The notes beneath the pieces were generated by a model that did no database searches, had not been told where the DNA came from, and was given only the letters and a program-made list of their open reading frames with translations. 64,000 nt of DNA. Source: Thermotoga maritima MSB8 (GTDB taxonomy: Bacteria > Thermotogota > Thermotogae > Thermotogales > Thermotogaceae). Positions 1 through 64,000 of the stretch are shown here, piece by piece (positions within the stretch are counted from its first letter, which is position 1; each line of letters starts with the position of its first letter). Position numbers and translations under genes: made by a program. The stretch spans positions 324,465 to 388,464 of the forward strand of contig NC_000853.1 of the NCBI RefSeq assembly GCF_000008545.1, written 5' to 3'.

Positions 1-2
1 TG

Positions 3-1655
3 CTTTTTATGGGTACAACGAAATATGGTCTGTGGAAATCAGAAGATTTTGGAAAAAATTGGAAAAAAGTGGATAGTTTTCCCTCAACCAGTGTAACGTT
101 TGTGCTATTCGATGAGAAAAGTGGAGAAAAAGGAAGTCCTACTCCTAGAATTTTTGTTGGATGTTCAGAACCCAAGGGGATCTTTGTAACTGAAGATGGT
201 GGAACCACCTGGAATGTTCTTCCAAACCTGCCGAACGATCTCATTCCATTGCGTGGAAAAATACATGACGGGATCCTTTACGTTACACTTTCCAATGCTT
301 TGGGACCGAATGGTGCTACGAGAGGGGCTGTTATGAAGTATGTGATTGCTGATCAAAAATGGTACGATGTAACACCAATGAAAGGAGATTTCGGATATTG
401 TGGAATAGATGTTCAAGAGAACGTGGTGATAGTATCCACACTCGATAGGTGGTATCCACACGATGAGATATTTATTTCCCTGAACGGAGGAGAAACGTGG
501 AGACCTCTTCTGGAAAAGGCAAATTTTGATATCAACAAAGCGCCCTGGATAAAAGATTTAAATCCTCACTGGATATCTGACGTCAAGATAGATCCATTTG
601 ACATGAATAGGGCTATTTTCACAACAGGTTATGGTGTGTGGGTGACTTATGAGTTAAAAAAGTCATTCGAAGGTATGGGAAAACCAGTGAAATGGATATT
701 CGAAAATCGAGGGTTAGAAGAAACAGTTGTTTTGCAACTGGTTCCCCCCATAGGAGAAAGGCCTCTTCTCTCTGCAATCGCCGATTGGGGAGGATTCCGT
801 CACGAAAGTTTGGACACCCCACCATCATCTATGTACAAACCCCTAAAATGGACGTCTCTTGGTATAGCTTTTGCCTATCAGAATTCAAAATTCGTGGCAA
901 GAGTGCATACATACACCTATCCTTTCTTGTCTTACTCCGAGGATGGCGGAATCAACTGGAGAGAGATAGAAACTGTCCCGGAGGGAATAACTGACGGCGG
1001 GAGGTTAAGTTTGGCAGTCTCGAACGATGGAAAAACACTGGTCTGGAGTCCAGCGAATCATGAGGTAATTGTTTCAAGCGATAAAGGAAAAAGCTGGAAA
1101 AAAGCCATTAGTGTTCCAGTTCCAGAATTCAACTATTTTCCTGCATCTGATCCTGTAAATCCGAGTAAATTTTACATCTTCGATTGGAAAAACGGTGACT
1201 TCCTCATAAGTAAAGATGGAGGAAAGAGTTTTATGAAAGGTGCTAAACTTCCTTCTTTTGATAACTGGTGGGTATCGCTTTATTCTTTCCCTGTGTTGGC
1301 TCCTGACAGAGAAGGAGATATCTGGTTAGCACTTCAATGGAATGGACTTTACAGATCAAAAGATGGTGGAATAACGTTTGAGCGACTAGGAAACGTTGAT
1401 ATAGCCTACGTGATTGGTTTCGGAGCCCCAAAACCAGGTACTGACTATCCAGCAATTTACCTGAACGGTATGGTGAATGGAGTTTATGGTATTTTCATGT
1501 CGACAGATGAGGGCAAAACATGGATGAGAATTAACAACGATAAGCATCAATTTGGATGGATACATTACATGATAGGAGATATGAATGAATTCGGGAGAAT
1601 TTTCCTTGGTACGGAAGGAAGAGGAATCATCGTTGGTGAAGTGAAGGAGGAATGA
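3..1655 (+). CDS. cel74: GH74 endo-xyloglucanase (5' end outside window)
   Basis: Likely cleaves the beta-1,4-glucan backbone of xyloglucan outside the cell. The open frame runs upstream of the first ATG at 9 to the window edge, so the N-terminus and any signal peptide are missing. About eight Asp-box (BNR) turns of the SxDxGxxW type are visible (for example SEDFGKNW, TEDGGTTW, SEDGGINW, STDEGKTW), as in the two seven-bladed propellers of GH74. The segment SAIADWGGFRH, near residue 259 of the visible part, fits the GH74 motif around one catalytic Asp. The C-terminus ends in a typical GTEGRGI strand. T. maritima has a known GH74 enzyme, Cel74, next to the same fucosidase. The gene is clearly more AT-rich than the fucosidase it overlaps by 4 bp. 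Confidence 0.85.
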   Translation, partial: LFMGTTKYGLWKSEDFGKNWKKVDSFPSTSVTFVLFDEKSGEKGSPTPRIFVGCSEPKGIFVTEDGGTTWNVLPNLPNDLIPLRGKIHDGILYVTLSNALGPNGATRGAVMKYVIADQKWYDVTPMKGDFGYCGIDVQENVVIVSTLDRWYPHDEIFISLNGGETWRPLLEKANFDINKAPWIKDLNPHWISDVKIDPFDMNRAIFTTGYGVWVTYELKKSFEGMGKPVKWIFENRGLEETVVLQLVPPIGERPLLSAIADWGGFRHESLDTPPSSMYKPLKWTSLGIAFAYQNSKFVARVHTYTYPFLSYSEDGGINWREIETVPEGITDGGRLSLAVSNDGKTLVWSPANHEVIVSSDKGKSWKKAISVPVPEFNYFPASDPVNPSKFYIFDWKNGDFLISKDGGKSFMKGAKLPSFDNWWVSLYSFPVLAPDREGDIWLALQWNGLYRSKDGGITFERLGNVDIAYVIGFGAPKPGTDYPAIYLNGMVNGVYGIFMSTDEGKTWMRINNDKHQFGWIHYMIGDMNEFGRIFLGTEGRGIIVGEVKEE

Positions 1656-3001
1656 TTTCTATGAAACCCCGTTACAAACCTGACTGGGAATCTCTGAGGG
1701 AACACACAGTACCGAAATGGTTCGACAAGGCGAAATTCGGGATCTTCATTCACTGGGGGATTTACTCTGTTCCGGGATGGGCGACGCCCACCGGAGAACT
1801 CGGTAAAGTGCCGATGGATGCCTGGTTCTTCCAGAATCCGTACGCAGAGTGGTACGAAAATTCCCTCAGGATCAAGGAGAGTCCCACCTGGGAATACCAC
1901 GTGAAGACCTACGGAGAAAATTTCGAGTACGAGAAGTTTGCGGATCTTTTCACCGCAGAGAAGTGGGATCCACAAGAGTGGGCTGATCTCTTCAAAAAAG
2001 CAGGAGCGAAGTACGTGATACCGACAACGAAACACCACGATGGATTTTGTCTGTGGGGGACGAAATACACAGATTTCAACTCCGTGAAGAGAGGACCGAA
2101 GAGAGATCTCGTAGGAGATCTTGCAAAAGCCGTAAGAGAAGCAGGATTGAGATTTGGAGTGTACTACTCAGGAGGTCTGGACTGGCGCTTCACGACCGAG
2201 CCGATAAGATACCCCGAGGATCTCTCCTACATCAGGCCGAACACTTACGAGTACGCAGATTATGCCTACAAACAGGTCATGGAACTTGTGGATCTGTACC
2301 TTCCCGACGTTCTCTGGAACGACATGGGCTGGCCGGAGAAAGGAAAGGAAGACCTGAAGTATCTCTTCGCTTACTACTACAACAAACATCCAGAAGGTTC
2401 TGTGAACGACAGGTGGGGAGTGCCGCACTGGGATTTCAAAACGGCCGAGTACCACGTGAACTATCCGGGGGATCTGCCGGGCTACAAATGGGAGTTTACG
2501 AGGGGAATAGGGCTCTCTTTTGGATACAACCGAAACGAGGGGCCGGAACACATGCTCTCTGTTGAACAGCTCGTCTACACACTCGTGGACGTTGTGAGCA
2601 AGGGAGGAAATCTCCTTTTGAACGTTGGGCCAAAGGGTGACGGAACGATTCCGGATCTGCAAAAAGAAAGACTCCTGGGCCTTGGTGAATGGCTGAGAAA
2701 GTACGGAGATGCCATCTACGGTACTTCTGTCTGGGAAAGGTGCTGTGCGAAGACTGAGGATGGAACAGAGATCAGGTTCACCAGAAAATGTAACAGAATC
2801 TTTGTCATCTTTCTCGGTATCCCGACCGGAGAAAAAATTGTAATTGAGGATCTCAATCTATCAGCAGGGACAGTGAGACATTTCCTGACGGGGGAGAGAT
2901 TGAGCTTCAAAAATGTGGGAAAGAACCTGGAAATCACAGTACCCAAAAAGCTCCTTGAAACAGACAGCATAACACTCGTGTTGGAGGCGGTGGAAGAATG
3001 A
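1652..3001 (+). CDS. alpha-L-fucosidase, GH29
   Basis: Removes terminal alpha-linked L-fucose, here probably from xyloglucan side chains. The 449-residue protein has the GH29 barrel followed by a C-terminal beta-sandwich. The nucleophile Asp224 (VLWNDMGW) and acid/base Glu266 (FKTAEYHVN) fall at the numbers known for the crystallised T. maritima enzyme. The substrate-site HW (FIHWG, 33-36) and HH (KHHDG, 128-131) motifs are present. No signal peptide is visible, so it should act in the cytoplasm on imported oligosaccharides. ATG 1652 overlaps the upstream stop; the alternative ATG at 1661 would remove only three residues. It is translationally coupled to the GH74 gene before and the isomerase-like gene after. 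Confidence 0.95.
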   Translation: MISMKPRYKPDWESLREHTVPKWFDKAKFGIFIHWGIYSVPGWATPTGELGKVPMDAWFFQNPYAEWYENSLRIKESPTWEYHVKTYGENFEYEKFADLFTAEKWDPQEWADLFKKAGAKYVIPTTKHHDGFCLWGTKYTDFNSVKRGPKRDLVGDLAKAVREAGLRFGVYYSGGLDWRFTTEPIRYPEDLSYIRPNTYEYADYAYKQVMELVDLYLPDVLWNDMGWPEKGKEDLKYLFAYYYNKHPEGSVNDRWGVPHWDFKTAEYHVNYPGDLPGYKWEFTRGIGLSFGYNRNEGPEHMLSVEQLVYTLVDVVSKGGNLLLNVGPKGDGTIPDLQKERLLGLGEWLRKYGDAIYGTSVWERCCAKTEDGTEIRFTRKCNRIFVIFLGIPTGEKIVIEDLNLSAGTVRHFLTGERLSFKNVGKNLEITVPKKLLETDSITLVLEAVEE

Positions 3002-4419
3002 AGGGAAAATACAGGGTGGGACTCATCAGCTTCTCCGATGGAAGAGAGTACGTGCACAGAGAACTTGAAGGCATTGTGAAAAAGTTCGAAGATGAGATAG
3101 CAAAAACTCTGGAAGAAACAGGAGAAGTGGAGGTAATCAGAGCAAAAGAAATCGTGTGGAAGCCTTCAATAGCGAAGAGAGAAGCAAGAAGGCTCGCAGA
3201 AGAGGGAGCGGAAGTTACCATCTTCAACTACGCAGTTTGGGCGTTCCCTCATTTCACAGTTCTTGCGAGCAAATTCGCACCGGGTCCGTTTCTACTTTTT
3301 TCCAACATAAACCCGCAGTATCCAGGTATGGTTGCGATGCTCTCTGCGGCGGGAGCGCTGGAACAGGACGGAACGAAGCACTACAGAATGTGGGGCAACA
3401 TAAAAGACGAGAAAGTTCTCAGGAAAGTGATGGCATTCATCAGAGCGGGAAGCACATACAAAAAACTCAGGGGTCAGAGATACGGTGTGTTCGGTGGAAG
3501 ATCGATGGGTATGTACACCGCCGTTCCTAACGTGGATCTGTGGAACAAGATCTTCGGTGTCGATGTAGAGCACATAGACCAGTTCGAGATCGTTCGAAGA
3601 AGCCAGCTGATACCGGACGAGCGCGCAAGGAAAGGAAGGCTCTGGATCGAAGAGAAAGCAAAAGCGGTTCACTACGATGGGAAGTACCTCACACCCGAAA
3701 AGCTCGAACTCCAGATAAAGAGCTATCATGCGGTGAGGGAGATCGTGGAGGAGATGGAATTAGACTTTGTGGGAATAAAAGGCCAGCTCGAACTCACAGA
3801 ACACTTCGTGACGATGGATGTGACGGAGACGTTCCTGAACGATCCCTACGACTGGGAAGGAGAGCACGAACCGATCGTGTGCGCAACAGAGGCAGATTCC
3901 GATGGGGCGCTCACGATGCAGATCTTCAAGCTGATTGCGAAAACACCCGTGCTCTTTGCGGACGTGAGACACTACGTGGAGGAGTACGATGTACTGGATC
4001 TGTGCAACTCAGGAAACCACGCAACGTACTTTGCAGCCAGATCGTTCGATCCCGACGAGAACATGAAGAAAGTGGAGTTCTATCCACAGACGTTCTACTT
4101 CCCCGCAGGTGGTGCAGCGGTAAAACACATAGCAGCACCCGGAAAAGTGACACTTGGAAGACTCACGAGGGAAGATGGAAGGTACAGATTCACAGTCGTT
4201 CCTGGAGAGTTCGTGGACTTTGGGGAGGAGAAAAACTACGAGATAGCAGACAGCATACAGAACAACTGGCCGCACGCGTTTTTGAAGATGGAGACACCTA
4301 TAGACGAATTCCTGGCCAAATATTCCTCCAACCACATCCACGGCGTCTACGGGGACTACGTGGAGGAGATCAAAACCTTCTGTGAAATAGCCAGTATCGA
4401 TTTTGTGCTTATGAAATGA
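2998..4419 (+). CDS. L-fucose/L-arabinose isomerase family protein
   Basis: Resembles the L-fucose isomerase family: 473 residues with likely metal ligands Glu298 (CATEADSDGAL), Asp322 (FADVRHY) and a late His near 446-448 (SSNHIHGVYGDY). It overlaps the fucosidase by 4 bp (ATGA), so it most likely acts on the released sugar, converting L-fucose to L-fuculose. That substrate is inferred from context. It is shorter than E. coli FucI and no fuculose kinase or aldolase lies nearby, so another aldose/ketose pair is possible. Its TGA lies inside the stem of the terminator that follows. Confidence 0.75.
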   Translation: MKGKYRVGLISFSDGREYVHRELEGIVKKFEDEIAKTLEETGEVEVIRAKEIVWKPSIAKREARRLAEEGAEVTIFNYAVWAFPHFTVLASKFAPGPFLLFSNINPQYPGMVAMLSAAGALEQDGTKHYRMWGNIKDEKVLRKVMAFIRAGSTYKKLRGQRYGVFGGRSMGMYTAVPNVDLWNKIFGVDVEHIDQFEIVRRSQLIPDERARKGRLWIEEKAKAVHYDGKYLTPEKLELQIKSYHAVREIVEEMELDFVGIKGQLELTEHFVTMDVTETFLNDPYDWEGEHEPIVCATEADSDGALTMQIFKLIAKTPVLFADVRHYVEEYDVLDLCNSGNHATYFAARSFDPDENMKKVEFYPQTFYFPAGGAAVKHIAAPGKVTLGRLTREDGRYRFTVVPGEFVDFGEEKNYEIADSIQNNWPHAFLKMETPIDEFLAKYSSNHIHGVYGDYVEEIKTFCEIASIDFVLMK

Positions 4420-4440
4420 GGGCGCAGAAGCGCCCTCATT
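4415..4440. terminator. bidirectional terminator holding both stop codons
   Basis: An 11-bp perfect stem (AATGAGGGCGC / GCGCCCTCATT) with an AGAA loop lies between convergent genes. The stop codon of the isomerase-like gene (4417-4419) and that of the alpha-xylosidase (4436-4438) are both inside the stem. Confidence 0.85.
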
Positions 4441-6730
4441 TTGTCTTTAAAATCGCTCTCTGGAAGCTGAGAACCACCTCTGTTCCTTTTTCTAGTTCTC
4501 TTGTCTCAGCTCCTTCCACAGCTTCAAGCCTTTCGTTCCAGAACAGCAGCTTCCATGGTTTTCTGGAGTCCTTCAGGACCTCAACGTGTATCTCGTTTCC
4601 TTTTCTCTCTACTTTCACACTCAATTCCACCTCGCCCCGTGTGTTGTAAACATGCGCTGTTTTGTTTGAAATTTCAAAAACGTTCAATGTGACACCGTCT
4701 GCGTAATCGTAATCCGGCCTGTCATCGACGGACCCTGTCGGAATTATGGAGTTCGGTCTTGTAAAGAGTGGGAGTCCGAAGTAGTCGTATTTTTCTGTTC
4801 TCCATCTTCCTCCTTCTACCCTCTCGCCGGTGAGAAAGTGAGTCCAGACTCCCTCTGGAAGGTAGTAGGTCACCTCTCCCGTCTCGCTGAAGATCGGAGC
4901 GACAAGGAGTGATTCTCCCAGCATGTACTGTCTGTCCAGATAGAGACAGGTGGGATCGTCTGGAAACTCAAGAATCATGGGTCTCATGACAGGGATTCCC
5001 CTCTCATGTACTTCGACTGCGCTGGCGAATATATAGGGCATGAGCTTGCACTTCAGTTTCGTGAAAAATCTGAGCACCTCCACCGCTTCCTCATCGAAGT
5101 TCCAGGGAACCTTGTACATCGAATTTCCGTGGAGCCTGCTGTGAGATGACAGAAGACCGAATGCCACCCATCTCTTGTACAGATCCGGTGTTGTGATGTC
5201 CTCGAATCCTCCGATGTCGTGACTCCAGAAACCGAAACCGCACAGTGCCAGAGAAAGACCTCCTCTCAAGGTTTCCGCCATGGACTCATAGGAAGCCAGA
5301 CAATCTCCTCCCCAGTGGACCGGGAATTTCTGACTCCCTGCCGTTGCAGACCTTGCGAAGACGACAGCGTTTCTCTTTCCGAGTTTTCTCTCAATGGTTT
5401 CGAAGACCACTTTGTTGTACAGATAGGTGTAGTAGTTGTGCATCTTCTCAGGATCGGATCCGTCGTAATAGACCACATCTGTGGGAATCTTCTCTCCAAA
5501 GTCCGTCTTGAAACAGTCAACTCCCATATCTATCAATCTTTCCAGTTTTGAAGCGAACCACTTTCTGACTTCCGGATTCGTGAAATCGATGATCGCCATT
5601 CCTGGTTGCCAGTCGTCCGTCTGCCAGACATCTCCGTCTGGTTTTTTCAGGAAATAACCCTTTTCTTTTCCCTCGTCAAAGAGACTCGAAAACTGAGAGA
5701 CATAGGGGTTTATCCAGACACACACCTTCAGGCCCTTCTCTTTGAGACGTTTCAACAACCCTTCAGGGTCGGGGAAGTTCTCCCTGTTCCACTCAAGATC
5801 CACCCAGTGAAACTCCTTCATCCAGAAGCAGTCGAAGTGAAAGACATGAAGGGGTATGTCACGCTCTCTCATGCCATCCACGAACTCCATCACAGTTCTC
5901 TCATCGTACTGTGTGGTGAAGGATGTGGTGAGCCAGAGTCCGAAACTCCAGGCAGGAGGAAGTTCTGGTCGTCCTGTGAGAAGTGTGTAGCGTTCCAGAA
6001 CTTCTTTCAGATCTTTCCCGGCGATGATGAAATAGTCCAGAGTCTCTCCTTTCACACTGAACTGCACCTTTTCCACATGTTCTGTTGCGATTTCGAAGTC
6101 CACCTTTCCAGGATCGTTCACAAAGACACCGTATTTTCTGATGCTCACATAGAACGGGATGTTCTTGTAGGTCATATCGGAGATCGTTCCGGCGTCCTCG
6201 TTCCACATGACAACTCTCTGAGCGTTTTTGACGAAAGCTGAGAATCTTTCTCCGAGACCGTAGATCATCTCTCCCACGCTCAGATGGAGTCTTTCAAGAC
6301 AGAACCTCCCTTCTGGTGCCACGGCGTATCCCAGATCCGATTTCGTGAGGAAACGATCTTCGTAAAAGAATTCCACACCGAAGGGATTCTTCCTTATGAT
6401 CGCTTTTGCCTTTCCTGAGGTGAAGATAAAACTTCCTTCTGTTTCTTTGATATCCGGTGTGAAGCTTTCGTCCTGGTAGATTTCGTAGTACGGGGGCTTT
6501 TCGAGTACTCCCTTGAAATGTCTGAACCGAATTCTTATTACGTTTTCAAACGGAGAGGAGATCTCGATCTCGAAGACCGGACCCTGAAGCGTCTGTCCCC
6601 GGTGCTCCACCCTCCGAAACGGCGATCGAAGGATCAGTTTCTTTCCATCGCAGGAGTATTCGTACACCTGTTCTGGCCTGAACAACTGTACCCCCTCTCT
6701 CAATCTCCAAAGCCCTTCCGTGAAACGCAT
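4436..6730 (-). CDS. alpha-xylosidase, GH31 (YicI type)
   Basis: Removes alpha-1,6-xylose from the non-reducing end of xyloglucan oligosaccharides. The 764-residue protein has the GH31 layout: N-terminal beta-sandwich, barrel from about 260, and C-terminal sandwich domains. The nucleophile is Asp410 in FKTDFGEKIP and the acid/base is Asp476 in HWGGDC, matching the YicI motifs. No signal peptide is seen, so it is cytoplasmic. The ATG at 6730 follows GGAGGTGG at a suitable distance. It is transcribed away from the binding protein gene, and its upstream region contains a 14-bp palindrome and direct repeats. Xylosidase rather than glucosidase activity is inferred from YicI-like motifs and the GH74/GH29/GH42 neighbours. 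Confidence 0.9.
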   Translation of the reverse strand: MRFTEGLWRLREGVQLFRPEQVYEYSCDGKKLILRSPFRRVEHRGQTLQGPVFEIEISSPFENVIRIRFRHFKGVLEKPPYYEIYQDESFTPDIKETEGSFIFTSGKAKAIIRKNPFGVEFFYEDRFLTKSDLGYAVAPEGRFCLERLHLSVGEMIYGLGERFSAFVKNAQRVVMWNEDAGTISDMTYKNIPFYVSIRKYGVFVNDPGKVDFEIATEHVEKVQFSVKGETLDYFIIAGKDLKEVLERYTLLTGRPELPPAWSFGLWLTTSFTTQYDERTVMEFVDGMRERDIPLHVFHFDCFWMKEFHWVDLEWNRENFPDPEGLLKRLKEKGLKVCVWINPYVSQFSSLFDEGKEKGYFLKKPDGDVWQTDDWQPGMAIIDFTNPEVRKWFASKLERLIDMGVDCFKTDFGEKIPTDVVYYDGSDPEKMHNYYTYLYNKVVFETIERKLGKRNAVVFARSATAGSQKFPVHWGGDCLASYESMAETLRGGLSLALCGFGFWSHDIGGFEDITTPDLYKRWVAFGLLSSHSRLHGNSMYKVPWNFDEEAVEVLRFFTKLKCKLMPYIFASAVEVHERGIPVMRPMILEFPDDPTCLYLDRQYMLGESLLVAPIFSETGEVTYYLPEGVWTHFLTGERVEGGRWRTEKYDYFGLPLFTRPNSIIPTGSVDDRPDYDYADGVTLNVFEISNKTAHVYNTRGEVELSVKVERKGNEIHVEVLKDSRKPWKLLFWNERLEAVEGAETRELEKGTEVVLSFQRAILKTK

Positions 6731-6756
6731 CTTGGCCCACCTCCTTTTGAACTAAG

Positions 6757-6777
6757 ATTATCATGAAACTGTTTTCA
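6757..6777 (-). promoter_or_regulatory. candidate promoter -10 and operator of the alpha-xylosidase gene
   Basis: On the minus strand a GATAAT box (6757-6762) lies just downstream of the palindrome TGAAACTGTTTTCA (6764-6777). The palindrome differs at one base from the reverse complement of the one at 11675-11688, which sits inside another promoter. No convincing -35 box is seen. Confidence 0.5.
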
Positions 6778-6786
6778 CGCAGAGTT

Positions 6787-6949
6787 CGAATAATTCCTCT
6801 GAAACCGGATACCAGGGAATTATAGAAGATTAACGTCGAGTTTCTTTTCTGAAGGCTTTTTCAAATTAGGAAATACGATTTCAGATGAGAAAATTGACGG
6901 TAAAAATCGATATTTATCGATAGTTGCGAATAATTCCAGAAAATCGGAT
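6787..6949. repeat. direct repeats in the divergent intergenic region
   Basis: CGAATAATTCC followed 7-8 bases later by CGGAT occurs twice (6787-6810 and 6927-6949). ATAATTCC also has an inverted partner GGAATTAT at 6816-6823. This 320-bp gap between the alpha-xylosidase and the binding protein holds no gene. It is AT-rich and looks purely regulatory. Confidence 0.5.
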
Positions 6950-6986
6950 TTTTTCGTGTTTGGTTCTCTTTGTACAGTGGTGGTAG

Positions 6987-6992
6987 TATAAT
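6987..6992 (+). promoter_or_regulatory. -10 box of the oligosaccharide-binding protein gene
   Basis: A consensus TATAAT lies 58 bases before the ATG at 7050. No good -35 is found at 16-18 bp; TTGTAC at 6970-6975 is too close at 11 bp. This suggests a regulated or activator-dependent promoter. Confidence 0.5.
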
Positions 6993-7049
6993 AACGAAGA
7001 AATTTCTTTAGAGGAAAAAATAAAAACATTCATCAAAGGGGGTGTGTTC

Positions 7050-9026
7050 ATGAGGAAAGTCTTTGTTTTTCTGCTCGTCTCACTGTTCATTGTGATTGGT
7101 CTTTCCTGGAGTGTCTACGCAACACCTGAAGACTACTACAAAGCCACGGGTAAAAGGATTGAAAAGTTCAACGAGGCACCCATGCTTGCAGAACTTGTGA
7201 AGCAAGGAAAACTACCACCGGTCGAGCAGAGACTTCCAAAGGAACCTCTTGTTGTAGTTCCTGAGGAGAGTGTAGGACAGTACGGTGGCACCTGGAGGAG
7301 AGTCTGGAAAGGGCCTTCTGACAGGTGGGGTATTCCCAGGATCAACCAGGCGAGTCTTGTGTTTTGGGACAAGAACGGAGAGAAGTTTGTACCGGGAGTA
7401 GCGAAAAGCTGGGACATACTTGAAAATGGAAAAGTATATGTCTTTTATCTCAGAGAAGGCATGAAGTGGTCCGATGGTCATCCTTACACTTCCGAAGATA
7501 TCCTTTTCTGGGTCGACGATATACTGGGGAATGATGAACTCACCCCTGCGAAACCCGCCTGGTACAGACTTCTCGACAGGGTGGAAGCTCCAGACCCCTA
7601 CACGGTGAAATTCGTGTTCAAACAACCGTACGCTCTGTTTCTACTTCAGGTGGCGAACAGAGGATTCACAGGCTCTCCGAAACATTTCTTGAAGCAATTC
7701 CACCCAAATTACACCCCTATGGAAGAGATCGAAAAGAAAATGGTCGAGGGTGTTCACAACACGTGGGTTGATCTTTTCAATGATAAAAGTGATTTTCTCG
7801 AAAGTCTCGATCTGCCCGTTTTAACACCCTGGAAACCCGTCACAGATCCAACAGAACAGTTCTACATACTCGAGAGGAACCCATACTTCTGGGCAGTTGA
7901 CATCGAAGGGAATCAACTGCCTTACATTGACAGGATCAGACACGAATACGTTCAAAGTAGTGAAGTTATCATGTTGAAAGCAATCTCCGGAGAAATCGAT
8001 ATGCAGTGGAGGCACATCGGTCTTCTGGGACCCGGCCCGGGTGTTTTGCCGCTTCTTCTCGAAAACGCCAAGAGCGGTGGTTACAGGGTTTTGAGATGGA
8101 AAACCGACAATGGATCCGTGAGCATGGTGATGCTGAACATATCCGATCCGCCAGATCCTGTACTCGGAGAAGTTTTCAGGGATGTGAGATTCAGACAGGC
8201 GCTGTCACTTGCTATCAACAGAGAGGAGATCAACGAGATCCTCTTCAACGGACTGGCAGAACCAAGGCAAGCCTCGTTCGTGAGCGGATCTCCGTACTAC
8301 GATCCTGAATGGGAGAAGGCGTATGCGGAGTATGACCCAGACAGAGCAAACAAGCTCCTCGACGAAATGGGACTGAAGTGGGACAGCAGGCACGAGTACA
8401 GACTCCTTCCCGATGGAAGACCTCTGAGATTCACCATACAGGTCACCGGTCAGACCCATGTTGATGTCTGGACAATGGTGAAAGAATACTGGAAACAGAT
8501 AGGTGTTCGGGTCGAAATCGAGAACCTCGAAAGGTCACTCTACGATTCGAGGCTCAGTGCGCACGATTTCGATGCGCAGGCTTGGGTGATGGATAGGGCA
8601 AGCCAGCCTCTTGTGGATCCCCTATGGATCATTCCTGGAAGCACGGAGTACGCTTCTGCGTGGTACATTGGCTGGGCTGATTGGGCTGGTTCTTACCTTG
8701 AAGGAGAAGAATCTCTGAAGGAATATCTACAGCAGGAAGATGCGATCGTTCCACCCGAGGGTATAAAGGAGACTCTCGAAAAACTACTCGACGTATGGAA
8801 GGAGATTCAGAACACTTCCGATCCTGAAAAGATCAAGGAACTCATGAAAGAAGTAACGAAGATTCACAGAGAAAATCTCTGGATGATAGGAACGGTGGGC
8901 GAAGATATATCTCCTGCTATTGTCAAGAACAACTTCAAGAACGTACCGGAGGAACTGGTGACAGCAACGCCGTTCTTCAGCCCGTGGAACGCCATGCCGA
9001 TACAGTTCTACATAGAACAGAAATGA
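7050..9026 (+). CDS. ABC transporter substrate-binding protein, family 5 (oligosaccharide/peptide type)
   Basis: A secreted solute-binding protein of the oligopeptide (family 5) class, which in Thermotoga often binds oligosaccharides. A signal peptide is visible (MRKVFVFLLVSLFIVIGLSW, then SVYA). The mature part of about 635 residues contains the family pattern VAKSWDILENGKVYVFYLRE followed by GMKWSDG. ATG 7050 is preferred over the in-frame GTG at 7044, because the ribosome site AAAGGGGG ends at 7042. No permease or ATPase gene lies beside it, so it must use a transporter encoded elsewhere. Its position between alpha-xylosidase and beta-galactosidase suggests xyloglucan or galactoside oligosaccharides as ligand, which is inference. 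A strong terminator follows. Confidence 0.85.
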   Translation: MRKVFVFLLVSLFIVIGLSWSVYATPEDYYKATGKRIEKFNEAPMLAELVKQGKLPPVEQRLPKEPLVVVPEESVGQYGGTWRRVWKGPSDRWGIPRINQASLVFWDKNGEKFVPGVAKSWDILENGKVYVFYLREGMKWSDGHPYTSEDILFWVDDILGNDELTPAKPAWYRLLDRVEAPDPYTVKFVFKQPYALFLLQVANRGFTGSPKHFLKQFHPNYTPMEEIEKKMVEGVHNTWVDLFNDKSDFLESLDLPVLTPWKPVTDPTEQFYILERNPYFWAVDIEGNQLPYIDRIRHEYVQSSEVIMLKAISGEIDMQWRHIGLLGPGPGVLPLLLENAKSGGYRVLRWKTDNGSVSMVMLNISDPPDPVLGEVFRDVRFRQALSLAINREEINEILFNGLAEPRQASFVSGSPYYDPEWEKAYAEYDPDRANKLLDEMGLKWDSRHEYRLLPDGRPLRFTIQVTGQTHVDVWTMVKEYWKQIGVRVEIENLERSLYDSRLSAHDFDAQAWVMDRASQPLVDPLWIIPGSTEYASAWYIGWADWAGSYLEGEESLKEYLQQEDAIVPPEGIKETLEKLLDVWKEIQNTSDPEKIKELMKEVTKIHRENLWMIGTVGEDISPAIVKNNFKNVPEELVTATPFFSPWNAMPIQFYIEQK

Positions 9027-9031
9027 GGAAG

Positions 9032-9055
9032 CCCCGGCGATCGCCGGGGTTTTTT
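9032..9055 (+). terminator. rho-independent terminator
   Basis: A perfect 18-base palindrome (CCCCGGCG-AT-CGCCGGGG) is followed by six T. The ribosome site of the next gene begins directly after it, so the beta-galactosidase must rely on read-through or a promoter overlapping this region. Confidence 0.9.
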
Positions 9056-9069
9056 GGAGGTGAACATGG

Positions 9070-11088
9070 GTGGTAAATCCGAAACTTCCTGTGATCTGGT
9101 ACGGAGGAGACTACTACCCGGAACAGTGGGACGAGGAAACGTTCGAAAGAGATATTAGGATGTTCAAAGAAGCAGGTATCAACGTGGTCACCATCGGGGT
9201 TTTCTCATGGAGTCTTATCCAACCAGACGAGAACACCTACGATTTTTCGTTCTTTGAAAAAGTAATGGATCGCCTGTACAAAGAAGGTATCTACGTCTGT
9301 CTTGCAACTCCCACATCCGCTCCCCCTCACTGGATGACGCAGAAATACCCTGAAATCCTTTTCACAGACGTGAACGGTGTAAAGCGAGAAAAGGGAGGCA
9401 GACAGAACTTTTGCCCCAACAGTGAGAAGTACAGATATTTTGCAAGAAACATTGCAGAGAAACTCGCAGAACATTTCAAGGATCATCCTGCTCTCGTTCT
9501 CTGGCACGTGAACAACGAATACCTGAACTACTGCTACTGTGATATCTGCAGGGGGAAGTTTCAGAACTGGTTGAAGGAAAAGTACGGCACACTCGATGAA
9601 TTGAACAGAAGATGGAACACACGGTTCTGGTCCCAGACCTTCACCGCCTGGGAAGAGATTCCTGTTCCAACAACGAGGAGTGTTCTCGTCTGGAGAAAGG
9701 ACAGGTATCAATCTGTTCTTCCAGAACTTTATCTGGATTACAGACGCTTCATGACACAGAGTATGCTCGAGTGTTTCCTGGAGGAATACAGGGCAATAAA
9801 GAAACACACTCCCGACATACCCGTCACCACGAATCTGATTGCGGCAACTTTCAAGGAGTGGAACTATTTCGAATGGGCGAAGCATATGGACGTTGCAGCA
9901 TGGGACAACTATCCCGGTTACAAAGAAGATTTCTCCGTGATTTCTTTGAGACACTCTCTGATACGCTGTTTGAAAGAAGGAAAACCCTTCGTCCTGATGG
10001 AACAGTCTCCTTCGCAGGCGTGCTGGAGATGGTACAATCCCCAGAAAAGACCCGGAGAGATGAGGCTCTGGAGTTATCACGCTCTCGCTCACGGTGCTGA
10101 AACGCTCATGTTCTTTCAGCTGAGACAATCAAAAGGAGGAGTAGAAAAATTCCACGGGGCTGTTATCACACATGTCGACAGTCCGAACACAAGGGTCTTT
10201 CAGGAAGTGAAAAGAGTGGGAGAAGAGATAAAGTCCTTATCGGATATTCTCGACGCAAGGGTTGTCTCACAGACAGCCCTTCTGTTCGATTGGGAAAGCT
10301 GGTGGGCGATGGAAGACACCCTGACACCTAGCGTAGACTTCAGGTATTTAAACGAAGTGCAGAAGTACTTCAAGGCACTTGTGAAAACCGGCCTTGGAGT
10401 CGATGTTGTTGGGAAAGATCAGAATTTTGAAAGGTACAGAGTCCTCGTTGCTCCGGTGCTTTATATGGTGGGCAAAGAACTTGCACAGAAGCTGAAAGAT
10501 TACGTCTCGAACGGAGGAATCTTGATCCTCACAACAATGAGTGGTATTGTCGATGAAGACGATCAGGTTGTTCTGGGAGGTTATCCAGGTTATCTTCGCG
10601 ATCTTATGGGGGGCTATGTGGAAGAAATAGATGCTTTGCCACCTGAAGAGAAGAACGAAATCTTGATGTTTGGCAAGAGGTACGAATGTAGTTTGGTGTT
10701 TGACTACATAAAAACCACCACCGCGGAAGTACTCGGAAGATTTGGAAGGGACTATTACATGAACGAACCTGCCGTGTTGAGAAACAACTACGGCAAAGGA
10801 TGGGTTTACTACGTAGGCTCTTCCACGTCTTTCGATCTTGTATGGGATCTTGTGAAGTTCATGGAGAGAGAACACAATCTCAGAGCAGAGATCGCACCGC
10901 CAGATGATGTAGAAGTGATAAAGAAAATCAAAGGGGAAAAAATTTTCTACTTCCTCTTCAATCATTCCCATGAACTACAGATCGTTGATTTGCCGGAAGG
11001 AATGTTCAGGGATCTGATCAAAGGAAATTTGTATGAGAAAAAAGTAAAATTGCAACCGCTCGATGTTCTGATCCTTCTAAAAGAATGA
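9070..11088 (+). CDS. beta-galactosidase, GH42
   Basis: Hydrolyses terminal beta-galactose, here probably from xyloglucan or galactan oligosaccharides. The 672-residue protein has the GH42 barrel with acid/base Glu150 (WHVNNEY) and nucleophile Glu311 (LMEQSPSQ). It also has the four-cysteine metal site of many GH42 enzymes (Cys115, Cys155, Cys157, Cys160), then trimerisation and beta domains. GTG 9070 follows GGAGGTG at 9056-9062 with seven bases of spacing; the ATG at 9066 is out of frame. There is no signal peptide, so it is cytoplasmic. Confidence 0.93.
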   Translation: MVNPKLPVIWYGGDYYPEQWDEETFERDIRMFKEAGINVVTIGVFSWSLIQPDENTYDFSFFEKVMDRLYKEGIYVCLATPTSAPPHWMTQKYPEILFTDVNGVKREKGGRQNFCPNSEKYRYFARNIAEKLAEHFKDHPALVLWHVNNEYLNYCYCDICRGKFQNWLKEKYGTLDELNRRWNTRFWSQTFTAWEEIPVPTTRSVLVWRKDRYQSVLPELYLDYRRFMTQSMLECFLEEYRAIKKHTPDIPVTTNLIAATFKEWNYFEWAKHMDVAAWDNYPGYKEDFSVISLRHSLIRCLKEGKPFVLMEQSPSQACWRWYNPQKRPGEMRLWSYHALAHGAETLMFFQLRQSKGGVEKFHGAVITHVDSPNTRVFQEVKRVGEEIKSLSDILDARVVSQTALLFDWESWWAMEDTLTPSVDFRYLNEVQKYFKALVKTGLGVDVVGKDQNFERYRVLVAPVLYMVGKELAQKLKDYVSNGGILILTTMSGIVDEDDQVVLGGYPGYLRDLMGGYVEEIDALPPEEKNEILMFGKRYECSLVFDYIKTTTAEVLGRFGRDYYMNEPAVLRNNYGKGWVYYVGSSTSFDLVWDLVKFMEREHNLRAEIAPPDDVEVIKKIKGEKIFYFLFNHSHELQIVDLPEGMFRDLIKGNLYEKKVKLQPLDVLILLKE

Positions 11089-11113
11089 GAGTTTTGCCAA
11101 CAGGAGTATGTTC

Positions 11114-11138
11114 AAGGGCGGATTTCCGCCCTTTTTTG
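11114..11138 (+). terminator. rho-independent terminator after the GH42 gene
   Basis: AAGGGCGG-ATTT-CCGCCCTT followed by a run of T, starting 25 bases after the stop codon. Confidence 0.9.
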
Positions 11139-11180
11139 TTCTGGTGTTAGAATTTGTACAAGCTTCGTATAGGGGGTGTG

Positions 11181-11672
11181 ATGATGCTCTGGAAGGCTTT
11201 GATCTTTCTGGGTATCTACGCTGTTCTTCACTTTGGCTACGAACTCTCCGGATGGGAACTTTTAAAGCCCATCTGTGGAGTTGATGAGTCTGTTTTCGAG
11301 CATCTCAAGATCGGTTTCTGGGCGTACTTTTTTACGAACATCATCGAGTATTTCTTTGCGAAGAAAAAACACGGGTTCTGGTATCCACGTATCCTTTCAA
11401 CCGTTCTTCTTCCTTGGTTTATAGTGCTCATCTGGTACATGCTTCCTGTGTTCTTCGGGCACGTTGAATCACTTGCTGTGGATCTTTCCTGGGCTTTTGT
11501 GGTGACCTTCCTTGCTGCTATCCTGTCAGAGATTCTCGAGAAAGACTTGGAGAGAAACTCTCTTGGAACAGCTCTCAAAATAGTGATAGTTGTACTTTTC
11601 ATCATCTCCATAATCTTCTACACCGCTTTTTCCTATGAAAAACCGTGGATCGATGTTTTCACCAAACATTGA
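11181..11672 (+). CDS. DUF6512-like integral membrane protein
   Basis: About 163 residues with five predicted membrane helices (near 3-22, 45-60, 72-95, 103-125 and 133-150). Conserved-looking loops HFGYELSG and ESVFEHLK and the C-terminal PWIDVF resemble the DUF6512 family of small membrane proteins, whose function is unknown. ATG 11181 follows AGGGGGTGTG; the longer frame from 11154 has no ribosome site. It stands alone between a terminator and the promoter of the next operon, whose -35 box includes its TGA. Confidence 0.7.
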   Translation: MMLWKALIFLGIYAVLHFGYELSGWELLKPICGVDESVFEHLKIGFWAYFFTNIIEYFFAKKKHGFWYPRILSTVLLPWFIVLIWYMLPVFFGHVESLAVDLSWAFVVTFLAAILSEILEKDLERNSLGTALKIVIVVLFIISIIFYTAFSYEKPWIDVFTKH

Positions 11673-11697
11673 AATGAAAACATTTTCAGACTATAAT
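11669..11697 (+). promoter_or_regulatory. sigma-A promoter with embedded operator palindrome
   Basis: TTGAAA (11669-11674), a 17-bp spacer and TATAAT (11692-11697). The spacer starts with TGAAAACATTTTCA (11675-11688), a palindrome of six-base arms resembling LacI-family operators and nearly identical to 6764-6777. Confidence 0.75.
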
Positions 11698-11731
11698 GTA
11701 CTGAAAAATCACGTGAAAGAAGGTGAAGCCT

Positions 11732-12709
11732 TTGAGAAAAATCAGATTGGGTATTGTGGGGTGTGGAATCGCCGCTCGAGAGTTGCACCTTCCTGCCTTG
11801 AAGAATCTTTCCCATCTCTTTGAGATCACGGCTGTCACGAGTAGAACGAGGTCTCACGCTGAAGAGTTCGCGAAAATGGTAGGAAATCCCGCTGTTTTCG
11901 ATAGCTACGAAGAACTTTTGGAATCTGGCCTTGTTGACGCGGTTGATCTAACGCTCCCTGTTGAATTGAACCTCCCGTTCATCGAAAAGGCCCTTCGAAA
12001 AGGAGTCCATGTGATCTGTGAAAAACCCATCTCAACGGACGTGGAAACAGGAAAGAAGGTTGTCGAGTTGTCCGAAAAATCTGAAAAAACAGTCTACATC
12101 GCGGAGAATTTCAGACACGTTCCGGCTTTCTGGAAGGCAAAAGAGCTGGTTGAGAGCGGAGCGATAGGTGATCCCGTTTTCATGAATTGGCAGATCTGGG
12201 TGGGAATGGACGAAAACAACAAATACGTTCACACTGACTGGAGAAAGAAGCCGAAGCACGTTGGAGGTTTTCTCTCAGACGGAGGGGTCCACCACGCTGC
12301 GGCGATGAGACTGATCCTTGGTGAGATAGAATGGATTTCCGCCGTTGCGAAGGATCTTTCTCCGCTTCTTGGGGGAATGGATTTTCTTTCCTCTATCTTC
12401 GAGTTCGAAAACGGCACAGTTGGAAACTACACGATTTCTTACTCTCTGAAAGGGAACGAGCGATTCGAAATCACAGGAACAAAAGGAAAGATTTCCATAT
12501 CCTGGGACAAGATCGTTCTGAACGAAGAGGAAATGAAAGTTCCACAGGAAAACAGCTATCAGAAGGAGTTCGAGGATTTCTATCAGGTGGTTGCGGAAGG
12601 AAAACCGAACGATCTGGGAAGTCCGGTTCAGGCTCTGAAAGATCTTGCTTTCATAGAAGCATGTGTGAGGTCCGCGGGAAACAAAGTGTTCGTTTCCAGT
12701 CTGTTGTAA
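11732..12709 (+). CDS. Gfo/Idh/MocA family oxidoreductase
   Basis: A 325-residue NAD(P)-dependent dehydrogenase of the glucose-fructose oxidoreductase/inositol dehydrogenase family. It has an N-terminal Rossmann fold with GIVGCGIAAR (residues 7-16), the family motif CEKPISTD, and a C-terminal alpha/beta substrate domain with DGGVHHAAAMR. T. maritima has a crystallised homologue (TM0312) beginning MRKIRLGIVG, which fits the TTG at 11732 preceded by AAGGTG; GTG 11723 would add three residues. The substrate is unknown, probably a sugar or sugar acid. It is paired with the aldo-keto reductase 13 bp downstream under one promoter. Confidence 0.85.
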   Translation: MRKIRLGIVGCGIAARELHLPALKNLSHLFEITAVTSRTRSHAEEFAKMVGNPAVFDSYEELLESGLVDAVDLTLPVELNLPFIEKALRKGVHVICEKPISTDVETGKKVVELSEKSEKTVYIAENFRHVPAFWKAKELVESGAIGDPVFMNWQIWVGMDENNKYVHTDWRKKPKHVGGFLSDGGVHHAAAMRLILGEIEWISAVAKDLSPLLGGMDFLSSIFEFENGTVGNYTISYSLKGNERFEITGTKGKISISWDKIVLNEEEMKVPQENSYQKEFEDFYQVVAEGKPNDLGSPVQALKDLAFIEACVRSAGNKVFVSSLL

Positions 12710-12722
12710 GGAGGTGTTTTCG

Positions 12723-13682
12723 ATGGAGTACAGAAAGGTAGGTAAATGGGGTGTCAAGATCAGCGAACTCTCTCTTGGGTCCTGGCTTACGTTTGGAAAA
12801 CAGCTCGACCTCGATACGGCTACGGAAGTGGTGAAAAAGGCGTTCAACAGTGGAATAAACTTCTTCGACACGGCAGAGGCATACGCGGGTGGAATAGCGG
12901 AAGCGATGCTTGGAAAAATACTCAAGAACTTCAGAAGAGAAGACCTCGTCGTTTCCACGAAGATTTTCTGGGGTGGAAGTGGGCCGAACGATCTGGGACT
13001 TTCGAAGAAGCATCTTCTCGAGGGAACCTGGAACTCTTTGAAGAGACTTCAGATGGATTACGTGGATATCCTCTACTGTCACAGACCCGATCCGAACGTT
13101 CCCATGGAAGAGGTTGTCTTCGCGATGGACTACATTTTGAGAGAGGGGCTTGCACTCTACTGGGGAACCTCCGAGTGGAGTGCAAAGGAGATAGAGGAAG
13201 CGCACAGGGTTTGTAAAGAACTGGGTGTCATGCCTCCCATCGTGGAACAGCCGCAGTACAACATGTTCGTGAGAGAAAGGGTGGAAAAAGAGTACGCACC
13301 TCTCTACGAAAAGTACGGCATGGGACTGACCACTTATTCACCTCTCGCGTCTGGCCTTCTCTCTGGAAAATACAACAACGGAATACCTGAAGGCTCAAGG
13401 CTTGCCACGTTCCCGCAGGTGAGGAAGTGGCTCGAAGAAGGAGGACTTCTCAACGAAAAAACCTTCAAAAAGCTCAGAAAACTCCAGAATATAGCGGATC
13501 AGCTCGGTGCGAGTCTTCCACAGCTTGCCATCGCGTGGATCTTGAAGAACAAAAACGTCAGCAGTGTCATTCTCGGAGTGAGCAGACCGGAACAGCTCGA
13601 AGAGAACCTGAAAGCAGTCGAGATCAAAGAAAAACTCACAGAAGATGTGATGGAAGAGATAGAAAAGATCCTGAATGAATAA
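12723..13682 (+). CDS. aldo/keto reductase (Kv-beta-like AKR)
   Basis: A 319-residue NADPH-dependent aldo-keto reductase with a single barrel. The catalytic tetrad is visible as Asp49 and Tyr54 (NFFDTAEAY), Lys80 (VVSTKIFWGG) and His120 (ILYCHRPD). The C-terminal cofactor segment ILGVSRPEQLEENL is typical of the voltage-gated-channel beta-subunit-like subfamily. ATG 12723 is chosen because GTG 12714 lies inside the ribosome site AAGGAGGTG. Coupling to the preceding oxidoreductase suggests sequential oxidation and reduction of a sugar derivative. The substrate cannot be read from the sequence. Confidence 0.88.
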   Translation: MEYRKVGKWGVKISELSLGSWLTFGKQLDLDTATEVVKKAFNSGINFFDTAEAYAGGIAEAMLGKILKNFRREDLVVSTKIFWGGSGPNDLGLSKKHLLEGTWNSLKRLQMDYVDILYCHRPDPNVPMEEVVFAMDYILREGLALYWGTSEWSAKEIEEAHRVCKELGVMPPIVEQPQYNMFVRERVEKEYAPLYEKYGMGLTTYSPLASGLLSGKYNNGIPEGSRLATFPQVRKWLEEGGLLNEKTFKKLRKLQNIADQLGASLPQLAIAWILKNKNVSSVILGVSRPEQLEENLKAVEIKEKLTEDVMEEIEKILNE

Positions 13683-13705
13683 AAGGCGCCGGATGGCGCC
13701 TTTTT
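13681..13705. terminator. bidirectional terminator
   Basis: AAAAGGCGCC-GGAT-GGCGCCTTTTT lies between the convergent aldo-keto reductase and YHS genes, three bases before the latter's stop codon. Confidence 0.9.
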
Positions 13706-13707
13706 GA

Positions 13708-13887
13708 TCAATGACAGCATCCATGGCCGTGTGAGTTTTTCTGGTGTGCATACTGCTCCGGGTTATCTTTGAACTTTTCAGCACACTCTTGAGAACAGAA
13801 GTAGTACTCTTTCCCCATGTACTCTATCTTTTCTGCCGCTTCTTCTTTTTCGATCTTCATTCCGCAGACGGGATCCTTTACTTTCAT
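13708..13887 (-). CDS. YHS-domain metal-binding protein
   Basis: A 59-residue protein that is essentially one YHS domain: KDPVCGM near the start, YYFCSQECAEKF in the middle and a His/Cys-rich tail (HGHGCCH). YHS domains bind heavy metals and occur in copper and mercury handling proteins and N-terminal to some P-type ATPases. ATG 13887 lies eight bases after AGGAGG; the GTG at 13896 sits against the ribosome site. It is transcribed divergently from the SHOCT-CopA operon and shares a 90-bp control region with it. A role in copper delivery or sensing is inferred from context. Confidence 0.85.
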   Translation of the reverse strand: MKVKDPVCGMKIEKEEAAEKIEYMGKEYYFCSQECAEKFKDNPEQYAHQKNSHGHGCCH

Positions 13888-13918
13888 AAAATCCACCTCC
13901 TTGCTAGAAAATTTCGAC

Positions 13919-13968
13919 TTGAGTTAGGCTTTCATAATGTGCTACAATTAGTATAGCATAATTTGAAA
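13919..13968 (+). promoter_or_regulatory. promoter and operator dyad of the metal operon
   Basis: TTGAGT (13919-13924), an 18-bp spacer, then TACAAT (13943-13948). A 15-base imperfect inverted repeat (13930-13944 with 13954-13968, 12 of 15 pairing, 9-bp gap) covers the -10 box, as expected for a repressor site. No metal-responsive repressor gene lies beside it. Confidence 0.65.
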
Positions 13969-13981
13969 GGAGGAATCAACG

Positions 13982-14233
13982 ATGTGTCCATTCTGTTTTT
14001 GGAGCTGGGGCTTCTGGCCCTGGAACTGGGGAGGAGGAGTTATCATGATGATTTTCTGGGCAGTTATTCTGGTGTTTCTTTTTGTCTTTCTCTTCAGGTG
14101 GCTTGGAGGAGAAAGACATGAAAGAGTGGAAAGAACTGATAGAGCTCTTGAGATACTGAAGGAGAGATTCGCTCGTGGTGAGATCACAGAAGAAGAGTAT
14201 GAGAGAATGAAGAGGAAGATCCAAAATGAATGA
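13982..14233 (+). CDS. small membrane protein with SHOCT domain
   Basis: 83 residues. The N-terminus is rich in Trp, Cys and Phe (CPFCFWSWGFWPWNW), followed by one membrane helix (about 20-40). A cytoplasmic SHOCT module then reads ALEILKERFARGEITEEEYE (55-74). SHOCT domains are short oligomerisation units often found at the C-terminus of small membrane proteins. ATG 13982 follows GGAGGAAT. It is the first gene of the metal operon and overlaps the next gene by 8 bp. The Cys/Trp-rich N-terminus could bind metal, but this is speculation. Confidence 0.8.
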   Translation: MCPFCFWSWGFWPWNWGGGVIMMIFWAVILVFLFVFLFRWLGGERHERVERTDRALEILKERFARGEITEEEYERMKRKIQNE

Positions 14234-14552
14234 ATTCGAAAGGTGGAGAAGAGAATTCCCTGAGGTGAGCGGTGCGGTTGTGAGGATGAGAAATAAGGCC
14301 TTTTCTGATGGATCGATACCTGCAAAGTACAAGGTGCTGGCAGCCTTAGCCATAGCGGTTGTGGAAAAGTGCAAGCCCTGTGCTCAGGGGTACTATCAAA
14401 AAGCAATTGAAATGGGTGCCACAAAGGATGAAATAAAAGAGATCCTCGAAGTTGCTGTCACCATGGGAGCGTGCATCGCAGAAACCTGGGCGAGGGAGGT
14501 GTGGCAGTATGAGCGATCAGAAAACGATGGAGGATCGTGCTGCGAAGAATGA
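14226..14552 (+). CDS. AhpD-like / carboxymuconolactone decarboxylase family protein
   Basis: A 108-residue single-domain alkylhydroperoxidase (AhpD-like) protein. The redox CxxC is Cys49-Lys-Pro-Cys52, but the usual downstream proton-relay His is replaced (AQGYY), so a standard AhpD relay looks incomplete. The C-terminal GGSCCEE adds two further cysteines. It overlaps both neighbours, by 8 bp upstream and 44 bp with CopA. In a copper operon it may protect thiols or handle peroxide, which is inference. Confidence 0.8.
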   Translation: MNEFERWRREFPEVSGAVVRMRNKAFSDGSIPAKYKVLAALAIAVVEKCKPCAQGYYQKAIEMGATKDEIKEILEVAVTMGACIAETWAREVWQYERSENDGGSCCEE

Positions 14553-16689
14553 GGAGATAAAGAAGACCTTCACTGTGACAGGAATGACGTGCGCCACCTG
14601 CGCGAAAACCGTTGAAAAGGCCCTGAAAAAACTCGACGGGGTGAAGTTCGCGGCTGTGAATCTTGCCACTTCAACGGGGTTCATAGTGGCAGAGAAAGAG
14701 ATATCCTTCGAGGAAATCAAAAAAGCTGTGGAGGAAGTAGGATACGGAGTAACAACAGAATCTCCAGAAGATGTGGAAAGAAAGCGATACGAAGAGTCGA
14801 AGAGAAATCTGATTCTTGCCTGGCTTGTCACGGCCCCTCTTGCCCTCCTCATGATCTATCACATGTTTGTTTCTGAGGTACCTTATTTCACCTGGATAGA
14901 GGTTTTCGCGGGTGCGTTCGTTACGTTCTACGTGGGCAGAGGAACGATCAGAGGAGCATGGATAGCCCTCACACACAAACACACAAACATGGACACGCTC
15001 ATCTTCTTCGGTGCGGTGACTTCTTGGGTGACCGCTCTTCTTGACAGTGTGGGACTTCCTGTAATGTCCTTTGGTGCCATCGGTGCGATGATCGTTGCGT
15101 TCCACATCACGGGACGTTTCATAGAATCTTACCTGCGCGACAGGGCCAGCAAAGAAATCAAAGCCCTTCTGAAACTTCAAGCAAAAGAAGCCCGCGTCAT
15201 CACCGACGAAGGAGAAGTGATGATGCCGATAGAGGCGGTGAAAGAGGGTTTCATCGTGCTGGTAAAACCCGGTGAAAGAATCCCCGTGGATGGGGTGATC
15301 GTGGAAGGGCAGTCTTCGATCGACGAATCTGTGGTCACGGGTGAATCCATACCGGTTTTGAAGAAAGAAAACGATGAAGTGATCGGTGGTTCTTTGAACG
15401 TATCGAGTCCTATCAAAATAAAAGTCACAAAGGTAGGAGAAGACACCTTTTTGTCTCAAATGGTCAAATTGATTCAGGAAGCGCAAGGTTCGAAGGTACC
15501 GATCCAGGCTCTGGCCGACAGGATCACCATGTGGTTTGTTCCCACGATCATCGTCCTCGCTATAACCAGCGCTCTGGTGTGGTACTTCAATTACGAACGG
15601 TTCCTTCCTTTTGTAGAAAAGGCAAGAGAAATCTTCCCTTGGATCATACAAACCAGTGACCCGTTGACCTTTTCCATCTTCGTCTTTGTTGCAACGATTG
15701 TCATAGCGTGTCCGTGTGCTCTCGGTCTTGCAACTCCCATGGCGCTTGTAACTGGAACGGGACTTGCGGCAAAGAAGGGCCTTCTCATAAGAAACGCCGA
15801 GGCGATTCAGACATCGAAGGATGTAGGGGTAGTTCTCACGGATAAGACGGGAACGCTCACCGAGGGTAGTCCGAAGGTGGTGGATCACAATCTCTCCGCT
15901 GAACTGATCAGAATAGTTGCAAGTATAGAAAGGAACTCGAACCACCCGCTCGCGAAGGCAATTTCTGAGCTATCTCAGGATGTGGTCGAAGTGGAAAGCG
16001 TGGAGGAAATCCCAGGAGAAGGGGTAAGGGCACTCTACGGAGGAGAGGAGTATTTCGTCGGGAAACCTCTGGATTACTCAAAGTACGAGTCTCTTTTGGA
16101 GGAAGGAAAGACCATTGTCGAGGTGAGAAGAAACGGTGAAGTTGTGGGATTTCTCGCAATAGAAGATCCAATCCGAGAAGACAGTCCCGAGGCCGTGAGA
16201 AGACTCAAAGAGATGGGAATAGAACCTGTCATGATAACGGGAGACAATGAAAAGACCGCAAGGGCGGTTGCGAGACGCCTTGGAATAGAGAAGTTCCATG
16301 CAGGTGTGAAGCCTTCTGAGAAACTTGATCTTGTAAGATCTTACCAGGCACAGGGAAAGAAAGTCGCGATGGTGGGAGACGGCATGAACGATGCCGCTGC
16401 TCTGAAAGGAGCAGATGTCGGAATAGCGATAGGTTCAGGAACAGACCTTGCTATCGACAGTGCAGACATCATCATAACAAAGGGTGGCATATCGAAAGTC
16501 GTCGATGCGATAGAAATATCGAGAAAGACGTTCAAAATCATAAAACAGAATCTCTTCTGGGCCTTCTTCTACAACGTGATAGCTATTCCAATGGCGATGA
16601 TGGGACTGCTTCATCCGGTGATCGCAGAACTCGCCATGGCTTTCAGTTCCATCACCGTGACCCTCAATTCTATGAGGGTGAGAGAGTGA
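14509..16689 (+). CDS. copA: copper-exporting P1B-type ATPase CopA
   Basis: ATP-driven Cu(I) export across the inner membrane. The 726 residues contain one HMA domain (GMTCATC, Cys28/Cys31), then eight membrane helices with CPC at 401-403, YN (FFYNVIAIP) and MxxSS (MAFSS), the Cu(I) signature of the 1B-1 class. The actuator TGES (277-280), phosphorylation site Asp445 in DKTGT, HP motif (SNHPLA) and GDGMNDAAAL are all intact. ATG 14509 follows GGGAGG; Asp445 agrees with published numbering for T. maritima CopA. It overlaps the genes on both sides, so expression is coupled within the operon. Confidence 0.95.
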   Translation: MSDQKTMEDRAAKNEEIKKTFTVTGMTCATCAKTVEKALKKLDGVKFAAVNLATSTGFIVAEKEISFEEIKKAVEEVGYGVTTESPEDVERKRYEESKRNLILAWLVTAPLALLMIYHMFVSEVPYFTWIEVFAGAFVTFYVGRGTIRGAWIALTHKHTNMDTLIFFGAVTSWVTALLDSVGLPVMSFGAIGAMIVAFHITGRFIESYLRDRASKEIKALLKLQAKEARVITDEGEVMMPIEAVKEGFIVLVKPGERIPVDGVIVEGQSSIDESVVTGESIPVLKKENDEVIGGSLNVSSPIKIKVTKVGEDTFLSQMVKLIQEAQGSKVPIQALADRITMWFVPTIIVLAITSALVWYFNYERFLPFVEKAREIFPWIIQTSDPLTFSIFVFVATIVIACPCALGLATPMALVTGTGLAAKKGLLIRNAEAIQTSKDVGVVLTDKTGTLTEGSPKVVDHNLSAELIRIVASIERNSNHPLAKAISELSQDVVEVESVEEIPGEGVRALYGGEEYFVGKPLDYSKYESLLEEGKTIVEVRRNGEVVGFLAIEDPIREDSPEAVRRLKEMGIEPVMITGDNEKTARAVARRLGIEKFHAGVKPSEKLDLVRSYQAQGKKVAMVGDGMNDAAALKGADVGIAIGSGTDLAIDSADIIITKGGISKVVDAIEISRKTFKIIKQNLFWAFFYNVIAIPMAMMGLLHPVIAELAMAFSSITVTLNSMRVRE

Positions 16690-17309
16690 GTGTTGAGAGA
16701 AAGTACGACAGATTTGCAGCACTGTACGATAAGTTCGAAAGTTTTATTGAGAAAAAGTTTTTCTCACGGTTTCGTGAAGAACTCTTCAAAAGAGTAGAAG
16801 GGAAGAAAATATTGGAAGTTGGTATCGGCACCGGAAAGAACGTTCCGTACTATTCGGACGATATGGATGTTGTAGGTGTAGATATCAGTGAAGGAATGCT
16901 CAGGGTGTGTCAGGAAAGGTTAAAAAAGTTTCCAGAAAAAAAGGTGAAGTTGTTGAGAGCGGACGTTCAGAATCTTCCTTTTTCAGACGGAGAGTACGAC
17001 TGTGTTGTTTCTACGTTCGTTTTCTGCACAGTGCCTGATCCTGTGAAAGGTTTGAAGGAAGTTCACAGAGTTCTCAGACCTTCTGGAAAAGCCGTTTTTC
17101 TCGAACACATGAGAAGCAGAAAATGGTACGTTAACGTGATTTTGTTTTTGATGCACATCTTCACGAAACTTCTTTTGGGAACAAGCATGCTCAGAAAAAC
17201 GGTTGATAACATAAAAAAAGCAGGATTTGTGATCGAAGAAGAAAAGTACCTTCTAAGTGATGTGGTGCGGCTGATAATTGCCAGAAAAGGAAGTGAAGAA
17301 AGTGATTGA
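16686..17309 (+). CDS. SAM-dependent methyltransferase (UbiE/phospholipid-methyltransferase-like)
   Basis: A 207-residue class I methyltransferase with motif I ILEVGIGTGKN, an acidic VVGVDIS at the end of beta 2, and EVHRVLRPSGKAVFLEH as in UbiE and phospholipid methyltransferases. A hydrophobic patch (VILFLMHIFTKLLLG, about 147-161) suggests a lipid-like substrate or membrane contact. GTG 16686 overlaps the CopA stop (GTGA). Its link to metal resistance is unclear; methylation of a lipid or metalloid is possible, but no arsenite-methyltransferase cysteine set is present. Confidence 0.75.
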   Translation: MSVERKYDRFAALYDKFESFIEKKFFSRFREELFKRVEGKKILEVGIGTGKNVPYYSDDMDVVGVDISEGMLRVCQERLKKFPEKKVKLLRADVQNLPFSDGEYDCVVSTFVFCTVPDPVKGLKEVHRVLRPSGKAVFLEHMRSRKWYVNVILFLMHIFTKLLLGTSMLRKTVDNIKKAGFVIEEEKYLLSDVVRLIIARKGSEESD

Positions 17310-17538
17310 AAAGATAAAAGAGGATACCTCTCTCAAGGAAATCATGGAAACTCATGAAAGACTGGAGAAAGCTCTCAGAAAATACGGCTTTGATACTTGC
17401 TGTGCGAAGATGGCAAGTTTGAAGGATGCCTGTGAAAAGAAATGGCTGGATGTTGAAAAGGTTCTGGAAGATCTCAACAGAGTTGTGGAAGAGATCAACG
17501 AGGAAGAGAGGATAATAATAGAATCTCAGTTTCTGTGA
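17302..17538 (+). CDS. ScdA_N/DUF542-like cysteine protein
   Basis: About 78 residues, helical, with the pattern FDTCCAKMASLKDAC (Cys33, Cys34, Cys44). This resembles the N-terminal domain of ScdA/RIC proteins, which repair iron-sulfur clusters. The di-iron hemerythrin domain of full RIC proteins is absent. GTG 17302 overlaps the methyltransferase end and has GGAAG upstream; the same frame could start at TTG 17278. In this operon a role in protecting clusters from copper is plausible but inferred. Confidence 0.6.
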   Translation: MIEKIKEDTSLKEIMETHERLEKALRKYGFDTCCAKMASLKDACEKKWLDVEKVLEDLNRVVEEINEEERIIIESQFL

Positions 17539-17550
17539 GGAGGTGCTGCC

Positions 17551-17754
17551 ATGAGGTACGTTCTCTATGTTCCAGATATTTCCTGCAATCACTGCAAAAT
17601 GAGAATTTCGAAGGCGCTGGAAGAATTGGGTGTTAAAAACTACGAGGTGAGTGTGGAAGAGAAGAAGGTGGTCGTTGAAACGGAAAATCTGGACAGTGTT
17701 CTGAAGAAACTCGAGGAGATCGACTATCCGGTGGAGAGTTACCAGGAAGTCTGA
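17551..17754 (+). CDS. copZ: HMA-domain copper chaperone, CopZ-like
   Basis: A 67-residue ferredoxin-like heavy-metal-associated domain with metal site ISCNHC (Cys12, Cys15), then the betaalphabetabetaalphabeta pattern VKNYEVSVEEKKVVVETE. It probably hands Cu(I) to the HMA domain of CopA. ATG follows GAGGAGGTG. It is the last gene of the metal operon and overlaps the convergent ThuA-like gene by 16 bp. Confidence 0.85.
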   Translation: MRYVLYVPDISCNHCKMRISKALEELGVKNYEVSVEEKKVVVETENLDSVLKKLEEIDYPVESYQEV

Positions 17755-18323
17755 TTAACAAAGGTGTTGAGAACTTTTTTCAAAAAATCTCTAAAGACCT
17801 GATCCTTCAGGCCCTCGCTGTGAGCAGGTGTGAGGGCCAGTATTTTTCCGTTGTGGTATCTTCTCCTCCAGCCCGCAATGGAAGTTCCATCGTCCGACTC
17901 GCTCCAGAGGAATATCTCTACATCGGAATACAGATCCACGAAATAGTGTTCATCCACGAGTTCAAATTCGATGTCCTTGCCGTAGTATCTCACTTTCTTC
18001 TGAGGTGGATGGTGGATGAACCTTCCTCCAACGAGTCCGTTGTAACTCTCTGGAAAACGTGCAAGGCCGGAGTGCCAGACGAAAAGTTTTCCTCCAGATC
18101 TCACATAATCTACCAGGATCTTGATGTCTCCCTCTTTAAGCCATGGTGTTTCATCATCGAGAAGGTTCCATCGTCCTATGACAACAAGATCTGGGAGTTT
18201 TCTGATCTCCGGGAAATCCTCAGGACGAAGATCATTAATCTCACAGTTTAAGGCATACTTCAAAGTTTCCAGAAAGAGATCGTGATCGTGGTACTTATCT
18301 CCAAGAAAAGAAAAAGCTGTCAT
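17739..18323 (-). CDS. ThuA-like domain protein
   Basis: A 194-residue protein of the ThuA (class I glutamine amidotransferase-like) fold. Visible landmarks are LVDYVRSGGKLFVWHSG, GGRFIHHPP and LTPAHSEG, which match the family's conserved His-containing loops. ThuA proteins occur in sugar utilisation clusters, for example trehalose ketosugar pathways, but their reaction is poorly defined. ATG follows GAGGAGGGG. It is divergent from the TRAP transporter operon, so the two probably share a role in sugar or sugar-acid use. Confidence 0.7.
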   Translation of the reverse strand: MTAFSFLGDKYHDHDLFLETLKYALNCEINDLRPEDFPEIRKLPDLVVIGRWNLLDDETPWLKEGDIKILVDYVRSGGKLFVWHSGLARFPESYNGLVGGRFIHHPPQKKVRYYGKDIEFELVDEHYFVDLYSDVEIFLWSESDDGTSIAGWRRRYHNGKILALTPAHSEGLKDQVFRDFLKKVLNTFVNQTSW

Positions 18324-18380
18324 CTCAACCCCTCCTCATCAGTATCCTATCACCACGTTATGTAACAAAAATATTAACCA

Positions 18381-18409
18381 TTGACTTCCAATTCGATTTA
18401 GACATAAGA
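18381..18409 (+). promoter_or_regulatory. candidate promoter of the TRAP operon
   Basis: TTGACT (18381-18386), 17 bp, then ATAAGA (18404-18409), upstream of GAGGAGGTG and the dctP ATG. The -10 match is weak. A small GTTA-TG-TAAC dyad (18357-18366) precedes it. Confidence 0.45.
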
Positions 18410-18441
18410 AAAAAATATTTTTAACGAGGAGGTGTGGATTA

Positions 18442-19452
18442 ATGAGTAGAAGGCTTCTTCTGATCCTAGTCTTGGGTGTATTTTTGGTGTCAGCGGTATT
18501 TGGCGCGAAGTACACACTGAGATTTGGACACGTTCTTGCTCCAGGTGAACCGTACCATCAGGCGTTTCTGAAATGGGCCAAAGCAGTTGAAGAGAAAACG
18601 AACGGCGACGTTAGAATTGAGGTTTTCCCGAGCTCTCAGCTCGGAGTGGAAGAGGACATCATCGAACAGATCAGAATGGGAGCACCTGTGGGATGGAACA
18701 CGGACTCTGCGAGGCTTGGAATGTACGTTAAAGACATCGGTGTCATGAATCTTGCATACTTCATCGACTTCATGGGTGCAAAAACTCCTGAAGAGGCAAT
18801 TGAGGTTCTGAAGAAGATCAAACAGTCTCCGACAATGCAGAAGTGGTTGAAGGAACTTGAACAGAGATTCGGCATAAAAGTTCTCTCCTTCTATTGGGTG
18901 CAGGGTTACAGACACTTTGTGACAAACAAACCTATCAGGAAACCGGAAGATCTGAATGGCTTGAGAATCAGAACTCCCGGTGCACCAGCATGGCAGGAAT
19001 CCATAAGATCTCTCGGCGCTATCCCTGTTGCTGTCAACTTCGGAGAGATCTACACAGCGGTTCAGACAAGAGCAGTTGATGGAGCGGAACTCACCTACGC
19101 AAATGTTTACAACGGCGGTCTCTACGAAGTTTTGAAGTACATGTCTGAAACAGGTCATTTCCTTCTCATCAACTTCGAAATCGTCAGCGCAGACTGGTTC
19201 AACAGCCTGCCTAAGGAATATCAGAAGATTATTGAGGAAGAGATGGACAAAGCGGGAATCGAAGTCTCTCTCAAAATCATGAAAGAACTCGAAGAAGAAT
19301 ACAAACAGAAGTGTATCGAAAAGGGTATGGCAGTGATACCAGCTTCTGAAATCGACAAGGAGGCTTTCATGGAAAAGGCAAAACAGGCTTACAAAAATCT
19401 CGGTCTTGAGAATGCCCTCAACCAGCTGATCAAGGAAGTGAAGGGAGAGTAA
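18442..19452 (+). CDS. dctP: TRAP transporter solute-binding protein DctP
   Basis: Extracytoplasmic binding protein of a TRAP (Na+-coupled) transporter for organic or sugar acids. 336 residues: signal peptide 1-21 (RRLLLILVLGVFLVSAVFGA), then LRFGHVLAPGEPYHQAF. The DctP signature GLRIRTPGAPAWQESIRSLGAIPV carries the carboxylate-binding Arg. T. maritima has a structurally studied homologue (TM0322). ATG 18442 follows GAGGAGGTG. The downstream SDR and 2-hydroxyacid dehydrogenase suggest a hydroxy- or sugar-acid ligand, which is inference. Confidence 0.9.
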   Translation: MSRRLLLILVLGVFLVSAVFGAKYTLRFGHVLAPGEPYHQAFLKWAKAVEEKTNGDVRIEVFPSSQLGVEEDIIEQIRMGAPVGWNTDSARLGMYVKDIGVMNLAYFIDFMGAKTPEEAIEVLKKIKQSPTMQKWLKELEQRFGIKVLSFYWVQGYRHFVTNKPIRKPEDLNGLRIRTPGAPAWQESIRSLGAIPVAVNFGEIYTAVQTRAVDGAELTYANVYNGGLYEVLKYMSETGHFLLINFEIVSADWFNSLPKEYQKIIEEEMDKAGIEVSLKIMKELEEEYKQKCIEKGMAVIPASEIDKEAFMEKAKQAYKNLGLENALNQLIKEVKGE

Positions 19453-19463
19453 TTATTAACTTA

Positions 19464-19491
19464 CCCGGCCCTTTCTGGGTCGGGCTTTCTT
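19464..19491 (+). terminator. intercistronic attenuating terminator
   Basis: CCCGGCCC-TTTCT-GGGTCGGG (one G-U pair) followed by CTTTCTTT lies between dctP and dctQ. It would allow more binding protein than membrane subunits to be made. Confidence 0.75.
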
Positions 19492-19520
19492 TCACTCTAA
19501 TTCAGACAGAGGTGAGAGAC

Positions 19521-19989
19521 GTGAAAAAAGTGGACCAAATTCTTTTGAAGTTTGAGAAGCACGCCGCCAAGATTCTCCTTATGGCTATGATTGTTCTTGT
19601 CTTTGCTTCAGGGGTTGCCAGATTTCTAAAGCACCCAATAAACTGGGCTGTTGATATGAGTAGTTTTCTCTTTGCCTGGGCTTGTTTCTTTGCAGTCGAT
19701 GTAGCCTGGCGTGAAAACAAAATGATGTCGGTGGATATACTTGTGAAGAAATTCTCCGAAAGAACTCAGAATAGTGAATTACCTTATCATTCTTGCCTTC
19801 ATTGTTTATCTCATTGTGTGGGGCTTTTATCTTTCCTATAAAACAAGATACAGAACCTTCGTAGGGATACCGAACTTTAGCTACACGTGGGTTACACTTA
19901 GTGTTCCTGTTGGTGCGATTCTGCTCTTCAGAACAACTGTACTGAAGCTGATAGGAGAATTCAGAGGCAACAAGAAGGAGGAAAGATGA
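19521..19989 (+). pseudogene. dctQ: TRAP small membrane subunit DctQ, frameshifted
   Basis: The small four-helix subunit that joins DctM to form the permease. The N-terminal part (GTG 19521, ribosome site AGAGGTGAG) reads well through WRENKMMSVDILVKKFSERTQ. It then runs into frame-shifted residues and stops at 19841. The remainder, starting near NYLIILAFIVYLIVWGFYL and ending at 19989, continues in the +1 frame. Joined, the two halves give a normal DctQ with four helices. The break is near 19768-19774 (CAGAATAGTGAAT); restoring one AT there gives Gln-Asn-Ile-Val-Asn-Tyr. It could be a real mutation or a sequence error. Confidence 0.8.
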
Positions 19990-19990
19990 C

Positions 19991-21274
19991 ATGATCATAG
20001 TTCTCATCGCCTTTGCTGTTTTTCTGATGCTTGGAATGCCTGTTGCCTTTGCTATAGGAATATCCGGGTTTCTCTGGTTTCTCCAACATCCTGAACTACC
20101 TATCACCATTCCGATACAGAGACTGCTTTCTCAAACGGTGAATTTCACGTTGCTTGCTATTCCCATGTTCATTGTGGCTGGAAATGTGATGAATTCTGCT
20201 GGAGTGACGAGAAGACTCCTCGATTTTGCCTCCACCCTCGTTGGTCACATGAGAGGAGGACTCGGTCAGGTTTCAGCTGTTCTTTCCACGTTGATGGGAG
20301 GAGTTTCCGGATCCAGTATTGCAGACGCAGCTATGGAAACAAGGATGCTCGGTCCAGAGATGCTCAAACGAGGTTATCCAAGAGGTTTCGCAGTTGCCGT
20401 GAATGTCTGGACGTCTCTGATCACCCCGATCATTCCCCCTGGTATCGCTTTCATCATTTACGGTACGATCGGTCAGGTCTCTATAGGGAGGCTCTTCGCA
20501 GCAGGAATAGGACCCGGTCTTCTTTTGATGATCGTGTACATGATCACCATATGGTTTGTTGCCAAAAGATTGAATCTTGCACCCGAACGAGAGAGACGAG
20601 CACCGGTAAATGAAGTTTTCAGATCTCTGGGAAAGAGCATCTGGGCTCTTATGTTTCCGGTTTTGCTGATTGTGGGTCTGAGAGGCGGTATCTTTACCCC
20701 TTCAGAGGTTGGTTCCTTCGCGGTTTTGTACGGAATGCTGGTGGGATTCATAATACACAGAGAGATGTCTCTTAAAACCTTTTACTGGGAAACCCTGGAG
20801 AATTCTCTTGGTGATATCGGGAGTGTGATGTTCATACTTTCGATGTCTACAATTTTCGGTTACGGTATGATCTGGGAAAGAATACCGGAAAAGCTCGCGG
20901 AATTTCTCCTGGGAATATCTTCCAATCCAAACGTTCTGATGATAATGATCTCTTTATTCTTGGTTTTTGCCGGTCTGTTTGTCGATGCAACGGCTTTGAT
21001 TCTCATGCTCACGGCAATCTTGCTTCCTGTGGCAGAACAGGTGGGAATAGATCCAGTTCACTTCGGTCTGGTATTCATTTTATCCGCTGCTATGGGTAAC
21101 CAGACACCTCCTGTAGGTGCTTCTATGTACGCAGGTTGCTCGGTACTCGATGCGACTATGGAAGAGTACATACAGGCATCCTGGCCTTTCTTGTTTGTGA
21201 CGATACTGGCGATACTTATAGTCATCTTCTTCCCACAGATCGTATTGTTCATTCCGAATCTCATCTTTGGATGA
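19991..21274 (+). CDS. dctM: TRAP transporter large permease DctM
   Basis: A 427-residue membrane protein with about twelve hydrophobic segments and family motifs VFLMLGMPVAFAIG, GGVSGSSIADAAM, PIIPPGIAFI and GNQTPPVGASMY. It forms the Na+-coupled translocation channel of the TRAP system. ATG 19991 is placed one base after the dctQ stop and uses AAGGAGGAAAG inside the end of dctQ. Its start is therefore tied to translation of the dctQ 3' half, which the frameshift may disturb. Confidence 0.92.
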   Translation: MIIVLIAFAVFLMLGMPVAFAIGISGFLWFLQHPELPITIPIQRLLSQTVNFTLLAIPMFIVAGNVMNSAGVTRRLLDFASTLVGHMRGGLGQVSAVLSTLMGGVSGSSIADAAMETRMLGPEMLKRGYPRGFAVAVNVWTSLITPIIPPGIAFIIYGTIGQVSIGRLFAAGIGPGLLLMIVYMITIWFVAKRLNLAPERERRAPVNEVFRSLGKSIWALMFPVLLIVGLRGGIFTPSEVGSFAVLYGMLVGFIIHREMSLKTFYWETLENSLGDIGSVMFILSMSTIFGYGMIWERIPEKLAEFLLGISSNPNVLMIMISLFLVFAGLFVDATALILMLTAILLPVAEQVGIDPVHFGLVFILSAAMGNQTPPVGASMYAGCSVLDATMEEYIQASWPFLFVTILAILIVIFFPQIVLFIPNLIFG

Positions 21275-21289
21275 GGAGGGAGCAGAGAT

Positions 21290-22045
21290 ATGAATTTCCA
21301 GGGAAAAGTGGTTTTAATAACAGGAGCAGGTTCCGGTATTGGAAAGAAAGCAGCCGTTATGTTCGCAGAAAGAGGGGCAAAAGTAGCGATCAACGATATC
21401 TCTGAAGAAAAAGGAAAAGAAACTGTGGAGCTGATAAAGAGCATGGGAGGAGAAGCTGCGTTTATCTTCGGAGATGTAGCGAAAGATGCAGAACAGATAG
21501 TGAAGAAAACGGTGGAAACGTTCGGAAGGCTCGACATCCTGGTGAACAACGCTGGCATCGTACCTTATGGAAACATAGAAGAGACTTCGGAGGAAGATTT
21601 TGATAAAACAATGGCTGTGAATGTCAAAGGGCCTTTTCTTCTCTCAAAATATGCCGTTGAGCAGATGAAAAAGCAGGGCGGAGGAGTCATTGTAAACGTT
21701 TCCTCCGAAGCAGGACTCATAGGAATTCCAAGAAGGTGTGTCTACAGTGTTTCAAAAGCTGCACTCCTGGGACTTACAAGATCTCTTGCCGTCGATTACG
21801 TCGATTATGGAATCAGGGTCAACGCGGTGTGCCCGGGTACCACTCAGTCTGAGGGACTCATGGCGAGGGTGAAGGCTTCTCCAAATCCAGAAGAACTCCT
21901 GAAAAAAATGACCTCCAGGATCCCTATGAAGAGACTGGGAAAAGAGGAGGAAATCGCCTTCGCGATCCTCTTTGCAGCGTGTGACGAAGCCGGATTTATG
22001 ACGGGCAGTATCATAAACATAGATGGAGGTTCTACCGCTGTATGA
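21290..22045 (+). CDS. short-chain dehydrogenase/reductase
   Basis: A 251-residue classical SDR: TGAGSGIG cofactor motif (11-18), NNAG at 86-89, and catalytic Asn111, Ser139, Tyr152 and Lys156 (YSVSK). The Asp after beta 2 (INDIS) favours NAD over NADP. The substrate is probably a sugar, polyol or hydroxy acid imported by the TRAP system 15 bp upstream. Ribosome site GAGGAGGGAG. Confidence 0.85.
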   Translation: MNFQGKVVLITGAGSGIGKKAAVMFAERGAKVAINDISEEKGKETVELIKSMGGEAAFIFGDVAKDAEQIVKKTVETFGRLDILVNNAGIVPYGNIEETSEEDFDKTMAVNVKGPFLLSKYAVEQMKKQGGGVIVNVSSEAGLIGIPRRCVYSVSKAALLGLTRSLAVDYVDYGIRVNAVCPGTTQSEGLMARVKASPNPEELLKKMTSRIPMKRLGKEEEIAFAILFAACDEAGFMTGSIINIDGGSTAV

Positions 22046-22057
22046 GGAGGTCTTAGT

Positions 22058-22900
22058 GTGGATGTTATTCAGAGGATAAAGGAAAAATACGATGAGTTCA
22101 CGAATGCAGAGAAAAAAATAGCTGATACCATCCTTTCTGATCCGAAGGGAATTATAGAGAGTTCCATCAGCGATCTCAGTGAAAAAGCAGGTGTGAAGAG
22201 TGAAGCTTCCGTCGTGAAGTTTTACAAAAAACTGGGGTTAAACAGCTTTCAGCAGTTCAAGGTGCTTTTAGCCCAGAGTATCTCCAGGGCACCGCTCGAG
22301 ATCGTCTACGAAGATGTCTCAAGTGAGGACGATACGAAAACCATCACGGAAAAGATATTCAAAGCAACAGTGAGGGCCATCCTGGATACACTGAACTGGC
22401 TGGATATCGATTCCATTGAAAGAACCGTCGATCTGTTCAAAAACGCTCAGAGGATCATATTCATTGGTTTTGCAGCTTCGGCCGCCGTTGCCTTCGATGC
22501 GTTTCATAAATTCACAAGAATTGGAAAAAACTGTCTGTTTTCCAACGATGAACACATCATAGCAGCCATTCTTGCCACAGCCTCACCAAGCGATCTGCTG
22601 GTTGCCATATCGCACACTGGAGAAACGATCTCCGTGGTGAACTTCGCTAAGAAAGCGAAAGAAATGAAAATGCCAGTTGTTACAATCACAGGGAATAGAA
22701 AATCCACGCTCGCGAAGTACTCAGATGTTGTTCTTGCCACCAATACGAAAGAAACGAAAATAAGAACCGATGCAATGACTTCGAGGATAGTCCAGCTTGT
22801 GATTCTTGACACGATATACACACTCTTAGCAGCAAGAGATCCAAGGGCAATAGAAAATCTCAACAAGAGTAGACTCGCAGTCTCAGAATTGAAGTACTGA
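22058..22900 (+). CDS. RpiR-family transcriptional regulator (HTH + SIS)
   Basis: A 280-residue regulator. The N-terminal RpiR HTH (about 1-75) includes FTNAEKKIADTIL and SEASVVKFYKKLGLNSFQQF. The C-terminal SIS domain (about 115-260) binds a sugar phosphate and includes FAASAAVAFDAFHKF and VAISHTGETISVV. It is the obvious candidate regulator of the TRAP/dehydrogenase operon that contains it. GTG 22058 lies seven bases after GAGGAGG, 12 bp after the SDR stop. Confidence 0.88.
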   Translation: MDVIQRIKEKYDEFTNAEKKIADTILSDPKGIIESSISDLSEKAGVKSEASVVKFYKKLGLNSFQQFKVLLAQSISRAPLEIVYEDVSSEDDTKTITEKIFKATVRAILDTLNWLDIDSIERTVDLFKNAQRIIFIGFAASAAVAFDAFHKFTRIGKNCLFSNDEHIIAAILATASPSDLLVAISHTGETISVVNFAKKAKEMKMPVVTITGNRKSTLAKYSDVVLATNTKETKIRTDAMTSRIVQLVILDTIYTLLAARDPRAIENLNKSRLAVSELKY

Positions 22901-22917
22901 ACCTGGAGGGGGAAGAT

Positions 22918-23901
22918 ATGAAAAAAATATTGATCGTGACACGAACCTTCGGAAAGTACTCTCAGGAACCTGTCGAATTCCTCAGAAAGGAAGGTTTCGA
23001 AATAATAAGATCCGATACTATAGACCCTGACATCCTGAAGGAAGTAGATGCTTTGATTGTGGGAACACACCCAGTAACAGCGGAAATGGTAGAAAACTCC
23101 AGTCTCAAGATCATAGCAAAGCACGGTGTGGGAGTGGACAACATAGATTTGGAAGCTGCCACGAAGAAAGGTATTCCCGTTACCATCACAGCCGGTGCGA
23201 ATTCCCTTTCTGTTGCGGAACTTACAATCGCTTTCATCTTCGCACTGAGTAGGGGACTTGTATGGGCTCATAACAAACTGTTTCTCGAAAGAAGATGGGA
23301 AGGAACGGTGGGACAGGAAGTTTCTGGAAAAACACTGGGTGTGGTGGGGTTTGGCTCGATAGGAAGAGAAGTGGTTAAAAAGGCTGTCTGCCTTGGAATG
23401 AACGTACTGGTCTATGATCCTTACGTGAGCAAAGATAGTGTTAGATTACTGGAAGCCACCCCTGTTGATGATCTGGAACAGCTTTTGAAGGAAAGCGATT
23501 TCGTCTCACTCCATGTTCCGCTGAACGAAAGTACAAAGAACATGATAGGAGAAAGAGAACTTTCACTCATGAAGAAATCTGCTTTTTTGATCAACACCTC
23601 CCGCGGAGAGCTGGTGGATGAAGAAGCGCTTGTGAAAGCTTTGAAAGAAGGAAGAATAGCGGGTGCAGCCTTGGACGTCTTTTCTGAAGAACCTCCAGAT
23701 GCCAATTCACCTCTTTTCGAATGTCCCAATCTCATCACCACGGCGCATATAGGTGCACACACAAAGGAAGCCATCTTCAGAATGAACATGATGGCCGCCC
23801 AATCTATTGTGGATTTCTTCAAAGGTAGAATACCAAGGTACGTGGTGAATAAAGAAGTGATCCGAATTTTGAAAGAAAAGGGTTATCAGGAAATATCTTG
23901 A
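22918..23901 (+). CDS. D-isomer-specific 2-hydroxyacid dehydrogenase (SerA-like)
   Basis: A 327-residue NAD-dependent dehydrogenase with VVGFGSIGR (142-150) and the catalytic set Arg229 (NTSRGELVD), Glu258 (EEPPD) and His277 (TTAHIGAH). It lacks the C-terminal ACT/ASB domains of many SerA proteins. It could be a phosphoglycerate dehydrogenase, but its place behind TRAP, SDR and RpiR genes fits catabolic oxidation of a hydroxy acid equally well. Ribosome site TGGAGGGGG. Its stop codon lies inside the -35 box of the tRNA promoter. Confidence 0.8.
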   Translation: MKKILIVTRTFGKYSQEPVEFLRKEGFEIIRSDTIDPDILKEVDALIVGTHPVTAEMVENSSLKIIAKHGVGVDNIDLEAATKKGIPVTITAGANSLSVAELTIAFIFALSRGLVWAHNKLFLERRWEGTVGQEVSGKTLGVVGFGSIGREVVKKAVCLGMNVLVYDPYVSKDSVRLLEATPVDDLEQLLKESDFVSLHVPLNESTKNMIGERELSLMKKSAFLINTSRGELVDEEALVKALKEGRIAGAALDVFSEEPPDANSPLFECPNLITTAHIGAHTKEAIFRMNMMAAQSIVDFFKGRIPRYVVNKEVIRILKEKGYQEIS

Positions 23902-23926
23902 ATAGAAAAGGTTCGTGTGTTAAAAT
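23898..23926 (+). promoter_or_regulatory. promoter of tRNA-Thr
   Basis: TTGAAT (23898-23903), 17 bp, TAAAAT (23921-23926). Transcription should start about 8 bp before the tRNA 5' end. Confidence 0.8.
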
Positions 23927-23940
23927 AACCACAGAGGCGA

Positions 23941-24017
23941 GCAGGCGTAGCTTCAAGCGGTGGAGCGCCGCCTTGGTAAGGCGGAGGGTGTGGGTTCGAG
24001 TCCCACCGCCTGCTCCA
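23941..24017 (+). tRNA. tRNA-Thr (anticodon GGT)
   Basis: 77 bases with encoded CCA. Acceptor stem GCAGGCG/CGCCTGC with T discriminator, D stem GCTT/GAGC with one G-U pair, anticodon stem CCGCC/GGCGG with loop TTGGTAA giving anticodon GGT, and T arm GTGGG-TTCGAGT-CCCAC. No terminator is seen after it; the methyltransferase start codon lies 33 bases downstream. Confidence 0.95.
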
Positions 24018-24050
24018 TTTTCTATTTTCCTATCCCCAGGGGATGACATT

Positions 24051-24977
24051 GTGAAGAGAAGAAAATCAACAAGAACCAGTTCTTTTGGAGTAAAAGGCCG
24101 GGAAAGCCATGATTCATCTCCATTTTATAGTAGAGCGATCTATTCCAACTTTTCCCTTCCAAAACCTTCAGAGGAAGATCTCATCGAGAACCCACTTCCT
24201 GAAAATCTCTTAGACAAGGTCATTGAGGGGGATGCCAGAGAAGTTCTGAAAAAAATACCTGACTGTTCGATACATCTCATGGTGACTTCACCTCCGTACA
24301 ATGTAGGGAAAGAATACGATGAAGATATGACTCTTGATGAATACCTTGAATTCATAGAAGAAATCATGAAAGAAGTGTACAGGGTTCTCGTCTGGGGTGG
24401 AAGAGCCTGTTTTAATGTAGCAAATCTTGGAAGAAAACCGTACATTCCTCTTCATGCGTATCTCATCCATTTGTTTGAAAAGATAGGCTTTTTGATACGT
24501 GGAGAGATCATTTGGGACAAAGGGGAAGCGGTGAGTGGTTCTTCGACTGCGTGGGGTTCGTGGATGTCTCCTGTAAATCCCGTGCTAAGAGATCAACACG
24601 AATATATAATTGTAATGAGTAAAGGAGATCTAAAGCGAAGAAAACCCAGTGATAGAGAAGCAAAATCAACAATAACAAGGGAAGAATTTTTAGAATTCAC
24701 AAGGAGTGTGTGGAAATTTCCACCAGAGTCAGCTAAGAGAGTAGGACATCCTGCCCCCTTTCCTGAGGAACTTCCTTACCGTTGTATACAGCTCTACACC
24801 TTTAAAGGAGATGTCGTTCTCGATCCTTTTGCTGGTGTAGGAACAACTTGTGTGGCTGCCGTTAAAACAGGACGGCATTTTGTTGGAATAGAGATAAATC
24901 CCGAATACGTAAAAAAGGCCGAAGAAAGGGTAAAGGATATTCTCAGCAAACCTACTCTTTTTGAAGATCACTGTTGA
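24051..24977 (+). CDS. beta-class DNA methyltransferase (N4-cytosine or N6-adenine)
   Basis: A 308-residue type II DNA methyltransferase. The catalytic motif TSPPYNVGK precedes the SAM-binding motif DPFAGVGTT, the beta-class order; the TSPPY form is common in N4-cytosine enzymes. GTG 24051 follows AGGGGATGA; the open frame upstream merely runs through the tRNA. It is convergent with, and overlaps by 10 bp, the endonuclease-like gene, as in type II modification/restriction pairs. Both genes are more AT-rich than their neighbours, suggesting transfer. Thermotoga and other thermophiles carry CGCG-specific ThaI/TneDI-type systems; whether this is one cannot be read directly. Confidence 0.85.
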   Translation: MKRRKSTRTSSFGVKGRESHDSSPFYSRAIYSNFSLPKPSEEDLIENPLPENLLDKVIEGDAREVLKKIPDCSIHLMVTSPPYNVGKEYDEDMTLDEYLEFIEEIMKEVYRVLVWGGRACFNVANLGRKPYIPLHAYLIHLFEKIGFLIRGEIIWDKGEAVSGSSTAWGSWMSPVNPVLRDQHEYIIVMSKGDLKRRKPSDREAKSTITREEFLEFTRSVWKFPPESAKRVGHPAPFPEELPYRCIQLYTFKGDVVLDPFAGVGTTCVAAVKTGRHFVGIEINPEYVKKAEERVKDILSKPTLFEDHC

Positions 24978-25642
24978 TATTTTTCTATCAACTCTTTTAT
25001 GAGATCGTACCATCCTTTGAAATATTCTTCTTTTGCTTTGAGTATCAATTCAACGGGAAAAGGTTTGTAATCGATCTCTAAATAGTTTTCCTCTTTTTTT
25101 GAAAGCTCGATCAATCTTTTTACAGTAGAACTCTTCAATCCAAAACCACGCGGGTTTGTGTTGCTGCTCGGGAGTGAGTAGTACTCCTCCAACTTTGATT
25201 CATTTTTTTCTACTTCTCTCTGTAGGTCTCTCAATTTTTCTAAATCAATAACGCATAGTATTATTTTGTCTTTGTTTCTTGCAATGTAGAATATATCTGC
25301 CTGGAAGTTGAAAGTTAAAATTCTATCTTTGGTTGGGAATCCATCCCATGCTATTTTAACGTCGGAAAATCCTTCAGTTGTTTTTATACTGTACCTCTTT
25401 GTTGAGTCGTCTTGAAAAGTTATTTCAATATCCCAGTTTCTTTCTGTGTCTGGGGCTTGATTAACGGATTTTATGAAGTGTGAAAGTTCTTTTCTTATCA
25501 TCTCAACTATGAAATTCTCACGCCTTTTACCTACATCGGGAGCTCTTCCTTCAAAATAAAAGATATCCCATGCTTTTCCAAGGATATCGATTCTCTCTTT
25601 GTTCTTTTTGAAAATATCAATGAGAGGATCCGTTTTTCTCAT
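24968..25642 (-). CDS. putative type II restriction endonuclease partner
   Basis: A 224-residue protein with no obvious match except by context. A possible PD-(D/E)xK core is seen as NWDIEITF (Asp71, Glu73) followed by YSIKTTEG (Lys87). The C-terminal half is charged and helical. ATG 25642 has the strong ribosome site GGAGGGGGAG and overlaps the amidohydrolase end by 26 bp, so it is the last gene of the leftward pyrimidine operon. Tail-to-tail overlap with the methyltransferase is the main argument for a restriction role; a ThaI-family enzyme is the best guess. Confidence 0.65.
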   Translation of the reverse strand: MRKTDPLIDIFKKNKERIDILGKAWDIFYFEGRAPDVGKRRENFIVEMIRKELSHFIKSVNQAPDTERNWDIEITFQDDSTKRYSIKTTEGFSDVKIAWDGFPTKDRILTFNFQADIFYIARNKDKIILCVIDLEKLRDLQREVEKNESKLEEYYSLPSSNTNPRGFGLKSSTVKRLIELSKKEENYLEIDYKPFPVELILKAKEEYFKGWYDLIKELIEKYQQ

Positions 25643-26921
25643 AAATCTTCTCCCCCTCCACAAACACCGCAATGGGATCATCCTCGAAAAGAAGTGGATT
25701 TCTCTCGTAGAGACAAAAGTCTGCTCTGTACCCTGCTTCTATCTTTCCTGTTTTTATTCCCACCTGACTTGCCCCCGCTTCCGTCATCAGGTAGAACGTT
25801 TCTTCTCTGGAGAAACCCATTTTGAGTGCGTGTTCTGCGATATATTTTGGGTCACACGGTGAAACGGGAGAATCCGAAGAGAAAGAGATAGAAACACCCG
25901 CTTTGAACATTCTGTAGAACGGATAGTGAAGAGCGTTCACCTTGACTTTCTTCAAAAGGGGCTGATCTTCGAAGAAGAAATGTGGCTGAACGGAAAAAGT
26001 GGTGTTTTTCACCCGTTGTAGATCCTTTTCCTGGACGAACTGAGCGTGGATGATTCTGTGACCGCGGTGTCTTTCGAGAACATCGAGAACAAGGCTCACC
26101 GCACTGTCTCCTATGGCGTGAACGTTCAAAATGAGATCGTGTTCGTCGCAGAAGCGAGCCAGTTCTTCGAGTTTTTCTTCTGTGAGAAGTTGCACACCCT
26201 GCGTTCCGTCGTCGTATTCACCGGAGATGAGAGCCGTTTTTGCTCCAAGGGAACCGTCCATGAAGACTTTGACTCCTTTAACGTGCACTCTCTTGTTGAG
26301 ATCTCCGAAGTGTTCGGGTTTTAGATCCTTTGGTTTCAGCTTCTCGAAGAGTCTGATTCTGGAGTGTTTTATAATGGAAAGAAGCCTTTCCACGCTCACA
26401 CCGTAAAGGTCATCGCTCTGAACGAATGTTACACCGTGTTTGAGAAATTCCTCTTCTCCTACTCTGTAGAATTCTGCTATTTTCTCTTTGAAGACGTATT
26501 CGTAGATCTTTTCCAAGTTCTCTACGAGATACCTTTCTTCGACTCCCAGAACCTCCATCGCTTTTTTGTTGAGAAACGCTTTGTGACCGCACCTTCTTAT
26601 GAGAAAGACAGGCGCTTCGATTCTGTCCAACCTCTCAACAACCGATCCATCTGGTTCTTCGAACCAACCCCTTCCCACCACAACTTCACTGGTGAGATCT
26701 CTTTCGAAAAGCTCGTCCCAATCGTTGAACTGGACACTGAGTTTCGAAAAGCCCGTTCCCACAACGTGTGCGTGTGAATCGACAAAGCCAGGAACGAGGA
26801 AGTATCCTTTCGCATCGATGACAGGTTCACTCGATTTTTCGACGAATTCTCCGTTTTCCACGAACAGATCTTTTTGAACGAACTCCTTTCCGCTCCACAC
26901 CAGGGCACCTTTTATTATCAT
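25617..26921 (-). CDS. YtcJ-like metal-dependent amidohydrolase
   Basis: A 434-residue amidohydrolase-superfamily protein (Amidohydro_3 group). The N-terminal metal motif is FVDSHAHVVG; later ligands are in VHAIGDSAV, IHAQFV and SSDSPVSP. The C-terminal TGKIEAGYRADFCLYERNP is the usual superfamily end. The substrate is unknown; relatives hydrolyse N-acyl amino acids or formamides. It overlaps pyrE by 4 bp and the restriction gene by 26 bp. It may process a pyrimidine-related amide, but that is only suggested by its place. Confidence 0.8.
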   Translation of the reverse strand: MIIKGALVWSGKEFVQKDLFVENGEFVEKSSEPVIDAKGYFLVPGFVDSHAHVVGTGFSKLSVQFNDWDELFERDLTSEVVVGRGWFEEPDGSVVERLDRIEAPVFLIRRCGHKAFLNKKAMEVLGVEERYLVENLEKIYEYVFKEKIAEFYRVGEEEFLKHGVTFVQSDDLYGVSVERLLSIIKHSRIRLFEKLKPKDLKPEHFGDLNKRVHVKGVKVFMDGSLGAKTALISGEYDDGTQGVQLLTEEKLEELARFCDEHDLILNVHAIGDSAVSLVLDVLERHRGHRIIHAQFVQEKDLQRVKNTTFSVQPHFFFEDQPLLKKVKVNALHYPFYRMFKAGVSISFSSDSPVSPCDPKYIAEHALKMGFSREETFYLMTEAGASQVGIKTGKIEAGYRADFCLYERNPLLFEDDPIAVFVEGEKIYEKNGSSH

Positions 26922-27481
26922 TTCAATCCCCTGCTTCCCGGTTTTTCTGCCGGGATTCCCTGTTTGCAGAGTGGACAGTCTTCAGGATCGTAAACCGGAA
27001 GGTCGAGCTTCAGAAGACTTTCGAACGGAACTCCAAAGTCCACTTTTCCGCCGGAGCGATCGATGATGGAACCCACACACACCACGTTTGCTCCATACTC
27101 TTTCAAGAGCTCTATCACTTCCTTCACAGAACCACCCGTGGTCACCACGTCTTCAACTACCGCTACTTTTTCTCCAGGTTTCACGAAAAAACCCCTTCTT
27201 AGTTTCATCACTCCGTTTTCTCTTTCCGCGAACAACGACCTCGCTTTCAGGTACCTTGCAACGACGTACGAGAGTATCACTCCCCCCATTGCGGGACCCA
27301 CTACTGTTTCAACATCGTATTTCTTCAGAAGCTTTGCTAATTCTTCTCCCACGACGTCGCCGTACTCTGGAAACTCGAAAAGACGTGCGCACTGCACGTA
27401 TCTTGAGGAGTGTTTCCCGGAAGAGAGAATGAAGTGCCCTTCCATCAAAGCACCGGTTTTCTCGAGGATTTCCTTTATCAC
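26918..27481 (-). CDS. pyrE: orotate phosphoribosyltransferase
   Basis: Forms OMP from orotate and PRPP. 187 residues with the PRPP loop VVEDVVTTGGS and an N-terminal orotate segment GHFILSSGKHSSRYVQ. The C-terminal CPLC pair is seen in thermophile and archaeal-like PyrE proteins. The start is GTG 27481, overlapping the pyrF stop as GTGA; the longer open frame upstream is only the pyrF sequence in another frame. It sits in the order pyrC-K-D-F-E. Confidence 0.93.
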   Translation of the reverse strand: MIKEILEKTGALMEGHFILSSGKHSSRYVQCARLFEFPEYGDVVGEELAKLLKKYDVETVVGPAMGGVILSYVVARYLKARSLFAERENGVMKLRRGFFVKPGEKVAVVEDVVTTGGSVKEVIELLKEYGANVVCVGSIIDRSGGKVDFGVPFESLLKLDLPVYDPEDCPLCKQGIPAEKPGSRGLK

Positions 27482-28083
27482 AGTCTCATCTCCTTTATCC
27501 TTTTGATCTTTTCTCTGGGATTTTCGCTCAGGTAGATCTCTCTTCCGAGCACAGCAAAATTCGCTATTCCCTTCATCTCTTCGAGCGTTACGACGTCCTT
27601 TTGATCGTCTGCTTTCACTTCCATTCTGATGCCGGGAACGAGAATTTTGCCTTTTATCTTCTCTCTCAGAGCCTTTGCCCATGGACCGGGAAGCACGAAA
27701 TCACACCCAAGCTTGTTCAGTTTTTCTATCCTGTCCATGTAATCCTCGAGGGATCCTTCCATGGAAGTGAGTTTCACCACAACGAACACGTGTTTGTCTG
27801 TTGCACTGAGAGCCCTCTCCACGCTTTCGTATCCAGCGCAGGAGTGAACTGTGAAACCTATGATCGCCGGGTGATCCCAGCTCTTTATGGAACGTTCCAC
27901 CGTTGAAGGGATATCGCAGAACTTCAGGTCGAGGATTATCTTCAAATTTCTCTTTGCGAGCTCGTCGAAGATCTTTTTCCCGTGTATGGCGAGGTTGTGA
28001 CCCACCTTCACCACTTCGAAACTGCCGTTTTCGTCGATGAATCTGATAGGATCTTCCATGTCCAGACTGAGAACAGGTGTCAT
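27478..28083 (-). CDS. pyrF: orotidine 5'-phosphate decarboxylase
   Basis: Decarboxylates OMP to UMP. The 201-residue barrel has the catalytic charged network ILDLKFCDIP (Asp52, Lys54, Asp57) and phosphate-loop residues near VLGREIY. It is shorter than most bacterial PyrF proteins and closer to the archaeal size. It overlaps pyrD and pyrE by 4 bp each. Confidence 0.93.
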   Translation of the reverse strand: MTPVLSLDMEDPIRFIDENGSFEVVKVGHNLAIHGKKIFDELAKRNLKIILDLKFCDIPSTVERSIKSWDHPAIIGFTVHSCAGYESVERALSATDKHVFVVVKLTSMEGSLEDYMDRIEKLNKLGCDFVLPGPWAKALREKIKGKILVPGIRMEVKADDQKDVVTLEEMKGIANFAVLGREIYLSENPREKIKRIKEMRL

Positions 28084-28892
28084 CTTTTCACCTCCAGCAG
28101 ATATTTTCCAATTTCTTCCACAACACCGGGATCTTTGAAGAGAGCGCTTCCGACTCCTATCACGTCCGCTCCCACTTTCAGGAATTCTTCTGCGTCTTTC
28201 ACGGAGTACACACCACCGCTTGCTATCACAAAGAGTTCTGGGAATCTTTTCTTCACTTCGTACACTGCCCTGAGGGCGATCGGTTTCAGCACGGGACCAG
28301 AAAGTCCTCCTAAGATCATCGTGTCTTTTTCAAAATGCAGTCCCCTCACCGTGTTCACGAGCGTGATTCCGTCCCACCCTGTTTTCATCACAAATTCCGC
28401 GGCATCTTCCACAAAGATACCCTCTACTCCCACTTTCGCTATCAAGAAGGAGTCGGGAAGTTCTTTTCTAAGTGTGTTCAGGAGTTTCTTCCACTCTTCC
28501 GCGTTTTTGACTATGGAGAGTCCTCCTTCTTTCACGTTCGGACAGGAGAAATTGAACTCCACCGCATAGAATCTGTCCGCTACCTTTTTGAACACACGGG
28601 CCACTTCCAGATACTCCTCGAAAGAATCACCGCCGAGACTTGCGATCATGGGAACGGGAAGTTCCGGAATGTTTTCAACGAACGCGTGTATTCCGGGGTT
28701 TTCCAGTCCGATCCTGTTTATCACGTAGAAATCGCTGTCTGCCATTCTGGGAGTGGGGTTTCCTTCTTTCGGATGGAGCGTGACGGTTTTCAGCAAAACA
28801 CCGCCCACGTATCTGTGATCCATGAGCTTCAGATACTCTCCAAAGCCGGCAGGACCGGAGAGAAGAACAAGGGGAGGTTTCAGCTCCAGCAC
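28080..28892 (-). CDS. pyrD: dihydroorotate dehydrogenase, catalytic subunit (class 1B)
   Basis: Oxidises dihydroorotate to orotate with FMN. 270 residues. NFSCPNVKEGG carries the likely catalytic Cys of class 1 enzymes, and IASGGVYSVKDAEEFLKVGA is the FMN phosphate site. The adjacent pyrK marks it as the NAD-linked PyrDK heterotetramer. It overlaps pyrK by 13 bp and pyrF by 4 bp. Confidence 0.93.
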   Translation of the reverse strand: MLELKPPLVLLSGPAGFGEYLKLMDHRYVGGVLLKTVTLHPKEGNPTPRMADSDFYVINRIGLENPGIHAFVENIPELPVPMIASLGGDSFEEYLEVARVFKKVADRFYAVEFNFSCPNVKEGGLSIVKNAEEWKKLLNTLRKELPDSFLIAKVGVEGIFVEDAAEFVMKTGWDGITLVNTVRGLHFEKDTMILGGLSGPVLKPIALRAVYEVKKRFPELFVIASGGVYSVKDAEEFLKVGADVIGVGSALFKDPGVVEEIGKYLLEVKR

Positions 28893-29533
28893 AGTTCATC
28901 ACCTCTGAATATAGGACCATCGGTGCAGACGTGTTTCACACCCTCTTTTGTGAAGACGGCACAGGACTTACACGCTCCTATTCCGCATCCCATGTATTCT
29001 TCGAGCGAGAAGTAAACTTCTTTTCCTTTCAGGTGTTCCCAGCAGACTTTTTCCATTCCCCGAGAACCGGAGACGAGGTACCAGTCGTACTCTCCCGTGG
29101 AGGAGAGTTTACTCAAAAACTCCTCATCACCAACGGCCGTTTCGTGATCAAGTGGTATCTGGAAGGGAGTTCTGCTTCCCACGAGTACATCCACGTTCAT
29201 CTTCTTTCGGAACGCTTCGGCCATCGTGAGGCATGTGGGAGAGATGATGAGAAGGCCTTTTCCAGGCTTTTCGAAGCCGTTTCCAAGAGGACCGTGACCT
29301 TTTATCTTCTCTGCTTCTTCGACGATCCACTTCGTTCCCTTTCCCTTCACCTGAACGGAGATCGCTGTGTGATCTTCCCAGTATCCGAGAACGAAAGGCT
29401 TTCTGACGAGTTTCGGTGTCTCCAACATGACGAACTGTCCTGGAGAGAAATCGATCCGCTCCTCGAAGAGAACGATCCAGGTATCCTCGTTCACTCTAAT
29501 CGTTTTCTTTTTGGTCAGCAATAACCTCTCCAT
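28880..29533 (-). CDS. pyrK: dihydroorotate dehydrogenase electron-transfer subunit
   Basis: Passes electrons from PyrD to NAD+ through FAD and a [2Fe-2S] cluster. 217 residues, ferredoxin-reductase-like, with the C-terminal cluster motif CGIGACKSC followed by a fourth Cys (KHVCTDGP). It is shorter than typical PyrK, with tight FAD and NAD regions. The assigned ATG has no good ribosome site and lies 38 bp inside pyrC, so translation probably depends on reinitiation. Confidence 0.88.
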   Translation of the reverse strand: MERLLLTKKKTIRVNEDTWIVLFEERIDFSPGQFVMLETPKLVRKPFVLGYWEDHTAISVQVKGKGTKWIVEEAEKIKGHGPLGNGFEKPGKGLLIISPTCLTMAEAFRKKMNVDVLVGSRTPFQIPLDHETAVGDEEFLSKLSSTGEYDWYLVSGSRGMEKVCWEHLKGKEVYFSLEEYMGCGIGACKSCAVFTKEGVKHVCTDGPIFRGDELCWS

Positions 29534-30626
29534 CTATCATCACCCATCTTCCTTTGAGTTTAAGAGCGACCACTTTTCCCTTCAGTCTGACACCGTCGAA
29601 CATGGAATTCTTCCCTTTGCTTTTGAATTTTTTTGCGTCCACGATGAACTCTGCCTCCGGATCGATGAACACAAGAGTATCTTCTGTGAGACGAGCTTCA
29701 ACACCGAGCACTTCGAGGGGCTTTTTCGTGAGTTTTTTTACGACGAGTTCGAGATCACCCAGGGCTGTGTAATAGGCAGGAAAGGCGATTTCTATGGATG
29801 TTGAGCCGTAGGGAGCGGTGAGAAAATCGTCCGGTTTTTCGTGGTGTGGCGCGTGATCCGTCGCTAGAACATCGATCACATCTTTTTTCACGGCCTCAAT
29901 GAGAGCTCTTCTATCCTCCGGAGATCCGAGAGGAGGGTTGATCTTGAAGTTCGTGTTTTTGATGTCTTCGTAGCAGAAAAACAGGTGGTGCGGTGTTACT
30001 TCACAGCTGACCTTTGCCAGGTTCTTCAAAAACGATATCACTTCTACGGAGTACTTCGTTGTTACATGCTGGATGTGGAATCTTTCGAATCCGTACTCAA
30101 GGCCCGTCAGAACGGTTCGTGCTATGGCTATCGCTTCGTTCGATCTCGGTCTTTTCTGAAACGGTAGAGGAGCTCCCTCGTAGAAGATTCCATCCACCTC
30201 GTACATCTGGCTGTGGTCGAACCAGAGGGCTTTCTTTTTCTTTTTCATCGTTTCAACGAGTGTAGGGTAGTCGTACTCTATGCCGTCCGTTGAAAAGCCC
30301 ACCACTCTTTCTCCTTCAGCTTCGATCGATCCGAAGGGAGAAACGGCAAAGAGAAACTCGACCGCTCTGTTTTTGGAGAGATCCAGGTGTCTTTCCAGAA
30401 CTTCTTTGCTGTCTATGAGTGGCTTTGTATTGGGCTGTACCACCACTTTAAAAAAGCCTCCCACAAGGGAGGCTTCTTCTAAGGAGCTGTAATCTTCTCC
30501 ACCATTGAGGCGAACATGAACGTGAAGATCGACAAAGGGAAACGTGGCAACCAATCCTTTCGAGGGAAAGGGTGTTTCTATTTCTTCTTCTATCCATTTC
30601 TTTCTAAACGGATCGTAGATCCTCAC
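29496..30626 (-). CDS. pyrC: dihydroorotase
   Basis: Cyclises carbamoyl aspartate. A 376-residue amidohydrolase with metal motif DLHVHVRL (His35, His37), HIQHVTTKYS, EVTPHHLFF and TDHAPHH. GTG 30626 follows GGAGGG by six bases; the open frame to 30668 lies in the end of estD. A GC-rich hairpin followed by six T on the coding strand falls at codons 52-59. Confidence 0.9.
   Translation of the reverse strand: MRIYDPFRKKWIEEEIETPFPSKGLVATFPFVDLHVHVRLNGGEDYSSLEEASLVGGFFKVVVQPNTKPLIDSKEVLERHLDLSKNRAVEFLFAVSPFGSIEAEGERVVGFSTDGIEYDYPTLVETMKKKKKALWFDHSQMYEVDGIFYEGAPLPFQKRPRSNEAIAIARTVLTGLEYGFERFHIQHVTTKYSVEVISFLKNLAKVSCEVTPHHLFFCYEDIKNTNFKINPPLGSPEDRRALIEAVKKDVIDVLATDHAPHHEKPDDFLTAPYGSTSIEIAFPAYYTALGDLELVVKKLTKKPLEVLGVEARLTEDTLVFIDPEAEFIVDAKKFKSKGKNSMFDGVRLKGKVVALKLKGRWVMIDGEVIADQKEND
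30450..30473 (-). terminator. terminator-like hairpin inside pyrC
   Basis: On the minus strand GCCTCCC-TTGT-GGGAGGC is followed by TTTTTT. It has all the parts of an intrinsic terminator but lies about 150 bases into the pyrC coding sequence, upstream of pyrK, pyrD, pyrF and pyrE. Confidence 0.6.
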
Positions 30627-30652
30627 ACTTTTCCCTCCGAATTCCTTTCCTG

Positions 30653-31891
30653 TTATTTTACCATCCACCTGGCGATCTCATCTATTACTCTTTTGTCAAC
30701 GTGACCTTTCTTCATGTATTCAACCGGCGTTGATTTTCCTTCTCCTGAAATCATCAAGTGATTGAGATCGTCGAAGACGAGTATTTTCACATTTTCCCTG
30801 CCTGAAAGTTCCTTCAACCAGATCTCCTGGTCCTTTTCAGTCACCTGGTAGTCTCTGCCGCCGAAGATCAAAAGCATGGGGATGGTTAGTCTCTTCGCAA
30901 TTGAAGCAGGATCTCTTTCTCTCAGATCGTAAAAGTACTTCGCGGGAGCTCCAAGGACGAATTCATCTGGAGGAATCTCTTTTCTTTTGAGTTTTTCCAG
31001 AATGTTCAGAGTTTCTTCTACGTTGCTTGCAAGACCCAGAGACTGAAGATATTTCAACTGATCTTCCATGACTTCTTCGAGCGGTCTTGCGGGCGGTGCT
31101 ATCATGACAACACCGTCTGCCTTCGATCTTTCCGCTATCTCCGGTGTGAGCATCGCACCGAGGCTGTGTCCCAGCACATAAACTCGGGAGACGTCTTTTC
31201 TCTCTTTGAGTATCTTCACCGCTTCCAGTGCGTCTTCTATGACTTCTTTTTCGACGGTCAGGGTGGTAGGGTCTACTTTCTCGACGAACGTTCTTTTGTG
31301 GTATCTGAGAACGATGATACCCTTCGAAGACAGACCGTACGCGATGTCCTTGAATATCTTGTTTGGACCGATGGTTTCGTCCATGTCGTTCGGTCCAGAG
31401 CCGTGCACGAGGACAACAGCCGGGAACGGTCCGCTTCCTTTTGGGATCGTGATCTTCCCGGGAAGGCCGTTCACGGTGATATCCTTCTCCTCAAAGCTCT
31501 CCGGGTCCACGTAGTCTGGAAGTTCGTACTCTGTCTTTGTAGCCTGTTTGAAGAAGAGTCCGGCGACTTTTCCTTCTCTGTCCATGGTGACAAGTGCTGA
31601 GATTTCTCCTCTGTCGAACTTCAGAGTGAAGTTGTAGATCTCGTATTCAGCCTGGATGATTTTCTCGTATCCAGCGATTTCTCTGAAGTCACTGAGCTGT
31701 GCTTTCAGAGAGTTCCAGATGTTTGAAAGACTCTGGACACTGAGCTGTGCTTTTACCTGATTGGAACACATATTCAAAGCCGATTCGAAGTTTTCAGAGG
31801 TGAGATGTTGAACGAAGAGAAACGCTTCCTGATCGAAGGCACCAAACACCATCACACCGAGAAAGAGCGAAAGGAAGACAGTGAGTCTCAT
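30653..31891 (-). CDS. estD: secreted carboxylesterase EstD
   Basis: An alpha/beta-hydrolase esterase matching T. maritima EstD. 412 residues: signal-like N-terminus (RLTVFLSLFLGVMVFG), an N-terminal accessory domain of DUF3887 type (about 20-120), then the hydrolase. Landmarks are VLVHGSGPND, nucleophile Ser243 (LGHSLGAML), and a late Asp (FGGRDYQ) and His (LNHLM) completing the triad. It overlaps ygiQ by 4 bp (ATGA) and is followed by pyrC after 26 bp. Its link to pyrimidine synthesis is not obvious. Confidence 0.93.
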   Translation of the reverse strand: MRLTVFLSLFLGVMVFGAFDQEAFLFVQHLTSENFESALNMCSNQVKAQLSVQSLSNIWNSLKAQLSDFREIAGYEKIIQAEYEIYNFTLKFDRGEISALVTMDREGKVAGLFFKQATKTEYELPDYVDPESFEEKDITVNGLPGKITIPKGSGPFPAVVLVHGSGPNDMDETIGPNKIFKDIAYGLSSKGIIVLRYHKRTFVEKVDPTTLTVEKEVIEDALEAVKILKERKDVSRVYVLGHSLGAMLTPEIAERSKADGVVMIAPPARPLEEVMEDQLKYLQSLGLASNVEETLNILEKLKRKEIPPDEFVLGAPAKYFYDLRERDPASIAKRLTIPMLLIFGGRDYQVTEKDQEIWLKELSGRENVKILVFDDLNHLMISGEGKSTPVEYMKKGHVDKRVIDEIARWMVK

Positions 31892-33591
31892 CTCTTTTCC
31901 CTCCCCTTCTTTTTGAACAGCACGTTCTCCTTCATCTTGTTTCTCACCTTCAGCGATCTTTCGACGTGGACCTTTTCACCTGTGAAGGGATCCACACCAG
32001 AGTAGTACATCGCGGTGCTCACCGTTCCGGGAGTAGGTGTGAAGATCTGGATCTGCTGGGGAAAGTACCCGAGGTGTTTGAGTATGAAGTCTCTCAAGTA
32101 ATTGTTCTCCCTCCAGCCTTCTCCCGGGTGTCCCACTATGAAGTAGCCGATCACATACTTTCTCTTTCCCATCTTCTTTGCGAGTGTTTCGAAGCGTTTT
32201 TTGAACTCGAGAAACAGTTCCACAGGCGGTTTTCTCATCAGAGATAGCACCTTTGGATGAGCGTGTTCGGGGGCGAGTTTCAGCTGTCCCGGGGTGTACT
32301 TCACGAGTTCCCTTATGAAGACATCTGGGTCTTTTTCGGCAAAGACAAAGTCGTGTCTGATTCCTGAAGAGACAAAGACGTTTCTGACACCTGGAATTTG
32401 CCTGATCGACTCGAGAAGAGAGATGAATTCGTCGTGGTTCGGTCGGACAACCTTGCACACGATGGGATACAAACAGAACTTCTGGCACTGTCCTTTCGTT
32501 TCTCTGATGGAACAGCCCGAACCGTAGAGGTTCGCAGTCGGTCCTCCAACGTCTGTGATGGTGCCTTTGAAGTCCTTTTTCTTCGTGAGGATCCTCACTT
32601 CTTCGAGAATGGAATCTTTGCTGCGGTAGGAGACGTGAGTTGTCTGATGCTGTGTGAGGGCGCAGAAAGAACAGTTTCCGAAACAACCTCTCACAGCCGT
32701 TATCGAGAACTTCACCGTCTCTATCGCTTTCACTTTTCCCATCTTTGCGTAAAACGGATGAACTTCTCTTTCGAAAGGGAGAAGGTAGAGCCGGTCGAGT
32801 TCTTCCTGGCTGAGCGGTGGCTGGGGTGGATTCTGCACCACGTACCTCGTGTCTTGCCTCTGGTAGATCGGAATGTTCTTGTATGGATCAGTGTACCAGG
32901 TCTGAAGTTTCAATGCTTCGGCGTATTTTTCGGGATTCTCTGAGATTTCATCGTAAGAGGGCAGTTCGATGCCTTCTTCGGGTTTTTGAGAGGCCCACCA
33001 GACGACTCCACGAATACTTTTGCACTTTTCTATATCACCCGTTCTGGAAAGGATCTGTGCGATCCCAAGAACTGCCTTTTCACCCATTCCATAGACGAGG
33101 AGATCTGCCTTTGAATCGACGAGAACAGACTTTCTCACTCTATCGCTCCACCAGTCGTAGTGTGCGAACCTTCTGAGGCTCGCTTCCAATCCACCAAGGA
33201 CAACGGGAACTTCCGGGAAGAATCTCTTGATGAGATTCGTATAGACGATGGTTGCCCTGTCGGGTCTTTTTCCACCGATTCCACCCGGTGTGTAGTCGTC
33301 CGTTTTTCTTTTTTTCTTCGAGGCCGTGTAATTCGCCACCATCGAGTCAACGTTTCCAGCGGTGACACCGAAGAAAAGACGAGGCCTTCCAAGGCGTGTG
33401 ATGTCTTTCTCTGTTCTCCAGTCTGGCTGAGCGATGATCCCCACTTTGAAGCCATGAGAGACGAGATAATGACCGATGAAGGCAACACCGAAGGAGGGAT
33501 GATCCACATAAGCGTCGCCTGTGACAAGGATGATATCGAGCTCTTTCCAGCCTAATTTTCTCATTTCCTCACGTGTTGTGGGAAGAAACAC
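31888..33591 (-). CDS. ygiQ: YgiQ-family radical SAM protein (UPF0313)
   Basis: A 567-residue radical SAM enzyme. The B12-binding-like N-terminal region is followed by the cluster motif CFGNCSFC (CxxxCxxC) in AVRGCFGNCSFCALT, and then YgiQ-specific segments such as KLAPEHAHPKVLSLMRKP. The reaction is unknown. GTG 33591 with AGGGTGA upstream is the first codon. It is the first gene of the leftward operon ending in the endonuclease-like gene. A terminator for the micro-ORF unit lies just upstream. Confidence 0.88.
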   Translation of the reverse strand: MFLPTTREEMRKLGWKELDIILVTGDAYVDHPSFGVAFIGHYLVSHGFKVGIIAQPDWRTEKDITRLGRPRLFFGVTAGNVDSMVANYTASKKKRKTDDYTPGGIGGKRPDRATIVYTNLIKRFFPEVPVVLGGLEASLRRFAHYDWWSDRVRKSVLVDSKADLLVYGMGEKAVLGIAQILSRTGDIEKCKSIRGVVWWASQKPEEGIELPSYDEISENPEKYAEALKLQTWYTDPYKNIPIYQRQDTRYVVQNPPQPPLSQEELDRLYLLPFEREVHPFYAKMGKVKAIETVKFSITAVRGCFGNCSFCALTQHQTTHVSYRSKDSILEEVRILTKKKDFKGTITDVGGPTANLYGSGCSIRETKGQCQKFCLYPIVCKVVRPNHDEFISLLESIRQIPGVRNVFVSSGIRHDFVFAEKDPDVFIRELVKYTPGQLKLAPEHAHPKVLSLMRKPPVELFLEFKKRFETLAKKMGKRKYVIGYFIVGHPGEGWRENNYLRDFILKHLGYFPQQIQIFTPTPGTVSTAMYYSGVDPFTGEKVHVERSLKVRNKMKENVLFKKKGREKR

Positions 33592-33613
33592 AGTATCACC
33601 CTATGTATTTTAA

Positions 33614-33638
33614 AACAAAAAAAGCCTCGTTTCGAGGC
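33614..33638 (-). terminator. terminator of the micro-ORF unit
   Basis: On the minus strand GCCTCG-AAA-CGAGGC is followed by TTTTTTTGTTTT. It ends leftward transcription just before ygiQ. Confidence 0.8.
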
Positions 33639-33672
33639 CTGGTTAAAAAATGGGGACGCAGGGGTACGGCAC

Positions 33673-33759
33673 TTACTTTTTGTTATTCTTCTTTCTGTTT
33701 TCCTGTGTTTTTCCACCAAAAATCTCTATGACCACATCCAGCGGTATCAGTTCTAACAT
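33673..33759 (-). CDS. micro-ORF B, 28-residue amphipathic peptide
   Basis: ATG 33759 to TAA 33673 encodes 28 residues starting MLELIPLDVVIEIF and ending in a Lys/Asn-rich tail. It is preceded by AAGGAGGTGA, a near-perfect anti-16S match. It shares the pattern MxxLIPxDVxIxI, then a Lys at residue 17, with micro-ORF A 83 bp upstream on the same strand. I do not recognise the family. The hydrophobic N-terminus and basic C-terminus suggest membrane or RNA binding. Confidence 0.65.
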   Translation of the reverse strand: MLELIPLDVVIEIFGGKTQENRKKNNKK

Positions 33760-33800
33760 CTTCTTCACCTCCTTTCAGATATCATCATCCTTCGCCTGTA

Positions 33801-33827
33801 AATGTAGCATCGGAATATTAAGCACAA
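33801..33827 (-). promoter_or_regulatory. candidate promoter of micro-ORF B
   Basis: TTGTGC (33822-33827), a 15-bp spacer and TACATT (33801-33806) on the minus strand, in a stretch aligning with the promoter region of micro-ORF A. The spacing is short. Confidence 0.4.
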
Positions 33828-33842
33828 AATAAGAATTAATAA

Positions 33843-33917
33843 TTATCTGTTCCTTTTCTGTCCTATCTTCTCGCTGTGAATGGCTATCAACACATCTACC
33901 GGTATCAACACAAACAT
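33843..33917 (-). CDS. micro-ORF A, 24-residue amphipathic peptide
   Basis: ATG 33917 to TAA 33843 encodes 24 residues starting MFVLIPVDVLIAIH and ending in GQKRNR. The ribosome site AAAAGGAGGTGAGG is as strong as any in the window. It is paralogous to micro-ORF B. About 120 bp of upstream DNA also aligns, so the whole promoter-plus-gene unit was duplicated. Function unknown; candidates are a signalling peptide, a small membrane regulator or a leader. Confidence 0.65.
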   Translation of the reverse strand: MFVLIPVDVLIAIHSEKIGQKRNR

Positions 33918-33962
33918 TTTCCTCACCTCCTTTTTGAGAATAATTCTCATCTTTCACATAAG

Positions 33963-33990
33963 AGTGTACCACCGGTGTATTAAAAATCAA
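33963..33990 (-). promoter_or_regulatory. candidate promoter of micro-ORF A
   Basis: TTGATT (33985-33990), a 16-bp spacer and TACACT (33963-33968) on the minus strand, 46 bases before the ATG. Confidence 0.5.
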
Positions 33991-34082
33991 ATAAGGCAAT
34001 ACTAATTATATGTAAAGAAAATCTCGTTTCACGGCGGGAAAAGGGGCAACGAAAATCCTTACAGAAAAATTTTTTTGGAGAC

Positions 34083-34118
34083 TTGACAAAATATTTGGTA
34101 ATATTCTAAAATATTTTG
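34083..34118 (+). promoter_or_regulatory. promoter with operator dyad upstream of the DUF2089 gene
   Basis: TTGACA (34083-34088), an 18-bp spacer and TAAAAT (34107-34112). A perfect 10-base inverted repeat CAAAATATTT/AAATATTTTG (34087-34096 and 34109-34118) spans both boxes. The half-site GACAAAATAT recurs at the start codon (34127-34136). Confidence 0.7.
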
Positions 34119-34134
34119 CAGGAGGTGACAAAAT

Positions 34135-34518
34135 ATGTTGCCCAAGTGCCCGGTCTGTGGAAAAGAAATGATAGTTACAGAGCTTCACTGCAAAAGAGAT
34201 GAGGTCACCGTGCGAGGACGTTTCAGAGCGAGTCCGTTCGATTTTCTCGATAAAGACGAGCTCGAGTTCGTGATTCTATTTTTCAGAGCGCGTGGAAATC
34301 TGAAGGAGATAGAGCGCTACACAGGGCAGGGTTACTTCGCTCTGAGAGGAAAACTGGAAAAGATTCTGGAGAAGATGAACCTCCAACCTCTTGGAGAGAT
34401 GAAAGAGGAAATCTCAGAAGAGGATCTCTTCAAACAGGTGAAAGAGGGAAAGATCGGCGTTGAAGAAGCCCTGGAAATTCTGAAAAAGAGAAAAAAAGGA
34501 GGGGAGAGCGATGTCTGA
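34135..34518 (+). CDS. DUF2089 putative zinc-ribbon/HTH regulator
   Basis: 127 residues. The N-terminal CPVCGK begins a zinc ribbon, but the second half has a single Cys (LHCKRDE), so the site may be degenerate. Then comes a conserved helical region LEFVILFFRARGNLKEIERY with an HTH-like segment, and a SHOCT-like C-terminus (VKEGKIGVEEALEILKKRK). DUF2089 proteins are usually called transcriptional regulators. The operator-like dyad over its own promoter suggests autoregulation. It overlaps the next gene by 8 bp. Confidence 0.75.
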   Translation: MLPKCPVCGKEMIVTELHCKRDEVTVRGRFRASPFDFLDKDELEFVILFFRARGNLKEIERYTGQGYFALRGKLEKILEKMNLQPLGEMKEEISEEDLFKQVKEGKIGVEEALEILKKRKKGGESDV

Positions 34519-35015
34519 CGAAATCAGAAAGATTCTGGAGGCCGTGGCAAGAGGAGAGATCAGTCCAGAAGAAGGGGAGATGCTGATAAAAGCGATGCAG
34601 GAAAAGGAAAGAGAAGAAAACGGGTCAAAAGATGATTTTTCTGAACGGGAGGGCGACTACATCCTCGACGAAGACGAGATGGTGGAAGAAGATCTCGTCC
34701 TTTCTAAAAAGAAAGCGATCATAAGGGGGAAAATTAAAGGAGATCTCGCACTCATCAACTGTGAGACGTTCTTTTCCGGAGAGGTTGGAAGGTGATCTTG
34801 CCGTCATCGGTGGAAAGATCGAATTCGGTGGAGGAACGGTGAAAGGAGACCTCGCCCTGATCGATGCCAAAGAATCAGGGAAAACACCAGTGGTGGAAGG
34901 TGATATCGCGAGGATATCGAATTTCTTCGTCGGCGGTATTTTGAAGATGATTTCTCCTTTCATCAGTAATATCTCTGTTTCTTCCAGAAAGAAGAAGGTC
35001 GAAGGAGAGGAGTGA
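34511..35015 (+). pseudogene. bactofilin-like beta-helix protein, frameshifted
   Basis: The N-terminal module DEIRKILEAVARGEISPEEGEMLIKAM is SHOCT/DUF2089-C-like. A short right-handed beta-helix follows with repeats such as IRGKIKGDLALINCETFFSGE, then EGDLAVIGGKIEFGGGTVKG and DLALIDAKE, as in polymer-forming bactofilins. The first half stops at 34795 and the second half continues to 35015 in the +1 frame. Removing one base in GAGGTTGGAAGG (about 34785-34796) restores Gly-Glu-Val-Glu-Gly-Asp and one protein of about 168 residues. It may be a true mutation or a sequence error. Confidence 0.75.
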
Positions 35016-35021
35016 TCTTCC

Positions 35022-35198
35022 ATGAAGGTGTATCTGATGGTTTCAACGATTCTTGTGGTGATGTTGTTTTCTTTGATATGGCTGTATGTGCTGTTTTTTT
35101 CTACTTTAGAGACAGTTCCATCTTCACCGGCGGTTTGGGAACCGGGTATCACAGAAACATCCAGTACAATGGTACCTGGAAGTCTTCAGAATCGATGA
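35022..35198 (+). CDS. 58-residue single-pass membrane protein
   Basis: ATG 35022 lies 7 bp after the bactofilin-like stop, with GGAGAGGAG upstream. One N-terminal membrane helix (VYLMVSTILVVMLFSLIWLY, then VLFF) is followed by a short Ser/Thr/Pro-rich tail. No family recognised. The order DUF2089, bactofilin-like, membrane peptide, exporter suggests an envelope-related operon. Confidence 0.65.
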   Translation: MKVYLMVSTILVVMLFSLIWLYVLFFSTLETVPSSPAVWEPGITETSSTMVPGSLQNR

Positions 35199-35210
35199 GG
35201 AGGGAGTACT

Positions 35211-36452
35211 GTGAATGAGATCTTACACTGGAAGAGGAACTTCTTCCTTCTCGCACTCGGAAGATTCGTATCGATTCTTGGAAGTTCCGTTCAGGCGGTT
35301 GCGATTCCTCTTTTTGTACTGGATCTGACACACTCCGGATCTGCCGTTGCCCTGATGACCGTAGCCTACATGGTTCCAAGGATCCTTTTCACACCCATAG
35401 CCGGGATCGTGGGAGACAGGGGAGACAGGAAGTTCCTCATGGTGTCGATGGATTTTTTGAGGGGATTTCTCATCTGTTTTCTGGCTCTTCTCGCGTTCAG
35501 GAACTCCATCACTCTTCCCGTTCTCTACGTTTCTCAGATAGCCATGGCTATTATGGACAATCTCTTCGACATACCGACAGGCGCGATGTTTCCCGATATT
35601 GTTCCGCAGGATTTTCTCATGAGAGCCAACTCCATCATGGGTATGGTGAGGATCTTTCCTCAGATTCTGGGTCCTGCACTGGGAGGAGTGATCTACGGAT
35701 TTTACGGTATAGCGATCGTGTTTCTTGTGAATGGAGTGTCTTTTGTCCTCTCTGCCATCAGTGAGATCTTCATCGTTTACAGCCGAAAGGTGGAGAAAAA
35801 GCCAGCAAAATTCTCTCAGATCCTTGAAGATCTCAAAGAAGGATTTCTCTTCATCTGGAACCACGAGCTCATACGAACCATTCTGATCTTCGCACTTTTT
35901 CTGAATCTGCTCATCTCTCCGCTGTTCATGGTGGTGTATCCTTACACGATCAGGGAAGTGATGAAATTTTCGGCTCAGGAATTTGGTTTCCTGGAGACCT
36001 CCTTCACTTTAGGGGCACTCCTTGGGAACTTTTTGATTGCATCGTACCTGTCGAAGAAGAACATGTGGAAGGCCATGAAGATCTCTATCTTTCTTTTTGA
36101 GCTTCCCATCGTCTTCCTTGGCTTTCTCGTTATGCCTGATTTTTCCTTGAACAGACTGGTCCTCTTCTCGTTGTTTTTCATCACTTTCCTGATAATGGGT
36201 TTTTTGAATCCCATCATCAACGTTCCGCTGGACACGGCGTTTCAAAAGATGACACCTTCTCACATCAGAGCGAGGGCCTTTTCTTTCCTCATTCTCGTGG
36301 CAAACGGAGTCACTCCGCTCGGATCGGTTCTCTACGGATACCTCGTTGATAGAGTGCCGGTCCATTTTCTCTACTACGTTGTCGGGGCACTTTCTTTTCT
36401 GGTCGCTGTACTGCTTCTGGTAGCTTTGAGGGGAAAAGAGCTTCCCACTTGA
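35211..36452 (+). CDS. MFS exporter (EntS/macrolide-efflux type)
   Basis: A 413-residue major facilitator with about twelve helices. The loop between helices 2 and 3 reads GIVGDRGDRK, the MFS motif A. The MFS_3 segments FDIPTGAMFPDIVPQDFLMRANS and INVPLDTAFQKMTPSHIRARAFS are typical of EntS and Mef-type exporters. GTG 35211 follows GAGGAGGGAG. It probably exports a small hydrophobic compound; the substrate is unknown. Confidence 0.85.
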   Translation: MNEILHWKRNFFLLALGRFVSILGSSVQAVAIPLFVLDLTHSGSAVALMTVAYMVPRILFTPIAGIVGDRGDRKFLMVSMDFLRGFLICFLALLAFRNSITLPVLYVSQIAMAIMDNLFDIPTGAMFPDIVPQDFLMRANSIMGMVRIFPQILGPALGGVIYGFYGIAIVFLVNGVSFVLSAISEIFIVYSRKVEKKPAKFSQILEDLKEGFLFIWNHELIRTILIFALFLNLLISPLFMVVYPYTIREVMKFSAQEFGFLETSFTLGALLGNFLIASYLSKKNMWKAMKISIFLFELPIVFLGFLVMPDFSLNRLVLFSLFFITFLIMGFLNPIINVPLDTAFQKMTPSHIRARAFSFLILVANGVTPLGSVLYGYLVDRVPVHFLYYVVGALSFLVAVLLLVALRGKELPT

Positions 36453-36477
36453 TTTTTCCAGCGTTGTTTGTTAGAAT
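36449..36477 (+). promoter_or_regulatory. promoter of the aromatic operon
   Basis: TTGATT (36449-36454), 17 bp, TAGAAT (36472-36477). The -35 overlaps the MFS stop codon. The start point should be near 36484, about 20 bases before the leader peptide ATG. Confidence 0.8.
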
Positions 36478-36502
36478 AGTAACCAAACAGGGGTGAAAGG
36501 TT

Positions 36503-36586
36503 ATGCGACGTGGAAGAATAATATGTCTCAAATCGGTTGAACACAATTATTATTACTTTTGGTTTAACAGGGGCACCTGTCCGTGA
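36503..36586 (+). CDS. aromatic operon leader peptide
   Basis: 27 codons from ATG 36503 to TGA 36584-36586, with a GGGGTGAAAGG ribosome site. Residues 15-22 are NYYYFWFN: three Tyr, two Phe and one Trp codon within six positions (36548-36565). This is the composition expected of an attenuation leader for aromatic biosynthesis. Its last codons (36572-36583) form segment 1 of the downstream RNA switch. It is too short for usual gene callers. Confidence 0.85.
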   Translation: MRRGRIICLKSVEHNYYYFWFNRGTCP

Positions 36587-36676
36587 GTGCGACCGCTCCG
36601 GGCAGGTGCCTCTTTCGGTATCTGCCCGGAGCGATAGAAAACACTGAAGGGCTCCGGGCAGCGGAGCCCTTTTTTT
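36571..36676 (+). promoter_or_regulatory. five-segment transcription attenuator
   Basis: Segment 1 (36572-36583) pairs with 36599-36610 over 12 bp with one G-U. Segment 2 (36594-36605) pairs with segment 3 (36622-36633) over 12 perfect bp. Segment 3 (36622-36632) also pairs with segment 4 (36651-36661) over 11 perfect bp. Segment 4 (36649-36656) also pairs with segment 5 (36662-36669) as the terminator stem. These are mutually exclusive. A ribosome stalled at the aromatic codons leaves segment 1 free, giving 1:2 and 3:4 (read-through). A ribosome at the stop codon covers segment 1, giving 2:3 and 4:5 (termination). Confidence 0.85.
36649..36676 (+). terminator. attenuator terminator of the aromatic operon
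   Basis: GGGCTCCG-GGCAG-CGGAGCCC followed by seven T, ending 32 bases before the aroF start codon. Confidence 0.9.
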
Positions 36677-36708
36677 ATTACCAGAATCCCGTAGGAGGTG
36701 GTAGGTCT

Positions 36709-37725
36709 ATGATAGTCGTTTTGAAACCCGGTTCCACAGAAGAAGATATAAGGAAGGTGGTGAAGTTGGCCGAGAGTTACAACTTGAAGTGTCACATTTC
36801 CAAAGGTCAGGAAAGAACGGTTATTGGGATCATCGGGGACGACAGGTACGTGGTGGCGGACAAGTTCGAGTCGCTGGATTGCGTGGAAAGCGTTGTGAGG
36901 GTGCTCAAACCTTACAAACTCGTTTCTCGTGAGTTCCATCCGGAGGACACGGTGATCGACCTCGGAGATGTGAAGATAGGAAACGGCTACTTCACCATCA
37001 TAGCGGGACCGTGCTCAGTTGAAGGCAGGGAAATGCTCATGGAAACCGCACACTTTTTAAGCGAACTCGGTGTTAAAGTTTTGAGGGGAGGGGCCTACAA
37101 GCCTCGAACATCTCCTTACTCTTTCCAAGGACTCGGAGAAAAGGGGCTGGAATACCTGAGAGAGGCTGCCGACAAGTACGGTATGTACGTGGTGACGGAG
37201 GCTCTCGGAGAAGACGATCTTCCAAAAGTGGCCGAGTACGCTGATATCATTCAGATAGGAGCGAGAAACGCTCAGAACTTCAGATTGCTCTCTAAAGCGG
37301 GAAGCTACAACAAACCCGTTCTTCTGAAAAGGGGTTTCATGAACACCATCGAAGAGTTCCTTCTCTCCGCTGAATACATTGCAAACTCTGGAAACACGAA
37401 GATCATACTGTGTGAAAGGGGAATCAGAACGTTCGAAAAGGCCACGAGGAACACACTCGATATATCCGCTGTTCCTATAATCAGAAAGGAATCCCATCTT
37501 CCCATTCTGGTGGATCCGAGCCACTCTGGGGGAAGAAGAGACCTCGTTATTCCACTCTCCCGGGCCGCTATAGCGGTTGGAGCTCATGGAATCATTGTGG
37601 AGGTTCATCCGGAGCCGGAGAAGGCACTTTCGGATGGAAAACAGAGTCTTGACTTCGAGCTCTTCAAGGAACTGGTTCAGGAAATGAAGAAACTCGCTGA
37701 TGCCCTGGGGGTGAAGGTGAATTGA
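36709..37725 (+). CDS. aroF: DAHP synthase (type I beta, with regulatory domain)
   Basis: First step of the shikimate pathway: PEP plus erythrose 4-phosphate to DAHP. 338 residues. The N-terminal ferredoxin-like domain (1-70) mediates Phe/Tyr feedback in the T. maritima enzyme. The barrel carries metal ligand Cys102 (AGPCSVEG), KPRTSPYSFQG, VDPSHSGGR and EVHPEPEKALSDG. ATG 36709 follows AGGAGGTGG; the longer open frame runs back through the attenuator. It is the first structural gene of the operon. Confidence 0.96.
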   Translation: MIVVLKPGSTEEDIRKVVKLAESYNLKCHISKGQERTVIGIIGDDRYVVADKFESLDCVESVVRVLKPYKLVSREFHPEDTVIDLGDVKIGNGYFTIIAGPCSVEGREMLMETAHFLSELGVKVLRGGAYKPRTSPYSFQGLGEKGLEYLREAADKYGMYVVTEALGEDDLPKVAEYADIIQIGARNAQNFRLLSKAGSYNKPVLLKRGFMNTIEEFLLSAEYIANSGNTKIILCERGIRTFEKATRNTLDISAVPIIRKESHLPILVDPSHSGGRRDLVIPLSRAAIAVGAHGIIVEVHPEPEKALSDGKQSLDFELFKELVQEMKKLADALGVKVN

Positions 37726-38483
37726 AAATTTCTGTGCTCGGAGCGGGATGCATCGGTGGATCGATCGCACTTAAATTGAAAGAAAAGCATCATGTCACAG
37801 CCTTCGACAGAGATGAAGAAACGATGAAAGCATTGGAAGAAAACGGAATAGAAACTGTTTCAAAGGAAAGCGATCTCTACGATACAGACCTTCTCGTTCT
37901 TGCGCTTCCCATGAGCGTCGAGGAGAGATTCCTGAAAGAAACGGACTTTTCAGGGAAGATTCTCGATGTGGCGAGCGTGAAGACACCTTTCATGGAAATA
38001 GCCAGAGAGAGGGGATTGAACTTCACAGGAGGACATCCCATGGCCGGAAACGAACGAAAGGGAAAATCAGGTTGGGATCGAGAAATGTTCGACGGAAAGA
38101 TCTTCTTTCTCTGCTCTCTCGACGGAAAAGAGGATGGGATGATTGAAAACATCGTGAAAGATCTTGGTGCCAGACCTTTGTGGATAGACTACAGGATCCA
38201 CGACGAGATCGTCGCTGCGGTGAGCCACGTTCAGTACTTGATCTCACTGAGCGCACGGTACGTAGGGAAACCCTTTGAAGAATACGCGGGACCTGGTTAT
38301 CTTTCCAACACGAGACTTTCGAAACAGAACATGGAGATGGCGCTGGATATGATCAGATATAATAAAGAAAACATCCTCAAATACCTGGAGAACGCAAGAA
38401 ACTTTCTGAATGTTTTATATCATCTCACAGAGAAAGAGGATTTCGAAAACCTGAAAAAAGTGATAAGGGAAGTGATATCTTGA
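37722..38483 (+). CDS. tyrA: prephenate dehydrogenase
   Basis: Converts prephenate to 4-hydroxyphenylpyruvate with NAD. 253 residues with a Rossmann [11 protein letters not shown] and the TyrA motif [12 protein letters not shown]. No fused chorismate mutase and no C-terminal ACT domain; no chorismate mutase gene occurs in this operon. TTG 37722 overlaps the aroF stop. Confidence 0.9.
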
Positions 38484-39745
38484 AGGTACTTCCGGCGAAG
38501 AAGGTTGAAGGAGTGCTGAGCGTTCCTCCGGACAAATCCATAACTCACAGGGCTCTCATTCTGTCCGCTTTGGCGGAAACGGAAAGCACCCTGTACAACC
38601 TCTTGAGGTGTCTCGACACAGAGAGAACCCACGATATTCTCGAAAAACTCGGTACACGTTTTGAAGGCGATTGGGAAAAGATGAAGGTCTTTCCGAAGCC
38701 CTTCGCTGAGCCAATAGAACCTCTCTTCTGTGGAAACTCCGGAACAACCACGAGGTTGATGAGTGGAGTTCTTGCTTCATACGAGATGTTCACAGTGCTT
38801 TATGGGGATCCTTCTCTCTCCAGAAGGCCGATGAGAAGAGTGATCGAACCTCTGGAGATGATGGGAGCGCGTTTCATGGCGAGGCAGAACAACTACCTTC
38901 CCATGGCCATCAAAGGAAATCACCTTTCCGGTATCAGTTACAAAACACCGGTGGCGAGCGCTCAAGTGAAGAGCGCTGTTCTTCTGGCGGGGCTCAGAGC
39001 CAGCGGACGAACAATCGTTATCGAACCAGCAAAAAGCAGAGATCACACGGAAAGGATGCTCAAAAACCTCGGTGTTCCCGTCGAGGTGGAGGGAACACGT
39101 GTGGTTCTGGAGCCTGCTACCTTCAGGGGTTTCACGATGAAAGTCCCTGGTGATATCTCGTCGGCTGCTTTCTTCGTGGTTCTCGGCGCCATTCATCCCA
39201 ACGCTCGAATCACAGTAACGGACGTTGGCCTGAATCCCACCCGAACGGGACTCCTCGAAGTTATGAAACTCATGGGAGCCAACCTGGAGTGGGAGATCAC
39301 GGAAGAAAATCTTGAACCGATAGGAACTGTGAGGGTTGAGACATCTCCAAACCTGAAAGGTGTGGTTGTTCCCGAACACCTCGTACCTCTCATGATAGAT
39401 GAACTGCCTCTTGTGGCGCTTCTCGGTGTTTTTGCGGAAGGAGAAACGGTTGTGAGAAACGCGGAGGAGTTGAGAAAGAAGGAATCCGACAGGATAAGGG
39501 TTCTGGTGGAAAACTTCAAACGGCTCGGTGTCGAAATAGAAGAGTTCAAAGATGGTTTCAAGATCGTTGGAAAGCAGAGCATAAAAGGTGGATCGGTGGA
39601 TCCAGAAGGCGACCACAGAATGGCTATGCTCTTTTCCATAGCAGGGCTCGTGAGTGAAGAGGGGGTTGATGTGAAAGATCACGAATGCGTGGCGGTGTCT
39701 TTCCCGAACTTTTACGAACTGCTGGAGAGAGTGGTGATATCATGA
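38480..39745 (+). CDS. aroA: EPSP synthase
   Basis: Joins shikimate 3-phosphate and PEP. 421 residues with [42 protein letters not shown] and DHRMAM, the full substrate-binding set. The TTG start overlaps the tyrA stop by 4 bp. Confidence 0.96.
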
Positions 39746-40503
39746 AATTCTGCATCATAGGGTATCCGGTGAGACACAGCATATCACCAAGGCTTTACAA
39801 CGAGTATTTCAAAAGGGCGGGAATGAACCACTCGTACGGTATGGAAGAGATACCACCTGAATCTTTCGACACGGAGATAAGAAGGATTCTCGAAGAATAC
39901 GATGGTTTCAACGCGACAATTCCTCACAAAGAAAGAGTGATGCGGTACGTCGAACCATCTGAAGATGCGCAGAGAATAAAAGCCGTGAACTGTGTCTTTC
40001 GGGGAAAGGGATACAACACCGACTGGGTTGGCGTTGTGAAATCGCTCGAGGGTGTAGAGGTGAAGGAGCCCGTTGTCGTTGTGGGAGCGGGCGGAGCCGC
40101 ACGTGCCGTGATCTACGCTCTCCTCCAGATGGGCGTGAAAGACATCTGGGTGGTGAACAGAACGATCGAAAGGGCGAAGGCTCTCGATTTTCCTGTGAAA
40201 ATTTTCTCTCTCGATCAGCTCGACGAGGTTGTGAAAAAGGCGAAGAGTCTCTTCAACACCACTTCGGTTGGTATGAAGGGAGAGGAACTTCCCGTTTCTG
40301 ACGATTCACTGAAAAACCTGAGCCTTGTTTACGATGTGATCTACTTCGACACACCACTTGTTGTGAAAGCAAGAAAACTTGGTGTGAAACACATCATAAA
40401 GGGAAACCTCATGTTTTACTACCAGGCAATGGAGAATCTGAAGATATGGGGAATATACGACGAGGAGGTTTTCAAAGAAGTGTTCGGGGAGGTTCTGAAA
40501 TGA
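39742..40503 (+). CDS. aroE: shikimate dehydrogenase
   Basis: NADPH reduction of 3-dehydroshikimate. 253 residues: SISP shikimate-binding motif ([10 protein letters not shown]), catalytic Lys in [14 protein letters not shown], and the dinucleotide motif [11 protein letters not shown] 39742 overlaps the aroA stop (ATGA); the longer frame from 39685 is aroA sequence. Confidence 0.95.
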
Positions 40504-41630
40504 AACTCACGATAGCGGGGGATTCCCATGGAAAATACATGGTTGCAATCCTGGAAGGTTTGCCTTCGGGGATAAGGGTGGATGAGGAACTCATAAGGAG
40601 GGATCTTTTCAGAAGGAGAAACTGTTACGGCAGAGGAAAGAGAATGAAGATGGAAGAGGACGCGTTCGAGATCGTTTCGGGGTTGTGGAAGGGCATCACA
40701 ACGGGTGCACCGGTGACGATCCTCATTCCCAACAGGGCGGGAAACCCTGTGAAAGATGTTCGGAGTGTTCCAAGACCCGGTCACATCGATTACGCTGCGT
40801 GGGTGAAGTACAAACTTCCCGATCTGAACATCTACGTGGAGCGGTCCAGTGCAAGATGGACGGTGGCGCTCACGGCGGCAGGCTCCCTCTTGAAAAGCCT
40901 CCTCAAAGAGTTCGGTATCGAGGTACTGGGATTTGTCACAAGACTTGGAAATGTCGAGGCAAGGGACATTCCAGGTGATTTCGAAGAGTTGAAGAGAAGA
41001 AGGGATGAATCCGTGGTGTTCTGCCCAGATCCTGAGGCAACGAAAGAGATGGTCGCCGAGATCGACAGGGCGAAAGAAGAGGGAAACACCCTCGGCGGCA
41101 AGGTGAAGGTCATTGCAAGAGGTGTCCCGGCAGGCATCGGGAGCTACTCCGATCTTTTCAAAAAGCTCGACTCGAAGATAGGTTCTCTCTTTTTTGCCAT
41201 TCCCGCTGTGAAGGGAGTGGTGATTGGAAGTGAAGAAATGTGGTACGGCTTCGACTATCTGGATGAATTCGAACTGGAAGACGGCAAGATAAAGAGAAAA
41301 ACGAACAATCTGGGAGGAATAGAAGGGGGCATCACCAACGGAGAAGACGTGTGGGTGAACGTCTCTGTGAAGCCTATTCCCACCACGGGAAAGCCGTTGA
41401 AATCCGTTGATCTGAGAACGATGGAACCAGCGAAGACACCGTACGTGAGATCTGACGTGACGGCCGTTCCTCCTGCTTCTGTCGTGTGTGAAGCCGCGCT
41501 CGCTGTGGTGATCTCGGACGCTTTGCTCGAACATCTGGGCGATGGAAACATCGACGACCTGAAAAGGAGGTTCGAGAATGAGAATCTTCCTCGTTGGAAT
41601 GATGGGTTCTGGAAAGAGCACTATCGGTAA
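40500..41630 (+). CDS. aroC: chorismate synthase
   Basis: FMN-dependent conversion of EPSP to chorismate. 376 residues with GDSHGKYM, RPGHIDYAAWVKYK and RSSARWTV, plus a C-terminal RSDVTAVPPASVV. ATG 40500 overlaps the aroE stop. Its last 53 bp overlap the start of aroKB in another frame, the longest overlap in the operon. Confidence 0.95.
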   Translation: MKLTIAGDSHGKYMVAILEGLPSGIRVDEELIRRDLFRRRNCYGRGKRMKMEEDAFEIVSGLWKGITTGAPVTILIPNRAGNPVKDVRSVPRPGHIDYAAWVKYKLPDLNIYVERSSARWTVALTAAGSLLKSLLKEFGIEVLGFVTRLGNVEARDIPGDFEELKRRRDESVVFCPDPEATKEMVAEIDRAKEEGNTLGGKVKVIARGVPAGIGSYSDLFKKLDSKIGSLFFAIPAVKGVVIGSEEMWYGFDYLDEFELEDGKIKRKTNNLGGIEGGITNGEDVWVNVSVKPIPTTGKPLKSVDLRTMEPAKTPYVRSDVTAVPPASVVCEAALAVVISDALLEHLGDGNIDDLKRRFENENLPRWNDGFWKEHYR

Positions 41631-43056
41631 AAGGATTTCCGAGGTGCTCGACCTTCAGTTCATAGATATGGATGAAGAGATAGAAAGAAGAGAGGGAAGA
41701 AGCGTTCGAAGGATTTTCGAAGAAGACGGTGAGGAGTACTTCCGCCTGAAAGAAAAAGAACTTCTTAAAGAACTTGTGGAAAGAGACAACGTGGTTGTGG
41801 CAACGGGTGGAGGTGTTGTGGTCGATCCAGAGAACAGAGAGCTTTTGAAGAAGGAAAAGACTCTCTTTCTCTACGCTCCCCCTGAAGTGTTGATGGAAAG
41901 AGTAACAACAGAGAACAGACCTCTTCTGAGCGAAGGAAAAGAGAGAATACGGGAGATCTGGGAAAAGAGAAAACAGTTCTACGCGGAGTTCAGAAGGATC
42001 GACACCTCCAGGTTGAACGAGTGGGAAACAACCGCACTCGTTGTGCTGGAGGCTCTGGACGAGAAAGAAATCTCAACGATAGAAAAACCACACCTGGTGA
42101 AGATCATCCTCGGTGGCTTCAAGAGGGTGAGAAACGAAGAGCTGGTTTTCACCACGGAGAGGGTGGAGAAGATATACGGAAGGTACCTCCCGGAGAATCG
42201 GCTTCTTTTTCCGGATGGAGAGGAAGTGAAGACGCTGGAGCATGTCTCCAGAGCGTACTACGAACTCATCCGAATGGACTTTCCCAGGGGAAAGACCATA
42301 GCGGGTGTCGGGGGAGGTGCTCTCACCGACTTCACCGGCTTTGTAGCGAGCACGTTTAAAAGAGGAGTGGGACTTTCTTTCTATCCAACAACACTTCTGG
42401 CTCAGGTGGACGCTTCCGTTGGTGGAAAGAATGCCATCGATTTCGCTGGAGTGAAAAACGTCGTTGGGACTTTCAGAATGCCAGACTACGTGATCATAGA
42501 TCCCACCGTCACGCTTTCCATGGATGAGGGCAGGTTCGAAGAGGGAGTCGTGGAAGCCTTCAAGATGACGATTCTTTCGGGTCGCGGGGTAGAACTCTTC
42601 GATGAGCCGGAGAAGATTGAGAAGAGAAATCTCAGAGTTCTCAGCGAGATGGTAAAAATCTCCGTTGAAGAGAAAGCGAGGATAGTGATGGAAGATCCCT
42701 ACGACATGGGTTTGAGGCACGCCCTGAATCTGGGACACACACTCGGTCATGTGTACGAGATGCTGGAAGGGGTACCTCACGGTATAGCAGTAGCATGGGG
42801 CATCGAAAAAGAGACGATGTACCTGTACAGAAAAGGAATAGTGCCTAAGGAAACCATGAGATGGATCGTAGAAAAGGTCAAACAGATCGTACCAATTCCT
42901 GTTCCATCCGTCGATGTTGAGAAAGCCAGAAATCTCATTCTGAACGACAAGAAGATCCTGAAAGGTTCCAGAGTCAGGCTTCCTTACGTGAAAGAAATCG
43001 GAAAGATCGAATTCTTGGAGGTCGATCCGCTCGAGCTTCTGGAGGTGGTAGATTGA
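41578..43056 (+). CDS. aroKB: fused shikimate kinase / 3-dehydroquinate synthase
   Basis: A 492-residue bifunctional protein. Residues 1-165 are shikimate kinase: Walker A GMMGSGKST (7-15), FIDMDEEIERR and ATGGGVV. Residues from about 170 are 3-dehydroquinate synthase: GVGGGALTDFTGF, YPTTLLAQVDASVGGKNA, the metal-binding EGVVEAFK, HALNLGHTLGH and VPHGIAVAWG. The fusion joins pathway steps 5 and 2 and is known in Thermotoga. ATG 41578 lies 53 bp inside aroC. Confidence 0.95.
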   Translation: MRIFLVGMMGSGKSTIGKRISEVLDLQFIDMDEEIERREGRSVRRIFEEDGEEYFRLKEKELLKELVERDNVVVATGGGVVVDPENRELLKKEKTLFLYAPPEVLMERVTTENRPLLSEGKERIREIWEKRKQFYAEFRRIDTSRLNEWETTALVVLEALDEKEISTIEKPHLVKIILGGFKRVRNEELVFTTERVEKIYGRYLPENRLLFPDGEEVKTLEHVSRAYYELIRMDFPRGKTIAGVGGGALTDFTGFVASTFKRGVGLSFYPTTLLAQVDASVGGKNAIDFAGVKNVVGTFRMPDYVIIDPTVTLSMDEGRFEEGVVEAFKMTILSGRGVELFDEPEKIEKRNLRVLSEMVKISVEEKARIVMEDPYDMGLRHALNLGHTLGHVYEMLEGVPHGIAVAWGIEKETMYLYRKGIVPKETMRWIVEKVKQIVPIPVPSVDVEKARNLILNDKKILKGSRVRLPYVKEIGKIEFLEVDPLELLEVVD

Positions 43057-43487
43057 AAGTACTCGTGGTGAACGGACCCAACTTGAACATGCTCGGAAAA
43101 AGAGACAAAAACATCTATGGAAACTTTTCTCATGAGGATCTTGTGAAGATGATAGAAGATTGGGGAAGGAAAAACGGTGTGGAAGTGGAGGTCTTTCAGT
43201 CGAACCACGAGGGAAAAATTTTGGATAGACTGCACAGGCTCGATTTCGATGGTCTTGTGATAAACCCGGGGGCTTTCACCCACTACAGCTACGCCATAAG
43301 GGATGCCCTGGAGATCGTGAAGGTGCCGAAGGTGGAGGTTCACATATCGAACATACACAGGAGAGAAGAGTTCAGAAGAAGGAGCGTCACGGCTGAGGTG
43401 TGCGACGGTCAGATAAGCGGACTTGGTGTGTACGGTTACCTTCTGGCTCTGGAGTACATAAAGAAGAAACTGGAAGAACTCACCTGA
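43053..43487 (+). CDS. aroQ: 3-dehydroquinate dehydratase, type II
   Basis: A 144-residue type II dehydroquinase. NGPNLNMLGKRDKNIYG carries the active-site Tyr and Arg region; NPGAFTHYSYAIRDAL and EVHISNIHRREEFR carry the catalytic His and substrate loop. TTG 43053 overlaps the aroKB stop by 4 bp. Last gene of the aromatic operon; it overlaps the convergent lysE-type gene by 8 bp with no terminator visible. Confidence 0.95.
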   Translation: MKVLVVNGPNLNMLGKRDKNIYGNFSHEDLVKMIEDWGRKNGVEVEVFQSNHEGKILDRLHRLDFDGLVINPGAFTHYSYAIRDALEIVKVPKVEVHISNIHRREEFRRRSVTAEVCDGQISGLGVYGYLLALEYIKKKLEELT

Positions 43488-44082
43488 GAGAGTCAAGCAC
43501 GAAGAAAAGGCCAAAACCGATGAGGAACAGACCGGTCACGGTCATCACTATTTTGTAGATCAGTGAGGATTTCAAGATGGTGTTTCCAAAGACACCTATC
43601 AGAGAGTACCAGAGAATGTCTGAGAGAATGTGGCCGAAGTAGAAGGCAGTAACTCCAGCCAGAAGTGATGTTTGCGCTTTGACGAGGAAAGCGCTGCCGA
43701 CGGACATCCACCAAAGAAGAAAGTACGGGTTGGACAGTGAAACAAGGGCACCTGTGATTGGAAGGGGGATTTTCTGATCGGTTTTTTCTACCTGTGAGAT
43801 CTCACCTTTGATGGCTGTTAGCTGAGAAACGCCCATGAAGGCAAGGAAAGACCCTCCAAGAAGGCCTATCACTTTTGTCACAAGCGGAGATTTCAGGACC
43901 CATTGAAAGCCAAGAACCAGCAGGAGAACGAGAAAAGCTTCCAGAACAACGTGGCCGAATATCAGTTTTATAGAGTTTTTCCAGCTTTTTGCACTCTGAT
44001 ATACGGCTATCATCATCAGAGGACCCGGTGCAACTGCACCGGAAAGTCCCACAAGGAAACTCCCGAAGAATATGGAAATCAT
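43480..44082 (-). CDS. LysE/RhtB-family amino acid exporter
   Basis: A 200-residue membrane protein with six helices. The N-terminal FLVGLSGAVAPGPLMMIAV and SNPYFLLWWMSVGSAFL are typical of LysE/RhtB exporters. ATG 44082 lies after GGGGAGG; the TTG at 44097 lies in that ribosome site. Its place tail-to-tail with the aromatic operon suggests export of amino acids, but the substrate is not evident. Confidence 0.85.
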   Translation of the reverse strand: MISIFFGSFLVGLSGAVAPGPLMMIAVYQSAKSWKNSIKLIFGHVVLEAFLVLLLVLGFQWVLKSPLVTKVIGLLGGSFLAFMGVSQLTAIKGEISQVEKTDQKIPLPITGALVSLSNPYFLLWWMSVGSAFLVKAQTSLLAGVTAFYFGHILSDILWYSLIGVFGNTILKSSLIYKIVMTVTGLFLIGFGLFFVLDSLR

Positions 44083-44590
44083 TTTCTTCCTCCCCAAGGA
44101 TTTTGAGAAATTTTACCACTCTGTTCTTTGCTTTTGTATTAGTGTGAAATATATTTGTTTTAACATATTGTGTTTTATGCATACAAACCAGGTTAGTTCC
44201 AATCATTCACAAAGTAGGTGATGCGTGTATCTGGCACTGGAAGAACGATACAGAGTATGCAATTACCGGTAACGAAAAATTTCATGCGCCTTTCTGGTAC
44301 CGGAAGCTATGCGTTAAAAAGGGAATAATGAATGATATGAAGAGACAATATGAAGAGAATTTGTGGAGATAGATTACGTGTAAGTGCTTTGAATTCAAGG
44401 AGTCAATAGTTAACTTCTAACACATTGAGGAATCCCTTCTTTCATCTATTTGTGAAACATGGAACTAATCGATTTTTACCAGAAACACCCCAAAATGCCC
44501 TGACGTAGGTTGATATAATTTATCTTCTGTTTTTTGCTTGTGTTCTTTCATTGTTGAACTATGCAATTATTCCATTTTTCCAAACAGTAC

Positions 44591-44618
44591 TTGAAGGTGC
44601 TCTCTTGTGTGTTAGAAT
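44591..44618 (+). promoter_or_regulatory. upstream promoter in the CRISPR leader
   Basis: TTGAAG (44591-44596), 16 bp, TAGAAT (44613-44618), pointing at the array. Confidence 0.5.
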
Positions 44619-44658
44619 GGTTTATGGAGAAAGAGAATATGGAAGTTCAAAAAACATC

Positions 44659-44687
44659 TTGCTTTCAGAGTGTGTTTGTGGTATAAT
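44659..44687 (+). promoter_or_regulatory. CRISPR array promoter
   Basis: TTGCTT (44659-44664), 17 bp, TATAAT (44682-44687). Transcription would start about 12 bp before the first repeat. Confidence 0.75.
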
Positions 44688-44705
44688 TCCTTTTGAACTC
44701 AATGG

Positions 44706-45267
44706 GTTTCAATAATTCCTTAGAGGTATGGAAACAGACAATCGTGGATCAGGTCATCAATGCCCTGAATTAGTTTCAATAATTCCTTAGAGGTATGGAA
44801 ACACTTGTGGAGATTGAGGAACATCTAGGAAAGAACATCGTTTCAATAATTCCTTAGAGGTATGGAAACAGCGATAACATTCAATCCTTCGACGAGGTAC
44901 ACCAAGTTTCAATAATTCCTTAGAGGTATGGAAACTAATCTTGTCTGTAGGATCCTCTGAAAACCCTCTCTGGTTTCAATAATTCCTTAGAGGTATGGAA
45001 ACGTGGAAGAGTCCGCAGGAAAAGACAGCGCTGGGTAGGTAGTTTCAATAATTCCTTAGAGGTATGGAAACTAGGTGTCTGAAACCGAGTCAATCAGTGC
45101 ATTGTCGAGTTTCAATAATTCCTTAGAGGTATGGAAACCAGGAGAGCCATTTTCTGAGTATTTCGCAAGGAAGATGTTTCAATAATTCCTTAGAGGTATG
45201 GAAACAGTGATCCTCGTGAATTGTGCTCCTTTTGATCGTCTCAATGCATCCTTAGAGGCACAGAAAT
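44706..45267 (+). CRISPR. CRISPR array: eight identical 30-bp repeats plus one decayed repeat
   Basis: Repeats begin GTTTCAATAATTCC and end GAGGTATGGAAAC, at 44706, 44773, 44840, 44906, 44973, 45042, 45109 and 45176. Spacers are 37, 37, 36, 37, 39, 37, 37 and 32 bases. The ninth copy (45238-45267) has many changes, marking the old end. The leader is therefore on the left and transcription runs rightward. No cas gene is in the window, so processing must use Cas proteins encoded elsewhere. Confidence 0.97.
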
Positions 45268-45315
45268 CTCCTGAGTTTGCCTCAGTTCAAAAAGTCTCTC
45301 AGCGATTTTGATACA

Positions 45316-45342
45316 AAATAAAAAAATGCCCCTTTCGGGGCA
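45316..45342 (-). terminator. terminator of the efflux operon
   Basis: On the minus strand TGCCCC-GAAA-GGGGCA is followed by a run of T (45316-45326 on the plus strand are mostly A). It may also stop rightward CRISPR transcripts. Confidence 0.8.
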
Positions 45343-45377
45343 AATGTTTGTTTTTATATTTACGCTATCCGGTTAAA

Positions 45378-46592
45378 TTACTCGTACCTCAGGGCTTCTA
45401 TCGGGCTCAACCTGGAGGCTCTGTACGCAGGATAGAATCCGAAGAACAATCCAACACTTGCTGAAACTCCAAACGCGATAATCACAGAAAACGGATCTAC
45501 CACGGCTTTCAATCCGTACTGACTGCCAAAGGTGTTAACTATCGTGTTCGAACCCAGAATACCCAAAGCAACACCTATGGCACCAGCAACGAATGTGATC
45601 ACAACGCTTTCCACAAGAAATTCCAGAAGAATCCTGAGTCTTGATGCTCCTATAGCCATCTTTATACCTATTTCCCTGGTTCTTTCAACAACGGAAACGA
45701 GCATGATGTTCATGATACCGATACCACCAACGATCAGCGACACAGCGGCAATTGCAACGAGAACAAGGTTGATGATAGACACACTCTCGGAGACCACATT
45801 CAAGATGGCTTGCTGACTGATGATGTTGTAGTAACTTTCTTCCTCGTGAAACTTTGTGTAGAGCAGGTGATCTATCTCCATGACTGCTCTTTGAGCAACG
45901 TCCGCAGATTTACTTGTTGCGAGTATCATGGAAACCTTTCCGTGTGTCTGGAAGACCCTGAATTTTCCCGTTTCATAGGGGATCAGAATCATGTTGTCTG
46001 GGTTGAACATGAGAATGCTACCGGTTCTTTCGAAGATTCCAATGATTTCAAAGACGAGTTTTCTATTTCCCTGAACGAGGTAAATCTTTTTGCCCACCGG
46101 GTTTTCGTTTCCAAACAGATTGTAAGCTACTTCCTGTCCAATTATTGCAACGTTGGCGGCGCTGTCCTCTTCTGAGAAGGTCCTTCCAGAAGAGACTTTC
46201 AAATTCAAAATGTGGAAGATATCAGGTGGTGCCGAGTACACGTTCGATCTGGTGTTCGTCTCTCTGTATTGAACAAGGAAACTTCCGCTCATAAGATCGA
46301 TCGCTTTGTCAACACTTGGGCACATCTTCAGGATGTCTTCTACATCGTCTTCCTCGAGCGATTCCACCGACTGAGCGATCGTACCACCTCTTCCTCCAGC
46401 GAATCCAGGTGTGATCATGATAATGTTCGAGCCAAGAGAGGTGAGCCTCTCTGTCACGCTTTCCCTCATACCTGCCCCAAGAGACATCACCATGATAACG
46501 GCGGTCACTCCGATCACAATACCAAGCATCGATAGAAACGTTCTCATCTTGTTGGCCAGAAGTGATCTCAAAACCTCTTTAAGTATCTCCAT
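45378..46592 (-). CDS. MacB-type ABC permease
   Basis: A 404-residue permease with the MacB/FtsX layout: N-terminal helix (MRTFLSMLGIVIGVTAVIMV), a large extracytoplasmic domain (about 45-270) and three C-terminal helices, ending YPAYRASRLSPIEALRYE. It couples ATP hydrolysis by the neighbouring ATPase to efflux across the envelope. ATG 46592 lies 14 bp inside the ATPase gene, with GAGGTG upstream. Last gene of the operon. Confidence 0.92.
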   Translation of the reverse strand: MEILKEVLRSLLANKMRTFLSMLGIVIGVTAVIMVMSLGAGMRESVTERLTSLGSNIIMITPGFAGGRGGTIAQSVESLEEDDVEDILKMCPSVDKAIDLMSGSFLVQYRETNTRSNVYSAPPDIFHILNLKVSSGRTFSEEDSAANVAIIGQEVAYNLFGNENPVGKKIYLVQGNRKLVFEIIGIFERTGSILMFNPDNMILIPYETGKFRVFQTHGKVSMILATSKSADVAQRAVMEIDHLLYTKFHEEESYYNIISQQAILNVVSESVSIINLVLVAIAAVSLIVGGIGIMNIMLVSVVERTREIGIKMAIGASRLRILLEFLVESVVITFVAGAIGVALGILGSNTIVNTFGSQYGLKAVVDPFSVIIAFGVSASVGLFFGFYPAYRASRLSPIEALRYE

Positions 46593-47283
46593 ACACAACA
46601 CCTCGACGTTCTATACCTTCGATTCTTCCATCTCTGATTCTCACGATGCACGTTCCTTCATCCACCATTTCGAGGTTGTGAGTCACAACAACCAGTGTCT
46701 TTCCCATCTCGTGAAGTTTTCTGAACAGCTCCAGTATCTCTTCACCAGTTTTTGTGTCCAGATTTCCCGTTGGTTCGTCTGCGAGAATGAAGACAGGATC
46801 GTTTGCCAGAGCCCTCGCTATCGCAACTCTTTGTTGCTGACCTCCTGAAAGCTGATTCGGCCGGTGATGGAGTCTGTCTCCCAGACCGACCAATTCCAGA
46901 AGCTCTTTTGCCCTCCTTTTTCTCTCCTTCGCCGGTACACCCGCGTAGATCATTGGAAGCTCCACATTTTCCAAAGCGGTGAGACGGGGAAGAAGGTTGT
47001 AACTCTGAAAGACAAAGCCTATTTTCCTGTTTCTAACCTGCGCGAGCCTTCGATCACCCATCCTCGAAACCTCTTCTCCTTCTATGAGTACCTTTCCCTT
47101 TGTAGGACGATCGAGACATCCAAGAATGTGAAGAAGTGTAGATTTCCCACTTCCAGATGGTCCTATTATGATCACGTATTCTCCTTCGAACACCTCGAAA
47201 GAAACACCACGAAGAGCCTCAACCTTCACCTCACCCAGATCGTATATTTTCCACACATCGACGAGCTCCATCACCTTTTTCAT
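46579..47283 (-). CDS. MacB/LolD-type ABC ATPase
   Basis: A 234-residue ATPase: Walker A GPSGSGKST, Q-loop FVFQSYNLLP, signature LSGGQQQRVAIARAL, Walker B ILADEPTGNLDT and H-loop VVVTHNLEM. It belongs to the MacB/LolD group, which drives mechanotransmission rather than direct transport. It overlaps the adaptor gene by 4 bp. Confidence 0.94.
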   Translation of the reverse strand: MKKVMELVDVWKIYDLGEVKVEALRGVSFEVFEGEYVIIIGPSGSGKSTLLHILGCLDRPTKGKVLIEGEEVSRMGDRRLAQVRNRKIGFVFQSYNLLPRLTALENVELPMIYAGVPAKERKRRAKELLELVGLGDRLHHRPNQLSGGQQQRVAIARALANDPVFILADEPTGNLDTKTGEEILELFRKLHEMGKTLVVVTHNLEMVDEGTCIVRIRDGRIEGIERRGVVYGDT

Positions 47284-48287
47284 CTTGCTCGTCCCCCTCC
47301 GGGACCGAACATCGGAAGACCTTGTCTTGTTCGAAGTCTCTGGATTTCCTGCTGTGACGGGATGAGAAGCAGGACGTCTCCTTCGGAAACACCCTTTTTG
47401 ATTTCTATCTTATCGTTCAGCTCTTCACCCAACTCAACATACACCTTCTGAGGTCCCTGGGGTGTTTGTTTCATCACGTAGTAACCGTTTTGATCCTGCC
47501 TGACCGCTTCTTTTGGAATGAAGAAAGAACTTGTAGCTTCTTTGATAATTATTTCCACGTCGCACGTGAGACCGGGTATCACTAAGCTGGGAGGTGTCTG
47601 ATCGAAAGAAAACTCCACCGGTATCACTGTAACTCCACCGGATGTTTCCGCAACGGGACTGATTCTTTTCACCTTTCCAGTCAGGGTGAGGCCAAGCTGT
47701 TCGAAGGTGAAAACAGCCTTCATTCCTTCTTTGACGTTCTTGAGGTCGTATTCACTGATGGAACCTTCTACTCTGAGGGTATCTGTTTCCACTATCGTGA
47801 CTATGCTAGTACCAACCGATACTCTGTCTCCCACATCCACATTGACTGCTTGAACCACTCCACTCACAGGCGAAACCACTGTTGTGTTCTCCAGGTTCTC
47901 TTTTGCTTTTTCCAGGTTAAGACGGTTGATCTCGGTGGGAGAAGTTTTGTAGCTGTTGAGAGCTGAAAGATAACTGATTTGATAATCTGTGTCGTCTATC
48001 TTTGCTATTTTCTGACCTACCTGAACCACGTCTCCCTCTTCCACGTAGATTTCCAGAACGTCTCCAGATACTTTGGAAGTGACTTTCTTCGTATCGGCAG
48101 TGACTTGACCCACTATTTCTACGGTTTCGTTCTCTTTCGTTACGGTGTAGGTGAGAAAGACAGGAGCCTGTGTTGAAGTGGCGTCTTTTTCAGAAACGGT
48201 CTGGGCACTGGCTCTGTTCAAAAAGATCACAACAGCTACCAAAACCACCAGTACTGCTATGATCAGCAGGGTTATCCACTTTTTCAA
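47280..48287 (-). CDS. HlyD/MacA-type periplasmic adaptor
   Basis: A 335-residue membrane-fusion protein: N-terminal anchor (WITLLIIAVLVVLVAVVIFL), first lipoyl half VSGDVLEIYVEEGDVVQVGQ, a short alpha-hairpin, second lipoyl half VVSPVSGVVQAVNVDVGDRV, then barrel and membrane-proximal domains. It links the ABC permease to the TolC-like channel. It overlaps genes on both sides by 4 bp. Confidence 0.92.
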   Translation of the reverse strand: MKKWITLLIIAVLVVLVAVVIFLNRASAQTVSEKDATSTQAPVFLTYTVTKENETVEIVGQVTADTKKVTSKVSGDVLEIYVEEGDVVQVGQKIAKIDDTDYQISYLSALNSYKTSPTEINRLNLEKAKENLENTTVVSPVSGVVQAVNVDVGDRVSVGTSIVTIVETDTLRVEGSISEYDLKNVKEGMKAVFTFEQLGLTLTGKVKRISPVAETSGGVTVIPVEFSFDQTPPSLVIPGLTCDVEIIIKEATSSFFIPKEAVRQDQNGYYVMKQTPQGPQKVYVELGEELNDKIEIKKGVSEGDVLLLIPSQQEIQRLRTRQGLPMFGPGGGRAR

Positions 48288-49546
48288 TTCTGATCACCTT
48301 CCTTGAGGAATTTCTCAAGATCGTATCCCAAGATGCTTATGTATTTCAGCTTTTCCAGAATCAATGAATTTTCCATATTTTCTTTCTCGAGAGTTCCTTC
48401 CGCGTAGTCGAGCTTCGAGAGAGCGTAGTCTTCTTCGCTCAGAAAGCCTTTATTGAAAAGCTGATCGCTTGTTTTAGAGCTTTCCTCCAGATCTTCCAGT
48501 TCGATTTCTTTTTGTTTCAGCTGGGACTCGAGATTGGCAATGTTGACAAGCTCCTGGTTCAACGAGTTTTCTATGTTTTTCACCTCTTCCTGATATTCCA
48601 GAGAAACCAACTGGGATTTCCTTTTCTCTGCTTCCAGTTTTCTTTCTCCAAAGTCCCAGAGCGTCATCTGAAAACCGATCCCGATCGACCACTCGCTATC
48701 TTCGAAGTCGTAGTTGAACGAAACTGTTAGATCCGGAAGATACGGAAGAAACCATGTTTTCTTTTCTATCTCTTCGGCTTTCTTTTGAAGCTCCAGAGCT
48801 TTCAGGTCTTCTCTGTACTCCAGAGTGGTGGCCGGCAGAGTGATACTTTCAAGGAGATTTCTTGTTTTCTGATACACTTCTTCGTCGATGTTTTTTGTTT
48901 GAATCGTCTGAAGCTTGTATTCTGCATTTCTCAGGGTTTGTTCAGTGGAGAGTATCTGCTTTTCCAGAGCTTTCTTTTCGTCGTCATCTTTTGCCTTGCT
49001 GAGTTTTTCGTTCAACACCTGAAGCCTCTGCGAGAGTATTTCGATCTTCTTTGTGTAGTAGTACCAGTCGAATATGTCCTGGACGGTCTGGATGAAAACA
49101 CTGTTCTTTGTGGACTTTAAGGAATACTTGCTGGAAAGATAGCTTGACTCTGCCATCAATCTATCCACTGTGTATTCTGTTTTAAGCCCCCTTGACACAC
49201 TCAGCTGTGTTCCTTCGAAGTTAAAAGACCAGTCGTCGGTGTTCACCGAGATCGGAAAAGAAAGTCCGAGCTCGAATCCGTAGATGTTTACAAAGTTGAC
49301 AATTGGAGATATTGAGAAATCAGAAACACCATCCTCTGTTATGGTGATACCGGTCTTCCCCAATGAAACGGATATCTCAGGATTCCAGAAGTTCGTGTAA
49401 CGTTTGTAGTTGAGCTGTGCTTCTTTGAACTTTTCCACACTTGACCAGTAACTGTACGAGTTTTCCAGGTTCTCTTTGAAAAGATCGAAGACGTTCCCCG
49501 CGAGGAAAACCGGAACAAGGAGAAAAACCAGAAAAAATCGTTTCAT
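48284..49546 (-). CDS. TolC-like outer membrane efflux protein (long)
   Basis: 420 residues with signal peptide MKRFFLVFLLVPVFLAG and long heptad-rich helices (for example LQVLNEKLSKAKDDDEKKAL) with a strand-rich middle, the OEP fold. It would span the outer toga membrane as the exit duct. It overlaps the adaptor start by 4 bp. It lies 15 bp after a second, shorter TolC-like gene. Confidence 0.85.
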   Translation of the reverse strand: MKRFFLVFLLVPVFLAGNVFDLFKENLENSYSYWSSVEKFKEAQLNYKRYTNFWNPEISVSLGKTGITITEDGVSDFSISPIVNFVNIYGFELGLSFPISVNTDDWSFNFEGTQLSVSRGLKTEYTVDRLMAESSYLSSKYSLKSTKNSVFIQTVQDIFDWYYYTKKIEILSQRLQVLNEKLSKAKDDDEKKALEKQILSTEQTLRNAEYKLQTIQTKNIDEEVYQKTRNLLESITLPATTLEYREDLKALELQKKAEEIEKKTWFLPYLPDLTVSFNYDFEDSEWSIGIGFQMTLWDFGERKLEAEKRKSQLVSLEYQEEVKNIENSLNQELVNIANLESQLKQKEIELEDLEESSKTSDQLFNKGFLSEEDYALSKLDYAEGTLEKENMENSLILEKLKYISILGYDLEKFLKEGDQN

Positions 49547-49561
49547 TTCCTACCACCTTCT

Positions 49562-50548
49562 TCAAAAGGAGACTTCTTTTCCAGCGTCTATCAGGAGGTT
49601 CACTATCGAAATGTAGTAGCTGCGCAGCGAATTGAGGTAATTCTTTTTGATGTTGAGAAGATTGATCTTCTGGGTGTTCAGTTCTTTCTTTGAGATCAGT
49701 CCCTTTTCGTATCTTTCCTGGTAATCTTTGAGGATGTTCTCGTTGAGCTCAATCTTCTCTTTCAGTACTTTCAGGTTCAAGAAGGCGATCTCCAGAGAGT
49801 CGAGAGTGCTCTTGTAGCTGTCTTTTGCTTCTTTCAAAGCTTCGTCGTAGTTCATCTTTGATTTCTTGTAATTCAGCTCCGCCTTTTTTTGTTCGTATTT
49901 TGAGGCGGAAGCGGAGAGGTTGTTGAGATCGTATTCAGCGATCTTCATGTTCAGCTCCGCGATCTTGACGGAAGAAAGATTGTCAAGGTATTCGTCTTCA
50001 CCTACAAGGTTCTGATAATCGATGAGAGGAAGCTCTATTTCACTCACTTCCACGCTGAAGATCTCCTCGTAATCTTTTTGGGCTTCTTCAAGATCTTTCT
50101 GGGCGGAAAGGAGATTGTTGCTGGCTTCTTCGAGGGTGAGTTCGGAATCCTTCAGGTCGTTTTCGGAAATGAGATTCTTTTTGAAGAGCTCCTGACTGGT
50201 TTTGTAGTCTTCCTGGGCGTTTTCGAAGTTCAGCTGTGCGATTTCATAGGAAAGATCAGCGGTCAGGAGATTGAAAATCCTTCCAAGAACATCCTGATAA
50301 GCGGATTTCAGCGAATTTCTGTAGCTTTGAAGGTTGTTGTAGTAGCTGAGTTCCGCGGAGAGTTCTGATCTCTTGTTCGTTGCTTCGAGTTTTGCTTTTT
50401 CGTAGTCCATCGTCGCGGATTCCAAGCTGATCTGCGCGATTTGATAATCTGTACTGCTCGCAAGAGCGGTTTGAAGAACATCATTCAGAGAAACAGAAAA
50501 GCTCAGCACAGAAACGAGAGACAACAGCACCACGAGGAGATTTTTCAT
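49562..50548 (-). CDS. TolC-like outer membrane efflux protein (short)
   Basis: 328 residues with signal peptide MKNLLVVLLSLVSVLSFS, then helical OEP-type repeats (YQIAQISLESATMDYEKAKL, YEIAQLNFENAQEDYKTSQE). It is about 100 residues shorter than its neighbour and has fewer strand segments. It is the first gene of the five-gene efflux operon. It could form mixed channels with the longer protein or a separate periplasmic structure. Confidence 0.8.
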   Translation of the reverse strand: MKNLLVVLLSLVSVLSFSVSLNDVLQTALASSTDYQIAQISLESATMDYEKAKLEATNKRSELSAELSYYNNLQSYRNSLKSAYQDVLGRIFNLLTADLSYEIAQLNFENAQEDYKTSQELFKKNLISENDLKDSELTLEEASNNLLSAQKDLEEAQKDYEEIFSVEVSEIELPLIDYQNLVGEDEYLDNLSSVKIAELNMKIAEYDLNNLSASASKYEQKKAELNYKKSKMNYDEALKEAKDSYKSTLDSLEIAFLNLKVLKEKIELNENILKDYQERYEKGLISKKELNTQKINLLNIKKNYLNSLRSYYISIVNLLIDAGKEVSF

Positions 50549-50610
50549 ACGAATACCTCCTTTTTCAATTGTTTGACGATAAAATTCTATACTCTTCTTT
50601 GTGAAAAAAG

Positions 50611-50625
50611 TGTGAATTTCTCACA
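50611..50625. promoter_or_regulatory. palindrome upstream of the efflux operon
   Basis: TGTGA-ATTTC-TCACA is a 15-base dyad with perfect 5-base arms, 63 bp before the first efflux start codon and 91 bp before threonine dehydratase. It resembles a CRP/FNR-type half-site pair, but with a 5-base rather than 6-base centre. Confidence 0.4.
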
Positions 50626-50715
50626 TGCAAAATGAGGAAATCCTTCTTTCAAACGAGTTCAAGCCTGGAGTAAGATTAAAACTGTGGTTGCTCAGAAAAC
50701 CGGGAGGTGTTTCTC

Positions 50716-51921
50716 GTGATCACACTCGAGGATATAAAAGAAGCCCAAAGAACATTGAAGAATGTGGTGCACAGGACAGCTCTTGCTTACAGCTCTGTTC
50801 TGAGCGAGGTAACCGGTGGAGAGATCTACCTGAAGATGGAAAATCTCCAGAAGACCGGTTCGTTCAAAATAAGGGGAGCGTACAACAAAATAGCTCACCT
50901 GAGCGAAGAAGAAAGAAAGAGAGGAGTCGTTGCCGCGTCCGCTGGAAACCACGCGCAGGGAGTGGCACTTGCTGCTCAAATCTTCGGTATTCCCGCTACC
51001 ATTGTGATGCCGAGGTACGCCCCTCTTTCTAAAATCACCAAAACGAGGAATCTTGGAGCTCAGGTGATTCTTGAGGGGAACATTTTCGACGAGGCCTACG
51101 AGGCGGCTCTCAGAATACAGGAGAAAACAGGTGCGGTTTTTGTGCATCCCTTCAATGATCCTCATGTCATCGCCGGGCAGGGAACTATAGGGCTGGAAAT
51201 AATGGAAGATCTTCCGGATGTGGAAGTGGTGGTGGTGCCCGTTGGTGGAGGTGGTTTGATTTCGGGAGTATCCGTTGCGATCAAATCGATGAATCCTGAG
51301 GTTAAAGTAATAGGCGTTCAAACGGAGAACATGCCTTCCATGATCGCTTCACTGAGAAGGGGCAGGGCAGAGCGGGTCGAAGGTAAACCCACACTTGCCG
51401 ATGGAATAGCCGTGAAAAAGCCCGGTGACCTGACCTTCGAGCTGGTGAAGAAGTATGTCGATGAGATGGTCGCGGTGAACGAAGAAGAAATAGCGGATGC
51501 TATCCTTTTCCTTCTTGAGCAGGCAAAGGTGGTTGCTGAAGGTGCAGGAGCGGTGGGTGTAGCCGCTGTTTTGAACAAACTGGATGTGAAGGGAAAGAAG
51601 GTAGCGATCGTGATAAGCGGTGGTAACATAGATGTGAACATGATAGACAGAATCATAAACAAAGGGCTCGTGAAGAGCGGAAGGAAGGTGTTCATAGAAA
51701 CGTTCGTGATGGACAGACCCGGTGCCCTGAAAGAGCTTCTCGGGATAGTGGCGGAACTCGGCGCAAACGTTCTTTCCGTTTTTCACAATCGCTCCGCAAA
51801 GGAAGTTCCCATTGGTTTTGCCAAAATAGAGCTCGAGCTTGAAACGGTCGATGAAAAACACGTCGAAGAGATAGAGAGGGTGTTGATCGCAAAGGGATAC
51901 GAGGTGAGGATAGTCGGGTGA
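50716..51921 (+). CDS. ilvA: threonine dehydratase with ACT-like domain
   Basis: PLP enzyme giving 2-oxobutanoate from threonine. 401 residues: PLP Lys51 in KTGSFKIRGAYNK, phosphate loop VGGGGLISG, and a C-terminal ACT domain (from about 325: FVMDRPGALKELLGIVAEL) for regulation. GTG 50716 follows GGGAGGTG; the GTG at 50707 overlaps that ribosome site. It could serve isoleucine synthesis or threonine breakdown; no ilv genes are nearby. Confidence 0.92.
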   Translation: MITLEDIKEAQRTLKNVVHRTALAYSSVLSEVTGGEIYLKMENLQKTGSFKIRGAYNKIAHLSEEERKRGVVAASAGNHAQGVALAAQIFGIPATIVMPRYAPLSKITKTRNLGAQVILEGNIFDEAYEAALRIQEKTGAVFVHPFNDPHVIAGQGTIGLEIMEDLPDVEVVVVPVGGGGLISGVSVAIKSMNPEVKVIGVQTENMPSMIASLRRGRAERVEGKPTLADGIAVKKPGDLTFELVKKYVDEMVAVNEEEIADAILFLLEQAKVVAEGAGAVGVAAVLNKLDVKGKKVAIVISGGNIDVNMIDRIINKGLVKSGRKVFIETFVMDRPGALKELLGIVAELGANVLSVFHNRSAKEVPIGFAKIELELETVDEKHVEEIERVLIAKGYEVRIVG

Positions 51922-51936
51922 GATGGAGGTGAGACT

Positions 51937-52143
51937 TTGAGATTTGTATCGGATTTTCTGTTCTTTGCCGGTTTTGGACTTTTGTTCATCGCGATAGTGT
52001 TTTTCGATCTTGGAACACGTGCTATAAAGAAGAAGCAGAATCAAAAGAAAAAGTTCTACGATAAAAAAGGATGGCAGTTTCTCTCTGTGAGTCTTGGAGC
52101 CTTTGCTGTATCTATTCTGCTTGCTCTGATCGGAAGGGGATGA
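51937..52143 (+). CDS. small two-helix membrane protein
   Basis: 68 residues with helices near 5-24 and 48-66, joined by a very basic loop (KKKQNQKKKFYDKK). TTG 51937 follows GGAGGTGAG. It is co-transcribed between threonine dehydratase and the lipid-kinase-like gene, whose ATG overlaps its stop. Family not recognised. Confidence 0.7.
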   Translation: MRFVSDFLFFAGFGLLFIAIVFFDLGTRAIKKKQNQKKKFYDKKGWQFLSVSLGAFAVSILLALIGRG

Positions 52144-53054
52144 AAGTGGTATTCCTGATCTGCAATCCCGCTGCGGGTGGAGGAAGAGCTGGAAAAATCT
52201 GGAACAGAGTTGAAGATCTTCTGAAGAAACACGGGATAGATCACAAGTTTGCCTTCACAGAAAGGCCAGGTCACGCGATGGAGATTTCAAAGAAGGCTTT
52301 CAAAGAGGGATACAGAAGAATAGCAGCGTTCGGAGGAGATGGAACGGTAAATGAGATGGTAAACGGGATCTTTCTGAACGGATACGATTTAAGAGAAGTT
52401 GTCTTCGGATGGATACCGTTTGGAAGCGGCAAAGACTGGGCGAGAACGATCGGAGTTCCTCTCGAGATCGAAGAAGCGATCAAAATGCTGAAAGATGGAA
52501 AGGAATTCGTTCAGGATCTGGGAGTAGGTGAATACGAAAAAGCGAGCGGAGAGATAGAAAAGCGCGCGTTCGTGAATGTTGCAGGCCTTTTCTTCGACGG
52601 ATTTGTGACCTACAGGACCAACCTTCTCAAGAGGAAGAACCGTGTTTCTTACTTCTCGAGGATTTTCTCCTCTATCATCGAATACGATCCCCCTACTGCC
52701 AGAATCCAGATCGATGAAAAGGTGTGGGAGAAGAGGGTTTTTTCCATGAACGTTGGGATCTGTAAATACAATGGAGGAGGCATGAACCAGCTTCCCCACG
52801 CTGTGCCAGACGACGGCCTTCTTGCTGTGACAGTGATAAACGACATAGGAAAATTGAGAATCCTGGCTAACCTGCACAGGGTGTTCAACGGAAAGCTATT
52901 GGAACATCCCGGGGTGGAGGGTTATCAGGCGAAAAAGGTGGTGGTGGAGTTTCAAAGAGATGAACCGGTGGAATTCGATGGTGAATCTTTCTGGGCCAAG
53001 AAGATTTTCTTTTCAATAATCCCCGGGGTTATAAGGGTGCTGGTGAAAAAATGA
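52140..53054 (+). CDS. diacylglycerol/sphingosine kinase-like protein
   Basis: A 304-residue DAGK-catalytic-domain protein: CNPAAGGGRAGK, the nucleotide motif FGGDGTVNEMVNG (GGDGT) and FGSGKDWART. It probably phosphorylates a membrane lipid such as diacylglycerol. ATG 52140 overlaps the preceding stop (ATGA); the upstream part of the open frame is the small membrane protein read in another frame. Confidence 0.88.
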   Translation: MKVVFLICNPAAGGGRAGKIWNRVEDLLKKHGIDHKFAFTERPGHAMEISKKAFKEGYRRIAAFGGDGTVNEMVNGIFLNGYDLREVVFGWIPFGSGKDWARTIGVPLEIEEAIKMLKDGKEFVQDLGVGEYEKASGEIEKRAFVNVAGLFFDGFVTYRTNLLKRKNRVSYFSRIFSSIIEYDPPTARIQIDEKVWEKRVFSMNVGICKYNGGGMNQLPHAVPDDGLLAVTVINDIGKLRILANLHRVFNGKLLEHPGVEGYQAKKVVVEFQRDEPVEFDGESFWAKKIFFSIIPGVIRVLVKK

Positions 53055-53073
53055 GGGGGCTGCCCCCTCATTT
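53049..53073. terminator. bidirectional terminator holding both stop codons
   Basis: ATGAGGGGG-CTG-CCCCCTCAT with A and T runs on either side. The TGA of the lipid-kinase gene (53052-53054) and of the glycosyltransferase (53068-53070) both lie in the stem. Confidence 0.88.
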
Positions 53074-54138
53074 GGTGATGGTCTTTGCAAGATCCAGGAA
53101 TTCCTGAGCGATCTTGTCACCGCCGTACTTTTCCACAAAAACCCTCACTTCTTTCTTGATATCCTCGACCAGCTCTCTGTCCAGCATCAAAAGCTCAAGC
53201 TTGTGAACCAGATCGTGAATATTTCTGTACTTCACGATGGGGCCGAATCCGTACACGTCGGTCTCTATGGTTTCAACGAATCTACTGTCTCTTATGACGA
53301 TGGGGGTTTCACTCGCTATGATCTGATACAGGGTAGAAGACACAACAACGTTCGGAGTGTTTCCTTTTGGTAGAAGGTGTACGTTCGAGCCTTTCAGATA
53401 ACTGTAGAGTTTTTCGACGGTTGGTCTTTTCTGCCACTGGGTGATCCACTCAGCCTCGTAATCCACCCTTCCATCTGACCTGATGATCCAGTAGTGAACG
53501 TTGTCGAATCTCTTTCTGAGTTTTTTCAGGGCGTTGAGGAAGTCACAGTATTCTTCGACGGGTTGTCTTCCAAACGAAAAGAACAGGAACTTGTCTTCAC
53601 TGACGGGTCTTTCTGGTTCCGCATCGTAGGGTTTCATTACCGGGTAGCTGATCACTTCGACCTTTTCCCGGGGAATCTCGTAAAACTCCAGAATCTCATC
53701 GTAAAACCTTCTGTCGAAAACCACGATTTTATCGCAGGGCAGTTTCACCACTTCTCTTGCTTTGAAGATGTTTGCTTCATGGAAAACGGAAATAACCGGA
53801 ATCTTCAGCTTTTCTATGAGCCTGGTGAGTGGTTTTACCGGAACTCTCCAGAAGGTTTCTATTATGAGCAGGTCCAGGTTTTCCTTTAAAATCTCTTCTT
53901 CTTTCACCCAGCCCTCCTCTGTTACGTTGTCCACTTCCGTGTAAATCTCTCTCTTCACGAACTCCGGATCCTGGGCTTCCGTTCTTTTGTAGTATTTAAC
54001 TTCCTTGCTGGCACTCTCTTCTGTTGGTGCAAAGACCACAACTTCGTGTCCCATTCTGATGAACTCTCTTGCAAGTATCTCTGCGTGCATCCCCACACCG
54101 CACGTGGCACCCCATCTGCTGAGGAATCCGATTTTCAT
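53068..54138 (-). CDS. glycosyltransferase, GT4-like
   Basis: 356 residues with a two-domain GT-B look. The N-terminal GATCGVGMHAEILAREFIRMGHEV is the acceptor-side glycine loop. The C-terminal half has FFSFGRQPVEEYCDF, PKGNTPNVVVSSTLYQIIASETPIV (the donor-site E-x7-E region is only weakly kept) and SRFVETIETDVYGFGPIV. Cytoplasmic, probably acting on an envelope glycan. ATG follows a GGAGGTGAG ribosome site. Donor and acceptor cannot be inferred. Confidence 0.75.
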   Translation of the reverse strand: MKIGFLSRWGATCGVGMHAEILAREFIRMGHEVVVFAPTEESASKEVKYYKRTEAQDPEFVKREIYTEVDNVTEEGWVKEEEILKENLDLLIIETFWRVPVKPLTRLIEKLKIPVISVFHEANIFKAREVVKLPCDKIVVFDRRFYDEILEFYEIPREKVEVISYPVMKPYDAEPERPVSEDKFLFFSFGRQPVEEYCDFLNALKKLRKRFDNVHYWIIRSDGRVDYEAEWITQWQKRPTVEKLYSYLKGSNVHLLPKGNTPNVVVSSTLYQIIASETPIVIRDSRFVETIETDVYGFGPIVKYRNIHDLVHKLELLMLDRELVEDIKKEVRVFVEKYGGDKIAQEFLDLAKTITK

Positions 54139-54177
54139 ACTCTCACCTCCTTTTTGTGATGCAAATTTTAAGAACCT

Positions 54178-54193
54178 CTATAATATATTATAG
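54178..54193. promoter_or_regulatory. perfect 16-bp palindrome with facing -10 boxes
   Basis: CTATAATATATTATAG lies between the divergent glycosyltransferase and mazG genes. It contains TATAAT on each strand. -35 boxes are weak (TTGTGA at 54154-54159 for the plus strand). Confidence 0.5.
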
Positions 54194-54216
54194 AATTCAT
54201 CGAATTTAGGAGCGTG

Positions 54217-54332
54217 ATGAAATTGAAAGAAATTTCGAGCATGGAAACAAAAGAGCTGATTCTAAAAGCAAATAGAATGACGATGATGATATAAAACTCA
54301 TTGAAGGATTGAGGGAGCTGATGGGATGGTAG
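54217..54332 (+). pseudogene. small ORF upstream of mazG, frameshifted
   Basis: ATG 54217 follows TTTAGGAGCG and reads MKLKEISSMETKELILKANR, then stops at 54294. The -1 frame continues as NDDDDIKLIEGLRELMGW to the stop at 54330-54332, overlapping the mazG ATG at 54326. One extra A near 54276 would give a single 38-residue protein. No family recognised; the loss may uncouple mazG translation. Confidence 0.5.
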
Positions 54333-54676
54333 AAAGACTTCTTGAAATCATCGAAAGAAGTTTGAGGAAGTGCCCCTGGTTAGAGAAACAGAGCATTGAA
54401 ACTCTGCTTGAAGCACTCGCTTCTGAAATAGAAGAAGTCGCTGAAGCTGTGAAGAAAAACGACCTCGCAAATCTCGAGGAAGAGATAGGAGATCTCATCT
54501 ACGACGCTCTTCTCGTGGCAGCAGTGGCACAGAGAGATTACGGAATAGACCTTGAAAGTGCTATTCAGAAGGTGGTGGAAAAGATCTCACACAGGAAACC
54601 CTGGCTGTTCTGGGAAGAAAAGATCTCCTTAGAAGAAGCGGAAAAAATATGGAAAGAGCGCAAAAAGAAAATTTAA
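54326..54676 (+). CDS. mazG: MazG-like NTP pyrophosphohydrolase
   Basis: A 116-residue single MazG domain: ALASEIEEVAEA (ExxE) and EEEIGDLIYDALL (ExxD) form the Mg2+ site; CPWLEKQS and HRKPWLF are typical ends. It hydrolyses NTPs or dNTPs to monophosphates, probably for house-cleaning. It is about half the length of E. coli MazG, as in many small MazG proteins. It overlaps the convergent membrane protein by 4 bp. Confidence 0.9.
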   Translation: MVERLLEIIERSLRKCPWLEKQSIETLLEALASEIEEVAEAVKKNDLANLEEEIGDLIYDALLVAAVAQRDYGIDLESAIQKVVEKISHRKPWLFWEEKISLEEAEKIWKERKKKI

Positions 54677-54996
54677 TCTTTCTTCTCCAAAGGAACCTCT
54701 CCAAAAAGCTTTGCAGGTATGAAATAAAGAGGTGATTTGAGTTTCCTGTTGAATTTCTCTACCTCAAAGTTGTAGTCTTCCCTGGCTTTTTCGAGGAGCT
54801 TCAGTATTTTTTCGTATTTTTCTTTGACAAAGTCATTTCCTGAGACGACTTCTCTTCTGAAGAGCTTCTCTCTTTCTTCTAACTCCAAAATCTCTCTTTC
54901 TATGTACGAGATGATCTTTCTGTGACGAACAAGAAACGCCCAGGTGTAAAATGAATATAGAGTGAATCCAAGAACAACAAGCGCAGTGATCCACAC
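54673..54996 (-). CDS. single-helix coiled-coil membrane protein
   Basis: About 107 residues: N-terminal membrane helix (WITALVVLGFTLYSFYTWAFL), then a charged coiled coil (about 25-85). GTG 54996 uses GGGGGTGA upstream; the in-frame ATG at 55014 has no ribosome site. Family not recognised. It is divergent from endonuclease IV with only about 50 bp between starts. Confidence 0.6.
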   Translation of the reverse strand: MWITALVVLGFTLYSFYTWAFLVRHRKIISYIEREILELEEREKLFRREVVSGNDFVKEKYEKILKLLEKAREDYNFEVEKFNRKLKSPLYFIPAKLFGEVPLEKKD

Positions 54997-55049
54997 GATG
55001 TCACCCCCATGCACCGTTTCATTATATCACCGGGAAAGGGGTAAGAAGC

Positions 55050-55913
55050 ATGATAAAAATAGGAGCTCACATGCCCATCTCGAAAGGATTTGACAGGGTA
55101 CCACAAGACACAGTGAACATAGGGGGGAACTCCTTCCAGATATTTCCTCACAACGCTCGCTCCTGGAGTGCAAAACTCCCTTCTGACGAGGCCGCCACGA
55201 AATTCAAAAGGGAGATGAAAAAACACGGTATCGACTGGGAAAACGCGTTTTGTCACAGTGGATACCTCATAAATCTCGCCAGTCCAAAGGATGACATTTG
55301 GCAGAAATCTGTTGAACTTTTGAAAAAAGAAGTGGAAATTTGCAGAAAGCTGGGTATAAGGTATCTGAACATTCACCCCGGAAGCCACCTCGGAACTGGA
55401 GAGGAAGAGGGAATAGACAGAATAGTAAGAGGTCTGAACGAAGTGCTGAACAACACCGAAGGTGTGGTGATTCTTCTTGAAAACGTTTCTCAAAAAGGAG
55501 GAAATATCGGTTACAAATTGGAACAGCTGAAGAAGATCAGAGATCTCGTCGATCAAAGAGATCGTGTGGCCATCACCTACGATACGTGTCACGGGTTCGA
55601 CTCTGGATACGACATCACAAAAAAGGAGGGTGTCGAAGCCCTTCTCAACGAGATAGAGAGCCTGTTCGGTCTGGAAAGACTCAAGATGATACACCTGAAC
55701 GATTCTAAATACCCCCTCGGTGCGGCAAAAGACAGGCACGAAAGAATAGGAAGCGGATTCATAGGTGAAGAAGGTTTTGCCGTATTTTTCTCCTTCAAAG
55801 AGATCCAGGAAGTTCCATGGATCCTGGAAACCCCTGGTGGAAACGAAGAGCACGCGGAGGATATAAAGAAAGTGTTTGAGATCATAGAAAAATTCGGTAT
55901 AGAGGTCGATTGA
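55050..55913 (+). CDS. nfo: endonuclease IV (AP endonuclease)
   Basis: Cleaves DNA at abasic sites. A 287-residue Zn3 barrel enzyme with HSGYLINLAS, NIHPGSHLG, LLENVS, TYDTCHGFDSGYD, MIHLNDS, DRHERIGSG and LETPGG supplying the metal ligands. ATG 55050 follows GGGGTAAG. It is followed by rqcH after one base, in a rightward run that continues to the AIM24 gene. Confidence 0.95.
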   Translation: MIKIGAHMPISKGFDRVPQDTVNIGGNSFQIFPHNARSWSAKLPSDEAATKFKREMKKHGIDWENAFCHSGYLINLASPKDDIWQKSVELLKKEVEICRKLGIRYLNIHPGSHLGTGEEEGIDRIVRGLNEVLNNTEGVVILLENVSQKGGNIGYKLEQLKKIRDLVDQRDRVAITYDTCHGFDSGYDITKKEGVEALLNEIESLFGLERLKMIHLNDSKYPLGAAKDRHERIGSGFIGEEGFAVFFSFKEIQEVPWILETPGGNEEHAEDIKKVFEIIEKFGIEVD

Positions 55914-55914
55914 T

Positions 55915-57564
55915 ATGCCCTTCGATGGGTTGCTTTTGCACAAAGCAGTCCGAGAGTTAAAGGAACTCGAAGGAGAACACTTGAGGCAGATTTATCAACC
56001 AACGACGGTTGATTATTATTTTCTTTTCAGAAGTGCGACCGTTCGGGTGTGTTTGAGACCCGATGTTTCCCATGTAGCGATCGCTGAAAAAGAAGAGGCA
56101 TCGGAGAAGATGCCCTCTTCGTTCACGATGCTTCTGAGAAAGGAACTGAAAGGTGCGAAACTTCTAAAGGTAGAACAAATTGGGATGGACAGAACACTGC
56201 GGTTTTCCTTCGAGAAATTCGATGAGATAGAGGGAATCGTTCAAAAAGATCTCTACATCGAAATAATGGGGATCCACTCGAACATGATACTGGTCAGAGA
56301 TAGGAGGATCATTGACGCACACAGACGCATTGTAACGAAAAAGAGAGAAATCCTCCCCGGCAGGGAGTTCGTGATTTTTCCCTCCGGAAAGGTTTCCATT
56401 TTTGAATTGAGAGAGCTTCCACCAGAGAGTGAAAAAACGATCCGAAACGTTCTCCTTTCACTTCTCGAAGGCTTCTCTCCCGTCTCCGTGGAAGAGCTGA
56501 TCCACAGAACCGGCTACGAACTGGATACTCCGTGGAAGGCTGTGGATCAAAGGAAGATACTCGAAGTTCTTGAGGAGATAAAAAAGGAGCTGGAACTCCC
56601 GGGGGTGTTTGTCTACTACGAAGCTTCACACCCTGTGGAAGTTTCTGCTTTTAGGTTTACTATGCTGAGCCTCAAAGAAAGGTACTTTGAAAAACCCTCC
56701 GAGGGTATCAACGAATTTGTGAGATGGAAAGAAGAAAAATCCACCTTTGAAAACACCAAAAATCGTTTTATCAAAGTGGTTGTGAATAGAATTGAAGATC
56801 TGGAGGATCTTGAAGAAAAACTTTCGAGGGAACTTTCCGAAGCAGAGAAAGCCGAAAGATACAAAAAACTCGGCGATCTCATCGTTCAGAACCTCTGGAG
56901 TATAAAGGGAAAATCCGGAGAGGTCGAACTCACGGACTGGGAGACAAACGAAAAGATCGTTGTGGATGTGGGAAAAGATCCTGCCCAGACGGCTCAGAAG
57001 TTCTACAATACCTACAAAAAACTGCAGAGAAAGAAAGAACAGGTAGAAAAACGGCTCGAAGAGATACAGCGGGAAAAAGAGTATCTCTATCAGCTGTGGC
57101 AGACGATCGAAGACGCGGAAGATCTGGAAACACTCGAAGAGATAGAAGAAGAAATGAGAGAATTTGGACTCCTGAAAGAGAGGAAAACGAAAAAACAAAA
57201 ATCAAAGAAAACCCGTTTCAGAGAGGTGTACTACGGCGGGTTCAAAATTCTCATAGGAAGAAACAACAAACAGAACGATGAACTCGTGAGAACTTCCTCG
57301 AAGGAGGACCTGTGGTTCCACGCTCACGAGATGCCGGGAGCCCACGTTGTGGTGAAGACAGAAGGAAAGAAGGTGCCTCAGGAAGTCGTGGAATATGCGG
57401 CGAGTCTCGCGGCCGGTTACTCGAAGGGAAAAAACTCCGGAAAAGTGCCGGTCGATTACACATTCATAAAATATGTAAGAAAACCTAAGGGTTTCAAACC
57501 CGGTATGGTGATATACAAGAACTACAAAACCATTCTTGTTGAGCCAAGGAGGATAGAGGGATGA
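55915..57564 (+). CDS. rqcH: RqcH / NFACT ribosome quality-control protein
   Basis: 549 residues: NFACT-N domain (1-170, with GIHSNMILVRD), a helix-hairpin region, a long coiled coil (about 275-410) and the NFACT-R domain (SSKEDLWFHAHEMPGAHVVVK). Bacterial RqcH binds stalled 50S subunits and adds C-terminal alanine tails. Often annotated as fibronectin-binding protein. Its stop overlaps the mgtA ATG. Confidence 0.92.
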   Translation: MPFDGLLLHKAVRELKELEGEHLRQIYQPTTVDYYFLFRSATVRVCLRPDVSHVAIAEKEEASEKMPSSFTMLLRKELKGAKLLKVEQIGMDRTLRFSFEKFDEIEGIVQKDLYIEIMGIHSNMILVRDRRIIDAHRRIVTKKREILPGREFVIFPSGKVSIFELRELPPESEKTIRNVLLSLLEGFSPVSVEELIHRTGYELDTPWKAVDQRKILEVLEEIKKELELPGVFVYYEASHPVEVSAFRFTMLSLKERYFEKPSEGINEFVRWKEEKSTFENTKNRFIKVVVNRIEDLEDLEEKLSRELSEAEKAERYKKLGDLIVQNLWSIKGKSGEVELTDWETNEKIVVDVGKDPAQTAQKFYNTYKKLQRKKEQVEKRLEEIQREKEYLYQLWQTIEDAEDLETLEEIEEEMREFGLLKERKTKKQKSKKTRFREVYYGGFKILIGRNNKQNDELVRTSSKEDLWFHAHEMPGAHVVVKTEGKKVPQEVVEYAASLAAGYSKGKNSGKVPVDYTFIKYVRKPKGFKPGMVIYKNYKTILVEPRRIEG

Positions 57565-58886
57565 TAGGCTATCAGATCTACGTGAGATCTTTCAGGGATG
57601 GAAACCTCGACGGTGTGGGAGATTTCAGGGGATTGAAAAACGCTGTTTCCTACCTGAAAGAACTGGGGATTGACTTTGTCTGGCTCATGCCTGTTTTTTC
57701 CTCCATATCTTTTCACGGGTACGACGTGGTGGATTTTTATTCTTTCAAAGCTGAGTACGGTAGTGAGAGAGAGTTCAAAGAGATGATCGAGGCATTCCAC
57801 GACAGCGGAATAAAAGTCGTTCTTGACCTTCCCATCCATCACACAGGCTTTCTCCACACGTGGTTCCAGAAGGCGCTGAAAGGAGATCCACACTACAGAG
57901 ATTACTACGTATGGGCAAACAAAGAGACGGATCTGGACGAAAGAAGAGAGTGGGATGGAGAAAAGATCTGGCATCCCCTGGAAGATGGGAGGTTCTACAG
58001 AGGGCTCTTTGGACCTTTCTCACCCGACTTGAACTACGACAACCCGCAGGTATTCGATGAAATGAAAAGACTGGTTCTCCACCTTCTCGATATGGGAGTG
58101 GATGGTTTCAGGTTCGATGCAGCAAAGCACATGAGAGATACGATCGAACAGAATGTTCGCTTCTGGAAGTACTTTCTTTCCGATTTGAAGGGCATCTTCC
58201 TCGCAGAGATATGGGCAGAGGCCAGAATGGTGGATGAACACGGCAGAATATTTGGCTACATGCTCAACTTTGACACATCCCACTGTATAAAGGAAGCTGT
58301 ATGGAAAGAGAACACAAGAGTTCTGATAGAGTCGATCGAAAGGGCCGTTATCGGCAAAGACTACCTCCCGGTGAATTTTACTTCGAATCACGACATGTCG
58401 AGGCTTGCAAGCTTTGAAGGAGGCTTCAGCAAAGAAAAGATCAAACTTTCGATTTCCATTCTTTTCACTCTCCCGGGAGTTCCTCTCGTGTTCTATGGGG
58501 ATGAGCTTGGAATGAAGGGAGTTTACCAGAAACCGAACACAGAAGTCGTCCTGGATCCGTTCCCGTGGAACGAGAGTATGTGCGTTGAGGGACAGACCTT
58601 CTGGAAGTGGCCCGCGTACAACGGGCCTTTCTCTGGTATCTCCGTAGAATACCAGAAGAGAGATCCCGATTCGATTCTTTCACACACTCTGGGATGGACG
58701 AGATTCAGAAAGGAAAACCAGTGGATCGATCGGGCAAAGCTCGAATTTTTGTGTAAAGAGGACAAGTTTCTTGTGTACAGACTCTACGATGATCAGCATT
58801 CTTTGAAGGTGTTTCACAATCTTTCAGGGGAAGAGGTTGTCTTTGAGGGAGTTAAAATGAAGCCTTACAAAACGGAGGTGGTTTGA
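57561..58886 (+). CDS. mgtA: 4-alpha-glucanotransferase
   Basis: Transfers maltosyl and longer units between alpha-1,4-glucans. 441 residues, GH13, with Asp186 (FRFDAAKH), Glu216 (LAEIWAE) and Asp278 (SNHDMS), identical in numbering to the crystallised T. maritima enzyme. No signal peptide, so cytoplasmic. It is coupled to rqcH by ATGA, with no obvious functional link. Confidence 0.95.
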   Translation: MIGYQIYVRSFRDGNLDGVGDFRGLKNAVSYLKELGIDFVWLMPVFSSISFHGYDVVDFYSFKAEYGSEREFKEMIEAFHDSGIKVVLDLPIHHTGFLHTWFQKALKGDPHYRDYYVWANKETDLDERREWDGEKIWHPLEDGRFYRGLFGPFSPDLNYDNPQVFDEMKRLVLHLLDMGVDGFRFDAAKHMRDTIEQNVRFWKYFLSDLKGIFLAEIWAEARMVDEHGRIFGYMLNFDTSHCIKEAVWKENTRVLIESIERAVIGKDYLPVNFTSNHDMSRLASFEGGFSKEKIKLSISILFTLPGVPLVFYGDELGMKGVYQKPNTEVVLDPFPWNESMCVEGQTFWKWPAYNGPFSGISVEYQKRDPDSILSHTLGWTRFRKENQWIDRAKLEFLCKEDKFLVYRLYDDQHSLKVFHNLSGEEVVFEGVKMKPYKTEVV

Positions 58887-60241
58887 TGAAAATGGAAAGG
58901 AAAAACGTCTGGCACCACAGGAAGAAGGAGGAAATAGAAGCCTTTTCGAAAGAGTACATGGAATTCATGAGCAAAGCAAAAACCGAAAGGATGACGGTGA
59001 AAGAGATCAAGAGAATCCTCGACGAATCGGGATTCGTTCCTCTTGAAGACTTCGCGGGGGATCCCATGAACATGACAGTTTACGCTGTGAACCGGGGAAA
59101 AGCCATCGCCGCCTTTCGTGTGGTGGATGACCTCAAAAGAGGTCTGAACCTTGTGGTTGCGCACATAGATTCTCCAAGGCTGGATTTCAAACCCAATCCG
59201 TTGATAGAAGATGAGCAGATAGCCCTGTTCAAAACACACTACTACGGAGGAATAAAAAAGTATCACTGGCTGAGCATTCCTCTTGAAATACACGGTGTTC
59301 TTTTCAAAAACGATGGAACGGAGATAGAGATTCACATAGGGGATAAACCGGAGGATCCCGTCTTCACGATTCCAGATCTTCTTCCGCATCTTGACAAGGA
59401 AGACGCGAAGATCTCTGAGAAGTTCAAGGGAGAAAACCTCATGCTCATAGCCGGAACGATTCCTCTCAGTGGAGAAGAAAAAGAAGCGGTGAAGACGAAC
59501 GTTCTTAAGATTTTGAACGAGATGTACGGTATCACCGAAGAAGACTTCGTGAGCGGTGAGATAGAAGTGGTTCCTGCTTTCTCACCGAGAGAGGTAGGAA
59601 TGGACAGAAGTCTCATAGGAGCGTATGGACAGGACGACAGGATATGTGCCTACACAGCTCTTCGGGCTCTTCTGTCTGCAAATCCCGAAAAATCGATAGG
59701 TGTGATCTTCTTCGACAAGGAAGAGATAGGAAGCGATGGAAACACGGGAGCAAAAGCTAGATTCTACTTGAAAGCCCTCAGACAAATTCTGAAAATGCAA
59801 GGTGCGAAAGATTCGGAGTTCGTGCTCGATGAAGTGCTTGAGAATACCTCCGTGATCTCTGGAGATGTGTGCGCTGCCGTGAATCCTCCTTACAAAGATG
59901 TCCACGACCTTCACAACGCTCCGAAACTGGGATACGGAGTTGCTCTTGTGAAGTACACGGGTGCAAGGGGAAAATACTCCACGAACGACGCGCACGCTGA
60001 ATTCGTGGCTCGTGTGAGAAAAGTGCTGAACGAACAGGGAGTCATCTGGCAGGTGGCCACCCTCGGGAAGGTGGACCAGGGCGGAGGAGGAACAATTGCC
60101 AAGTTCTTTGCTGAGAGAGGATCCGATGTGATCGACATGGGACCCGCTCTTCTGGGGATGCACTCTCCTTTTGAGATCTCCTCGAAGGCGGACCTCTTCG
60201 AAACCTACGTTGCTTACAGGAGTCTCATGGAAAAACTGTGA
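58886..60241 (+). CDS. M18-family aminopeptidase
   Basis: A 451-residue zinc aminopeptidase of the M18 type. Metal and catalytic positions are visible in VVAHIDSPRLDFKP, YGQDDRICAYTAL, FDKEEIGSDGNTGA (Glu pair) and NDAHAEF. M18 enzymes form dodecamers and prefer acidic or neutral N-termini. ATG 58886 follows GGAGGTGG; its first base is the last base of mgtA's stop codon. Confidence 0.92.
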   Translation: MKMERKNVWHHRKKEEIEAFSKEYMEFMSKAKTERMTVKEIKRILDESGFVPLEDFAGDPMNMTVYAVNRGKAIAAFRVVDDLKRGLNLVVAHIDSPRLDFKPNPLIEDEQIALFKTHYYGGIKKYHWLSIPLEIHGVLFKNDGTEIEIHIGDKPEDPVFTIPDLLPHLDKEDAKISEKFKGENLMLIAGTIPLSGEEKEAVKTNVLKILNEMYGITEEDFVSGEIEVVPAFSPREVGMDRSLIGAYGQDDRICAYTALRALLSANPEKSIGVIFFDKEEIGSDGNTGAKARFYLKALRQILKMQGAKDSEFVLDEVLENTSVISGDVCAAVNPPYKDVHDLHNAPKLGYGVALVKYTGARGKYSTNDAHAEFVARVRKVLNEQGVIWQVATLGKVDQGGGGTIAKFFAERGSDVIDMGPALLGMHSPFEISSKADLFETYVAYRSLMEKL

Positions 60242-60250
60242 GGTGGTACT

Positions 60251-60892
60251 TTGATAGAAGAGCTGGCAAGAGAAATCGTGAAGCGATTTCCAAGGAACCA
60301 CAAAGAAACGGATCCATTCAGAGTTCTCATCTCCACTGTCCTGAGCCAGAGAACGCGCGACGAGAACACAGAGAAAGCGTCGAAGAAGCTCTTCGAAGTT
60401 TACAGAACACCGCAGGAACTCGCAAAGGCGAAACCAGAGGATCTCTACGATTTGATCAAAGAATCCGGGATGTACAGGCAAAAAGCCGAGAGGATTGTGG
60501 AGATATCCAGGATCCTCGTGGAAAAGTACGGCGGAAGAGTTCCCGATTCGCTGGAAGAACTGCTCAAACTTCCCGGTGTGGGAAGAAAAACAGCGAACAT
60601 AGTGCTGTGGGTGGGTTTCAAGAAACCTGCCCTCGCGGTTGATACGCATGTTCACAGAATCAGCAACAGACTGGGTTGGGTGAAGACAAGAACACCGGAA
60701 GAAACAGAAGAAGCCCTCAAGAAATTGCTCCCGGAAGATCTCTGGGGGCCGATCAACGGTTCTATGGTCGAATTCGGAAGAAGAATCTGCAAACCGCAGA
60801 ATCCTCTGTGTGAAGAGTGCTTTCTGAAGAATCACTGTGAGTTTTACAGAAGGAGGGGGAAGGGTGAAGTACGAAATCGTACTGAAAGGTAG
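60251..60892 (+). CDS. nth: endonuclease III
   Basis: DNA glycosylase/AP lyase for oxidised pyrimidines. 213 residues: HhH LPGVGRKTANIV with catalytic Lys113, Asp131 in VDTHVHR, and the [4Fe-4S] set Cys180, Cys187, Cys190, Cys196 (C-x6-C-x2-C-x5-C). TTG 60251 follows GAGGTGG. Confidence 0.95.
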   Translation: MIEELAREIVKRFPRNHKETDPFRVLISTVLSQRTRDENTEKASKKLFEVYRTPQELAKAKPEDLYDLIKESGMYRQKAERIVEISRILVEKYGGRVPDSLEELLKLPGVGRKTANIVLWVGFKKPALAVDTHVHRISNRLGWVKTRTPEETEEALKKLLPEDLWGPINGSMVEFGRRICKPQNPLCEECFLKNHCEFYRRRGKGEVRNRTER

Positions 60893-61541
60893 CTACGCTC
60901 TTTTGAAGGTGTTTCTTTCGACCGGAGAGAGTGTTGTGGTAGAACCGGGTGCGATGGTCTACATGAAAGGACCCATCGAAGTTAAAACCTCAGCAACGGG
61001 AGGTGTCTGGAAAGCCCTCAAAAGAGCTATTTTGGGCGGGGAGAACTTTTTCATGAACACGTACATATCTCGCGGAGAAAGTGAAATCGGTCTGGCTCCT
61101 CAGCTTCCGGGAGATATAGACGTGATACCTCTGAAAGACATCCTCTACGTTCAATCGACTTCTTTCCTGGCATGTGATCCTTCGGTGGAAATGGACGTTT
61201 CATTCGGTGGTTTGAAATCATTCTTCTCTGGTGAAGGAATATTTCTCTTGAAATTCATTGGTCACGGTGATGTGGCCGTTTCCTCTTTTGGAGGAATAAA
61301 GTCTGTAGAACTCCAGCCGGGAGAGGAGTTCACCGTTGATACGGGACATGTTGTGGCGTTCGATGGAACGGTGAAATGGAACGTCAGAACATTTGGTGGA
61401 CTGAAATCCACACTCTTTGGTGGGGAAGGCCTGGTGTGTACTTTCACAGGCCCGGGAAGGGTCTACATCCAGACGAGAAATTATCCCGCTTTTGTCGAGT
61501 GGATAAAGTCTCTTGTTCCTAGGCAGACGGGTAGCAGATGA
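60864..61541 (+). CDS. AIM24-family beta-sandwich protein (TIGR00266)
   Basis: 225 residues, mostly strands, with the family segments VEPGAMVYMKGPIEVKTS, STSFLACDP and an internal repeat SFGGLKSFFSGEGIFLLKF / TFGGLKSTLFGGEGLVCTF. Function unknown; relatives include the mitochondrial AIM24. GTG 60864 follows GGAGGGGG and overlaps the end of nth by 29 bp. Confidence 0.85.
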   Translation: MKYEIVLKGSYALLKVFLSTGESVVVEPGAMVYMKGPIEVKTSATGGVWKALKRAILGGENFFMNTYISRGESEIGLAPQLPGDIDVIPLKDILYVQSTSFLACDPSVEMDVSFGGLKSFFSGEGIFLLKFIGHGDVAVSSFGGIKSVELQPGEEFTVDTGHVVAFDGTVKWNVRTFGGLKSTLFGGEGLVCTFTGPGRVYIQTRNYPAFVEWIKSLVPRQTGSR

Positions 61542-61595
61542 TTTGATAGGTACATGATAAGTTGTTGGATTTTTTGTTTGCTATTCTTTTGATGT

Positions 61596-61623
61596 TTGAT
61601 GTTTTTCGTCATTGTGATAAAAT
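61596..61623 (+). promoter_or_regulatory. promoter of the MFS gene
   Basis: TTGATG (61596-61601), 16 bp, TAAAAT (61618-61623), 38 bp before the ATG at 61661. Confidence 0.65.
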
Positions 61624-61660
61624 AATTCACATACCGAACTAATTGCTGGAGGGTTGAAGG

Positions 61661-62770
61661 ATGCTCTTTCTCACCAACGTTCTTCGCTCTATGGGCACCA
61701 TGAGTTTCAATCTTCTGATACAGCTTCGCATGAAAGAAATAGGAGCAACTCTCTTTCTGATAGGGCTCCTTTCCAGTTTACAAGGGGCAATGAACACCTT
61801 TTCTAACGTTTTCTGGGGAAGAATTTCGGACAAAATCGGGAAAAGAAAGGTATTCATCATATTGAGCCTCGTTCTAGCATCTGCTTTTTATCCTCTGTAC
61901 GCGGTCATAGACGTTCCTTCTGCCATTCTGATCGTTTCCATGATCATAGCGTTCTTCAACGGAATGTATCCTCCCGCTGCCATGGCGCTCAGCAGCACTG
62001 CGAAGAAAATGTCGCTTGGATTTTCACTTTACAACTCCTCGAATTCACTTGGGATGCTTCTGAGCAGGATTTCCATAGGTTTTCTGCTGATGTTCATGGA
62101 CCTGAAACTCGCTTTTGTTTTCTTTTCGATAGTCGTGGCAGTATCCGTGATTCCTGCTCTCGGGTTGAAAGAAGAGAAGATCCAAAAGAAGAAAGAGGAA
62201 GACTTTCATTTTGGAAGGAAGGTAATGGAGCATGGAATCTGGGCACTGTACCTGGGGAGTCTCTTGAGGCAGATGGGAACTTCCGGTTCCATGTCACTGA
62301 TCGCTGTCTATCTAAACGAAAGATTTCATTATAGTGCTTCGACGATAGGCTTTATCACGGCTGTGAATCCACTAGTTCAAATACCATCCCATTTTTTGTT
62401 CGGGAAGATGGTAGAAAAGGTCGATCCGAAATTCATAAGTGTTCTGGGCATTTTCATGTCTTCACTGGTTCCCTTTCTCATGATGATACCTGAGAACTGG
62501 GCACCAGTGCTGGCTTATGCCTTTTTGGGAGCGAGTTTTGGAGCTTTCATCAACGGATCGAACAATTTTCTTGGAAGAAGATTCCACTACCTTCAGAGGG
62601 GAAGAGCACTTGGTCTTTTGAGCTCTGCCAGATTTCTTGGAGCAACCATCGGACCTTTCCTGGCGGGATTGCTCGCAGAAAAGTCTTACTCTCTTATGTT
62701 TTCGACACTGGGTCTTGCTGTGCTTTCAGGAGGAATAGTGGTTCTTCTGTTCACAAAAGGCGGGGATTGA
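61661..62770 (+). CDS. MFS transporter
   Basis: A 369-residue major facilitator of about eleven or twelve helices. The cytoplasmic motif A variant is WGRISDKIGKRK and a similar loop FGKMVEKVDPK lies in the second half. It is shorter than most MFS proteins; the first helix is short. Substrate unknown; possibly a drug or sugar exporter. ATG follows GGAGGGTTGAAGG. Confidence 0.82.
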   Translation: MLFLTNVLRSMGTMSFNLLIQLRMKEIGATLFLIGLLSSLQGAMNTFSNVFWGRISDKIGKRKVFIILSLVLASAFYPLYAVIDVPSAILIVSMIIAFFNGMYPPAAMALSSTAKKMSLGFSLYNSSNSLGMLLSRISIGFLLMFMDLKLAFVFFSIVVAVSVIPALGLKEEKIQKKKEEDFHFGRKVMEHGIWALYLGSLLRQMGTSGSMSLIAVYLNERFHYSASTIGFITAVNPLVQIPSHFLFGKMVEKVDPKFISVLGIFMSSLVPFLMMIPENWAPVLAYAFLGASFGAFINGSNNFLGRRFHYLQRGRALGLLSSARFLGATIGPFLAGLLAEKSYSLMFSTLGLAVLSGGIVVLLFTKGGD

Positions 62771-62780
62771 TTCCCCGCCT
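62755..62780 (-). terminator. terminator of the KaiC operon
   Basis: AGGCGGGG-ATTGATT-CCCCGCCT; on the minus strand the stem is followed by TTTTGTG. The MFS stop codon lies in the loop. Confidence 0.7.
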
Positions 62781-63223
62781 CACAGTTTCTGAATCACACT
62801 TTCAAGTTTCTGTTTGATCTCCTCGAGTTCTTTTTTGACTTCCTGGAGCTTTTCGTCACTACCAGTAGTAGTAGTGACTACCTTGATACCCTCACCTATC
62901 AATCCTTCCACACTCAACTTTCCTTCCTTCAGAAGTTCATAAGTTTCGTTCACCAGCTTTCCGGCTTTGGTTTCTCCCTTGACGTGTTCTCTGATTGTTG
63001 CTTCTGTCCTTCCAAGTTCCTCTGCTATTTCGGAAGCTGTCATTCCTGCCTTTGCCCTTGCAAGGGCACCGGCTGCCACCGCCAGGCTGTCAACCCAGGT
63101 GAGCCTCTCAGCAGAATTTCTGATCTCCTCGAGCACTTCCTTTCTGAAAAGTGTACCAACGAGCAAAGCGGTCTCGAGCTGGTGAATCTCCTCTTTGGTC
63201 ACGGGATTGAAGTTGAGTTTCAT
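62780..63223 (-). CDS. KaiC-neighbour regulatory protein (TIGR03879-like)
   Basis: 147 residues: a helical N-terminal domain, then an HTH-like segment [20 protein letters not shown] (60-79), and a C-terminal coiled coil ([20 protein letters not shown]). It resembles the 'probable regulatory' family regularly found beside KaiC-like ATPases in archaea and Thermotogales. ATG overlaps the KaiC stop by 4 bp, so the two are made together. A DNA-binding partner controlled by the ATPase is likely but inferred. Confidence 0.75.
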
Positions 63224-63948
63224 CTTCCTTCACCCCCCTCCGAAGGATATATGACGATTCCTTTATCGGTTATTTCGAACGGATGCCTCCTCATCGAGTG
63301 GGATGTTCCTCTCATCTTCCAGACGATCAGGCTTCTTTTGAGTTCTCCATCGATTTCGTCAAGGTCCAGCCTGATGATACCGTCCACTCCGTGTTCGACA
63401 CCAGGACCTCCGAATCCCTTCTCAGTGACTGACACCTGACTCACAAAGAGCGATGTACATCCAAGGCCTGAGAGTATTCTCTTGAGCTGGAAGATAATAC
63501 TTCTTGCCATTGCAGGTTTCGTGATATAGAGAGTGGTTACAGAATCGATCACAACTCTTTTTGCCTGTGTTTCTCTCACCGCTCTCTTCAGCACTTCGGC
63601 GAGTTCTCTGACATCGTCTATGTCTCTTACGACGTATTTTTCTTTCTCGGCATATTCACCGATTCCACCTGTGAACGCGTCCACTATGGCAAACTTTCCT
63701 TCCTTCTCAAAAGGATCAACGTTCCAGCCGAAAACTTCCATGTTTTTCTTCACCTGAACAGGATGTTCCTCGAGTGCAACATAGATGCCGGGTTCTCCCA
63801 TCTGAAGACCGTTCCATATGAACTGCTGGGAGAAGATTGTCTTTCCGGTACCGGGTCCTCCAGAGATGAGCACGATGTTTCTCTCAGGAATTCCGCCGTG
63901 AAGAATTTCATCCATCCCCGGGATTCCCGTCTTGACCCTCTTGATCAT
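63220..63948 (-). CDS. single-domain KaiC-like ATPase (Ph0284 family)
   Basis: 242 residues, one RecA/KaiC domain: [20 protein letters not shown] entry motif, Walker A GGPGTGKT (30-37), the catalytic Glu pair ALEEHP (Glu60, Glu61), Walker B VVIDS (Asp135), and [16 protein letters not shown]. Cyanobacterial KaiC has two such domains; single-domain forms are common in archaea. ATG 63948 follows GGGGGGTGG. Sensory or regulatory role inferred. Upstream DNA to the window end holds only AT-rich leader sequence. Confidence 0.85.
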
Positions 63949-64000
63949 CTTTCCACCCCCCATAATTATCTTAGCAATCATTTTTTTCTTTTGATAAACC

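What the first reader, a model, noticed from the sequence alone, without database searches (positions are those of the whole stretch)
33614..33990. Tandemly duplicated micro-gene unit encoding paralogous 24- and 28-residue peptides
Two minus-strand ORFs share the pattern MxxLIPxDVxIxI and a basic tail. Each follows a near-perfect AAGGAGGTGA ribosome site, and about 120 bp of upstream DNA also aligns, including candidate promoters. A rho-independent terminator closes the unit before ygiQ. Conservation at the protein level in a duplicated unit suggests a product under selection rather than chance. The peptides look like amphipathic membrane or signalling peptides and match nothing I recognise.
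Basis: partly seen in the sequence, partly recalled or inferred. Interest (0 to 1): 0.78.

Follow-up and report, generated by a model that had tools for sequence, protein, structure and literature searches.

The report
Duplicated iron-box-controlled micropeptide gene
Every Thermotoga species examined carries a tiny 24-amino-acid gene, duplicated in this genome, behind the same iron-repressor-type DNA switch that sits in front of its ferrous-iron importer, so it is probably a small protein made when iron runs short.

Summary
Two minus-strand ORFs (24 and 28 aa) lie in tandem 158 bp apart, each behind AGGAGGTGA. The copies align from about 96 bp upstream of the ATG through the ORF. All 7 Thermotoga-genus genomes have the first peptide at the same place; only this genome and G001 have two copies. 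No other Thermotogales genome searched has it. Five orthologous ORFs show strong purifying selection (pN/pS 0.25; column shuffles average 0.75, 0 of 2000 as low), so copy 1 very probably encodes a peptide.

Between promoter and ribosome site of copy 1 lies a perfect 7-1-7 palindrome, TGAGAATNATTCTCA. This genome has exactly two perfect copies: this one and one in the feoA-feoB promoter, at the same distance from the -10 element. The box is kept at feoA in five more Thermotoga genomes and two outgroups. Copy 2 has lost it.

Best reading: a Fur-repressed microgene co-induced with ferrous-iron uptake under iron limitation, encoding a peptide with a hydrophobic head and basic tail. The regulation is well supported by sequence. 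The molecular target is inferred only. It works like Fur-regulated small proteins (FbpA/B/C), but no relationship to a known family was found.

The parts
33843..33917 (-). peptide gene copy 1, 24 aa MFVLIPVDVLIAIHSEKIGQKRNR
   Evidence: orthologues in 7/7 Thermotoga genomes; pN/pS 0.25
33673..33759 (-). peptide gene copy 2, 28 aa MLELIPLDVVIEIFGGKTQENRKKNNKK; only in G000 and G001
33935..33949 (.). perfect 7-1-7 Fur-type palindrome TGAGAATNATTCTCA, presumed operator of copy 1
   Evidence: one of two exact sites in the genome, the other in the feoA promoter; kept in all genus members with 0-1 mismatch and a varying centre base
33963..33971 (-). extended -10 of copy 1, TGG-TACACT; TSS expected 7 bp downstream (near 33956), just before the Fur box
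   Evidence: sequence, conserved as an extended -10 in all orthologues; TGn element and 7-bp rule for T. maritima from PMC3636130
33923..33931 (-). ribosome binding site of copy 1, AGGAGGTGA
   Evidence: conserved
33765..33773 (-). ribosome binding site of copy 2, AGGAGGTGA
33801..33809 (-). extended -10 of copy 2, TGC-TACATT; the Fur-box position downstream has lost 4 bases and the palindrome
33622..33640 (-). rho-independent terminator closing the unit
   Evidence: degraded in G003 and altered in G004
33607..33612 (-). candidate separate -10 (TAAAAT) of ygiQ just after the terminator
   Evidence: region conserved in all genus members; similar TAGAAT at the same distance in G010, which lacks the peptide unit

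Best explanation
This is a Thermotoga-specific microgene under a Fur-family repressor. Shown by sequence: a 24-aa reading frame under purifying selection, with a strong ribosome site, an extended -10 promoter and, between promoter and ribosome site, a perfect Fur-type palindrome in the same place as in the feoAB promoter. Inferred: with iron replete, the metal-loaded repressor sits over about +8 to +22 and blocks transcription; with iron limiting, the peptide is transcribed together with feoAB on a short mRNA that ends at the terminator before ygiQ. The peptide (about 13 hydrophobic residues, then a basic tail) most likely associates with the inner membrane surface and tunes iron uptake or iron-sparing, for example as a micro-subunit or regulator of FeoB. 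That last step is a guess, perhaps 0.2-0.3 likely. In this genome the unit duplicated in tandem; copy 2 lost the operator and is less constrained, so it is probably expressed independently of iron or by read-through.
For: Exactly two perfect TGAGAATNATTCTCA sites in 1.86 Mb (about 0.007 expected for random sequence of even base composition; reversed-pattern control 0): the peptide promoter and the feoA promoter. The box is kept upstream of feoA in G001, G002, G003, G005, G006 (1 mismatch), G010 and G042, and upstream of a Fur-family gene in G043. The box is kept at the peptide in all 7 genus members, exact in four, 1 mismatch in G001/G002/G005, with the centre base free to vary. Geometry is the same: box 12-15 nt after the -10 and directly before the SD, in the Thermotoga peptide and feoA promoters. 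Coding: pN/pS 0.25 versus 0.75 in shuffles, 0/2000; only 2.2% of shuffles are stop-free. Three Fur-family proteins are encoded in the genome. The box matches the published delta-proteobacterial FUR box WTGAAAATNATTTTCAW found upstream of feoAB and fur, with one base changed per half (PMC545781).
Against: No expression, footprint or peptide data seen. Latif et al. found four putative ncRNAs with ORFs under 40 aa without peptide evidence (PMC3636130); whether this locus is one of them could not be read. Three Fur paralogues exist, and the one that binds this box is not identified. The G043 box gene resembles the paralogue next to a metal ABC transporter (G000:130123) more than the canonical Fur-like one, although that paralogue's own promoter here carries a different palindrome. 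G010 has the feoA box but no peptide, so the peptide is not needed for Feo in general. Nothing direct links the peptide to FeoB or to membranes.
Confidence: 0.7

Rival explanations
1. The product that matters is a Fur-controlled small RNA (like RyhB or FsrA); the ORF is secondary, or the transcript has both functions. A C-rich stretch between ORF and terminator would pair with G-rich ribosome sites of iron-protein mRNAs.
For: About 150-nt unit with its own promoter, Fur-type box and terminator; C-rich 3' stretch CCCCTGCGTCCCC, of which a few bases are invariant; [quoted passage not shown]
Against: Conservation follows codons; fold not better than shuffles, z 0.39; consensus folding term only -8.2 kcal/mol with a positive covariation term; terminator poorly kept in G003; no Rfam match at gathering and only chance-level ones below it.
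Confidence: 0.13
2. The palindrome binds another Fur-family member (Zur, PerR or a manganese regulator), so the peptide answers to another metal or to peroxide rather than to iron.
For: Three Fur-family genes in the genome; in G043 the box precedes a gene closest to the paralogue beside the metal ABC transporter.
Against: The shared targets are feoAB, ferrous iron uptake; the transporter-linked paralogue has a different palindrome, TGCAAATGC..GCATTTGCA, in its own promoter.
Confidence: 0.12
3. Leader peptide and attenuator: translation of the small ORF controls read-through of the terminator into the iron-sulphur enzyme gene ygiQ.
For: Small ORF, then terminator, then ygiQ on the same strand; YgiQ is a radical SAM protein.
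Against: No competing antiterminator structure is evident; ygiQ keeps a candidate -10 and short leader of its own after the terminator, also in G010 where the unit is absent; the terminator is weak in G003.
Confidence: 0.05
4. Chance ORFs in a decaying duplicated intergenic region, with no product.
For: Very short; no family match.
Against: 7/7 genomes, constant frame and length, pN/pS 0.25, conserved SD and operator.
Confidence: 0.03

Closest known systems
Bacillus subtilis FbpA/FbpB/FbpC, Fur-regulated small basic proteins of the iron-sparing response (PMC7430163)
   Same: Short basic proteins under a Fur-type operator, made when iron is scarce (inferred here)
   Different: No sequence relationship shown; Thermotoga peptides are half the length and have a strongly hydrophobic N-terminal half; no FsrA partner is known here
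RyhB / RyhP, a Fur-controlled sRNA that also encodes a tiny peptide (PMC5331693)
   Same: Short Fur-type-controlled transcript with a tiny ORF
   Different: Here conservation is at the codon level and no conserved RNA fold is seen
FeoC and other small Feo accessory proteins (from memory)
   Same: Co-regulation with feoAB inferred from a shared operator
   Different: FeoC is a larger winged-helix protein encoded in the feo operon; this is 24 aa and about 310 kb away from feoAB
Small regulators of transporters such as MgtS, AcrZ, KdpF, MntS (from memory)
   Same: Tiny, hydrophobic, condition-induced
   Different: Hydrophobic stretch here is about 13 residues and contains Pro and Asp, short for a standard membrane helix

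Membership tests
Fur regulon member | Fur-type 7-1-7 palindrome in the promoter, shared with feoAB | tested here: met
Fur regulon member | Fur protein binds the site and iron represses transcription | not testable with these tools
   needs EMSA or footprint and RNA measurements
Protein-coding microgene | Conserved frame with synonymous-biased substitution and ribosome site | tested here: met
Protein-coding microgene | Peptide or ribosome footprint detected | not testable with these tools
FbpA/B/C small basic proteins | Sequence homology | tested here: inconclusive
   no Pfam or NCBIfam match at E 1; a direct alignment with Fbp sequences was not made
RyhB/FsrA-type sRNA | Stable conserved RNA structure or Rfam family | tested here: not met
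Leader-peptide attenuator of ygiQ | Alternative terminator/antiterminator pairing upstream of the regulated gene | tested here: not met
   none seen; ygiQ has a candidate promoter of its own

The most novel reading that the evidence does not exclude
A new family of iron-limitation-induced micropeptides in a deep-branching hyperthermophile that directly binds and regulates the FeoB ferrous iron transporter, with a duplicated copy released from iron control.
Probability: 0.2. Interest if true: 0.75.

Novelty: new member of a known kind. Interest (0 to 1): 0.52.

Why it matters
It adds a genus-wide microprotein, with no match in the family libraries searched, to the predicted iron regulon of Thermotoga. 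It shows how a regulatory palindrome shared with a known operon can assign a pathway to a peptide too short for homology search, and it gives a directly testable iron-response gene in a hyperthermophile.

Tried and rejected
Profile search for relatives outside the genus: none in 45 Thermotogales genomes, genome contigs, viral contigs or plasmids; the collection scans may leave out near relatives and are insensitive for 24 aa. Rfam, Pfam and NCBIfam: nothing for the peptides. RNA structure as the conserved product: not supported. AlphaFold2 of the 35-aa extended frame: one helix, mean pLDDT 69 from a single sequence, not informative. Longer start at the ATG inside the Fur-type box (35 aa): open in copy 1, but the ribosome site lies downstream of it, so the 24-aa start is preferred. 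Other 1-mismatch boxes in this genome: the two seen lie within or overlap coding genes. Literature on Fur in Thermotoga or on this peptide: none found in the open-access library.

Full report
Observation. The window lies in a complete genome of 1,860,725 bp, the size I recall for Thermotoga maritima MSB8. Both ORFs, both ribosome sites, the tandem arrangement and the terminator are as described. Copy 1 ATG is at 33917, copy 2 ATG at 33759, offset 158 bp. The copies align from ACATATAATTAG / ACAGATAATTAT, about 96 bp upstream of each ATG, to near the ORF ends. Only seven AGGAGGTGANNANNATG sites exist in the genome and two are these.

Conservation. All seven genomes of the genus carry the unit between a divergent DUF2089 gene and ygiQ. 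G000 and G001 have two copies; G002-G006 have one. Distinct copy-1-type peptides: MFVLIPVDVLIAIHSEKIGQKRNR, MLVLIPVDVLISIHNEKIKQPQKK, MIVLIPVDVLIAIHNEKVGQTKKK, MITLILVDVLITIHNEKIGQTKKK, MIPFIPANVLIAIHNEKVGKKRKQ. G010, of another genus, has ygiQ next to DUF2089 without the unit. A profile of the peptides finds nothing credible outside the genus in 45 Thermotogales genomes (next best E 0.004, inside a 480-aa frame).

Selection. For the five distinct copy-1-type ORFs, pooled pN/pS is 0.25. Shuffling alignment columns gives a mean of 0.75 and 0 of 2000 values as low, and only 2.2% of shuffles avoid stops. The hydrophobic core (codons 2-17, 0.21) is tighter than the tail (0.31). Copy 1 against copy 2 gives about 0.39 (17.0/54.2 over 12.0/14.8) and copy 2 against G006, G004 and G003 is higher, so copy 2 is less constrained.

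Operator. TGAGAATTATTCTCA lies 13 nt after the -10 and directly before the ribosome site of copy 1. The exact pattern TGAGAATNATTCTCA occurs twice in the genome: here, and in the promoter of feoA-feoB (FeoA/FeoB frames; promoter; FeoA NCBIfam match, below its curated cut-off). The reversed-pattern control is 0. In relatives the box precedes feoA in G001, G002, G005 and G006, G003, G010 and G042, and a Fur-family gene in G043. G004 has the peptide box and an unassigned 1-mismatch site near a contig end, so its feoA was not checked. At the peptide the box is exact in G000, G003, G004 and G006 and has one change in G001, G002 and G005; the centre base varies while the arms are kept. T. maritima TSSs lie 7 bp after the -10 (PMC3636130), which puts the box at about +8 to +22, where a bound repressor would block RNA polymerase. 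This is inference; no binding data exist here.

Regulator. The genome encodes three Fur-family proteins. The one next to the metal ABC transporter (G000:130123) has a different palindrome in its own promoter. The one near nusA/rimP-like genes (G000:1753603) looks like a canonical Fur and is my candidate, but this is not shown.

Second copy. In copy 2 the operator position reads TGATGATATCTGA, with four bases missing and no palindrome. Its -10 (TGC-TACATT) and ribosome site are kept. G000 and G001 are 100% identical across at least 1.75 kb from the duplicated unit through most of ygiQ but 84-91% identical just upstream, where G001 matches G002. So the duplicated tract was recently exchanged between lineages, and the two genomes give one observation of copy 2.

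Mechanism. Best reading: a peptide derepressed together with Feo uptake when iron is scarce. The hydrophobic head (mean Eisenberg 0.65-0.79, helical moment 0.17-0.24) and basic tail (net +2 to +4) fit a peptide at the membrane surface or a small partner of a membrane protein. Action on FeoB is a guess. An RNA function is less likely: fold z-score 0.39, weak consensus fold. Attenuation of ygiQ is unlikely because ygiQ keeps a candidate promoter of its own, also where the unit is absent.

Known kinds. Fur-regulated small basic proteins exist (FbpA/B/C, PMC7430163), and so do Fur-controlled sRNAs with a peptide (RyhP, PMC5331693, title and abstract only). This works like the former in its inferred regulation, but no homology is shown. 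I therefore file it as a new member of a known kind, Fur-regulated small proteins, with a peptide family not matched by any library searched.

Noticed in passing
window 34075-34135 (+), also L008 and L009: The DUF2089 promoter carries repeated CAAAATATTTKG-like motifs around its -35/-10, conserved in other genera of the family while the rest of the intergenic region is not; looks like an operator, possibly autoregulatory.
   Followed up: no
window 34002-34007 (-): AATTAG is invariant in all seven genomes about 33 nt upstream of the copy 1 extended -10 hexamer, outside the expected -35; it also lies at the upstream edge of the duplicated unit. Function unknown (UP element?).
   Followed up: no
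window about 32000-33930; L097, L098: G000 and G001 share a 100% identical tract over the peptide genes and most of ygiQ with a sharp drop on the DUF2089 side: recent recombination between Thermotoga lineages.
   Followed up: partly
L094 1475-1500 (G000:130123 region): Promoter of the Fur-family gene beside a metal ABC transporter has a different palindrome, TTGCAAATGCTTTGCATTTGCA, a candidate operator of its own.
   Followed up: no
window 33652-33664 (-): C-rich stretch CCCCTGCGTCCCC between the copy 2 stop and the terminator, partly conserved; could pair with G-rich ribosome sites.
   Followed up: partly
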